A stretch of DNA of 33,790 nt from a virus. Both the position numbers and the translations under genes were made by a program. The stretch lies in the IMG/VR virus record IMGVR_UViG_3300020419_000051, positions 1 through 33,790 of that record. The stretch is one strand, 5' to 3'. This document shows positions 1 through 33,790 of this stretch, piece after piece (positions within the stretch are counted from its first letter, which is position 1; every line of letters begins with the position of its first letter). The notes beneath the pieces were generated by a model. It did no database searches. It had not been told where the DNA came from and saw nothing but the letters and a program-made list of their open reading frames with translations.

Positions 1-32
1 ATTTCTACTCTATTACTACAGTGATTTGGCAT
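1..32 (-). CDS. 5' end of a YubB/DUF1281-like small phage protein (partial)
   Basis: Only the first ten codons are inside the window; they read MPNHCSNRVE. An AGGAGAAAG Shine-Dalgarno sequence lies just upstream, inside the end of the preceding gene. An MPNxCxNxV start is typical of the DUF1281/YubB ferredoxin-like proteins common in phages and plasmids, which have no settled function. The family call rests on this short N-terminus alone. The gene continues past the left edge of the window. Confidence 0.5.
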   Translation of the reverse strand, partial: MPNHCSNRVE

Positions 33-41
33 ATCTTTCTC

Positions 42-284
42 CTACCATTGTTCACGGACAACAAAAGATTGCTCTTTATTGTCAATTATTTTGTATGCGA
101 AAATATCAGTTCGTTTTTTATCATTACGAACATGAATCTTCGCCCCTTCATGAGTTGAGCAAGACATCCACAAGCCCCAAGGCTCGTCATCTCTTGCGTC
201 AGCACCTACATATTGTCTATATACCTTAAACCTTAATACTGTTTCCAGATACTCAGTTTCAGGGTCATATGCTGGTTGTTCCAT
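42..284 (-). CDS. hypothetical phage protein, 80 aa
   Basis: I do not recognise the family. The protein is acidic at the N-terminus (MEQPAYDPETEYLETV) and has mixed alpha/beta character, with no membrane segment or signal peptide. The start is well supported by AGAAAGGAGAAAGC-ATG, a leader shared almost exactly by four other genes in this window. It follows the 361-705 gene, separated by a leader with an 11-bp inverted repeat. The next gene's ribosome binding site lies just past its stop. It is probably an early accessory protein of unknown role. Confidence 0.75.
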   Translation of the reverse strand: MEQPAYDPETEYLETVLRFKVYRQYVGADARDDEPWGLWMSCSTHEGAKIHVRNDKKRTDIFAYKIIDNKEQSFVVREQW

Positions 285-317
285 GCTTTCTCCTTTCTAA
301 GTCCCAAGTTAATGAGA

Positions 318-352
318 GGGTGGTATAGGGGACTTGCTGGTCTATACCACCC
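318..352. repeat. perfect 11-bp inverted repeat (stem-loop) in an intergenic leader
   Basis: The arms GGGTGGTATAG (318-328) and CTATACCACCC (342-352) are exact reverse complements around a 13-nt loop. The element lies between the stop of the 361-705 gene and the ribosome binding site of the 42-284 gene. No T-run follows the stem on either strand, so it does not look like an intrinsic terminator. A repressor operator, an RNase III site or an mRNA-stabilising hairpin are all possible. Confidence 0.8.
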
Positions 353-360
353 AATGTTCA

Positions 361-705
361 TTACACCTTAATGAAGTAGCCCTCATCAGTAAGTCTTTTA
401 GCGTAAAACCTGAAGATTCTCAAAGGGTCTTGTCTAGTAGACAATTCCTTTTTCTTCACCGCTAGGGACACCAAGTCCTGTGCTGTAAAGCTAGATGAAT
501 CAAGTTCATCTTTCTTAGCTTCTTTCACGGTTTTAACTAACGCTTTCATCTGAGGAGTTTTAATATCCTTAAAACCTAAGTCTGAGACCTTATATAAAGT
601 CCTAGAAGCCCCTTTCGAAGCTACTGTAGGTTTAGGAATACTAACTGCTGCCTTCTTCTTAGGGGCTCTTTTTACAGAGCTAGATACTGAAGTAGAGGTT
701 TGCAT
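361..705 (-). CDS. small basic protein with Lys/Ala/Pro-rich N-terminus, 114 aa
   Basis: Residues 1-33 are Ser/Ala/Pro/Lys-rich and look disordered and positively charged. Residues 34-114 look folded and end in RIFRFYAKRLTDEGYFIKV, which resembles the last strand and wing of a small helical DNA-binding domain. Nucleic-acid binding is therefore an inference from charge and architecture, not a recognised family. The start has the AGAAAGGAGAAAGTT-ATG leader and lies about 70 bases downstream of a promoter at 780-808, so it is the first gene of its transcript. Confidence 0.7.
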   Translation of the reverse strand: MQTSTSVSSSVKRAPKKKAAVSIPKPTVASKGASRTLYKVSDLGFKDIKTPQMKALVKTVKEAKKDELDSSSFTAQDLVSLAVKKKELSTRQDPLRIFRFYAKRLTDEGYFIKV

Positions 706-779
706 AACTTTCTCCTTTCTATATTAATCACCGCCCTTTCGGACACCTTCGGCTTTATAATGTGCCGCAACATAACTAA

Positions 780-808
780 ACTATACTTACGAATTAACGG
801 AAAGTAAA
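780..808 (-). promoter_or_regulatory. sigma70-type promoter (copy D of a recurrent dyad promoter)
   Basis: Read on the minus strand: -35 TTTACT (803-808), a spacer of exactly 17, -10 TATAGT (780-785). The -10 hexamer is preceded by G. Upstream of the -35 is GC, giving GCTTTACTTTC, identical to the copy at 2702-2730. It lies in the 123-base gap between the 829-1074 and 361-705 genes and would drive the latter. The leader between it and the start codon contains two CCGAA(A)GG repeats around 730-752. Confidence 0.7.
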
Positions 809-828
809 GCAGTATACGATAGCAAGAT

Positions 829-1074
829 TTAGTCTTGATTAACATAATCTCTTGTTGCTCCCGATAATACATCATTAACTTCATCTACAGTTTCCCATAG
901 ATGTCTACTACCTTCTGTTCTACTAACATCCTGTTCTACATGAGTTACAAGTTCTTCTAGTAGAGTATGTAAGTGCCAGTTTTTCTTTTTCCAAGATTTA
1001 ACTTCTTGAGCAAGGTCAGTCACTCTAGTTTCTAAATCTTTTATGTAGAGTTCAGTATTCAACTTTTTCTCCAT
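829..1074 (-). CDS. small coiled-coil protein, 81 aa
   Basis: Residues 1-45 have heptad-like spacing of Leu/Val/Trp (ELYIKDLETRVTDLAQEV...), which predicts a coiled coil. The C-terminal half is acidic and ends DYVNQD. I do not recognise the family. It starts inside the last 16 bases of the upstream gene (ATATGGAGAAAAAG), so it is translationally coupled. A short inverted repeat CAAGA/TCTTG covers its stop codon. It is the last gene of the transcript coming from the DUF932 side. Confidence 0.7.
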   Translation of the reverse strand: MEKKLNTELYIKDLETRVTDLAQEVKSWKKKNWHLHTLLEELVTHVEQDVSRTEGSRHLWETVDEVNDVLSGATRDYVNQD

Positions 1075-1337
1075 ATACGTACTCCCGATACTTCAGAACC
1101 GTTTACTTTTTCTAAACGTTGTCTAAGAATAAATTTCCACTCTGGGTCTTGTTTTTGACCAAAAGTTCTACACGCTTGAGATAATCTGTTCTTCATACGA
1201 GTAACATTATCTTCAGGCTCCATAGATATGAATATAGAGTCACCTACGTTCATCTTACCAAATGGATATAAATTTCTAGACCTTGTATCGTCAGGTAGAG
1301 GTATATCGGAATCTATTTGAATATCTAGTTCTTCCAT
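1059..1337 (-). CDS. conserved small phage protein, DUF7303-like, 92 aa
   Basis: It contains YPFGKMNVGDSIFIS (about 24-38) followed by a basic helix (RMKNRLSQACRTFGQK) and ends GVRIWRKS. The pattern PFGKMxVGDSF...R..A..YG.....F..R.......GxRVWR is a recognisable small phage family, listed in Pfam as a domain of unknown function. It may bind nucleic acid, but this is unproven. It begins at a TAATG junction with the 1337-1600 gene and overlaps the next gene by 16 bases. Confidence 0.75.
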   Translation of the reverse strand: MEELDIQIDSDIPLPDDTRSRNLYPFGKMNVGDSIFISMEPEDNVTRMKNRLSQACRTFGQKQDPEWKFILRQRLEKVNGSEVSGVRIWRKS

Positions 1338-1600
1338 TAGTTCACCTTATTTTTATCTGGATTAAAATGTATTAAGTCTTTTTCTTCCAGAAAGTTTTTC
1401 CAAAACATCAATATTAGTAGAGGGTCTTGTACTGCTTCACCAGAAGCGTCTACTAATTCTTGACACCCTTGATTTATCATAGTTTCGGATAGTGATTCAG
1501 CGAGTTCGGTACACTCAGATTCCTGCAACGCTATCCAAATAGCCCCCGCCACTTCAGGACTAAGCTGAAAGTGGCTAGGGTTATCGTATTTATCGCCCAA
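1337..1600 (-). CDS. hypothetical protein, 87 aa, probable TTG start
   Basis: A mostly helical acidic protein of no recognised family. It contains no Lys/Arg cluster and has one Trp-rich helix (LILMFWKNFLEEKD). The only in-frame start that uses the available space is TTG at 1600, directly after the TAA of DUF932 (TAATTG), so initiation probably depends on translational coupling. It ends in a TAATG junction with the next gene. The start is less certain than the reading frame. Confidence 0.65.
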   Translation of the reverse strand: MGDKYDNPSHFQLSPEVAGAIWIALQESECTELAESLSETMINQGCQELVDASGEAVQDPLLILMFWKNFLEEKDLIHFNPDKNKVN

Positions 1601-2635
1601 TTAGGCTGCCTCTGCATATTTAACAGCAAGGTCTAGAGCACGTGCTTTTCTATTAGCACCCGCACCGAACCACGCACTATGTAGATTGTTACCTTCGTCG
1701 TTAGACTCACGTAAGTGGTCTTCTACATAAGTGACAGCATTTAGTGCTCCCCACCATGTACCTTTAGACGATTTAAGTTCAGCTCCTGGCTGACGTTCTA
1801 GAGCTTCAACAACTAAAGCAGGATATTTGTTAAACCTATCTTTAATAGGAACAATATCTCCAACTAATTTGCCTTCCTCTTTTTGTTTCATCTCTTGACG
1901 AAACTCTTCGAGTAAGCTAGGTTGATAAACCTCACTAATAAACTCTAATACATTAGAGTGTTTAGCTTTCTTCTGAGCAAGGAACTGAGCCTTGTTCTTA
2001 AAGTCAGCCATAGTCTGAGCAGACAAACCTAATGCTTCTTGTGCCGCTTCCATAACGTCTTCGTTAAACGCTCTGACGTGTGGCATACGGAATGAAGCTG
2101 TGCCGCCCTGACTTAAAGCAAACGTTAGAGTATTGTTACAAACAACTCTAATAGGTGTTAGCTTTATAGTCATCGACTTACCAACTACGTGTGGCTGATT
2201 AATTAAAAGGTAACCTTTAATTTCATCATGCCCCGCTAGTTCAAAGTCCTCAGAGATTTTGGCTAAACCCCAAATCTCTTTACCACCTTTTAAGCTACCT
2301 GCAGTTTCCATAGTCATTGCACCCGCTTCTGTAAAGCGTTTGAAGAACTCAAAAACTTGCTCGTTTTGTATAGGTATATAGTCCCTACCGCAGTGGCTTA
2401 GAACTTGGTTATCAGAATCGCGAACGATGTGGAAGGTATTCTCCGCTTGGATAAGACCTACATCTTCGCCCCACTCAGGTGCGTCAAGCGTATAACTTGG
2501 ACGTTTACTAACAGTCCAGTCTAGCTTTGCCGCCTCCTGCATTTGCCATGGAGTGAGGTTAGAGTCTACCTCTACACCTAGTCGGTGCCAAGGTTTTTCA
2601 CCCGCCCACGCCATAGTTTCTATTTCATGTGCCAT
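1601..2635 (-). CDS. DUF932 phage/plasmid-like protein
   Basis: 344 aa, full length for the family. The N-terminus MAHEIETMAWAGEKPWHRLG is the hallmark of the DUF932 / TIGR03299 family found in many phages and plasmids. These proteins occur beside replication and recombination genes, but the biochemical role is unknown. Further family features are RVVCNNTL near the middle and WGALNAVTYVEDH near the C-terminus. The start has the shared AGAAAGGAGAAA leader 4 bases before ATG. A promoter at 2702-2730 lies directly upstream, so this gene heads a short operon with three small genes after it. Confidence 0.92.
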   Translation of the reverse strand: MAHEIETMAWAGEKPWHRLGVEVDSNLTPWQMQEAAKLDWTVSKRPSYTLDAPEWGEDVGLIQAENTFHIVRDSDNQVLSHCGRDYIPIQNEQVFEFFKRFTEAGAMTMETAGSLKGGKEIWGLAKISEDFELAGHDEIKGYLLINQPHVVGKSMTIKLTPIRVVCNNTLTFALSQGGTASFRMPHVRAFNEDVMEAAQEALGLSAQTMADFKNKAQFLAQKKAKHSNVLEFISEVYQPSLLEEFRQEMKQKEEGKLVGDIVPIKDRFNKYPALVVEALERQPGAELKSSKGTWWGALNAVTYVEDHLRESNDEGNNLHSAWFGAGANRKARALDLAVKYAEAA

Positions 2636-2701
2636 ATATTTCTCCTTTCTATAAATGTCACGTTAATTAACCTTTTAATAATATAAAAGGACATAAGCGG
2701 T

Positions 2702-2730
2702 ACTTTACGCGTCAAAGCTACGAAAGTAAA
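2702..2730 (-). promoter_or_regulatory. sigma70-type promoter (copy C of the dyad promoter)
   Basis: Minus strand: -35 TTTACT (2725-2730), 17-base spacer, -10 TAAAGT (2702-2707) preceded by G. The -35 lies inside the last codons of the nuclease gene that ends at 2718. It therefore fires internally and boosts DUF932 expression. The plus strand of the same element reads TTTACG-N17-TAAAGC, showing its dyad symmetry. Confidence 0.7.
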
Positions 2731-3113
2731 GCACTATATAGATTACCCCATTCGTATGGTTTTATAAGAGTTACTAAAGACTTTTGATAAAAACCTTTAG
2801 GATTTTCTTGTAATTCTTTTGCACCGCTTAAACCATCAACATGGTAGAGTTTAATTACATCTTGTTTTCTAGCTAATACGAACACCTGACCACCCACCGC
2901 TGACCTCTTAGCCATCCATGCTACTTGCATTGGTCGTAGAGTGAGTGATTTACCTCTATGTATCTCTTTTAATTCTATCCAGAACTCTTTGCCTTTAGCA
3001 CAACCATTTACATCAGGTACACCCGAACCTGTCAATCCAGTTTCTATTCTTTGGAAATGTATGTCTGTTAAATTATTTTTTAACAGAAGCCACAGGTCTT
3101 TTTCTCTAGCCAC
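2718..3113 (-). CDS. VRR-NUC-type PD-(D/E)XK nuclease
   Basis: 131 aa. The motif GxPD followed by a beta-strand ExK is visible as GVPDVNG (about 31-37) and EFWIELKE (about 43-50), the catalytic core of the VRR-NUC / Holliday-junction-resolvase-like branch. This single-domain form is common in phages and is thought to act on branched or structured DNA during replication or packaging. It starts with GTG at a TAGTG junction with the upstream HTH gene. Its last codons overlap a promoter for the DUF932 operon. Confidence 0.85.
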   Translation of the reverse strand: MAREKDLWLLLKNNLTDIHFQRIETGLTGSGVPDVNGCAKGKEFWIELKEIHRGKSLTLRPMQVAWMAKRSAVGGQVFVLARKQDVIKLYHVDGLSGAKELQENPKGFYQKSLVTLIKPYEWGNLYSALLS

Positions 3114-3451
3114 TAGACCTCTATACCCGTGTGTGGAGCTAGTTTTTTATTATCTGCGGCTAGTTTTACGTCTTTATCTGCTAACCAAGTATTAAATAGT
3201 TCTCTAGCTTTTTCTTTATCATCACAAACTTTTACAAACTCTAACCATTTTTCTTTCGCTATTCTATTGCCGTTGTAATAGTCCCCGTCTCCTAATTTAC
3301 ATCGAGTGATTATTTGATGAACTCTTTGTTTAGTTATGTTATGTCGTAGACCTATCTCTTGTAGAGTAGACTTATTTTTTCTCCACTCTTGATAGATACT
3401 TCTATAACGTACATCATTTTCTTTAGCTTTCTGGTGGTTTATTCCTTGCAT
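3113..3451 (-). CDS. HTH protein resembling sigma-70 region 4
   Basis: About 112 aa from ATG at 3451, which overlaps the polymerase stop as TAATG with GAGGAG upstream. An upstream start at 3475 is possible but needs a 25-base overlap. The segment STLQEIGLRHNITKQRVHQI (about 28-47 from the chosen start) matches the region-4 helix-turn-helix consensus (tLqEIg...nvTrqRVhQI). The rest is charged and helical. There is no region 2, so it is not a full sigma factor. It could be a transcription regulator or a terminase-small-like DNA binder. The pairing with the recurring dyad promoters is suggestive only. Confidence 0.75.
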   Translation of the reverse strand: MQGINHQKAKENDVRYRSIYQEWRKNKSTLQEIGLRHNITKQRVHQIITRCKLGDGDYYNGNRIAKEKWLEFVKVCDDKEKARELFNTWLADKDVKLAADNKKLAPHTGIEV

Positions 3452-5310
3452 TATTGCTCCTCTGTTTGACCCCATGATGGACCAAGTTCATAGTCAACTA
3501 ATAAAGGTACAACTAAGTCTACACAATCTCGCATAATCTCACATACCTTCTTAGCTTCGGTTTTATCTTTTACAGATATATCGACTTCATCGTGTATTTG
3601 TAGATGTGGAATAATTCCTTCTTTCCACAACTCCAACATAGCTAACTTAGTCATATCTGCTGCTGAACCCTGAATCAATCTATTCAGAGCTTTATAAGTG
3701 AAAGACCTTTTTAGACTTTCACCATATTCACTTTTAGCTTCTTCTAATGGTAGAGGTGTAGTTCTTTCGAACCTGCTCTCCCATAAGTCAAACCTACATC
3801 GTCTACCCCCTAAAGTCTTTATATATCCCCTGTCTGTAGCTATCCGAGTACATTGGTCTTGTAGCCCTTTTATAAAAGGTACTTTTTCATGGTATTGGTC
3901 GAACAGCTTTTGTGCTTCGCTATCATCTAGACCTAATTCATTAATTAATTTTTCTTTACCCATTCCATAGCTAAGTCCTAGATTTATCGTCTTAGCTTGT
4001 TTACGTGGTATATTAGCCATATCTGCAACTATTTGATGGAAGTCTGCATTTCTTTCGGTATACTCTATGACTGCTTCTTTAGCTCCCGCTAAGTTCATTT
4101 TATCAGCATAATGTACAGTTAATCTAGGTTCTTGTTGTGAGTAATCAAATACACCCCATTCACAATTTTCTTCAGGTATAAAGATAGAGCGTATCATATC
4201 TCCAATCTCTGGGTCTCTTGCAGGTACTTGTTGTAGATTAGGATTACTGTAGCTAAACCGACCACTGACCGTGCCCCCTCTATCACTACGTAATGGATGA
4301 GCCTCTGCATGTATACGACCTTCGTGTGAATGTTCTAATATCATTTTATCTATAAAAGTAGTCCTAGCTTTATTTAATTTTCTGGCTTCTACGATTAATC
4401 TAGGTAGTTCATGGGTATGGCTTTCTAGCCACTGCCTTTGAAAAGAAGCCATACCTTTTTCAGTTCTAGGATAGAATAATTTATTTTTATCGAATATATC
4501 TTGTAGAGAAGCATTAGCCCATAGATTGACTTCCGAACCATACTTCCTTTTTATTTCTACTTGAATCTTTTGCTCTTTTTTAGATAGTTCTTTCGAGATA
4601 GAGTGAGCTTTTTCTTCATCTACTCTTACACCTCGCCACCTCATTTCTATAAGTAGAGGTATTAAACTAGTTTCTAATTCATATATTTTTGATAAGTCTT
4701 GACTTTTTATTTCTTGTTTTAATTTGTCCCAAACTTTTAATGTAAGTGCTGCGTCTTGTTCACCATAAGGTCCAACATATTTAGAATGTAGTTTATACAT
4801 TTCTGATTTAGGATTTATACCATAAGCGAGTGCTGCGTCTTGTAACAAAGACTCATCTTTTTTATTATTACAATAACTCTCACCTAACGAATCTAGTGAA
4901 TACGAACGTCTGTTCTCATCGATGAGAGGTGCTGCAAACATAGTATCTACTATATTCCCACACACCTCTACACCTTCTCTTTTTAACCATCCAACATCGT
5001 ACAATGAATTATGAAAGACCACGTCACGTTTATTGGATGAAAGAGTTTTAGACAGCCATTTGAGGACTAACCCCTCGTCTAAGTTGCCCCCGCCTTGATG
5101 TCTAAAAGGAAAATAACCTTTCCAATCATCAGTAGCTACACCCACACCTATAACATAGCCATCACCTGTAGCCCAACCTGGACCCTTGACTAATAAGTTA
5201 GGGTCACAGGTTTCTAAATCTACTGCGATAGTTTTTGTCTCGGGTATATTAGGAAATAACTCAGGTACTTCCCAATTACTCTTAGGTGCGAACATAGGTT
5301 CTTGAATCAC
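3451..5310 (-). CDS. polA: family A DNA polymerase with 3'-5' exonuclease
   Basis: 619 aa, the replicative DNA polymerase. The DEDD exonuclease domain has VDLET (30-34), FHNSLYDVGWL and YGEQDAAL. Polymerase motif A is FDYSQQEPR (388-396), motif B RKQAKTINLGLSYG (436-449) and motif C HDE (573-575). The 5' nuclease domain is absent, as in most phage PolA proteins. The residue matching E. coli Phe762 is Leu444. That position controls dideoxynucleotide discrimination and speed, and the Leu variants are reported to be slower and more accurate. The start is GTG, overlapping the previous gene's stop as GTGA; an ATG five codons on is an alternative. Confidence 0.95.
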   Translation of the reverse strand: MIQEPMFAPKSNWEVPELFPNIPETKTIAVDLETCDPNLLVKGPGWATGDGYVIGVGVATDDWKGYFPFRHQGGGNLDEGLVLKWLSKTLSSNKRDVVFHNSLYDVGWLKREGVEVCGNIVDTMFAAPLIDENRRSYSLDSLGESYCNNKKDESLLQDAALAYGINPKSEMYKLHSKYVGPYGEQDAALTLKVWDKLKQEIKSQDLSKIYELETSLIPLLIEMRWRGVRVDEEKAHSISKELSKKEQKIQVEIKRKYGSEVNLWANASLQDIFDKNKLFYPRTEKGMASFQRQWLESHTHELPRLIVEARKLNKARTTFIDKMILEHSHEGRIHAEAHPLRSDRGGTVSGRFSYSNPNLQQVPARDPEIGDMIRSIFIPEENCEWGVFDYSQQEPRLTVHYADKMNLAGAKEAVIEYTERNADFHQIVADMANIPRKQAKTINLGLSYGMGKEKLINELGLDDSEAQKLFDQYHEKVPFIKGLQDQCTRIATDRGYIKTLGGRRCRFDLWESRFERTTPLPLEEAKSEYGESLKRSFTYKALNRLIQGSAADMTKLAMLELWKEGIIPHLQIHDEVDISVKDKTEAKKVCEIMRDCVDLVVPLLVDYELGPSWGQTEEQ

Positions 5311-5519
5311 TTTTTCTTTTTAGTCTGTAGCTTAGTCTTTTTAGCTCTAGGTTTCTTACCTTTAGCCCTAACTACACCAACTTGTTCAGCTTTTTCTGGT
5401 GCTTTAGGTCTATGTTTCTTTTCCTCGAACTTAGGTAAATCGACTGCTGCTTCATCTAACGCTTCATCGACTTTATCGTTTTTCTTAAAAAATTTAAGAA
5501 CTTTAGCTATTATCGTCAT
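5307..5519 (-). CDS. small protein with highly basic tail, 70 aa
   Basis: The first half is amphipathic and acidic (KVDEALDEAAVDLPKFEEK). The second half is almost entirely Lys/Arg/Pro/Ala and ends LQTKKKK. Such tails usually bind nucleic acid or another acidic partner without a fixed structure. No family is recognised. It has a good ribosome binding site (GAGGAGAGTCAAC-ATG) and starts inside the end of the 5503-5859 gene. Its stop overlaps the GTG of polA, so it may be a polymerase-coupled DNA-binding accessory; that is inference from position and charge. Confidence 0.7.
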   Translation of the reverse strand: MTIIAKVLKFFKKNDKVDEALDEAAVDLPKFEEKKHRPKAPEKAEQVGVVRAKGKKPRAKKTKLQTKKKK

Positions 5520-5859
5520 GTTGACTCTCCTCTAAAATAGTTGTATTTAACATATCATGTATAGTTTCAGGATTAGACTGGTCTAATATATGTTGTTCAC
5601 AAAGTAACAAATATCTACGTAAATCACGTATATCATCTAGTAGACCTGCTTCACCTTTAAATGCTTCTCCAGCTTCAAAGATATCCCAACCATGTTTTTC
5701 TGATTGGTGTTCTATCCTATCGAACTTACGAGCTAACATCATAAAAGCTCCTACACCTCCTCTACGTTTCCAAGAATCTCCATATGAAGTTTCTGCTTTC
5801 TTCAACGCTTCAAGGTCTCTTTGTGCTATGTCTTTCATAGCTTCCCACTTACTTGTCAT
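5503..5859 (-). CDS. conserved phage protein, possibly Nmad1/DUF1599 (MazG-like)
   Basis: 118 aa, all-helical. Key features are YGDSW (26-30), GGVGAFMMLARKFDRIE (34-50) and DDIRDLRRY (75-83). The order YGxSW, then a K/R-x-DRIE helix, then DDxxDLxxY resembles Nmad1 (formerly DUF1599), an all-alpha MazG-like domain linked by comparative genomics to phage base modification. It lies directly downstream of the thymidylate-synthase homologue, separated by a strong AAGGAG site, which fits a nucleotide-handling role. The family link is tentative; it may instead be a distinct phage family of unknown function. Confidence 0.6.
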   Translation of the reverse strand: MTSKWEAMKDIAQRDLEALKKAETSYGDSWKRRGGVGAFMMLARKFDRIEHQSEKHGWDIFEAGEAFKGEAGLLDDIRDLRRYLLLCEQHILDQSNPETIHDMLNTTILEESQHDDNS

Positions 5860-5868
5860 AAGTACTCC

Positions 5869-6930
5869 TTATTTATTATTTAAATTATGTAGCTTATCTC
5901 TTTTGGTTATCCAGTTGAAACAAGCCACCATCCAATCTTGAGCAGTAATTTTAGATACATACTCATACGCTTTATCGTAATCTCTCTCTTTATGAGCACT
6001 AAACGCTTTCACCATAGGCATAGCTATATCTTTGAAAGTAGGCTCGTTAAAATTATAGTTAGATAAATCTATTTTCTTTTCTGTATGTTCAGGAACATCA
6101 TCTATATCAAGCCACCATAAATTAAAAGGACTAAAAAATATTCGTAATTCTTTATCAAATATTTCCTTATCTATATAGAGTGGACTATATTCATAACCGT
6201 CACAGTAATCAGAACTTAAATGTCTATATGTTAAAGGGTCAAGTTCTGCTCCCTTTATTCTATCCCAAACTTTATTTTCATAGACGTGTAAGCTATCGCT
6301 AATCTGTGTATAGACTCCTATATCGACTCCTACAGCTAAAGCAATATATTCTTGAAGGATAGACATATGTACTGCATTAGCACCATAAGCACCCCACACC
6401 ATATCGTTAGAGCGATTACAGACTGTCATATTTAATTTTCCATTTCTGATTTTAAAATAAATATTCGTATTACAAGGTACATCTAAAGACTTATCAGCTA
6501 AATCTTTTATACCCCACATCTGTAAAACTGCACGTCTATCGTTAGGATTTTTAATTAATATATCTATAATTTGTTCTATTTGGTCTTCACCAAAATAACT
6601 TCTCCACCTATTACCATACGCAGCATTTAAAGTCCTACCGTCATCAGAAAAATCTTTCATAGATTTTACGAAATATGTAAGTGGTGCTAAATCATTATTA
6701 CCATTCAACATCCATAGACTTTCTATAAAATGAAAAAATGGGTTAGCGTCTCGTTTAGTACAAAATAAAACTCGCTCCCAAGGGTTCTGATAAACAGTAG
6801 TTAATGGTTCATTTAGTTCTAACGTTTTACCGTTTCTACTATCTTGTTCTATATAGTTATCTGGAAAACAAAATAAATCAATCCCTCTTTCTAGGGCTTC
6901 ATTTACATTCCTTACCTTTAACGTATTCAT
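5869..6930 (-). CDS. thymidylate synthase superfamily; probable dUMP hydroxymethylase
   Basis: 353 aa. The TS fold is clear: NPFFHFIESLWMLNG (63-77), AYGNRW (104-109), DRRAVLQMW (131-139), catalytic Cys153 in DVPCN, CNRSNDMVWGAYGAN (171-185) and SLHVYENK (213-220). TS-superfamily enzymes transfer a one-carbon unit from methylene-THF to C5 of dUMP or dCMP. An Asn rather than Asp in the GAYGAN segment favours a uracil substrate. The residue after the Cys is Asn, not the His of canonical TS. The adjacent HMUDK_hel-type gene argues for 5-hydroxymethyl-dUMP as product. A plain dTMP synthase cannot be excluded. It starts at an ATGA junction. Confidence 0.88.
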   Translation of the reverse strand: MNTLKVRNVNEALERGIDLFCFPDNYIEQDSRNGKTLELNEPLTTVYQNPWERVLFCTKRDANPFFHFIESLWMLNGNNDLAPLTYFVKSMKDFSDDGRTLNAAYGNRWRSYFGEDQIEQIIDILIKNPNDRRAVLQMWGIKDLADKSLDVPCNTNIYFKIRNGKLNMTVCNRSNDMVWGAYGANAVHMSILQEYIALAVGVDIGVYTQISDSLHVYENKVWDRIKGAELDPLTYRHLSSDYCDGYEYSPLYIDKEIFDKELRIFFSPFNLWWLDIDDVPEHTEKKIDLSNYNFNEPTFKDIAMPMVKAFSAHKERDYDKAYEYVSKITAQDWMVACFNWITKRDKLHNLNNK

Positions 6931-7148
6931 ACGGGTGAGTTATGCATTCCTGTTATTTCATCTATAAGAAACCCTATCTCTGATTCCGTAAGCACGGGTA
7001 TCTTCCTTTTTATAAACTCTACCGCTTGAGTATAGTCTGCGGGTACGTTTAGAAAATACGCTACTTCTACGAACTGAGTATAATATTTATCTACTTGCTC
7101 ACCCCATGTATCTAAGAGTTCTATGGCTAATTCATTCATTTTGCCCAT
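6927..7148 (-). CDS. hypothetical protein, 73 aa, in the modification cluster
   Basis: A helical acidic protein (LLDTWGEQVDKYYTQFVEVAYFLN...) of no recognised family. It is sandwiched between the pyrophosphorylase-like gene and the TS homologue. The ATG at 7148 has AAGGAGAAAGCAT upstream and overlaps the previous gene by 13 bases. An ATG at 7139 would give an ATGA junction and a protein three residues shorter. It ends with ATGA overlapping the TS start. Co-transcription suggests a role linked to nucleotide metabolism, but nothing in the sequence shows it. Confidence 0.7.
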   Translation of the reverse strand: MGKMNELAIELLDTWGEQVDKYYTQFVEVAYFLNVPADYTQAVEFIKRKIPVLTESEIGFLIDEITGMHNSPV

Positions 7149-8080
7149 ATGCTTTCTCCTTCTTCTATATCTTCCACTATAGGAAGATGTTTATTATGTT
7201 TATAAATAGACCTTGTTCTTCCTTCCTCGTTTAATATACGAGAATACTTATCGAACTCACAAAGTCCTCCTTCTACTTCTCTCATTTCAAAGTTATGTTT
7301 TAAGTCATACATACCTTTATTTAATACCCACCAATTATGGTTATTAACTTTTACTATGTCGTAGAGCTCTTGCATTTCAGAGTTCCAATCATGACTTCGT
7401 TTTGAAAAAGTTAGTTCTCTGCCCGTCAACCTATTTAGACCTCGCATTGCACCTGGACCAGCGTTAGCCCACGAACAAATATCTGTAGCTTCGTTTAAGA
7501 AATGAGTAAATCGTAAATCTGTAACTACTTCGTATGCCATAAATGGACCCATGTATGGATATTCTTTTATAAGTTCCCATGCTTTTTGTAATGACCCACC
7601 GTCTTTTTCTTTATACTTATAAAGTTCTTCTAAGATATAATCTTTAGCGTTCCACATATGAGTTATAGATTCAGCGACTCCTGTAACTTTATCCATACGG
7701 TTAGGTGTCTTAATAATATAAGCACCCGTAATCCATTTAGGTTGTACTCGTATAAGTTCTATAGCTTTTTCTCTATCCCACTCTATATGTAAGTTGTTAT
7801 CTAATAGAGTTCTACCCGTTTCTATAAGATTAAACCACCTAAAGATAATCGTAGCCATAAATACTTCGGGTTTATCTTTTAATGGGTCTCTTATATGAGT
7901 TCTTAACCAACGGGTAGTTCTATCATCTTCTCTGTATACTTGACAAAACTTAAACTTTCTAAGTATCTCGTCTTCTGTCCAAGGCGGTTTATCTTTATAG
8001 TATTCTTTACACACTCGTATACCTTCCCTTTCGGAAATCCAATACTTATAAAGTTCTACTTGTTCTGGTATAAAGGTCAT
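7136..8080 (-). CDS. HMUDK_hel / alpha-glutamyl-putrescinyl-thymine pyrophosphorylase-type protein
   Basis: 314 aa. Diagnostic motifs are PPWTEDEIL (32-40), FCQVYREDDRTTRW (45-58), WITGAYII (116-123), GPFMAYEVVTDLRF (178-191) and WANAGPGAMRGLNRL (204-218). These match the helical, DNA-glycosylase-derived family described by Iyer and colleagues for thymine hypermodification; a related helical domain is fused to 5-hydroxymethyl-dU DNA kinases. The family acts after 5hmU enters DNA, activating or pyrophosphorylating the hydroxymethyl group. No P-loop kinase domain is present here. The exact clade and reaction are not readable. TAATG joins it to the methyltransferase upstream. Confidence 0.8.
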   Translation of the reverse strand: MTFIPEQVELYKYWISEREGIRVCKEYYKDKPPWTEDEILRKFKFCQVYREDDRTTRWLRTHIRDPLKDKPEVFMATIIFRWFNLIETGRTLLDNNLHIEWDREKAIELIRVQPKWITGAYIIKTPNRMDKVTGVAESITHMWNAKDYILEELYKYKEKDGGSLQKAWELIKEYPYMGPFMAYEVVTDLRFTHFLNEATDICSWANAGPGAMRGLNRLTGRELTFSKRSHDWNSEMQELYDIVKVNNHNWWVLNKGMYDLKHNFEMREVEGGLCEFDKYSRILNEEGRTRSIYKHNKHLPIVEDIEEGESIWAK

Positions 8081-8937
8081 TACTTCTTACGTATTCTCCA
8101 TGCACAATTATTAGCTACTGATGGATAAAAAGTCGCTGCTGCCATTCTCAAAAACTGCTTACCGAATCTATCTTCTAGTTGGCTAAATTGTTTATGAGTC
8201 CATCCTCCATATTCTCTATGGTGATTCTCAGGGTCATTCATAAACTTTTTCAATCTAGGAAGTTGTATAAATGTTCCAGTAACAGCTTCTATCTCAAAAT
8301 TTCTTTCTAGTTCTTCTTTTAGTTCTTCGAAACCCCACTCATATACGTGGTCTTCGGGAAGTTTATCGTTAGAGCCGTCGTGGTTAGGAGTAGATACATA
8401 TCCTAATGCTCCTGGTCTCATAACCCTAGCAACGTCATCTAACCAAGCAGGAACAAACTCCCTACCCATGTGTTCTATAACTTCCGTAGACCAAAAGAAA
8501 TCTATACTTTCATCGTCTAATTTAAATATAGGGTCTACTGTTAAATCTTGTATACGTATCTCACCATTAAATATCTTAAACCAAGCAGAGTCTTTTAGTT
8601 CTCCACCCGCATTAGACCAATAAGGGTTTTCCATCTCACATGCAGGGTCTATATCATACCCAACATAAGAGCTAATTATGTCAGTCTTTTTTATTACATA
8701 TGCCTTATAAAGACAACGCAAAGCCCAACACTCACCACAACCAACTTCAAAAGTATTAAGTGGTCTACCTAATCTTTTAGCTTCGTCTATACATAATGAA
8801 GCTATTTTATCGAAACGACTCATATGAGCTAACTCATCAGGTCTCCAATTACCTAGAATACCTGCTGACGCTAAATCCATTCTAGTATTTTTACTATCGT
8901 TTTCATTGACAGTAAGTTTTCTTCTTATTGATGACAT
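8080..8937 (-). CDS. class I SAM-dependent methyltransferase
   Basis: 285 aa from ATG at 8937, a TAATG junction preceded by GGGAGGTG; a TTG five codons upstream is less likely. Motif I is FEVGCGECWALR (about 63-74 from this start), followed by VGYDID (motif II). Further on are FFWSTEVIEHM and a post-motif segment VARVMRPGALGYVSTPNHDG, as in the Methyltransf_11/25-type small-molecule fold. There is no target-recognition domain and no DPPY or PCQ motif, so it is not a standard DNA methylase. Its position between two modification-cluster genes suggests it methylates a nucleotide or a modified base, but the substrate is unknown. Confidence 0.85.
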   Translation of the reverse strand: MSSIRRKLTVNENDSKNTRMDLASAGILGNWRPDELAHMSRFDKIASLCIDEAKRLGRPLNTFEVGCGECWALRCLYKAYVIKKTDIISSYVGYDIDPACEMENPYWSNAGGELKDSAWFKIFNGEIRIQDLTVDPIFKLDDESIDFFWSTEVIEHMGREFVPAWLDDVARVMRPGALGYVSTPNHDGSNDKLPEDHVYEWGFEELKEELERNFEIEAVTGTFIQLPRLKKFMNDPENHHREYGGWTHKQFSQLEDRFGKQFLRMAAATFYPSVANNCAWRIRKK

Positions 8938-9422
8938 TACACCTCCCACCAATCTGGTTTATCTCTACCCTTTTCCCACTTAGCATAATGTTTTTCGTGT
9001 ATAACATAATCCCTATAAGCAAGAATTGGATTCTCATGTTTATACTCATCAGGCATTGCCTGAGGTAATTCTGTTAATCCTGCTATCCGTATATTTGCAG
9101 GTAAATAAGAAAGTGGTTCTTCTAATTTTATAAAACTTAAATGTTCTTTGCCGTATCTTCTAGTGTATTCAGAACATAAAGCGATAAAATGACTATACAG
9201 CCATAAATAATTATCGCTAGTAGTTCTAGCCCATATCGTACATGGGTGATTTTTATATGCTGTTTTATAAATACCATTAGCGTCACACCAATCTTCATCG
9301 GAGTGTACTCGATGAGCGGTACATAACATCTGAGCAGATTCTAAAGGCATTTTTACTATCAGCTTATCAGGTAAAAACTCTGCCGCTTCTTTAGGACTTT
9401 TAGATACATAAAAAATATTCAT
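8937..9422 (-). CDS. conserved phage protein of unknown function (MNIFY... family), 161 aa
   Basis: The sequence MNIFYVSKSP...KMPLESAQMLCTAHR (24-38) followed by YKNHPCTIWARTTSDNYLWL (56-75), an EYTRRYGKEH helix (86-95) and PQAMPDEYK (119-127) is a widespread marine phage family. Conserved His, Asn, Cys and Trp residues suggest an enzyme rather than a structural protein. I recall some database entries linking it to DNA-glycosylase-like domains, but I cannot verify that. Its setting, between the primase-helicase block and the methyltransferase, is compatible with nucleotide or DNA modification. Its start overlaps the previous stop as ATGA. Confidence 0.8.
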   Translation of the reverse strand: MNIFYVSKSPKEAAEFLPDKLIVKMPLESAQMLCTAHRVHSDEDWCDANGIYKTAYKNHPCTIWARTTSDNYLWLYSHFIALCSEYTRRYGKEHLSFIKLEEPLSYLPANIRIAGLTELPQAMPDEYKHENPILAYRDYVIHEKHYAKWEKGRDKPDWWEV

Positions 9423-9520
9423 TTCTTTACCTTTATCCTACGCGGTGGTTTCTTTTCTTTATTTTTTATTCTCTCCATCATCTCCATGTGTTCCTTCATG
9501 GTCATAGTTTTATTAGCCAT
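9419..9520 (-). CDS. very small basic protein, 33 aa
   Basis: Starts at a TAATG junction with the zinc-ribbon gene and ends at an ATGA junction with the 161-aa gene, so coupling on both sides supports it. It begins MANKTMTMKEHMEMMERI, Met-rich and helical, and ends in a basic tail (KKPPRRIKVKK). No family is recognised. It is short enough to be missed by default gene callers. Confidence 0.6.
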   Translation of the reverse strand: MANKTMTMKEHMEMMERIKNKEKKPPRRIKVKK

Positions 9521-9675
9521 TAACCACGTTCTCTTTTAATTAAATCAGATATACGTGTTGGTATGACAATATGGGTATTGCAAAAAGTACAACACCTTCC
9601 CTCGTCTTTTACAGGACTCGGATTATGTCCGAACTCCTCATCTTTTTTACGATTACATATAACACAATTTATCAT
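9520..9675 (-). CDS. small zinc-ribbon protein, 51 aa
   Basis: The protein has CVIC at 4-7 and RCCTFCNTH at 27-35. This gives a CxxC...CCxxCxxH set that should bind one zinc ion. The pattern C..C...FGHNP.P......GRCC..CN...VIP.R is a recurrent small phage protein of unknown role. The start is strong: AAAGGAGATTAAA-ATG, just downstream of a promoter at 9698-9726. It heads the transcript that includes the methyltransferase, pyrophosphorylase-like and TS genes. A DNA- or protein-binding adaptor role is likely but unproven. Confidence 0.75.
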   Translation of the reverse strand: MINCVICNRKKDEEFGHNPSPVKDEGRCCTFCNTHIVIPTRISDLIKRERG

Positions 9676-9697
9676 TTTAATCTCCTTTACATATAGT

Positions 9698-9726
9698 AGT
9701 TTACTTTATATTTATTACAAAGTAAA
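9698..9726 (-). promoter_or_regulatory. sigma70-type promoter (copy B of the dyad promoter)
   Basis: Minus strand: -35 TTTACT (9721-9726), 17-base spacer, -10 TAAACT (9698-9703) preceded by G. It is a nearly symmetrical dyad (TTTACTTT-N11-AAAGTAAA) and reads TTTACT-N17-TAAAAG on the plus strand. It lies in the 58-base gap after the helicase stop and would drive the whole thymine-modification and polymerase transcript. Confidence 0.7.
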
Positions 9727-9733
9727 AGACTTT

Positions 9734-11233
9734 TTACATTTGGTAGCAGCGAGGACTTTGAGGTTCAATAAGGTACAAGTTCTCTTTAGTTCTCGTAACT
9801 GCAACATAAAATACTCTATTCTCATCATCAGGATTTTGCTGATAGTTTTTATAAACTCTATTAGTAATGTCTGTAATCAATACTACATTCTCACATTCAC
9901 CACCTTTAGCAGCATGAATAGTAGATAATTTTATTCTAGGTTTTTTAGTAATCTTTTCCCCTCTACGTAGCATGGCTCGTATGTAGCTAATTTCTTTTAC
10001 ACTTAATAAACTAAAAGCGTCAAACCAAACAGTTTGAGGTATATCAGGAAAGTAATACAGCATATCTTTCATATCAAGTTTTGCTTTTTCATCGATAGTA
10101 TCTATAACTTTAGGATTTTTTAATTTAATCTGTTTTATAATGTTTACACATTCAGCTAAAGTTATTTTTTCTCCTGCTCTAAGTCTTTCCCAGTTTATTA
10201 CAGATTGTACCTTTTTCTCAGAAATACTGGGTCTACCCTTTACTTCAAAAAACCAACCTTCGTTTCTACAATACTCATCTACTTGTTCTAAAAGGTAGTT
10301 TGTCCGAGCTAATACAAGCCATTCACCGCTTTCCATGTTTACTAAATCTATGTTTGGTTCCCACCTTACTGTACCTTTTTGCTCTCTAGGGTTCCAAGTT
10401 TTATGTACCCTAGAACGTACCTGATTTATACATCTCATGGCAACATCATGTACAGAAAAAGGTACACGATACGACTGTTTTAAAATCATTGCGTCTTTAG
10501 AATTACTGATTAAATAATCAACATCAGCACCCGCCCACTTATAAATAGCTTGGTCATCATCACCTGCAACATAAACCCTAGTAGAGTTTTCTGCTAACTT
10601 ACGCACCACCGACCACTGTAAAGGGGACAAGTCTTGAGCTTCATCTACATACATAACGTCTAACTTAGGTATTTCTCCTTTAGTCAAAAAGTCTTGTAAC
10701 ATATCTGTGTAATCTACAAGTAATCTATCTTGTTTAAATAAATCTAATCCTTTAGCATAACGCTCTAATTCAAACCAACCTACAGCGTCTTCTACATCGT
10801 GCCATTGGTCTTTTAACCCTACCCCTCGCATACGTGCTAAGTTTTCTATAAACGCTAATCTATCATCGTGTGTCATAGCAAATAAATGCCCGTCGTCTGA
10901 ATTACTAGACCCAGTTAGTTTTAAATTCATCTTTTCATTTAAATCTAATATATCCCTACGACCTAAAACGTTTTCTCTATTTAATCCTAGTTGTCTAAAC
11001 GCTAGAGAATGTAGAGTCCTGAAATAAGGTAAATCTTTATCTAAAATATTATCGAACTTAGCTATAGCCCTATCTTTACCCTCAGATACCGCCTTTTTAG
11101 TAAAGGTAAAAAACCCTATCTTATCAGGTTCTGTTCCACTTTCTAGTTCATCTTCTATAAGACCAAGTAAGGTACTCGTCTTTCCAGTTCCAGGCGGTCC
11201 AAGAATAACTTGTGTTTTACTAGGTAATGTCAT
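9734..11233 (-). CDS. UvrD/PcrA-like superfamily 1 DNA helicase
   Basis: 499 aa. Walker A GPPGTGKT (12-19), Walker B YVDEAQDLSPLQW (about 195-207), motif III VYVAGDDDQAIYKWAGAD, motif IV LKQSYRVP, motif V STIHAAKGGE and motif VI VFYVAVTRTKENLYLI are all present. This is a complete SF1A ATP-dependent 3'-5' helicase core, shorter than UvrD because the 1B/2B insertions are reduced. It probably unwinds the replication fork or recombination intermediates with the neighbouring primase, to whose stop codon its start is fused (ATGA). No DnaB-type helicase is seen in the window. Confidence 0.93.
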   Translation of the reverse strand: MTLPSKTQVILGPPGTGKTSTLLGLIEDELESGTEPDKIGFFTFTKKAVSEGKDRAIAKFDNILDKDLPYFRTLHSLAFRQLGLNRENVLGRRDILDLNEKMNLKLTGSSNSDDGHLFAMTHDDRLAFIENLARMRGVGLKDQWHDVEDAVGWFELERYAKGLDLFKQDRLLVDYTDMLQDFLTKGEIPKLDVMYVDEAQDLSPLQWSVVRKLAENSTRVYVAGDDDQAIYKWAGADVDYLISNSKDAMILKQSYRVPFSVHDVAMRCINQVRSRVHKTWNPREQKGTVRWEPNIDLVNMESGEWLVLARTNYLLEQVDEYCRNEGWFFEVKGRPSISEKKVQSVINWERLRAGEKITLAECVNIIKQIKLKNPKVIDTIDEKAKLDMKDMLYYFPDIPQTVWFDAFSLLSVKEISYIRAMLRRGEKITKKPRIKLSTIHAAKGGECENVVLITDITNRVYKNYQQNPDDENRVFYVAVTRTKENLYLIEPQSPRCYQM

Positions 11234-12753
11234 ATCGGATTATCATCAAACTCAGGTAAATCATGCGACTCATCTTGAGCTTTAAATTCATCTATGTGCC
11301 ATACGTTTACACCTTTGCCTTTTATATTGAAAAAGTATGGCTCTCCGTTTAGTTGTTTTAATTTAGAAGTTAATTTATTTCTTTGATACTCTTTAAAGTT
11401 ATGTCTATGTAGATACTCCATAAGGTCTGCTAATCTAAAATAAGTTTTGCCTTTATCCGTCCAAGGTTTATGTAGTAATAATTCATCACGTTCTCTCGCA
11501 GGTCTTTCTGTACAAAACGCTTCTAATAACTCTAAGAAAAATCCTTCGGTGGACGCTTCTTTAGGTACTTCAACAATCGTTAAAGAGTCTAGTAGTTGTT
11601 GTATTATTTGTCTCCAAACGTTTTCTTTTACCTTCGGTGGTATTTTATTTAGAGCGTCCATACACTTACGCTGAAATCTATTTTGGTTTAATAAATCATC
11701 TGTTTCTAGTTCTAACCTACCGCCCTCTACATCTAAAAACCATATTGGTGGGTCACTATCTTGTTTAGTTAAATTACTAAACAATGGTGTCCCCCCTCCC
11801 GCTCCGATACCATACTTCCTAGTTCTACAAAGAGGACTATTACAGTGTCCAGCAAGAGGTTGGTCGTTACATTTATAGAAATAATCTTTTCTGTTTACTT
11901 GTTTTGCAATAGTTAATACTTCTTGTGCACCTAATGGTGGTTGCATATATTTTATATTTACTTCTTCTAATCTTTTTTCCCAATCGTCTGGGTATTTCTT
12001 TCTTAGAAATACACCTAGATTAAATAACCCTGAGTTTCTTGTACCTTTCGGAAACCCTTGTACAATTAAATGTTGTAAGCAAGGAGGTGATTGGTCTATC
12101 CAATCTACCTCCTCGCTTAAAGGACTAGCTTCTAACGACTCTAGCCCTGAGGGGGATAGTATTAATTCTTCTGCTCTTTCTAAAAATTCTTCAGGACTTA
12201 TGGCTTGTCCGTCTCCATTATAAGCATACCGTGTAGAGTTCTCTCCTGCGAAATACGGCATGTTCAGAGTGCTACCTCTGTCTCCTCTATCTAATAATAG
12301 TTGTGTTTGTTTTGGAAATATCTCAGCCTGACCGAAACCTATTGACGCAGCAAGTTGTCTTAACTTACGTTGCATTAATGAAGCTTCGACAGGCTCAGAT
12401 ACGAAAAGATAAATATGTGCTCCTCCGCTTTTACTACGACAAACAGTAAGTGGTAGTTTATGTTTCGATATCTTTTTAGCTAGTCCTTTTAAGTCTAGTT
12501 GATATTCGTCTACATCTATAGCTCCCCAGACACATTGATTATTTTCATCAATGGCTACGATTCCTATACTTTGTTTACCGTTTAAATGGTTCTCCCAAAG
12601 TTTAAGCAGTCCTTCATCGGATAGCTCTTTAGATATAGTTACATTTTTTCCACTCGCCTTACCGTCTTCCCTAGTTTCGTTTAGGGCTGTAAAAGTCCCA
12701 TACGCTTGACGAAGTCCAGCAAACCGTTTGGCAAATTCCTCTGCCAACGACAT
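11230..12753 (-). CDS. archaeo-eukaryotic-type primase (TOTE-like AEP)
   Basis: 507 aa. The AEP catalytic residues are AIDVDEY (78-84, Asp80 and Asp82), the SxH-like SKSGGAHIYLF (107-117) and a downstream EIFPKQ...LLLDRGDRGSTLNMPYF segment. This matches the primase domain of TOTE-type and phage AEP proteins, which makes primers and may act as primase-polymerase. A C-terminal region contains CNDQPLAGHCNSPLCRTRKYG, with C/H/C/C spacing that should bind zinc. The final 150 residues look like a helical winged domain. It lies between the SSB-like protein and the helicase, forming a replication module. Confidence 0.88.
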   Translation of the reverse strand: MSLAEEFAKRFAGLRQAYGTFTALNETREDGKASGKNVTISKELSDEGLLKLWENHLNGKQSIGIVAIDENNQCVWGAIDVDEYQLDLKGLAKKISKHKLPLTVCRSKSGGAHIYLFVSEPVEASLMQRKLRQLAASIGFGQAEIFPKQTQLLLDRGDRGSTLNMPYFAGENSTRYAYNGDGQAISPEEFLERAEELILSPSGLESLEASPLSEEVDWIDQSPPCLQHLIVQGFPKGTRNSGLFNLGVFLRKKYPDDWEKRLEEVNIKYMQPPLGAQEVLTIAKQVNRKDYFYKCNDQPLAGHCNSPLCRTRKYGIGAGGGTPLFSNLTKQDSDPPIWFLDVEGGRLELETDDLLNQNRFQRKCMDALNKIPPKVKENVWRQIIQQLLDSLTIVEVPKEASTEGFFLELLEAFCTERPARERDELLLHKPWTDKGKTYFRLADLMEYLHRHNFKEYQRNKLTSKLKQLNGEPYFFNIKGKGVNVWHIDEFKAQDESHDLPEFDDNPI

Positions 12754-12767
12754 AATTTACCCCTATG

Positions 12768-13562
12768 TTAAAATGGTGCTTCTTCAGCCTCTCCATTAGT
12801 TTTTGATACAGTACCGTCTTGTTCATGTTTAACTTCAACATCACCTTGTTTTGCCGAAGACATAAACTCTTTAGCTACCATAGCTGTGTCTAAATCAGTT
12901 TGACCTTCTTGGTTTACTGTAAATACATTCCATGTACCTTTATCATTAGACATTGAGCTAGTACCTAATTTATAGGTAAACGCGAACATAGGTGCTTGAA
13001 CAGAAGCTCCCGCACTATTTTTCACTCTAGCCATTCTAAGCATAGTCAACCATTTCCTAGCTACACCAAGTTGGGTAGAAGTCATAGTTATAAGTGCTTG
13101 TTGAGGGTCAGGTTCAGTAACTAGAACGAAAAACTGTGCAGTTTCTACAATCTCATTACCGTTCTGTAAGTAGTAACGTCTAGTCTGTTCATCTCTTTTA
13201 CAAGACTTTAGTATAGACATATCGTGACTAGCGTCTACTAATCCACCACCTTTCTCTCTAGGAATCCACTCTATATATTTTTTAGAGTAGGCACAAGGTA
13301 CTACTGAAATACCTTCACTCCCGTCGTACACCTCACCACTGACCGTATTTATTAGGTCACCAGCAGAAGCACCTTCGATATAGTTTCCACTATTCTTATT
13401 TAATTGTGGGGACATAGGTTGAAGTAGACGTATAAAGGGGATAGCATAATCCTCCGTTGTAGCCTCCTCTAAGCCAGTTCCCGCTGATAACAAAGAATCA
13501 TCATATGCCGCTACTGCGGTAGACTTTTTCTCTGCAACCTCTGTGTTTTGCGTATTCGCCAT
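12768..13562 (-). CDS. SSB-like phage protein with acidic C-terminal tail, 264 aa
   Basis: The central part (about 40-215) is beta-rich with aromatic and basic residues. The C-terminal tail is polar and acidic and ends GEAEEAPF, strikingly like the DDxIPF tip with which SSB recruits partners. No OB-fold motif is directly recognisable, so this is inferred from the tail, the size and the location immediately upstream of primase and helicase. The ATG follows the previous stop by one base. A general virion-unrelated function is also possible, but a ssDNA-binding role in replication or recombination is the best reading. Confidence 0.65.
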   Translation of the reverse strand: MANTQNTEVAEKKSTAVAAYDDSLLSAGTGLEEATTEDYAIPFIRLLQPMSPQLNKNSGNYIEGASAGDLINTVSGEVYDGSEGISVVPCAYSKKYIEWIPREKGGGLVDASHDMSILKSCKRDEQTRRYYLQNGNEIVETAQFFVLVTEPDPQQALITMTSTQLGVARKWLTMLRMARVKNSAGASVQAPMFAFTYKLGTSSMSNDKGTWNVFTVNQEGQTDLDTAMVAKEFMSSAKQGDVEVKHEQDGTVSKTNGEAEEAPF

Positions 13563-13563
13563 A

Positions 13564-14142
13564 TTACACCTTTTTTATAGTTGCTTTAGTGCCTACAAAG
13601 ACACCAAATGGTTCACTCGGAATATCCACTCCATTACTAAGTTGTTCTTTTACGAACGCTTTTAAAGTACTAGGGTGAATGCTTTGACGTATTTCTGGAG
13701 CTAGTCCACGAGATTTAAGAGCGTCTACAGTTTCATTAACTACTACGTCTTCATCTCTACCGAACTTTAGAAGTACCTCATTTTTAATAAGTCCTTCATG
13801 TCCGTTACGAACAAGCCAGTCATAAGCCAGTTTTTGATTAGCTTTAGAAATATGAGCACCATAGTAATCTCCTATAGTAATCTTCTCTCCGCTACTCAAG
13901 ATAATTTCCGTTAGCCCTGCAGTTTGCATAGCGTCTGGAAGTTCTTGTTCAGCTACTAATCTAAGTTCTTCTTTTTTAACCTTCGTAGCTTCCTCTAAAT
14001 CTTTTAGTTCTTTCTCTAAAGTTAGCTGTTTGTTGGCTAAAGCAGAAACAGTTGAAAGCTCCCCGTCAGAAACATCTTTGTCCCAATCTGAAACATTTTC
14101 TTCTCCGACTAGTTGCTCAAAAGTTGGTTTATTATCTGTCAT
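13564..14142 (-). CDS. conserved phage protein with coiled coil, 192 aa
   Basis: Residues 30-75 form a predicted coiled coil (LANKQLTLEKELKDLEEATKVKKEELRLVAEQ). They are followed by a segment IILSSGEKITIGDYYGAHI and helices up to the C-terminus KATIKKV. The protein is present in several marine phage replication blocks but has no accepted function. It is coupled to the upstream gene by ATGA and precedes the SSB-like gene by one base. A DNA-metabolism accessory role is the most that can be inferred. Confidence 0.75.
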   Translation of the reverse strand: MTDNKPTFEQLVGEENVSDWDKDVSDGELSTVSALANKQLTLEKELKDLEEATKVKKEELRLVAEQELPDAMQTAGLTEIILSSGEKITIGDYYGAHISKANQKLAYDWLVRNGHEGLIKNEVLLKFGRDEDVVVNETVDALKSRGLAPEIRQSIHPSTLKAFVKEQLSNGVDIPSEPFGVFVGTKATIKKV

Positions 14143-14459
14143 ATTTCTCCTTTCTCGTGTAGGTCTATTCGAACGGGATAGTAAGTACCTTCTTGCCTAT
14201 CCCACTTTAGTATATTATAACGACCCCGATTATAATATGAAGCCACCGAACACGCGACACCAATCGCGGCAGGGTCTCCTATCAGTAATAAGTAATCTTC
14301 ATCTTTAAAGTCTTGTAGGGCTTGTTTCATCCTTTTTATAGACGGTGAAGCACTTAACATGATATTTGTATTAGAAGGCAACAAGACTTCAAAATCACCA
14401 TACTGTCTAGCAGACGTGATGTTTCGTCCTGGAACTTCTTGTATAACATATACTGTCAT
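14139..14459 (-). CDS. conserved phage protein with GDPAAIG motif, 106 aa
   Basis: Small alpha/beta protein. It contains YGDFEVLLPSNTNIMLSASP (20-39), DYLLLIGDPAAIGVACSVAS (55-74) and NILKWDRQEGTYYPVRIDL (83-101). The pattern ...GD(P)xxIxxA...LxWDRxxxxYxPVxI is familiar from many marine phages, where it is encoded at the start of the replication operon, but it has no known function. It is the first gene of the leftward early operon. A strong AGAAAGGAGAAAC-ATG leader and the promoter at 14488-14516 lie directly upstream. Confidence 0.8.
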   Translation of the reverse strand: MTVYVIQEVPGRNITSARQYGDFEVLLPSNTNIMLSASPSIKRMKQALQDFKDEDYLLLIGDPAAIGVACSVASYYNRGRYNILKWDRQEGTYYPVRIDLHEKGEI

Positions 14460-14487
14460 GTTTCTCCTTTCTGATTTCTAAGGGCTT

Positions 14488-14516
14488 ACTTTACTTAAAT
14501 AAAACGGCAAAGTAAA
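14488..14516 (-). promoter_or_regulatory. sigma70-type promoter (copy A of the dyad promoter)
   Basis: Minus strand: -35 TTTACT (14511-14516), 17-base spacer, -10 TAAAGT (14488-14493). The plus strand of the same element reads TTTACT-N17-TAAAGG (14490-14518), so it may fire in both directions. It lies in the divergent region and would start the leftward early operon. Confidence 0.7.
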
Positions 14517-14752
14517 GGATATTATTTTTATTAGTATTTTCAGATTTAAAAAATTAAATCTAAAAAAGTTTTTAGAACTACTAATATTTTTAATAGACTA
14601 ATAGATTGTTTTAAAAAACTTAATTTTTATAACGGTTTGTACCCTATTAGTTTTAGATAAAATCTATTAGAGGGCACGGGGAAATATTATTACTTCAGTA
14701 TATTTTGATTAAAATATAAGATATAATCCGCTTTAGAAATAAGAAAGTAGCT
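14517..14752. other. AT-rich divergent region with repeats; candidate replication origin
   Basis: No gene was found in the gap at 14460-14752. It contains two AT hairpins with perfect arms, AGATTTAA/TTAAATCT (14542-14561) and CTAAAAA/TTTTTAG (14560-14575). It also has five copies of TATTAG or its complement (14529, 14581, 14598, 14644, 14664). Two of these are identical CTATTAG direct repeats with 20-base periodicity. Plus-strand promoter-like elements are TTGTTT-N16-TATAAC (14606-14633) and a lone TATAAT (14722-14727). The composition and short iterons fit an origin or a divergent regulatory hub. Confidence 0.5.
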
Positions 14753-16195
14753 ATGAAATATAAATTTAAGACCGAACCTTACGGTCATCAATTAGAGGCA
14801 CTGAAACGCTCTTGGGATAAAGAGGAGTTTGCATATTTTATGGAAATGGGGACAGGTAAATCTAAAGTCCTTATTGATAATATAGCTGTACTTTACGATA
14901 GGGGTAAAATCAACGCGGCTATAATTATCGCACCAAAAGGTGTTTATGAAAATTGGTCGGGCAGAGAAATACCTACACATTTACCTGACCACGTAATACA
15001 TAGGGTGGGTGTATGGAACCCGAACCCTACTAAAAAAGAGAAAGAAAAATTATTAAGTTTATTTGACCGTACTTTAGATTTAAAAATATTAGTTATAAAT
15101 GTTGAAGCATTTAGTACGAAGAAAGGTGTAACGTTTGTTGATAAATTTATCAATACCCACTTCCCACTGATAGCGGTTGACGAATCAACGACTATAAAAA
15201 ATCCTAAAGCACAACGAACCAAGAACCTTTTAAAACTAGCAGTGAATTGTAAGTATCGTAGAATACTAACTGGATTTCCAGTTACTCAATCACCGTTAGA
15301 TTTATTTAGCCAAAGTGAGTTTCTAGCACCTTCGTTATTGGGCTATGGTTCGTATTACTCTTTCCAAAATAGATATGCTCAAATTATAAATAGGGCTATG
15401 GGACAAAGAAGTTTTAGACAAGTTGTAGGGTATCAACACTTAGATGAGCTTAGTAATAAAGTAAATAACTTTTCGTACAGAGTTCTCAAAAAAGAATGTT
15501 TAGACTTACCTGATAAGGTGTATATGCGAAGGGAAGTAGAACTTACTCCTGAACAAAAGAAAGTCTATAACGAAATAAAAGATTATGCCCTAGCAGAACT
15601 AGAAGATAATGAAGTTGTAAGTGTAACTTCTGTCCTTACACAAATACTTAGACTTCATCAAGTTGTATGTGGTTTTGTAAAACATGATAAAGGAGAAGAA
15701 GTTGAAATAAAAAATAACCGCGTTGATGAATTATTAAATATATTAGCAGAGGTGCAAGGTAAAACTATTATTTGGGCTAACTATCAATACGATATACGAA
15801 GAATATTAAAAGTATTAGAAGAAACTGTAGGAGCCGAAGCGGTAGCTACTTATTATGGCGATACTCCTGAGGAAGATAGACAAAATATAATTAATAAATT
15901 TCAAGACCCTGATTCAGAACTGAAATATTTAATCAGTAATGTACAAACTGGTGGGTATGGTATAACGCTTACTGCGGCTAATACAGTTGTTTATTATTCT
16001 AATAATTATGATTTAGAAAAAAGATTACAATCGGAAGACCGTGCTCATAGGATAGGACAAAGCAATAAAGTCACATATATTGATTTAGTTTCTAAAGGTA
16101 CTGTTGATGAAAAGATAGTAAAAGCATTAAGAAGTAAATTAAACCTAGCTCAAGAAGTGTTGGGCGATGAAAAATGGAGAGATTGGATTGCTTAA
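14753..16195 (+). CDS. SNF2-family DEAD/H-like helicase/translocase
   Basis: 480 aa. Motif I MEMGTGKSK (30-38), motif II VDEST (about 142-146, a DEAH variant followed by TIKNPKAQRT), motif III LTGFPV, motif V GGYGITLTAAN and motif VI RLQSEDRAHRIGQ are all visible, the last being the SNF2 signature. These enzymes translocate on double-stranded DNA. In phages they are linked to replication, recombination or counter-defence. The ribosome binding site is weak (AAGAAAG). It is the first of only two plus-strand genes, and its stop lies inside the coding frame of the dioxygenase that follows. Confidence 0.93.
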   Translation: MKYKFKTEPYGHQLEALKRSWDKEEFAYFMEMGTGKSKVLIDNIAVLYDRGKINAAIIIAPKGVYENWSGREIPTHLPDHVIHRVGVWNPNPTKKEKEKLLSLFDRTLDLKILVINVEAFSTKKGVTFVDKFINTHFPLIAVDESTTIKNPKAQRTKNLLKLAVNCKYRRILTGFPVTQSPLDLFSQSEFLAPSLLGYGSYYSFQNRYAQIINRAMGQRSFRQVVGYQHLDELSNKVNNFSYRVLKKECLDLPDKVYMRREVELTPEQKKVYNEIKDYALAELEDNEVVSVTSVLTQILRLHQVVCGFVKHDKGEEVEIKNNRVDELLNILAEVQGKTIIWANYQYDIRRILKVLEETVGAEAVATYYGDTPEEDRQNIINKFQDPDSELKYLISNVQTGGYGITLTAANTVVYYSNNYDLEKRLQSEDRAHRIGQSNKVTYIDLVSKGTVDEKIVKALRSKLNLAQEVLGDEKWRDWIA

Positions 16196-16769
16196 ATTTT
16201 ATAAAGGAGCTATGAAGGGTTACGACCCTCTTATAGATAAATGGGATAAACCTACTAAACGTATTTACGAAGGTAGAACTATCGAAGGTAGAAAAACTAG
16301 AGGTTTTGGTGATAGTAAATTTTCGTATGCGGGTAGAAGTTATAATCCAGACGCTTGGACACAACCTATGAAATATATCAAAGGTAATTTAGAAACTTTT
16401 ATACGGAGAGAACTAGATATAGAAGTTGATTTTAAATTTTGTTTATGTGGATATTATGGTACTGACGGTAAAGGTATACCGCACCATTCCGATACAGTAC
16501 CTACGTATAACGATTTAGTTGTATCGCTTTCTTTTGGTGCACCAAGAATATTTCAATGGCATGAATATGGGTATCATATAAAGAAAGAAACTAATACAAG
16601 TAAAACAAATATCTATACTACAGATACTCGTAAAGAAACTAATTATTTAATGGAAGACGGGGATTTATTTATATTCGATGGACACTCACAGATGTTCGCT
16701 ACTCATAGTGTGCCTGACGTAGAAGGTGGGGGAGAAAGAGTTAATTTAACTTTTAGAACTGGAATTTAA
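16167..16769 (+). CDS. AlkB-like 2OG-Fe(II) dioxygenase
   Basis: 200 aa. The AlkB core shows LCGYYGTDGKGIPHHSD (iron HxD: His107, Asp109), SLSFGAPRIFQW, a GDLFIFDG strand, the distal iron His180 in THSVP and RVNLTFR with Arg191 and Arg197 for 2-oxoglutarate. AlkB enzymes oxidise N-alkylated bases in DNA or RNA. Here it could repair DNA, reverse host methylation or contribute to base hypermodification. It overlaps the helicase by 29 bases. An ATG at 16212 behind AAAGGAG is another possible start, giving 185 aa. Its stop overlaps that of the convergent late gene by three bases. Confidence 0.88.
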   Translation: MKNGEIGLLKFYKGAMKGYDPLIDKWDKPTKRIYEGRTIEGRKTRGFGDSKFSYAGRSYNPDAWTQPMKYIKGNLETFIRRELDIEVDFKFCLCGYYGTDGKGIPHHSDTVPTYNDLVVSLSFGAPRIFQWHEYGYHIKKETNTSKTNIYTTDTRKETNYLMEDGDLFIFDGHSQMFATHSVPDVEGGGERVNLTFRTGI

Positions 16770-17566
16770 ACGAAGGGGATAATTTGTCCGCCCATGTTAT
16801 ATTCTTCCATTTCACCACCGTCAGCATATTTCATCGGACCGCCACCCATCATTTTCTTAACGTCGCCACCGTAAGCTAGTTTATTACTAGGTCTCATTGT
16901 TTTTCGGTCTGCGTCTGATATCCTACGACCTGATTGAGTCAAAAATGTTTCTAAATCTTTATCTGATAAACTTCTACCCATGTTCATATCTCTATCAGAC
17001 ATAACTCTGCCTTTTTGGTTTGTTAAAGAATCCGTTATAAGTGCTCTTAACATAGCTCTATAATCAGCATCACTCATTGCCCTAGCACCTGTTTGACTAA
17101 TCGGTCTACCATCAGCAGCTTTTACAAAACCCATACGTTCTACGACTTCGTCAGGTAATGCTCTAAGACCTGCTCCTTCGTTACCGTCAGGAATAGGTTT
17201 ACCTTCTGCTGCCATAATAGGTTTGCCATATGCAGCCATCATAGGTTGTTGTCCTGAATTAGCTTTAGCACTTTTAATTAACATTAAACTTTGTTCTAAT
17301 ACTTGCTCTGCCTCATCTAAATCTCCATTAGTACGACCAACCACTGCTGAAGCTAACATATCAGCGTCGTTATTAATATCGATACCCTGAGGTGCAGAAT
17401 CAGCAGGGTTTGGTACTTGTTCTTGTTGCATCATTGCCATGTCTTGCGGTGGCATCATACCTGCTATTCCTTGAGGAGCTCCCATAGGTTGTGCACCCAT
17501 ACTCATAGGTACATCTGACCTACCGCCCTCTGTCATTATGTTAGTTAATTGCTCTATTCCTTGCAT
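16766..17566 (-). CDS. virion-associated protein rich in GRxxSDxD motifs, 266 aa
   Basis: Residues 15-60 are Met/Gln/Pro/Gly-rich. The middle has repeats of AxGKPI / ADGRPI. Four tandem motif copies then occur between 158 and 224: QTGARAMSDADYRAML, QKGRVMSDRDM, MGRSLSDKDLETFL and QSGRRISDADRKTM. The C-terminus has MKYADGGEMEEYNMGG, a GG-rich tail typical of small marine phage virion proteins. It is the last gene of the late operon. The function is unknown; a virion assembly, docking or ejection role is inferred from position and shared motifs. Confidence 0.75.
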   Translation of the reverse strand: MQGIEQLTNIMTEGGRSDVPMSMGAQPMGAPQGIAGMMPPQDMAMMQQEQVPNPADSAPQGIDINNDADMLASAVVGRTNGDLDEAEQVLEQSLMLIKSAKANSGQQPMMAAYGKPIMAAEGKPIPDGNEGAGLRALPDEVVERMGFVKAADGRPISQTGARAMSDADYRAMLRALITDSLTNQKGRVMSDRDMNMGRSLSDKDLETFLTQSGRRISDADRKTMRPSNKLAYGGDVKKMMGGGPMKYADGGEMEEYNMGGQIIPFV

Positions 17567-17568
17567 AA

Positions 17569-17895
17569 TTATGCTCCGTATGTAGTTTTATTCGGTCTAA
17601 ATCCATTTTGAAATACATCCGTTACGTTTGTCATTATACCTCTATCTAATGGATTTGAGTATAGTTTACTTTGGTTAGTGGTAGCTTTTGCTAAATTACC
17701 GTTTTTTGGTGTATTTTCAACTGGAACTGTGAATTGATTTATAGGACTTCTTTGTGGCATTGCTGTAGTTATACCCTTCATATAATTATTTTTATATTTT
17801 AAAACGTCTGCTTCATATTGATTACGCGGAGTAGGAGAGTTTTGTACATCTCTTTGCATATCTATGAATTCAAAAACTTCGTCGTATATGCTCAT
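17569..17895 (-). CDS. hypothetical late protein, 108 aa
   Basis: A polar, Asn/Thr/Pro-rich sequence (for example INQFTVPVENTPKNGNLAK) with a helical N-terminus (YDEVFEFIDMQRDV) and no recognisable domain. It is joined by ATGA to the 17892-18461 gene and stops three bases before the next ATG. By position it belongs to the internal virion/tail module; low complexity suggests a linker or a scaffold-like component. Confidence 0.7.
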   Translation of the reverse strand: MSIYDEVFEFIDMQRDVQNSPTPRNQYEADVLKYKNNYMKGITTAMPQRSPINQFTVPVENTPKNGNLAKATTNQSKLYSNPLDRGIMTNVTDVFQNGFRPNKTTYGA

Positions 17896-18461
17896 GGTTT
17901 TTTCCCTCCAGTTACTTGTCTACCCGTTTGTGTTAAAGGGGGTAATAGTTCCTCCGATATTTCTGTTATTCTTCTATTTGCAGGTAATTTGTTAAAGGAA
18001 TCTAAATTAACATTACGGTTTATTAAAAATTCGTCTTGTGATTTTTTAAGTAATCTTTGAGCATTGTTGATTAAATTACTGCCCTGTATAACGCCCATTT
18101 TACCACCTGATTCTTTCATTTCTAAACCTGCTCTATACATATCACTAATACTGTTCATCATTTCATCATCAGTTTTAAAAGTTTTAAGTATATCAAAAGC
18201 TTCATCTACAGAACCAATACTTCTAGTCATAGTTCTCATTACCGCTACAGGTATACCAGTTATTAAACTTGAAGCGGACAAAAGACTTTCCCCCATACCC
18301 ATAGGTTCTGCACCTACCATTTTACGTATGTCAGGAGCCATAGGAGTCATATCACCTATAGCTGTAATTACGTTTCTGGTTTTATCTGCTTTAAGTGGTC
18401 CCATTATTCGGTCTAGCATACTTAAAGAAGCTATTCCTGTATTGTCTGCAATTTTACTCAT
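17892..18461 (-). CDS. hypothetical late protein, 189 aa, QTGR-type C-terminus
   Basis: Mostly helical with a hydrophobic middle segment (LITGIPVAVMRTM, about 67-79). It ends ELLPPLTQTGRQVTGGKKP. The PPLTQTGR segment also occurs in the large adjacent protein, and the DNA encoding it is an exact 22-base repeat between the two genes. It may interact with the same partner or share a processing site. It starts eight bases inside the end of the 1110-aa gene (ATGAGTAA), which supports coupled expression. Confidence 0.72.
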   Translation of the reverse strand: MSKIADNTGIASLSMLDRIMGPLKADKTRNVITAIGDMTPMAPDIRKMVGAEPMGMGESLLSASSLITGIPVAVMRTMTRSIGSVDEAFDILKTFKTDDEMMNSISDMYRAGLEMKESGGKMGVIQGSNLINNAQRLLKKSQDEFLINRNVNLDSFNKLPANRRITEISEELLPPLTQTGRQVTGGKKP

Positions 18462-21400
18462 TAGCTGTTTCTTCCATTATTTGGTTTATTCTAGAATTAC
18501 TTGTTCCGATAAAAGGTAAATAGTCAGGATTTAAAAATAAACTCGGAGGTGTTGGTCTATTAATTTCCTCTTTTTTATCTTTATCATAATAAGATAATCC
18601 GAATTTTACATCCATTGCTAATCGTGTATCTAGTTGTTCTAATTGTTTTATAAACGGTATAATCCCTTCTCTAGTACGTAATGCTCCTAAGTATCTATCT
18701 AATAATTCAGGCTCGGTAAGCAATCTGCTTAAAAATCTTAAACTTCTTTCAGTATTGAATCTTTCAGCAGCAGTTATTCGTCTACCCGTTTGTGTTAAAG
18801 GCGGTATAAAAAATCGTTTTAAATAATTTATTTTAGGGTCGGTAGAGTCTTTTATTAACTGCCTAGCTATACTAGATTCACTTACAATAGCTCCACCACC
18901 TGCTAAATCACCATAAACTCCCATAACACCTTTTGATTTAGCAATTAATTCTTCTAAAATAAATAAATTAGTAGTAAATTCGTTATCTCCTCCTAAAAGA
19001 AGTTGATGAAATCTTCTAGCACTTAAATTAGAAGCGTCATCTACGCTGTTAAAAATATGTCCGTCTTCTAAAAGTTTTTTCAAATTATTTATACTTAAAT
19101 TTCCTCGAGCGTCTTGTAACATACCTTTAACATATAATTTATATGCATTAGCTACATCTCCTTTTAAAGCGTCATTACCTTCTACAAGATTCATAATAAA
19201 ATCTAAATCATCGATAGTTTTTCCTGCTAATCTCTCTGAACCCGATTGACTTACAATATCGGTAATAATATTAAAAGTGCTTCTATTACCAAACCTTTCA
19301 GAAAATAATTTTTTATCTCTTGATAATCTTTCTAAAGGAGCTATTATTTCAGCTTGAAATTCATCAGCATTTTTATAAAGTTTTTTCAAATCAGCGTCAT
19401 CAAATAATTCTTTTAATGCTGGACCATAGTCATCTAAATATAATTTATAGGCTCTTGCTAGTTCGTCACCTGTGAATTGATTTCCTGGATTATCAAGCAC
19501 TCTTTGAAAATCTTCTATCATAGTTTGTCTTAAAATTGTTAAAGTATCTTCGTCTCCCGCGTCTCGTAAAAACTGAACTACTTCTCTCATAGTTTCATTA
19601 TAAGGAGCGTTTTTTCTATTGCTTTTAGCTATAAATTTTAAGATATCTACAGGATTAGTTTTAGCTAATTCAACTATTCCTTGAGCATTTGCTTGTGTAA
19701 AACGAGAATTTGCAGTTTGTAGTGTATCAATTATACTGTTTTTAGTAACTGTATCTATTGTACCGTTTCGCACAAGAGTATTTAAACTCGCTGCTATTTG
19801 GTCATTTATAGCACCTTGTAAATTAAATAAATCTTGTTTAACTACTCCGCTTTTTGTAGTTCCTGAAATTCTACCTGCTGCTTTTTGTAAATTCACTAAA
19901 TCGTTTAAAGTTAAATTACTACCTCTTTTTAAAAATAAATCAGGGTCTGGAAATAATTTCATAAATGTTTGGAAATATTCATCAGGGTCTAGTTTAGGTT
20001 CATAATTAGGTCCTGTAGCTTTTTTATAACCTTTATTTCTGAATTGTTTTATAGGGGTAAGTAAACCTTTAATATTAATATTGGTATCTGCTATACCTGC
20101 TTCTGTAAAAACATTGTCTACTTGTTCACTAGTTTCATCTAAAAAATTTCTCCTTGTTACTTCTAATCTATTAGTAGTTCTTTCAATAAGTCTATCACTA
20201 GCTACGTCATCAACAATTTTAAAATCTGGTACGTTATTGTCTAATATATCGCTTACATTTTGTCGTAATTGAGCGAATATTTGTTGCCCTTCTTTTACAA
20301 AATTTTCTTGTCCGTCATCGATAAGAGCTCTTATTTCGGGTCCTATCGTAGCTCCAGTAACGTTTTCATCAAGTTCTTTAAACATAGCGTCAAAAAATGC
20401 TTTTGTATATTCAGCATCCCCTTTACCTAATTTATCTAATATTTTAGCTAATTTAGGTTGGTTTTGTCCGTCTAATAATGCTCCCTCTATTCTTTGTACC
20501 CATTCTCTACGACTACCTCTACTTAAAGAAGGTTTATATGCCATTTCAAGACCTAAACGTTCTCCTGCTTCTTCTATATCTTTTATAGTAAATGTTTCGG
20601 ATTCTCCAAAAGGTAAGTCTATTTTATCTCCAGCAGCAGATTTTGTATAATCTTCCCATGCTAGTTCTAGTTCTTTTAAATCATTTGCAGTTACATCTTT
20701 ACCTGTAGCCGCGTTCCATAATTTAGGAAGACCTTTTAATAATATATCTAATCCTTGATTTCCTAATAAATTAAAAGCGAATAACATTCCTGATTCTTCT
20801 GCTACTTCTGCCATACTTCTGTCATGAGCTCCTACAGCAGCACCTGCTGCCCTTTGTCCAAATCTAGCAGTTGCGGAACTACCCGCCAACAGAGTATTAA
20901 AAGCAAGTCCGTCGGTAAAAAATCTACTTACTGGACCTTTACCTTTAGGAGCTTTTCTTAAAAATTCGTTCAAGAATCCTTTCCTAGCTTGTAAATAAAC
21001 TAAACCTGCTTCTGTAGCTAAAGGTAATGCTTCATCTAATATAAACTCTCCTACATCGGTAGGTCCGTCAAATGTAGCTGGGTCATACGTTAAAGGTATA
21101 CTTTTTCCGTTTTCATCAAAACGAATATTGTCTATTCTAATACCTACACTTGGGTCATTAGGAGCTATATAACGAGCTACAGCATAGGGGTATTGGTCTC
21201 TATAACCTTTTTTATCGCTTCCAGGAACTTGAAAATTATCCAACATGTGATTTATATCTTTTGGTGTTGGGTTTTGTCCTGTAAAAAATGATAAAGCTGT
21301 TCTAAAAGAAGCGTCTTCAAAAGTAAGTCTAGGGTCTACTCCATAGCGTAATGATGTTTGAATTTTATCATACCCTATGGGTTTTCTAACATCCTCAGGT

Positions 21401-21786
21401 CCTTCACCCGTCATTATCGGACTAGTACGGTAAGGGTCTATAGGGTCAAAATAAGTAGTACCGAAACCTTTTTCTGCTGCTTGTTTTCTTCTAAAATATT
21501 CGGGAAAAAATATTTGGTCATCAAAAGGTATAGGTTGAAGTTTGTATGGATTTATTTTTTCTGTTTTTATTTTATTTGCTGCAGCTTCTAATTCCTCAGG
21601 ACTTAATTTAAGTTCAATACTTCCAGGAAAAGCATTGGCAGTTAAAAGAGTTAAATCGGTATCACTTAATATATCACTAAGTATCGGAGAATCAGGGTTA
21701 TCTTCAAATAAAGAAGTGTTTCCAAGTATACTTTTATATAAAGGACCACTTAACGTGGGATTATTTAAATCGTCATCGTTTATCAT
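18454..21786 (-). CDS. large internal virion / DNA-ejection-type protein, 1110 aa
   Basis: The largest gene in the window. The sequence is mainly long polar helices, with a hydrophobic stretch around 280-360 (NTLLAGSSATARFGQRAAGAAVG and MLFAFNLLGNQGLDILL). There are predicted coiled-coil stretches, and the segment IPPLTQTGRRITAAERF lies near 1000. Length, helical composition and position after tail genes match internal core or ejection proteins of podoviruses. No transglycosylase Glu motif (such as ExS...GLMQ) was visible, unlike T7 gp16. It could instead be a tape-measure-like protein. It starts four bases after the preceding stop. Confidence 0.72.
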   Translation of the reverse strand: MINDDDLNNPTLSGPLYKSILGNTSLFEDNPDSPILSDILSDTDLTLLTANAFPGSIELKLSPEELEAAANKIKTEKINPYKLQPIPFDDQIFFPEYFRRKQAAEKGFGTTYFDPIDPYRTSPIMTGEGPEDVRKPIGYDKIQTSLRYGVDPRLTFEDASFRTALSFFTGQNPTPKDINHMLDNFQVPGSDKKGYRDQYPYAVARYIAPNDPSVGIRIDNIRFDENGKSIPLTYDPATFDGPTDVGEFILDEALPLATEAGLVYLQARKGFLNEFLRKAPKGKGPVSRFFTDGLAFNTLLAGSSATARFGQRAAGAAVGAHDRSMAEVAEESGMLFAFNLLGNQGLDILLKGLPKLWNAATGKDVTANDLKELELAWEDYTKSAAGDKIDLPFGESETFTIKDIEEAGERLGLEMAYKPSLSRGSRREWVQRIEGALLDGQNQPKLAKILDKLGKGDAEYTKAFFDAMFKELDENVTGATIGPEIRALIDDGQENFVKEGQQIFAQLRQNVSDILDNNVPDFKIVDDVASDRLIERTTNRLEVTRRNFLDETSEQVDNVFTEAGIADTNINIKGLLTPIKQFRNKGYKKATGPNYEPKLDPDEYFQTFMKLFPDPDLFLKRGSNLTLNDLVNLQKAAGRISGTTKSGVVKQDLFNLQGAINDQIAASLNTLVRNGTIDTVTKNSIIDTLQTANSRFTQANAQGIVELAKTNPVDILKFIAKSNRKNAPYNETMREVVQFLRDAGDEDTLTILRQTMIEDFQRVLDNPGNQFTGDELARAYKLYLDDYGPALKELFDDADLKKLYKNADEFQAEIIAPLERLSRDKKLFSERFGNRSTFNIITDIVSQSGSERLAGKTIDDLDFIMNLVEGNDALKGDVANAYKLYVKGMLQDARGNLSINNLKKLLEDGHIFNSVDDASNLSARRFHQLLLGGDNEFTTNLFILEELIAKSKGVMGVYGDLAGGGAIVSESSIARQLIKDSTDPKINYLKRFFIPPLTQTGRRITAAERFNTERSLRFLSRLLTEPELLDRYLGALRTREGIIPFIKQLEQLDTRLAMDVKFGLSYYDKDKKEEINRPTPPSLFLNPDYLPFIGTSNSRINQIMEETANE

Positions 21787-21790
21787 AAAT

Positions 21791-23521
21791 TTAATCTAAC
21801 CCTACTGATTGTCTACCTTGTTTTTCTGCAGCTTCTCTTTCTTCAGGTGAGATAGTTGATAATGCTTCTGCAGCTGTTGGAGTAGTAGCACCTCTTAATT
21901 CAAGATATTCTTTATAAATGTTATTGTTTTTAAATCTTTCGTCAAAAGTTCTTAAACGAAATGGACCTTTGTTCGCTAATATTTCCCTTTGGTTTTGTGG
22001 TACATCATTCCATGTATCGTAAACTGTTCCATCAGCACCTTGATAGCTATAGTATGGATTTAATCCAGCTGCTAATTTTTTATTGGTTAAAATATCTCCA
22101 TATATTCCAAACTGTTCAATATTAAAATTAGTTTGAACAGGTGCGTCTATTTGAGTTATTTGTCTATCGAAAAATTTAGTTATATTATTTAAAAGAACTT
22201 TCGGGTCAGAAGTTGATTCAAAACCTATGATTCTTAAAAAGAAAGCTAAATCTTTATCTGATAACGTTCTTCCTGTTTGACCAGCAGAACCTGCTGACAT
22301 ATAAGCTAATTGTATCATTATAGAAGCTAGTTCTATATTATTAGCTGAAGCTTTCGCAAAATTTTGTAAAGTTTCGTTGTCTTCTTGACTTAATTGGTCT
22401 GCACCAGTTCTATCTATTTCTATAAACTGGTTCATTCTATTCGTTATAGCTGTTTGTAATTCTGAACCTGTAAGACCTGAATCTCGAATAGTTTGTATAT
22501 CGTCTACTAGCTTTTTAGTATTTTTATTATATTCGTCTCCCGTTAAATCATTCATACCATTATTAAATACTTTATTTCCAAAAACTGAATCAAATTCAGT
22601 TACCAATGAATTAAATTTACCTTTTAGAGCTGAGGTCACAGTAGTACCTACTACATTATTTTTCTGTCCTAATTGTTCTTTTAATGGTTTAAATAATGCT
22701 AATTGTGCTATAAAGTTTTCTACTTTATCGTTTACGGAAGAATTTGCGTCTTTAAATTCTTGCGGTAACTCTTTATCGGGACCAAATTTTAAATTATTTA
22801 AACTATTCGCAAGAGAAGCGGGTACTTCCACATATGTTCCATCATTTTTCTCGTATTGATTTGTGTCTGTATTATAAAATTGTTCATAACCGCCATCTTG
22901 AGCTTTTACAAAACGTCCTGGAACTATAGTACCTTCTTTTATAACACCTTCTATTAAATCCTCTGCTTTTATTAAAGTTAATTGTGAATATGTCGGTGGT
23001 TTAGTTCTATCTTTTATAAATTGTGCTCGGTTACTTTCTACCGTTGCGTCTATTCTATCTCCCGCACTAGTAATACTTGTAGCTAATTTAGCAGAATCTG
23101 GAGCAGTTCTACCACTAATTAAGGGTAAAACACTACGAGCTATATCATAACCGCTAGTTCCTAAATCTCTAGGTTTTCCGTATATTCTATAAGCGTCTTT
23201 ATATGCTTTCTTTTCTATATCCGATAAAGAAGTAGCGTCAATAGTTTTATTATATTCTGCTATTTCTTCTTTAGTAGGTTTATTAGCAGTACCAGAAGTA
23301 GCTCTTTCAGTTATGCCTAATAACCCTATAACAGCAGGAGTTAGTTTTTCTAAATCAGTTAGTTCTTTTCTTTCCGTAGTTTCAGGAGGGGTTCTAGATA
23401 CAGGAAAATTAACTCTAGGTGCATTTATCGATATAGGTGCTACTCCCGTTATACCTTGTCCTCCACCTTGTGAAGTTCCTGTGCCAAAACCTGGAAATTT
23501 TAATAAACCTTCAATAGACAT
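21791..23521 (-). CDS. internal virion-type structural protein, 576 aa
   Basis: N-terminal half is Gly/Pro/Thr-rich (MSIEGLLKFPGFGTGTSQGG...). The rest is helical and polar. It contains GQTGRTLSDKDLAFFLRI at about 411-428, the same motif repeated four times in the last gene of the operon. No known enzymatic domain is seen. It is coupled by TAATG to the upstream gene and precedes the 1110-aa gene by four bases. Position and composition suggest an internal virion or ejection protein partner. Confidence 0.72.
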   Translation of the reverse strand: MSIEGLLKFPGFGTGTSQGGGQGITGVAPISINAPRVNFPVSRTPPETTERKELTDLEKLTPAVIGLLGITERATSGTANKPTKEEIAEYNKTIDATSLSDIEKKAYKDAYRIYGKPRDLGTSGYDIARSVLPLISGRTAPDSAKLATSITSAGDRIDATVESNRAQFIKDRTKPPTYSQLTLIKAEDLIEGVIKEGTIVPGRFVKAQDGGYEQFYNTDTNQYEKNDGTYVEVPASLANSLNNLKFGPDKELPQEFKDANSSVNDKVENFIAQLALFKPLKEQLGQKNNVVGTTVTSALKGKFNSLVTEFDSVFGNKVFNNGMNDLTGDEYNKNTKKLVDDIQTIRDSGLTGSELQTAITNRMNQFIEIDRTGADQLSQEDNETLQNFAKASANNIELASIMIQLAYMSAGSAGQTGRTLSDKDLAFFLRIIGFESTSDPKVLLNNITKFFDRQITQIDAPVQTNFNIEQFGIYGDILTNKKLAAGLNPYYSYQGADGTVYDTWNDVPQNQREILANKGPFRLRTFDERFKNNNIYKEYLELRGATTPTAAEALSTISPEEREAAEKQGRQSVGLD

Positions 23522-24666
23522 TATCCGTAAAATCCTCCACCACCTACGTTAGTCTGAGAAGGGTTATAAATTGCAGTTGGAGCCATTGCCATTGCCGACA
23601 TATCCATTCCTGCGTCTGGTAATGATAGTGAAGTTATTCCTGAAGGAAATACACTAGGATTTAAAGCTCGACCACCATACGATGTAGGTAGTGCATTAGC
23701 TCCCATAATACCCGTTGCTGTTATCATATTATTAGGGTTATCGCCAAATGCAGCATTAGGATTAGTGGGTTGATATAAAGGTGAATCAGCTCCACCTAAT
23801 CTATCAGCAGGAAGTGCTCCCGCATAACCGTAACCACCTGCCAACGGACCCATAGCCGCTAAAATATTTCCAACGTTTTGTAAATTTTGGAAAGGTAAGT
23901 TATATCTACCAACAAAATTTTGGTAATCTAAATCTAATAAAGATTGGTCTCTGTTTCTACCTAACCCTCCCGTAGAAAATAAAGAACTAATATCTTGTCT
24001 TTGTAAAGTAGGTAATTGTGCTCCTGCTCTAAATGCTCTATCAGAAACTCCTAGTAGTCCTTGACCACTAGCTCTATCTCTAGCAAATTGGTCTTGAAAT
24101 GATTTAAATGCTCTATCTTGTGCAGTATCGTAACCTTTAGAATATAAACTACCTAAAGCGTCAGTTAATCCTTCTACACCTTGTCTAGCAATATCAGCTT
24201 GAGCTAGACCTTGTCTAGCACTACCAATATTACCTGTCTTAGCTGCACCTACATTTAATTTACCTAACCTATCTGTAATAAATCTTTCTGCTCTATCCTC
24301 AACTCTACCTGCAACTCTATCTAAAAATGGATTAAAAAATTCATCAGTACTAGTTGGGTCAAATTTTTGTCCTATACCGCTTCTATAAGCGTCGGCACCT
24401 TGTCCTAAGACATCTGTTCCCGCTTGTAGAAAAGGCATATAACTACCTATAGCTTGGTCAGTTAAATTAAACGCTCTAGACTCTCTAGGGTCGAAATCCG
24501 CTATTCGTTGTCCTGTATACGAATAAGGATTACTATCAGGAATATTAGGGTCAGTTAAACCTCTTTGTAATAATCCACCCGCTGCTGGAAAAACTCCACT
24601 ACTTAGTATCTCTGATACCTGTGGTGCGGGGGCTTGTGACGAAAATTCTCTATCTCTACTAGCCAT
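23521..24666 (-). CDS. internal virion-type structural protein, 381 aa
   Basis: Ser/Gly/Ala/Arg-rich, with a helical region RVEDRAERFITDRLGKLNVG (about 119-138) followed by GNIGSARQGLAQADIARQG and an aromatic-Gly-rich C-terminus (YNPSQTNVGGGGFYG). This arrangement is common in marine podovirus proteins annotated as DNA transfer or internal virion proteins. It starts inside the last codons of the 24659-25615 gene (ATGGCTAG). It ends with a TAATG junction to the 576-aa gene. Confidence 0.72.
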   Translation of the reverse strand: MASRDREFSSQAPAPQVSEILSSGVFPAAGGLLQRGLTDPNIPDSNPYSYTGQRIADFDPRESRAFNLTDQAIGSYMPFLQAGTDVLGQGADAYRSGIGQKFDPTSTDEFFNPFLDRVAGRVEDRAERFITDRLGKLNVGAAKTGNIGSARQGLAQADIARQGVEGLTDALGSLYSKGYDTAQDRAFKSFQDQFARDRASGQGLLGVSDRAFRAGAQLPTLQRQDISSLFSTGGLGRNRDQSLLDLDYQNFVGRYNLPFQNLQNVGNILAAMGPLAGGYGYAGALPADRLGGADSPLYQPTNPNAAFGDNPNNMITATGIMGANALPTSYGGRALNPSVFPSGITSLSLPDAGMDMSAMAMAPTAIYNPSQTNVGGGGFYG

Positions 24667-25615
24667 ATCTCTGATTACCTTTATTATTAAATGCTTTTAA
24701 TCTTTCGATACCTAAAGCGTGATTACCACCACCAGCATGGTCTACCGCTGCTTTTGATAACATAAACTCACCATCACTAGCGAGTACTGGTATTATATCA
24801 TCTTTTGGACCGCCTGGACCTACAACTGGGTTACCTTTAAACATAGGTCTTGCTAAAACTTTAGAAGGTTGTCCTCCCATATTTAATCCTATAGTTTGCA
24901 TTTCACCTATACCACCTCGTGGACTTTGATAAGTGAATGCTGTACTTCTAGGTGCGGCTTGTACAGGGTCTTCTTTATTATCCATATATAATTGAATTAA
25001 TGAAGCTAATCCCGTTATTAATGCTGAACTTACCTCAGGACTCATTCCTGGTTCTGTCGGTGTTGAAGCTATAGATTCTTTTGTATTAGTTTTACTAGAA
25101 GCGGGTATTGAAGCTTTTACGTCAGCTTTTACCATATCTGTTATAGCTACAGGGTCGGGATTTTCTAATAAAGAAATTATATTACCTGTGTCTGTTGATG
25201 GTTTAGGCATTTCAAATTTTGGTATAATCTCTGATTTAAAATCTTCTAAAGTAAAATTATCTGGTATGCCAGTAAGCTCATCTATACTAAGAACAGCTAA
25301 TAATTCTTCTAAACTCATATCTTCAAAAGAATCTATAGGTTTACCTCTTTGAGCTCCTATTTTTTCTTTTAATGCAGTTAAAATACCCGTATCTTCGTTA
25401 GTATTATTTACATCAAAACTAGCACCTGCTAGTTGTACATCTTCTGCGGGTTTTTCTGTATCTTCACCGATATCTTCTATTTCTATACTCGCTATACCTT
25501 GACCTGTTAATGGTGTAGATGAGGGAGGAGCAGGTTCTTGTTTATTTTTACCTAAGATACCACCTAATAAAGTACTTCCTGCGGTTATCAGTGCTGCTGC
25601 GGTTACTGGGTCCAT
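24659..25615 (-). CDS. structural protein with C-terminal GPGGPKDD...SDGEFMLS motif, 318 aa
   Basis: The N-terminus MDPVTAAALITAGSTLLGGILG is a hydrophobic Ala/Gly helix (about 3-22) as seen in virion proteins that contact membranes. The central part is low complexity. The C-terminus has VVGPGGPKDDIIPVLASDGE and FMLSKAAVDHAGGGNHALG (about 265-305), a motif recurrent in marine phage virion proteins. There is no clear Shine-Dalgarno. A candidate promoter and dyad lie upstream at 25678-25695, suggesting it starts a sub-operon of ejection-type proteins. Confidence 0.75.
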   Translation of the reverse strand: MDPVTAAALITAGSTLLGGILGKNKQEPAPPSSTPLTGQGIASIEIEDIGEDTEKPAEDVQLAGASFDVNNTNEDTGILTALKEKIGAQRGKPIDSFEDMSLEELLAVLSIDELTGIPDNFTLEDFKSEIIPKFEMPKPSTDTGNIISLLENPDPVAITDMVKADVKASIPASSKTNTKESIASTPTEPGMSPEVSSALITGLASLIQLYMDNKEDPVQAAPRSTAFTYQSPRGGIGEMQTIGLNMGGQPSKVLARPMFKGNPVVGPGGPKDDIIPVLASDGEFMLSKAAVDHAGGGNHALGIERLKAFNNKGNQRYG

Positions 25616-25677
25616 ATTGCCATATTTTAATTAAAATGCGGATTTTTGCCTATCCTCAGGTGCAGCTTTAATAACTG

Positions 25678-25695
25678 TAAAGTGATTATACTTTA
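25678..25695 (-). promoter_or_regulatory. dyad TAAAGT-gattat-ACTTTA with embedded -10 TATAAT
   Basis: The 6-bp arms are exact inverted repeats (25678-25683 and 25690-25695). The minus-strand -10 TATAAT lies at 25685-25690; a weak -35 TATACA is 18 bases upstream. The half-site TAAAGT is the -10 hexamer of the dyad promoters at 2702 and 14488. It sits in the 103-base gap before the 318-aa structural gene and could be a promoter-operator. Confidence 0.5.
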
Positions 25696-25718
25696 TGAAC
25701 TAACAAGCTGTATAGCCC

Positions 25719-26102
25719 TTAATTATCTTTTTCCTCTAAAATAGCTCGTATTTTTTCGGCTTTTTCTTTAGCTGTATCAGCGTGTAATTCAGCGTCTACT
25801 ACTTTTTCTAATTTAAAATTATCTAATTTTTGATTTGGGATATACCTCCATGTATATCCATCTTCGCTATAAACACCGAACACGGTTTGCGAAAAACCAA
25901 TTTTTATTATCATAGCCGTTTGTCCGTCTAGAATTACTTTATCACCTTCATCAAAAGGTGAAAAGAATCTAAAAAATGCTCCTTTTACAAAAGTTACAGC
26001 GTAATCTTTTACGGCTAATCCTACTAATAAAGTAAGTACAAATCCTATAAACTCGATATAAAAATCGCTTAACGTAAGTTCAAACATGGTCATATCATAC
26101 AT
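25719..26102 (-). CDS. minimal MscS-like mechanosensitive channel protein, 127 aa
   Basis: Residues 15-48 form one long hydrophobic, Gly-rich helix pair resembling MscS TM3 (VGLAVKDYAVTFVKGAFF). Then follow PFDEGDKVILDGQTAMI (49-65) and DGYTWRYIPNQKL (81-93). Spacing matches E. coli MscS (LALQGSL...GV, RPFRAGEYVDLGGVAGTV, DGKIIVIPNGKI), including GLA, PF..G-D/E, DG and IPN. The MscS beta domain is present but TM1, TM2 and the alpha/beta C-terminal domain are missing; a charged helix replaces them. A role at the host inner membrane, in lysis, ejection or osmotic control, is inferred. It begins at a TAATG junction. Confidence 0.75.
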   Translation of the reverse strand: MYDMTMFELTLSDFYIEFIGFVLTLLVGLAVKDYAVTFVKGAFFRFFSPFDEGDKVILDGQTAMIIKIGFSQTVFGVYSEDGYTWRYIPNQKLDNFKLEKVVDAELHADTAKEKAEKIRAILEEKDN

Positions 26103-26296
26103 TAATGTATCGTTGTTTTATGGTCATCAATACCATATGCCGATATAAATGTATCTAATTTTCCTACAACAATTATGCCTAAATCCTCAGCATGTTGTTC
26201 AGCTTCTTTAAAATTTTTAGCTACGATATTTGGTCCGTCGTAAGTGACTCCGTCGTATTCAAACTCTGTCAAATAAATTTTTAAGGTATCAGTCAT
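26102..26296 (-). CDS. small phage protein, 64 aa
   Basis: Alpha/beta sequence: a strand (TLKIYLTEFEYDGVTYDG), a helix (AKNFKEAEQHAEDLG), a strand (IIVVGKLDTF) and a His-rich end (IDDHKTTIH). This strand-helix-strand form recurs in small phage proteins of unknown role. It starts within the last eight bases of the holin-like gene and ends in TAATG with the MscS-like gene. It is probably coupled to the membrane proteins around it. Confidence 0.7.
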   Translation of the reverse strand: MTDTLKIYLTEFEYDGVTYDGPNIVAKNFKEAEQHAEDLGIIVVGKLDTFISAYGIDDHKTTIH

Positions 26297-26627
26297 ATTG
26301 TTTTAATTTAGTTTTACTTGCACCGCCAGTACCAGCATATAAACCAAACCAAGCGGCTCCCGCTCCTACAACAATAGATACAAACCCACTTTGTTCTAAA
26401 CTAGGAGTATCTAAGCCCATAAACCATACACAAGTTTTATATAGTAAAACTATATAAATTGTAATAAATAATCTAGGAAAGATTCTCCAAGAGTCTACAG
26501 TTATGGCTAAATCTACCCAAGTTTGAAATTTATTAGGTTCGTATTTCTTTTGCGTAGTATCTAGTTCTAACTCTAATTTGACTTTCTGGGGTTCCCCAGT
26601 TTTTATGATTTCGTTAGGTTGTTCCAT
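26289..26627 (-). CDS. holin-like two-helix membrane protein, 112 aa
   Basis: Two hydrophobic segments: FPRLFITIYIVLLYKTCVWF (about 51-70 from this start) and GFVSIVVGAGAAWFGLYAG (about 81-99). The order cytoplasmic N-tail, Trp-rich TM1, short loop and Gly/Ala-rich TM2 is common in phage holins. The ATG at 26627 has AGGTG upstream; a GTG at 26636 would add three residues. It sits between the 2OG-oxygenase and the MscS-like gene, behind its own promoter. A second membrane pair exists at 30930-31064 and 30721-30930, so which is the true holin is not settled. Confidence 0.68.
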   Translation of the reverse strand: MEQPNEIIKTGEPQKVKLELELDTTQKKYEPNKFQTWVDLAITVDSWRIFPRLFITIYIVLLYKTCVWFMGLDTPSLEQSGFVSIVVGAGAAWFGLYAGTGGASKTKLKQYD

Positions 26628-26648
26628 AATAATCACCTACCGAGAACA

Positions 26649-26677
26649 ATAATAAAGTATTTTTTGATGATTGTTAA
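26649..26677 (-). promoter_or_regulatory. sigma70-type promoter TTAACA-N17-TATTAT
   Basis: Minus strand: -35 TTAACA (26672-26677), 17-base spacer, -10 TATTAT (26649-26654). It would start the transcript of the holin-like, 64-aa and MscS-like genes, in the 54-base gap after the 2OG-oxygenase stop. The -35 overlaps a perfect palindrome. Confidence 0.6.
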
Positions 26678-26686
26678 TGCATTAAC
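26673..26686. repeat. perfect 14-bp palindrome GTTAATGCATTAAC
   Basis: Exact inverted symmetry over 14 bases. It covers the stop codon of the 2OG-oxygenase and overlaps the -35 of the promoter at 26649-26677, which makes it a good operator candidate. With no loop it is not a terminator. Confidence 0.75.
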
Positions 26687-27266
26687 GCCAAGCGGGTCCT
26701 TCTATCCAAGTTACAAGACTTTTCCTAATTCCTTTAGTAACAGGACTTACTTCGTGTGGTAAAAAAGAGGGAAAAATTAAAACCCTACCTTTTTGTCTTA
26801 AAATATCTTTATTAGGAGGTTCTTTGATAATACTGTCATCGAATTCAAAATTACCTCCCTCATATTCGTTTGAATCAGATAACTGTATGGTCATACTAAG
26901 TTTTCTATCGTACATTTCTCCTCTGCCTATGAAACTATCTATATGTTTATGATAAAAACCTTTATTTGCTGCTAAGTATTCTGTATATTGAATATTAAAT
27001 ATTCTTTCAATATCTAGCCCAAAATGCTCTCTATTAATATCAACAAATAAATTTGTACAAAGATTAGTTAATTTAGCTGTATCTTCTGTACGTGGGTCTA
27101 TCCAACGAACTTGAGACCTTCTAATATCTTTTTCTTGTTTAGAATCCTTTCCTATTTCTCCACCTACGACTGCAATTTCCTCTGGAAATTTCAATGCCAT
27201 AATTTTTATATCTTCAATAATTTGTTCTGGTAGTACTTCAGGAAGCATGAAACAAAGAGATTTCAT
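26682..27266 (-). CDS. 2OG-Fe(II) oxygenase, prolyl-4-hydroxylase/PKHD type
   Basis: About 194 aa from ATG at 27266, just after the nuclease stop (TAATATG); an upstream start at 27308 would overlap 41 bases. The HxD iron pair is YHKHIDSF (His108, Asp110). Then follow RKLSMTIQLSDSNEYEGGNF, the distal iron His171 in FPSFLPHEV and Arg181 in GIRKSLVTW for 2-oxoglutarate. This is the PKHD / P4H phage-type family, often found in marine phages. Its target is unknown; protein hydroxylation or DNA-base oxidation are both plausible. Confidence 0.88.
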   Translation of the reverse strand: MKSLCFMLPEVLPEQIIEDIKIMALKFPEEIAVVGGEIGKDSKQEKDIRRSQVRWIDPRTEDTAKLTNLCTNLFVDINREHFGLDIERIFNIQYTEYLAANKGFYHKHIDSFIGRGEMYDRKLSMTIQLSDSNEYEGGNFEFDDSIIKEPPNKDILRQKGRVLIFPSFLPHEVSPVTKGIRKSLVTWIEGPAWR

Positions 27267-27267
27267 A

Positions 27268-27951
27268 TTAATCTGTAATTCTTTCTTCGCATAACCCTTC
27301 TTTACCAAAATGACACCAACGACATTTCCATTTATGTGGGTTAGCGGGGAACTCTGTAGCTGTAGTCATATCTATAGCTCTAGCATTTATACGGTCTCTT
27401 TTTAAAATTATTGTTTGTGTATCGTAAACGAACTTACTTATTTTATTATGGTCTAAATACCACATCTCAGTAATTATTTCTTCTAATTCTGGAAACCTTT
27501 TTAAAGCTATAGAACCATACAATTCACATTGTTCTCTATGAGCTTCTTCATTACCTTCGAACTTTCCTGTTTTAAAATCAATAACTCTAGCTTGTTTAGA
27601 AATACCTTCTTCATATACAAAAGCGTCTACTTTAGCTCTGCCCCAAGTATTATAATCAAACCAACCTGTACGTTTCCATTCCTCATCCCAAGCCCAATCT
27701 TCTTCACAAAGCACGTGTCCTCTTTCGTGTAGTTCTTTTAGTTCTTTAAAATTATCTTCTAATCCTTTTATTTCTTCTGGTATTTCTTGATGAAATCCAC
27801 GAATATATTCTTCACAAAGTTTATGGATATGTTTACCTCTATCCATCGCTGGACTTCCAGGCTCTTTTAATTTTTTAACAAATTTAAATTCTGCTTGTTT
27901 CGGACATTTTTCAAAACAACTTAAACGGCTATACGACCATTGATTTATCAT
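27268..27951 (-). CDS. Cas4/RecB-like PD-(D/E)XK nuclease with Fe-S cysteines
   Basis: 227 aa. N-terminal SYSRLSCFEKCPKQAEFKF (6-24), GKHIHKLCEEYI (39-50), catalytic AKVDAF (Asp109) and VIDFKTGK (Asp125, Lys127). A Fe-S-type cysteine set is Cys16 with Cys210, Cys213 and Cys221 (KCRWCHFGKEGLCEE). This matches PDDEXK_1 / Cas4 / RecB C-terminal exonucleases. In phages such nucleases process ends for recombination or packaging. It heads its own transcript: promoter at 27970-27997 and CAAAAGGAGATTAAC-ATG. It is unusual to find it inside a late structural block. Confidence 0.9.
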   Translation of the reverse strand: MINQWSYSRLSCFEKCPKQAEFKFVKKLKEPGSPAMDRGKHIHKLCEEYIRGFHQEIPEEIKGLEDNFKELKELHERGHVLCEEDWAWDEEWKRTGWFDYNTWGRAKVDAFVYEEGISKQARVIDFKTGKFEGNEEAHREQCELYGSIALKRFPELEEIITEMWYLDHNKISKFVYDTQTIILKRDRINARAIDMTTATEFPANPHKWKCRWCHFGKEGLCEERITD

Positions 27952-27969
27952 GTTAATCTCCTTTTGGGT

Positions 27970-27997
27970 ATTATATTTGAAAATATTTATAATGTAA
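27970..27997 (-). promoter_or_regulatory. sigma70-type promoter TTACAT-N16-TATAAT
   Basis: Minus strand: -35 TTACAT (27992-27997), 16-base spacer, -10 TATAAT (27970-27975). The -35 is inside the last codons of the 27987-28337 gene. It would drive the nuclease and 2OG-oxygenase, which differ in kind from the flanking virion genes. Confidence 0.6.
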
Positions 27998-28337
27998 TTG
28001 TAGTGTCTCCACCAGCACTAACAGACAAAGTACCTAAAGAAGCCTGAGCTTCTAATCCGTTTGTAGGGGGTCCACTAAATACATCTAGTGGTACGGTGCT
28101 TATAGTTAGCCAATTATCTCCGTCATATACCTGTAATTTATTTAATGTGGTATCAAATACTATTGCTCCTAAATTAAATTTATTATCTAATTTTTCTGCA
28201 GTAGTTATTTGCCTAGTATTATCAGGGTCGAACTCTCCTAAATTTATTTCTAAAATTCTAAGTAATCTGTTATATAGGTCTCCACTTACTTGACCATCAT
28301 AACTAAAAGGCAATGACGTTCTTAATAGTTTAGCCAT
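27987..28337 (-). CDS. small late structural-type protein, 116 aa
   Basis: The N-terminus MAKLLRTSLPFSYDGQVSG precedes a helix (LYNRLLRILEINLGEF) and beta-rich tail with IVFDTTLNKLQVYDGDNWLT (about 58-77). That phrase is typical of small marine phage tail or fibre-associated proteins. There is no known enzyme motif. It is coupled by TAATG to the 635-aa protein and probably is a tail accessory. Its last codons overlap the promoter at 27970-27997. Confidence 0.7.
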   Translation of the reverse strand: MAKLLRTSLPFSYDGQVSGDLYNRLLRILEINLGEFDPDNTRQITTAEKLDNKFNLGAIVFDTTLNKLQVYDGDNWLTISTVPLDVFSGPPTNGLEAQASLGTLSVSAGGDTTITL

Positions 28338-30244
28338 TAGCGTTTTCCGTCAGGTTTTATTTCTATCCTATTATTACCTAATCTCCAACCTGTATCGTTA
28401 TTTCCAGGATATTCAGCGTCATCGTCAGATTCGAATCTAAAAGCTGCCTGTCTTGACCTAGAACGTAAATCTACTTTAGCAGCGGTGCTCGTTACAGCAC
28501 TAGTGCTTTTAGTAGTTAATGTTTCTCCAGGAGCGTTTCTAGTTTTTAAAACAAAATTTATTTGTCCTCCCGCGTTATTCAAAAATCTGACATCAGGTAT
28601 TAATTTAGATATATGACTAAATTGTTCCCCTTCATCTAAATCCATATCTGAGCTTTCTATAAAAACATTAGTCATAGGGTTACCATCATCATCGTAACCA
28701 TATTCATGTTCATATAAATAATTACTACTTGTAGCTCTTGGGTAGGGTTCTGTCCCCGCGTCTAGCCAAGCAGTTCTACTTAATGTTCCATAAGCCCATG
28801 CTCCTATTTCATAATTGTAAGAAACATACCTATCTATTTCAGAACCATTTTTTGAAGTATAAAACCAACCTACTTCATTAAATTCTTCATTTAGAAAAGC
28901 ATGGAATTTATATACTTCTGAAATATTCATATCGTCAAAAACATAACTTAAAACTGTACAAGGAACTTTTTGTACAGTACCTGTGTAAACATAAAAATTA
29001 TCTACCGCCATCCAAAAAACACCTTTTGAAGTTACTACTGCAGCATTGGGTCCGATTAATCCTGTTTCTTTATTTATTAAATTTATACCGAATGTAAATG
29101 GTGGTCCAATAAATTGCATACTATATAAAGAAGTATCAGTCCAGACTAATATTTCTTGCCTAGATTTTACTGCTCCTACAATAGTACTACCTTCAGATAA
29201 ACTTAAAGCACCTGCAGTGTTAGTTGTTTTAGGTTCCCATTCTACAACATTATCTTGGTCGCTAAATGCAATAAGCATTGGGTCAATTATTCCCGTTCTA
29301 GCTGTTCCTGCCGTATTAATAGGGTCTACTCCTAAAATAATAGCGTGTTTATCTACCTGAGATACTAGGGTAAATAACCCTACTGTGGGGGCTAAATTAG
29401 CTCCTGCGAGGTCCGATAACGCTTTAGCCCTATTGTGATTATTATTACTAGCCCATTCTACCCCTGCAGAAGTGTCCCAGAAAAAGATACCACCGTTTCT
29501 AGGATTAATAATTAAATCTTCTCCGTAATTATCATGTGACCATAATCTTAATTGACTAGCAAAAGCTAACGGACTTGTGCTTCCCCAAGTTGAGTCTCCC
29601 CATGTACTTGCTCCCCAACCTGTTCCAGATACATAATTATCTAATCCTATTTGTATTTGATAGTACCCTATGACACTGCTCCCACCTTTACTACTACCCG
29701 CGTCAGAAGAATTAGCTGTTACTGGTACAGTTATAGTATAAGTATTAGCGTCTGTGACAGAAGCGACTATGAAACCTGTTTGATTTAAATATGTTGCTCC
29801 TGTTTGATTTATTACAGCCGCTGTTATATTACCGCCAAAATCAGTTGCACCACTAAAAGCTACATAATCACCTACTCCTAATCCATGATTAGTATCAGTA
29901 ACAGTAACTACGCTTGAGCCATTAGTTGCTGCAAAAGTTACGTCACCTGCGGCTGTTGTTTCCCTTAATGGTGTGATGTCATGAAATAAACCACCTTTTT
30001 CAACATAGTATTTACTAGTTGTACCTAATCCTAAAAATTTTGTACCGTTTAAATCTGTCCAACCGTGTAATTTTCTACAATTACCTAAAAAGGTATTATT
30101 GTTATCTTTTCTCCAACCACCTATTTTTTCTACGTTTTGTTTATTAAAACGTATTAAGTTACCGTCAAACCAACCACTTTCATTACTGTAATTTGTACCT
30201 TCTCTGTTGATTCCTGGTTTGAATTGTAATTTTAGTAAAGGCAT
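28337..30244 (-). CDS. tail/head-closure protein, P22 gp10-like
   Basis: 635 aa. N-terminus KLQFKPGINREGTNYSNES, then GNLIRFN and VEKIGGW (about 29-42); C-terminus WRLGNNRIEIKPDGKR. This framing (PGi-R--TNYsnegGWfdGnlIRFr-g--eKIGGW ... WrLG-nRi-i-pDG) is that of the packaged-DNA stabilisation or tail proteins related to P22 gp10. The body is beta-rich, probably a propeller, with an Ig-like insertion near 95-175. It is exported to the virion neck or tail. It starts at TAATG after the endolysin and is followed by TAATG. Confidence 0.75.
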   Translation of the reverse strand: MPLLKLQFKPGINREGTNYSNESGWFDGNLIRFNKQNVEKIGGWRKDNNNTFLGNCRKLHGWTDLNGTKFLGLGTTSKYYVEKGGLFHDITPLRETTAAGDVTFAATNGSSVVTVTDTNHGLGVGDYVAFSGATDFGGNITAAVINQTGATYLNQTGFIVASVTDANTYTITVPVTANSSDAGSSKGGSSVIGYYQIQIGLDNYVSGTGWGASTWGDSTWGSTSPLAFASQLRLWSHDNYGEDLIINPRNGGIFFWDTSAGVEWASNNNHNRAKALSDLAGANLAPTVGLFTLVSQVDKHAIILGVDPINTAGTARTGIIDPMLIAFSDQDNVVEWEPKTTNTAGALSLSEGSTIVGAVKSRQEILVWTDTSLYSMQFIGPPFTFGINLINKETGLIGPNAAVVTSKGVFWMAVDNFYVYTGTVQKVPCTVLSYVFDDMNISEVYKFHAFLNEEFNEVGWFYTSKNGSEIDRYVSYNYEIGAWAYGTLSRTAWLDAGTEPYPRATSSNYLYEHEYGYDDDGNPMTNVFIESSDMDLDEGEQFSHISKLIPDVRFLNNAGGQINFVLKTRNAPGETLTTKSTSAVTSTAAKVDLRSRSRQAAFRFESDDDAEYPGNNDTGWRLGNNRIEIKPDGKR

Positions 30245-30711
30245 TAAACTACTCTATAATTTATCCCGTCATATGCGAAACTGTTTTTTCTGTTTTCTTC
30301 AGGGTTTACGTATGATACATGAATCCAACCACTATCAGGAGTTATTCCATCATAGTATTCTAAAATAACTTGGTCAAAGTCTAACTCATTTTTTATATAT
30401 GCGAATAGCGTTTCGTTGTCTATGCCAACGATTTCTATATCTACGGCTTGACCTAAAGTATGTTGGCTAGTGTCACGAGAGCCAAGCTTTCTATTGAGCT
30501 CCAAACAGCGGTAACCAGAATTAGGAGTAAAAGGTTTGCCGAAATGATTTCGTATAGGTTCAAGTATTTCCTCACTTAAATTTTTTAAATTATTAAATAT
30601 TGTTTTGTCAGTAACCCTATTATCAATACCTAAACGATAAGCCATTTGAGATTTTTCAAATTCTTTTAATTTAAAGTGTTTTGATAATTTAGTTTCTGAG
30701 GAGAACTCCAT
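30244..30711 (-). CDS. peptidase M15 endolysin
   Basis: 155 aa. Zinc-binding and catalytic residues are His84 and Asp91 in SQHTLGQAVDIE and His131 in GWIHVSY, the M15A D,D-carboxypeptidase/endopeptidase set. An N-terminal SKHFKLKEFEKSQMAYRLGI segment and NSGYRC (64-69) are also typical. It cuts peptidoglycan stem peptides during lysis. It has no signal peptide, so it needs a holin, and two small membrane proteins lie directly upstream. The start has a strong AGGAGG site. Confidence 0.92.
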   Translation of the reverse strand: MEFSSETKLSKHFKLKEFEKSQMAYRLGIDNRVTDKTIFNNLKNLSEEILEPIRNHFGKPFTPNSGYRCLELNRKLGSRDTSQHTLGQAVDIEIVGIDNETLFAYIKNELDFDQVILEYYDGITPDSGWIHVSYVNPEENRKNSFAYDGINYRVV

Positions 30712-30720
30712 TTAGCCCTC

Positions 30721-30930
30721 CTAAAACAAAGTGTATCTTACTAGAAACCCTACAATAGTCAAGGAAATAGTAGCAGTGAATATTAAGCTATTCCTAATAG
30801 TTTTATTAATTGATAGAATTCCATTCTCTATAGAATCTAATCTACGATAATTCTCTTTCCAACGTTGGTCACATGCCGCTTCATGAGCACTTAATCTTTT
30901 ATCTACTTCGTTTACTGTTGTTCTAGGCAT
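30721..30930 (-). CDS. holin/XhlA-like small membrane protein, 69 aa
   Basis: An amphipathic charged helix (1-45, EVDKRLSAHEAACDQRWKENYRRL) followed by one C-terminal TM segment (about 46-66, NSLIFTATISLTIVGFLVRY). This layout matches XhlA-like holin-associated membrane proteins. It starts at TAATG after the 44-aa gene and is followed by the M15 endolysin after a strong ribosome binding site. Together they form a lysis cassette. Confidence 0.75.
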   Translation of the reverse strand: MPRTTVNEVDKRLSAHEAACDQRWKENYRRLDSIENGILSINKTIRNSLIFTATISLTIVGFLVRYTLF

Positions 30931-31064
30931 TAGAAATATTCTTTTAAGTTTTTCCAGTATTCTTTTAGTTTGTCATCTAGTGCTCTATTTGTGTAAGGAG
31001 CTACTGCTTTTAGTAATGTTTTACTAATAACTACGGTAAATATTATCCATAGTAAAATTTCCAT
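30930..31064 (-). CDS. very small membrane protein of the lysis cassette, 44 aa
   Basis: It begins MEILLWIIFTVVISKTLLKA, a single hydrophobic segment (about 3-20), and ends in a charged helix (ALDDKLKEYWKNLKEYF). Both ends are TAATG junctions: it starts on the stop of the 137-aa-class gene and its stop overlaps the start of the 69-aa gene. The size and membrane topology fit a holin, antiholin or spanin-like subunit. It is below the length cut-off of many gene callers. Confidence 0.7.
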   Translation of the reverse strand: MEILLWIIFTVVISKTLLKAVAPYTNRALDDKLKEYWKNLKEYF

Positions 31065-31462
31065 TACTCGTTGTCCTCTATGTCTTGTCTAGCTTTTGCT
31101 CTTTTAGTTTTTATATCGCTTGGCATAGCTTTACCAGAATCAGCCTCCCTAACAACATACCAATCTGTTCTACGTAAATATAGTTGAGCTTCTGCAATAT
31201 TTTTTAATTTTTCTTGATTTACTTTATCAGTTTTAGTGTCCGCAGACATTGCTTTAAATTTACTTATTGAATTTGTACTTGTAGCTTCATTAACAGCAAA
31301 TATTTCTTGCAAACATTTACTAAGATTATCAAAACCAAACTCAGTTTCTTTACCAGAAACTACACTCCCATCAGAGTCAATTAATCCTTGTTCTTCAAGA
31401 GTTACACAATGTTCGATTAAATTTATTTCTTCTTCGTTTAATCCCGTTCTATCTATAGCCAT
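31064..31462 (-). CDS. tail fibre assembly / chaperone-like protein, 132 aa
   Basis: Start at ATG 31462, a TAATG junction with the fibre gene (a GTG at 31477 is less likely). The C-terminal region AEAQLYLRRTDWYVVREADSGKAMPSDIKTKRAKARQDI resembles the XkdW-like segment (YLxxTDWYvvRxxEtGxxiPxxVxxxRxxAR) near the C-terminus of tail-fibre assembly proteins. Adjacent to the fibre gene, it may help fold or trimerise it. The N-terminal half is unclear. Confidence 0.68.
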   Translation of the reverse strand: MAIDRTGLNEEEINLIEHCVTLEEQGLIDSDGSVVSGKETEFGFDNLSKCLQEIFAVNEATSTNSISKFKAMSADTKTDKVNQEKLKNIAEAQLYLRRTDWYVVREADSGKAMPSDIKTKRAKARQDIEDNE

Positions 31463-32805
31463 TAGGACATCTTCCACGCTGCTAAGTGAGCAAAACTTGA
31501 GTATTGATTACTATAATACGAACTAACATATCCATAACTTACCGCTTCCGCAGCATAAAAACGAATTCCAATATATGCTCCACTGCTTAAATAAACCGTG
31601 CTTTCAGCTTTAAAAAAGGTAGTACTCCAGTCACCGATAGCATTTCCTGTTCCATCTATTAAATGGGTATTAGGACTTGTTGAAGTTGCTAACCACATAT
31701 ATGTTGTATCAGCAGTATCACTAGCAACTCTTGATAACTGACAATCGCCTGTGATGTACCAAGTTCCTGCGGGTAAGTAAATATAATTACCACTAGTGCT
31801 TGTGCCATTAAAACCACTACGAGTATTAGTGCCGAGAACGTGCCAATTATATCCTGTGACAGTTCCCCCAGTACTCGCTAATCTTATATCCCTTTTTAAA
31901 ACATCAGGTGCTCTACTTACAGCACTTGTACTTGAACCATAAAAACCCGATGAACTATTATGTATTAAGTTTCCTTGTACTGTTGAATTTGTGGATATTG
32001 GTCCACTAAATGCAGCAGCTGTTACCGTTCCTCCAAAAGTTGGAGAACTAGCTACTGCAAGAGTCGCACTACCAGAGGTCGCTCCTCCAGTAAGATTAGA
32101 CCCTGCTACTACAGCGGTTATGTCTCCTTTGCCGTCTAATTGTGATTGTATATTAGAAGAAGCTCCATTTAGATATTGAAACTCTGCATTACTAATAGTT
32201 CCGTCTGCTATTTTACTAGCGTCTATTGCAGCGTCAGATTTAATATCAGCGTCTACAATATTAGTTATTGTATTGTTAGCTGAATCTATAGATTTATTTG
32301 TAAGTGTATCTGCACTTGCGGTTGTAACAAATGTGCTACCGTTTAATTTAGCATTAGTTCCTAAATCTATTTTATCGAATCCATCGTAAACTATTGCTCC
32401 TGTGCCTCCTCCGTCAGTAAATACTACTTTAGCAGTTCCGTTAGCAATAGTTACATTAGCTCCTGAACCTTGTGACACAGATATTGATTGTCCGCCTGTG
32501 GTAGCGTTTTCTATAATAAACATTTTAGAAACTGTATTAGGAGCTATATTTAATGTTCTAGTAGCGGATAAAGTGGTGCTTACATCACAAGTAACTTTAA
32601 TATACATCGCTCTATATTTATCAGATACTCCATCCCCGATAGTAGCAGTTTTAGCTCCATCACTATCGAATGTAGCTTCGGTTTGGTAAGAAAAAGCCTC
32701 ACCAATTAAATCTAAATTAGTATTAGTTACCTGTCCCCATGTACCAGACTGGTCCCCAGTCCCCATTTCGTTTAATCGGAGATTGTTTTCGTATGTACTC
32801 GCCAT
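31462..32805 (-). CDS. tail fibre / receptor-binding-type protein, 447 aa
   Basis: N-terminus MASTYENNLRLNEMGTGDQS, followed by GTWGQVTNTNLDLI (21-34), is the virion-attachment signature of many marine phage fibre proteins. The middle is Ser/Thr/Ala-rich, repetitive beta (TFVTTASADTLTNKSIDS; DGTISNAEFQYLNG). The C-terminal 150 residues are aromatic-rich and likely form a receptor-binding tip. The assembly protein is coupled directly downstream. It is a candidate host-range determinant. Confidence 0.85.
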   Translation of the reverse strand: MASTYENNLRLNEMGTGDQSGTWGQVTNTNLDLIGEAFSYQTEATFDSDGAKTATIGDGVSDKYRAMYIKVTCDVSTTLSATRTLNIAPNTVSKMFIIENATTGGQSISVSQGSGANVTIANGTAKVVFTDGGGTGAIVYDGFDKIDLGTNAKLNGSTFVTTASADTLTNKSIDSANNTITNIVDADIKSDAAIDASKIADGTISNAEFQYLNGASSNIQSQLDGKGDITAVVAGSNLTGGATSGSATLAVASSPTFGGTVTAAAFSGPISTNSTVQGNLIHNSSSGFYGSSTSAVSRAPDVLKRDIRLASTGGTVTGYNWHVLGTNTRSGFNGTSTSGNYIYLPAGTWYITGDCQLSRVASDTADTTYMWLATSTSPNTHLIDGTGNAIGDWSTTFFKAESTVYLSSGAYIGIRFYAAEAVSYGYVSSYYSNQYSSFAHLAAWKMS

Positions 32806-32835
32806 AGTGCCTCAATTATATGTAATAAAATCTGT

Positions 32836-33537
32836 TTACGCTACCTCATCCCAATTAGGGTTTTGAGTATCGTTTACATTACTATAACTTGCTGATTGTG
32901 TTGTATTTATAGTATTGTATCCTGCGGTTTGGTCGTCATCTACTAATGTCCAAATATTTGGAGTTCCAACACTAGTAGTTGCTTCCATTCCAACAATAAA
33001 TTCATGTAGTGAAGCACTCGCACTTACTACAATTGTTCCTACAGCTGTAGTTGCACTAAGTCCTGGTACTGGTACCGTATTAAATGTTGCTGTCGTAATT
33101 ACCCCTACTCCACCCGTTGCGGCTTGACCCGTAGGTAGAACATCTGAGTTTGCTTTTATTACTGGAGCACCTAGTTGTCCTTCTCCTTCATCATCTAGCG
33201 GTATCGATACGTTCGCTTCTCCGTCTATACTTACGCTAACAGAACCTACGGTGCCTGATAAACTAGGAAGAATAGCTATTACACTACCGCCTACTCCAAG
33301 ACCTGATATTAAGGCTGAACTTTGTTGACCTGTAGGTACTATATTGGCAAGTCCACTAAGTGTTGTGGTTCCTACCGCACCTGTGCTTGATTGTCCTGTA
33401 ATAGCAATTGTTTCAGGTAAAGCTACCGTTCCTACTCCACCAGTGGCTGCTTGACCAAGTACATTTACTATTGCGTTAGGTCCTGCACCTGCTAATGCAG
33501 CAAAAGGAGATTCAGCAAATGCACTTATTCCTAACAT
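32836..33537 (-). CDS. repeat-rich virion surface protein, 233 aa
   Basis: It opens MLGISAFAESPFAALAGAG, a start typical of marine podovirus virion proteins. It then has approximate tandem repeats of about 20-25 residues built on TGxxxTGxVGT (for example TGQSSTGAVGT and TGQAATGGVGV), each probably a beta-strand unit. The C-terminal 35 residues repeat WxxVxxxQ-xYxxI-xTQ-xxYxxV-xTQ-xxWxEV. It could decorate the capsid or tail. It begins after the 76-aa gene's TAA (TAAATG). Confidence 0.75.
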   Translation of the reverse strand: MLGISAFAESPFAALAGAGPNAIVNVLGQAATGGVGTVALPETIAITGQSSTGAVGTTTLSGLANIVPTGQQSSALISGLGVGGSVIAILPSLSGTVGSVSVSIDGEANVSIPLDDEGEGQLGAPVIKANSDVLPTGQAATGGVGVITTATFNTVPVPGLSATTAVGTIVVSASASLHEFIVGMEATTSVGTPNIWTLVDDDQTAGYNTINTTQSASYSNVNDTQNPNWDEVA

Positions 33538-33768
33538 TTAGTTACCTGATAAAAATTGATAAACAGGTCCATATGCAATATCTGTTCCTAAAAAAGTATT
33601 TAAAAGAAAAATAACTCCATTTATAAAAACAATTTTAGTTCCTACTACAATAAAAACTATCCAAGCAATAGTTAATAATAACCCATGTTTTTGATAAAAT
33701 TCTTTTACTTTTCTAATTATAGGAAAATTCCATTTACCTTCTGTAAAAGCTGTATTTAATACAGGCAT
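33538..33768 (-). CDS. small membrane protein, 76 aa
   Basis: Residues 29-60 form one or two TM segments (LLLTIAWIVFIVVGTKIVF and INGVIFLLNTFLG). The N-terminus is polar and positively charged. No family is recognised. It starts at a TAATG junction with a gene cut by the window edge and stops directly before the 233-aa virion gene. A virion-membrane or lysis-related role is possible, but nothing decides it. Confidence 0.7.
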   Translation of the reverse strand: MPVLNTAFTEGKWNFPIIRKVKEFYQKHGLLLTIAWIVFIVVGTKIVFINGVIFLLNTFLGTDIAYGPVYQFLSGN

Positions 33769-33790
33769 TAAGTAAAATAATTTTTCCTTT
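33768..33790 (-). CDS. 3' end of an upstream late gene (partial)
   Basis: Only the last six codons (RKNYFT) and TAA are present. The stop overlaps the next ATG as TAATG, the same junction used throughout this operon, which is the main reason to believe the frame. The gene continues beyond the right edge, towards the expected head and packaging genes. Confidence 0.35.

Follow-up and report, generated by a model that had tools for sequence, protein, structure and literature searches.

Two gene families of the thymine-hypermodifying phages M6 and PaMx11 are found together in the viral DNA analysed here (33,790 nucleotides, hereafter the window), next to a methyltransferase (MT) gene. This raises the question of which DNA base such a combination would make. 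Statements on the chemistry of M6 and ViI are based on two publications (PMC6449724, PMC7653180), on Pfam and PDB names and on general knowledge. The whole window gave no match to phages by megablast.

Gene content and layout of the cassette

The initial annotation had described positions 5503–9675 as a thymine hypermodification operon behind a promoter at 9698–9726. All ORFs that it named were present at their positions on the minus strand and in the order given. With the neighbouring polymerase gene, the features are:

3451..5310, minus strand: family A DNA polymerase (PF00476, 1.2e-63), which regularly adjoins the cassette
5503..5859, minus strand: 118-aa protein, recognized by conservation and common to kinase-free cassettes of every partner type
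5869..6930, minus strand: thymidylate synthase (TS)-superfamily protein, predicted dUMP hydroxymethylase making 5hmdUMP (PF00303, 2.3e-25; PHROG 5131, 1.8e-105)
6927..7148, minus strand: 73-aa protein, kept in many close relatives and missing from others (45–66 % identity in part of 80 loci)
7136..8080, minus strand: HMUDK_hel/aGPT-PPlase1 protein, 314 aa, HhH-glycosylase-like (PF18723, 1.7e-42)
8080..8937, minus strand: class I SAM-dependent MT, predicted decorating enzyme (Methyltransf_23, 1.5e-6; Methyltransf_11)
8937..9422, minus strand: DenV/Pyr_excise-like protein, 161 aa, cassette neighbour (PF03013, 2.7e-10; PHROG 624, 2.3e-55)
9520..9675, minus strand: 51-aa Cys-rich protein, possible zinc ribbon, accessory (CxxC pairs; patchy in relatives)

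Neighbouring genes of the cassette overlap by 1–13 bases and their order is repeated in ~76 related contigs, which makes co-transcription plausible. While genes and order were thus borne out, other parts of the operon proposal were not. The promoter did not come up in a consensus scan, in which promoter-like sites were fewer than in shuffled DNA (21 versus 33.8); by eye, the site agrees with the sigma-70 consensus at ~8 of 12 bases. In the 51-aa protein, labelled a zinc ribbon, Cys pairs are present, but no family matched it significantly. The Nmad1-like label of the 118-aa protein was unsupported, with no Pfam match for any of the 19 homologues scanned; this protein shows 39–70 % identity and ~31 invariant columns across 19 cassettes with different partner types. 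The 73-aa protein, listed as an unknown, had no family above cut-off in Pfam or PHROG. The 161-aa 'conserved phage protein' could be assigned to the pyrimidine-dimer-glycosylase (DenV) family PF03013; many MT-type relatives lack its gene in this interval, and the protein is probably dispensable for base modification.

The predicted hydroxymethylase and the HMUDK_hel protein

The protein at 5869..6930 has the TS fold by its PF00303 match and an invariant catalytic cysteine (Cys153). Its signature (PCN and RSND..WGAYGAN) is of the same kind as in M6, PaMx11 and SPO1 gp29, which is annotated as a dUMP hydroxymethylase, and the PCH and PFN motifs of dTMP synthases are absent. Alignment with SPO1 gp29, T4 gp42, td, M6 and PaMx11 placed the uracil-selecting Asn, rather than Asp, in this protein. 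In a phylogenetic tree it grouped with HMUDK_hel-linked TS proteins and not with td/BSP36. It could instead be an ordinary dTMP synthase in a phage with normal thymine, HMUDK_hel and the MT then serving repair or regulation. Its Pfam and NCBIfam name is indeed thymidylate synthase, and genuine thymidylate synthases are common in phages; however, with a hydroxymethylase-type signature and a score of 103 bits, far below the NCBIfam cut-off of 175, this is highly improbable. Signature and tree place the protein closer to dUMP hydroxymethylases, as initially supposed, and it is predicted from these sequence features to make 5hmdUMP.

Membership of the 314-aa protein in the HMUDK_hel/aGPT-PPlase1 family was confirmed by a PF18723 match of 146 bits (curated cut-off 25) covering profile positions 4–278 of 281. 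The protein is 37–42 % identical to M6 gp55 and PaMx11 gp50. An AlphaFold2 model (pLDDT 91.5) had the 5-PmdU glycinyltransferase PaMx11 gp46 as its nearest solved fold (Foldseek E 0.034, prob 0.99), with OGG1 also among the nearest, and ~40 residues, many of them charged, were invariant across all partner types. This suggests catalysis by HMUDK_hel itself, as a transferase that adds a small group to 5hmdU, after which the MT would methylate that group (for example on N or O) to give a base larger than 5-methoxymethyl-dU. We regard this as rather unlikely. Similarity to ADDT in profile comparison was negligible, the link being by fold only; an ADDT-like reaction needs a leaving group, which 5hmdU lacks when no kinase is present; and a related MT family is found in dC-type phages that lack HMUDK_hel. 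A PDB sequence search with the HMUDK_hel and MT profiles returned nothing. HMUDK_hel is predicted to act on 5hmdU-DNA.

A methyltransferase in the place of the kinase

In M6 and PaMx11, as in the window, a dUMP-hydroxymethylase-type TS and HMUDK_hel/aGPT-PPlase1 lie beside a family A DNA polymerase. There, however, a P-loop 5hmdU kinase is encoded directly upstream of HMUDK_hel, whereas in the window this slot holds the SAM MT; unlike M6, PaMx11 and ViI, the window system has neither a P-loop 5hmdU kinase nor an amino acid:DNA transferase. The annotation of M6 gp54 and PaMx11 gp49 as 'terminase small subunit' was set aside, both being P-loop kinase-like proteins.

The MT gene, with a conserved ATG start at 8937, encodes a SAM-binding motif (VGCGE/GYDIDP) in a Rossmann-like fold of RebM/SpnF/CFA-synthase type (Foldseek E ~1e-10), and its annotation as a SAM methyltransferase was upheld by family match, motifs and fold. 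None of the classical motifs of C5, N4 or N6 DNA base MTs (DPPY/NPPY, PCQ) was found in it, the position being occupied by TEVIEHM and STPNHDG. No relative was confirmed in 84,980 bacterial and archaeal genomes.

HMUDK_hel adjoined the MT in all 80 MT loci fetched. Conversely, the MT was present in 77 of 80 HMUDK_hel loci, the remaining three being truncated at that place; it lay directly upstream of HMUDK_hel, with overlapping gene ends in 72 of the 77. A pyrimidine hydroxymethylase adjoined the window-type MT in 78 of 80 loci, and the other two contigs end just past HMUDK_hel. Among distinct HMUDK_hel loci, 118 carried the MT and none of these a kinase or ADDT (0/118), while none of the 13 kinase-type loci carried the MT; these association counts are not phylogenetically independent. 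The strict co-occurrence favours the MT as the decorating partner, one of the options initially considered.

Two nearly identical relatives have sequences that are circularly permuted with respect to one another, and both are therefore complete. Their only ORFs with a Walker-A motif were a UvrD helicase and, in one of them, a single incidental motif match. HMMs for the 5hmdU kinase and ADDT found neither in these genomes and found both in controls. PF18748 alone was too insensitive, missing one kinase-type control, and a custom kinase model was used, which recovered kinase loci at 1e-55 or better. ADDT (PF18724) was present in 0 of 20 MT-type contigs and in all three kinase-type controls. A hidden kinase in the complete relatives was thus ruled out, and the earlier remark that no P-loop 5hmdU kinase was seen held for the window and for these relatives. 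Gene identities, conserved order, the absence of kinase and ADDT and the exclusivity of partners are established on these data. The same results weigh on the classical M6/ViI pathway, in which a divergent or host-supplied 5hmdU kinase would be followed by amino acid transfer: although the TS and HMUDK_hel families and their place beside PolA are those of M6 and PaMx11, this pathway is very unlikely in the window.

Two core steps had been read from the cassette, hydroxymethylation and activation to a pyrophosphate ester. The first stands. The other was attributed to HMUDK_hel, yet no Walker A motif occurs in that protein; in M6 and PaMx11 the kinase is encoded separately, as a P-loop protein, and it is missing from the complete relatives. 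The visible steps are hence hydroxymethylation and a step by HMUDK_hel, not activation.

Kinase-free cassettes without the MT carry TAGT, GT-B with FkbM, or a GT with radical SAM, which fits a role of the partner in decorating the hydroxymethyl group. Microbacterium phage Morrigan and loci L316-L342 (TAGT) and L263-L271 (GT-B/FkbM) share TS and HMUDK_hel with the window, and often the 118-aa protein, and gave no HMUDK match; unlike the window, they have a glycosyltransferase and not an MT as decorating enzyme. The decorating enzyme therefore appears to be swappable. Phylogenetic reconstruction indicated at least seven partner changes on the 5hmdU platform, and the MT fell in two HMUDK_hel clades, for which a single origin was not rejected (p-AU 0.395). 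In HTVC023P-type pelagiphages the same two genes (TS and aG/PT-PPlase1) lie near PolA, and thymidine hypermodification was proposed for them in 2022 (PMC9599517); an MT, however, is never mentioned there. In the one 023Pt genome examined, no such pair was found between helicase and PolA. The TS and HMUDK_hel pair is thus already known, while an MT partner in the kinase slot appears to be unreported.

Methyltransferase homologues and the predicted base

MT homologues were found in only four of 50,697 GenBank phage records, all beside TS-family hydroxymethylases. The window MT itself gave no tblastn match in the phage collection at 1e-3, and AXL3 and PW916 were reached only with an MT of a more divergent clade as query. 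The cassette of Stenotrophomonas phage AXL3, PW916 and ctUtU524 consists of the MT, an NTP-PPase, a TS-family hydroxymethylase and a dCMP deaminase. It resembles the window in its homologous MT (27 % over 246 aa, E 1e-15) beside a hydroxymethylase and differs in the dCMP-type Asp motif of that hydroxymethylase and in lacking HMUDK_hel. In all 29 further contigs with an AXL3-type MT, the gene lay beside a hydroxymethylase with the dCMP-type Asp motif. With an MT of this type in phages that lack HMUDK_hel, the two need not form one enzyme. An NTP-PPase and a thymidylate-kinase-like gene beside the AXL3-type MT would also allow methylation at the nucleotide level.

These pairings bear on whether the DNA carries 5hmdU only, with the MT acting elsewhere (host RNA, protein or a metabolite) and merely linked. 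The fold is that of broad small-molecule or RNA-type class I enzymes, and phage SP8 shows that plain 5hmdU can serve as a phage base (PMC7653180). This is improbable, however, since the MT and HMUDK_hel genes adjoin without exception (80/80 loci), with overlapping frames, and MT homologues are separately paired with hydroxymethylases in 29/29 contigs and three named phages.

The reading preferred here, in which we place middling confidence, is a kinase-free variant of thymine hypermodification. From its active-site signature, the TS homologue would convert dUMP into 5-hydroxymethyl-dUMP, which the phage polymerase would incorporate in place of thymidine; the family A enzyme at 3451..5310 would have to copy with 5hmdUTP. 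HMUDK_hel, whose HhH-glycosylase-like fold is kept in every 5hmdU cassette regardless of the partner, would recognize or present 5hmdU in DNA. The MT is predicted to O-methylate the 5-hydroxymethyl group, giving 5-(methoxymethyl)-dU as the probable product; this step is suggested by the strict association and by the pairing of its homologues with dCMP-type hydroxymethylases. The substrate common to both MT branches would be a 5-hydroxymethylpyrimidine, which predicts 5-methoxymethyl-dU here and 5-methoxymethyl-dC in AXL3. Several points count against this explanation: the Pfam name HMUDK_hel ties the protein to a kinase, the MT fold leaves the acceptor unfixed, the AXL3-type MT occurs without HMUDK_hel and may act on nucleotides, 5hmC alone could explain the restriction resistance of AXL3, and the association counts lack phylogenetic independence.

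More tentatively, the MT family as a whole may O-methylate 5-hydroxymethylpyrimidines (-dU here, -dC in AXL3-type phages), HMUDK_hel then being a module for 5hmdU recognition in general, whose catalytic partner (kinase, MT or glycosyltransferase) is interchangeable. We know of no natural report of 5-methoxymethyl-dU or 5-methoxymethyl-dC as DNA bases, and no relevant report of natural 5-methoxymethyl pyrimidines was found in the open-access literature. If the proposal is true, this phage group has a new DNA base, and methylation of 5-hydroxymethyl groups joins glycosylation and phosphorylation with amino acid addition as a capping chemistry. HMUDK_hel, though named after a kinase, would then be a module retained after kinase loss, and the data suggest a conserved 5hmdU platform on which the decorating enzyme is swapped between phages. 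The prediction is testable in AXL3, a cultured phage that carries an MT homologue. Its restriction-resistant DNA is modified in a so far unexplained way and, in keeping with the proposal, withstood 35 of 37 restriction enzymes, each with G/C in its recognition site (PMC7504290).

Composition and order of the cassette

The window cassette is genuine and conserved, and represents a form of thymine hypermodification that lacks the kinase and has a methyltransferase as partner; its gene identities and order, the exclusivity of its partner and the absence of kinase and ADDT (amino acid:DNA transferase) genes were observed directly. All minus-strand ORFs named in the initial annotation were present, and its core genes were identified correctly:

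5869-6930, minus strand, TS homologue (Pfam and PHROGs)
7136-8080, minus strand, HMUDK_hel protein (PF18723, E 1.7e-42; also PHROGs)
8080-8937, minus strand, SAM methyltransferase (MT), conserved start at 8937 (Pfam)

The 161-aa protein is a DenV-like member of PF03013, and the 73-aa protein had no significant family match in Pfam or PHROGs. The zinc ribbon and Nmad1-like labels were not upheld, as neither the small protein nor the protein at 5503-5859 had a significant family, and the proposed promoter was a weak match, no better than chance. The protein at 5503-5859 (118 aa) has about 31 invariant columns, is shared by kinase-free cassettes whatever their partner and possibly has a nucleotide-related role. 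Two 2OG-Fe(II) oxygenases are encoded elsewhere in the window, one AlkB-like (16167-16769; PF13532, 2.2e-15) and a second at 26682-27308 (PF13640, 6e-16); AlkB-like copies lie close to UvrD in two relatives (L009 and L012).

The order UvrD - (DenV) - MT - HMUDK_hel - (73 aa) - TS - 118 aa - PolA recurred in IMG/VR contigs. In the first IMG/VR set, MT was adjacent in 76 loci and TS lay just downstream in 76, with MT the more conserved member (identity about 78 %; HMUDK_hel, 62 %; TS, 55 %). The MT and HMUDK_hel frames overlapped in 72 of 77 loci. HMUDK_hel adjoined MT in 80 of 80 loci of an MT-seeded scan, while MT adjoined HMUDK_hel in 77 of 80 loci of the reciprocal scan, the remaining three being truncated. 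The TS and aG/PT-PPlase1 pair is not new, because it was already described close to PolA in HTVC023P-type pelagiphages, for which thymidine hypermodification was proposed; the text of that paper does not mention a methyltransferase (PMC9599517).

Searches for a kinase and ADDT

The window HMUDK_hel protein shares 37–42 % identity with gp55 of Pseudomonas phage M6 and gp50 of PaMx11, in which, unlike the window cassette, a small P-loop protein with a Walker A motif is encoded directly upstream. These proteins, M6 gp54 (L002:7339-7902) and PaMx11 gp49 (L003:7348-7917), are annotated as terminase small subunits, yet carry Walker A and are encoded beside HMUDK_hel, features expected of 5hmdU kinases; they are likely misannotated. 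PaMx11 gp46 is a 5-PmdU glycinyltransferase of the ADDT family with a solved structure.

Two close relatives of the window phage, G001 (61 kb) and G002 (63 kb), are essentially complete, since each circularly permutes the other. The sole recognisable Walker-A protein in both, and in three further contigs of 58-68 kb, was the UvrD helicase. GISPYGKS in a 176-aa ORF of G002 and GLSGGKS in a 368-aa ORF of contig G005 were incidental motif matches with no kinase similarity. HMM searches of 20 MT-type contigs (53-84 kb) recovered neither kinase nor ADDT; in kinase-type controls the same searches recovered ADDT in 3/3 and the kinase profile PF18748 in 2/3. The pyrophosphate-activation step that the initial annotation had considered visible is not supported, no kinase being found in the MT-type contigs searched.

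Predicted substrate and methyltransferase activity

PCN and RSND..WG..GAN occur in the window TS as they do in the M6 and PaMx11 enzymes and in SPO1 gp29, annotated as a dUMP hydroxymethylase, whereas dTMP synthases have PCH and PFN. In the phage collection, MT homologues were found only in AXL3 (two records), PW916 and ctUtU524, where they adjoin an NTP-PPase, a TS-family hydroxymethylase and a dCMP deaminase, and where HMUDK_hel is absent from all three. A hydroxymethylase lay nearby in 29/29 further contigs with an MT homologue, with NTP-PPase in most; it always carried PCT and Asp at the uracil-selecting position, the pattern of T4 dCMP hydroxymethylase. AXL3 DNA resisted 35 of 37 restriction enzymes and was cut only at A/T-only sites (PMC7504290), which is consistent with cytosine modification. 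These loci (L355, PW916; L356, AXL3; L357, ctUtU524; and L358-L386) are candidates for an unreported cytosine hypermodification cassette carried by cultured phages.

The one chemical group common to the dU-type and dC-type branches is the 5-hydroxymethyl group, and its O-methylation would therefore be, from these sequence comparisons, the most economical MT activity. In the proposed pathway, the TS homologue would hydroxymethylate dUMP, the product would be incorporated into phage DNA, HMUDK_hel would recognize 5hmdU and MT would O-methylate the hydroxymethyl group, either in DNA or on the nucleotide, to give 5-methoxymethyl-dU. The earlier suggestion of the methyltransferase as candidate decorator is supported by its strict adjacency to HMUDK_hel.

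The HMUDK_hel model was confident (pLDDT 91.5); among solved folds it came nearest to the glycinyltransferase of PaMx11 (E 0.034, prob 0.99), with a weak match to OGG1-type HhH DNA glycosylases. The MT model (pLDDT 80) adopts a class I SAM fold like that of RebM, SpnF and CFA synthase, and no classical DNA-methyltransferase motifs were detected in MT. The N-terminal 31 residues of MT hardly vary among about 20 divergent sequences, yet disorder is predicted for them; on this modelling, they may form an interaction segment that binds a partner or substrate.

Partner enzymes across HMUDK_hel cassettes

In a scan seeded with one more distant HMUDK_hel protein, with classification by profile, the partner was MT in 118 loci (full flanks in 99), a TAGT glycosyltransferase in 20, a P-loop kinase in 13 (ADDT in most, TAGT in one), GT-B with an FkbM methyltransferase in nine, and GT with radical SAM in five (usually plus a nucleotidyltransferase-cupin protein), counts that are skewed to query relatives and come from loci that are not phylogenetically independent. 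MT did not co-occur with kinase or ADDT among the classified cassettes. A 41-row tree of HMUDK_hel showed at least seven changes of partner type; MT-type cassettes fell into two groups, both supported, and one common origin for them was not rejected. The partner enzyme of HMUDK_hel cassettes appears to be swappable.

Kinase-free HMUDK_hel and TS accompany a TAGT in L316-L342 (L316:6819-7613 and equivalents); this TAGT is related to T-even beta-glucosyl-HMC-alpha-glucosyltransferases, and the gene content predicts glycosylated 5hmdU. For L263-L271 (e.g. L081:10769-13111), with FkbM methyltransferase and GT-B glycosyltransferase, 5hmdU bearing an O-methylated sugar is predicted. In L272, L275, L277, L290 and L295 a radical SAM/SPASM enzyme accompanies a glycosyltransferase-like protein, in most together with a cytidylyltransferase-cupin fusion, and a sugar-based modification involving radical chemistry is possible there. 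The cultured Microbacterium phage Morrigan (L345:4277-7869) encodes HMUDK_hel, TAGT and a divergent TS homologue, with no HMUDK match among the neighbours tested, and is a convenient phage for testing the arrangement of HMUDK_hel with a glycosyltransferase.
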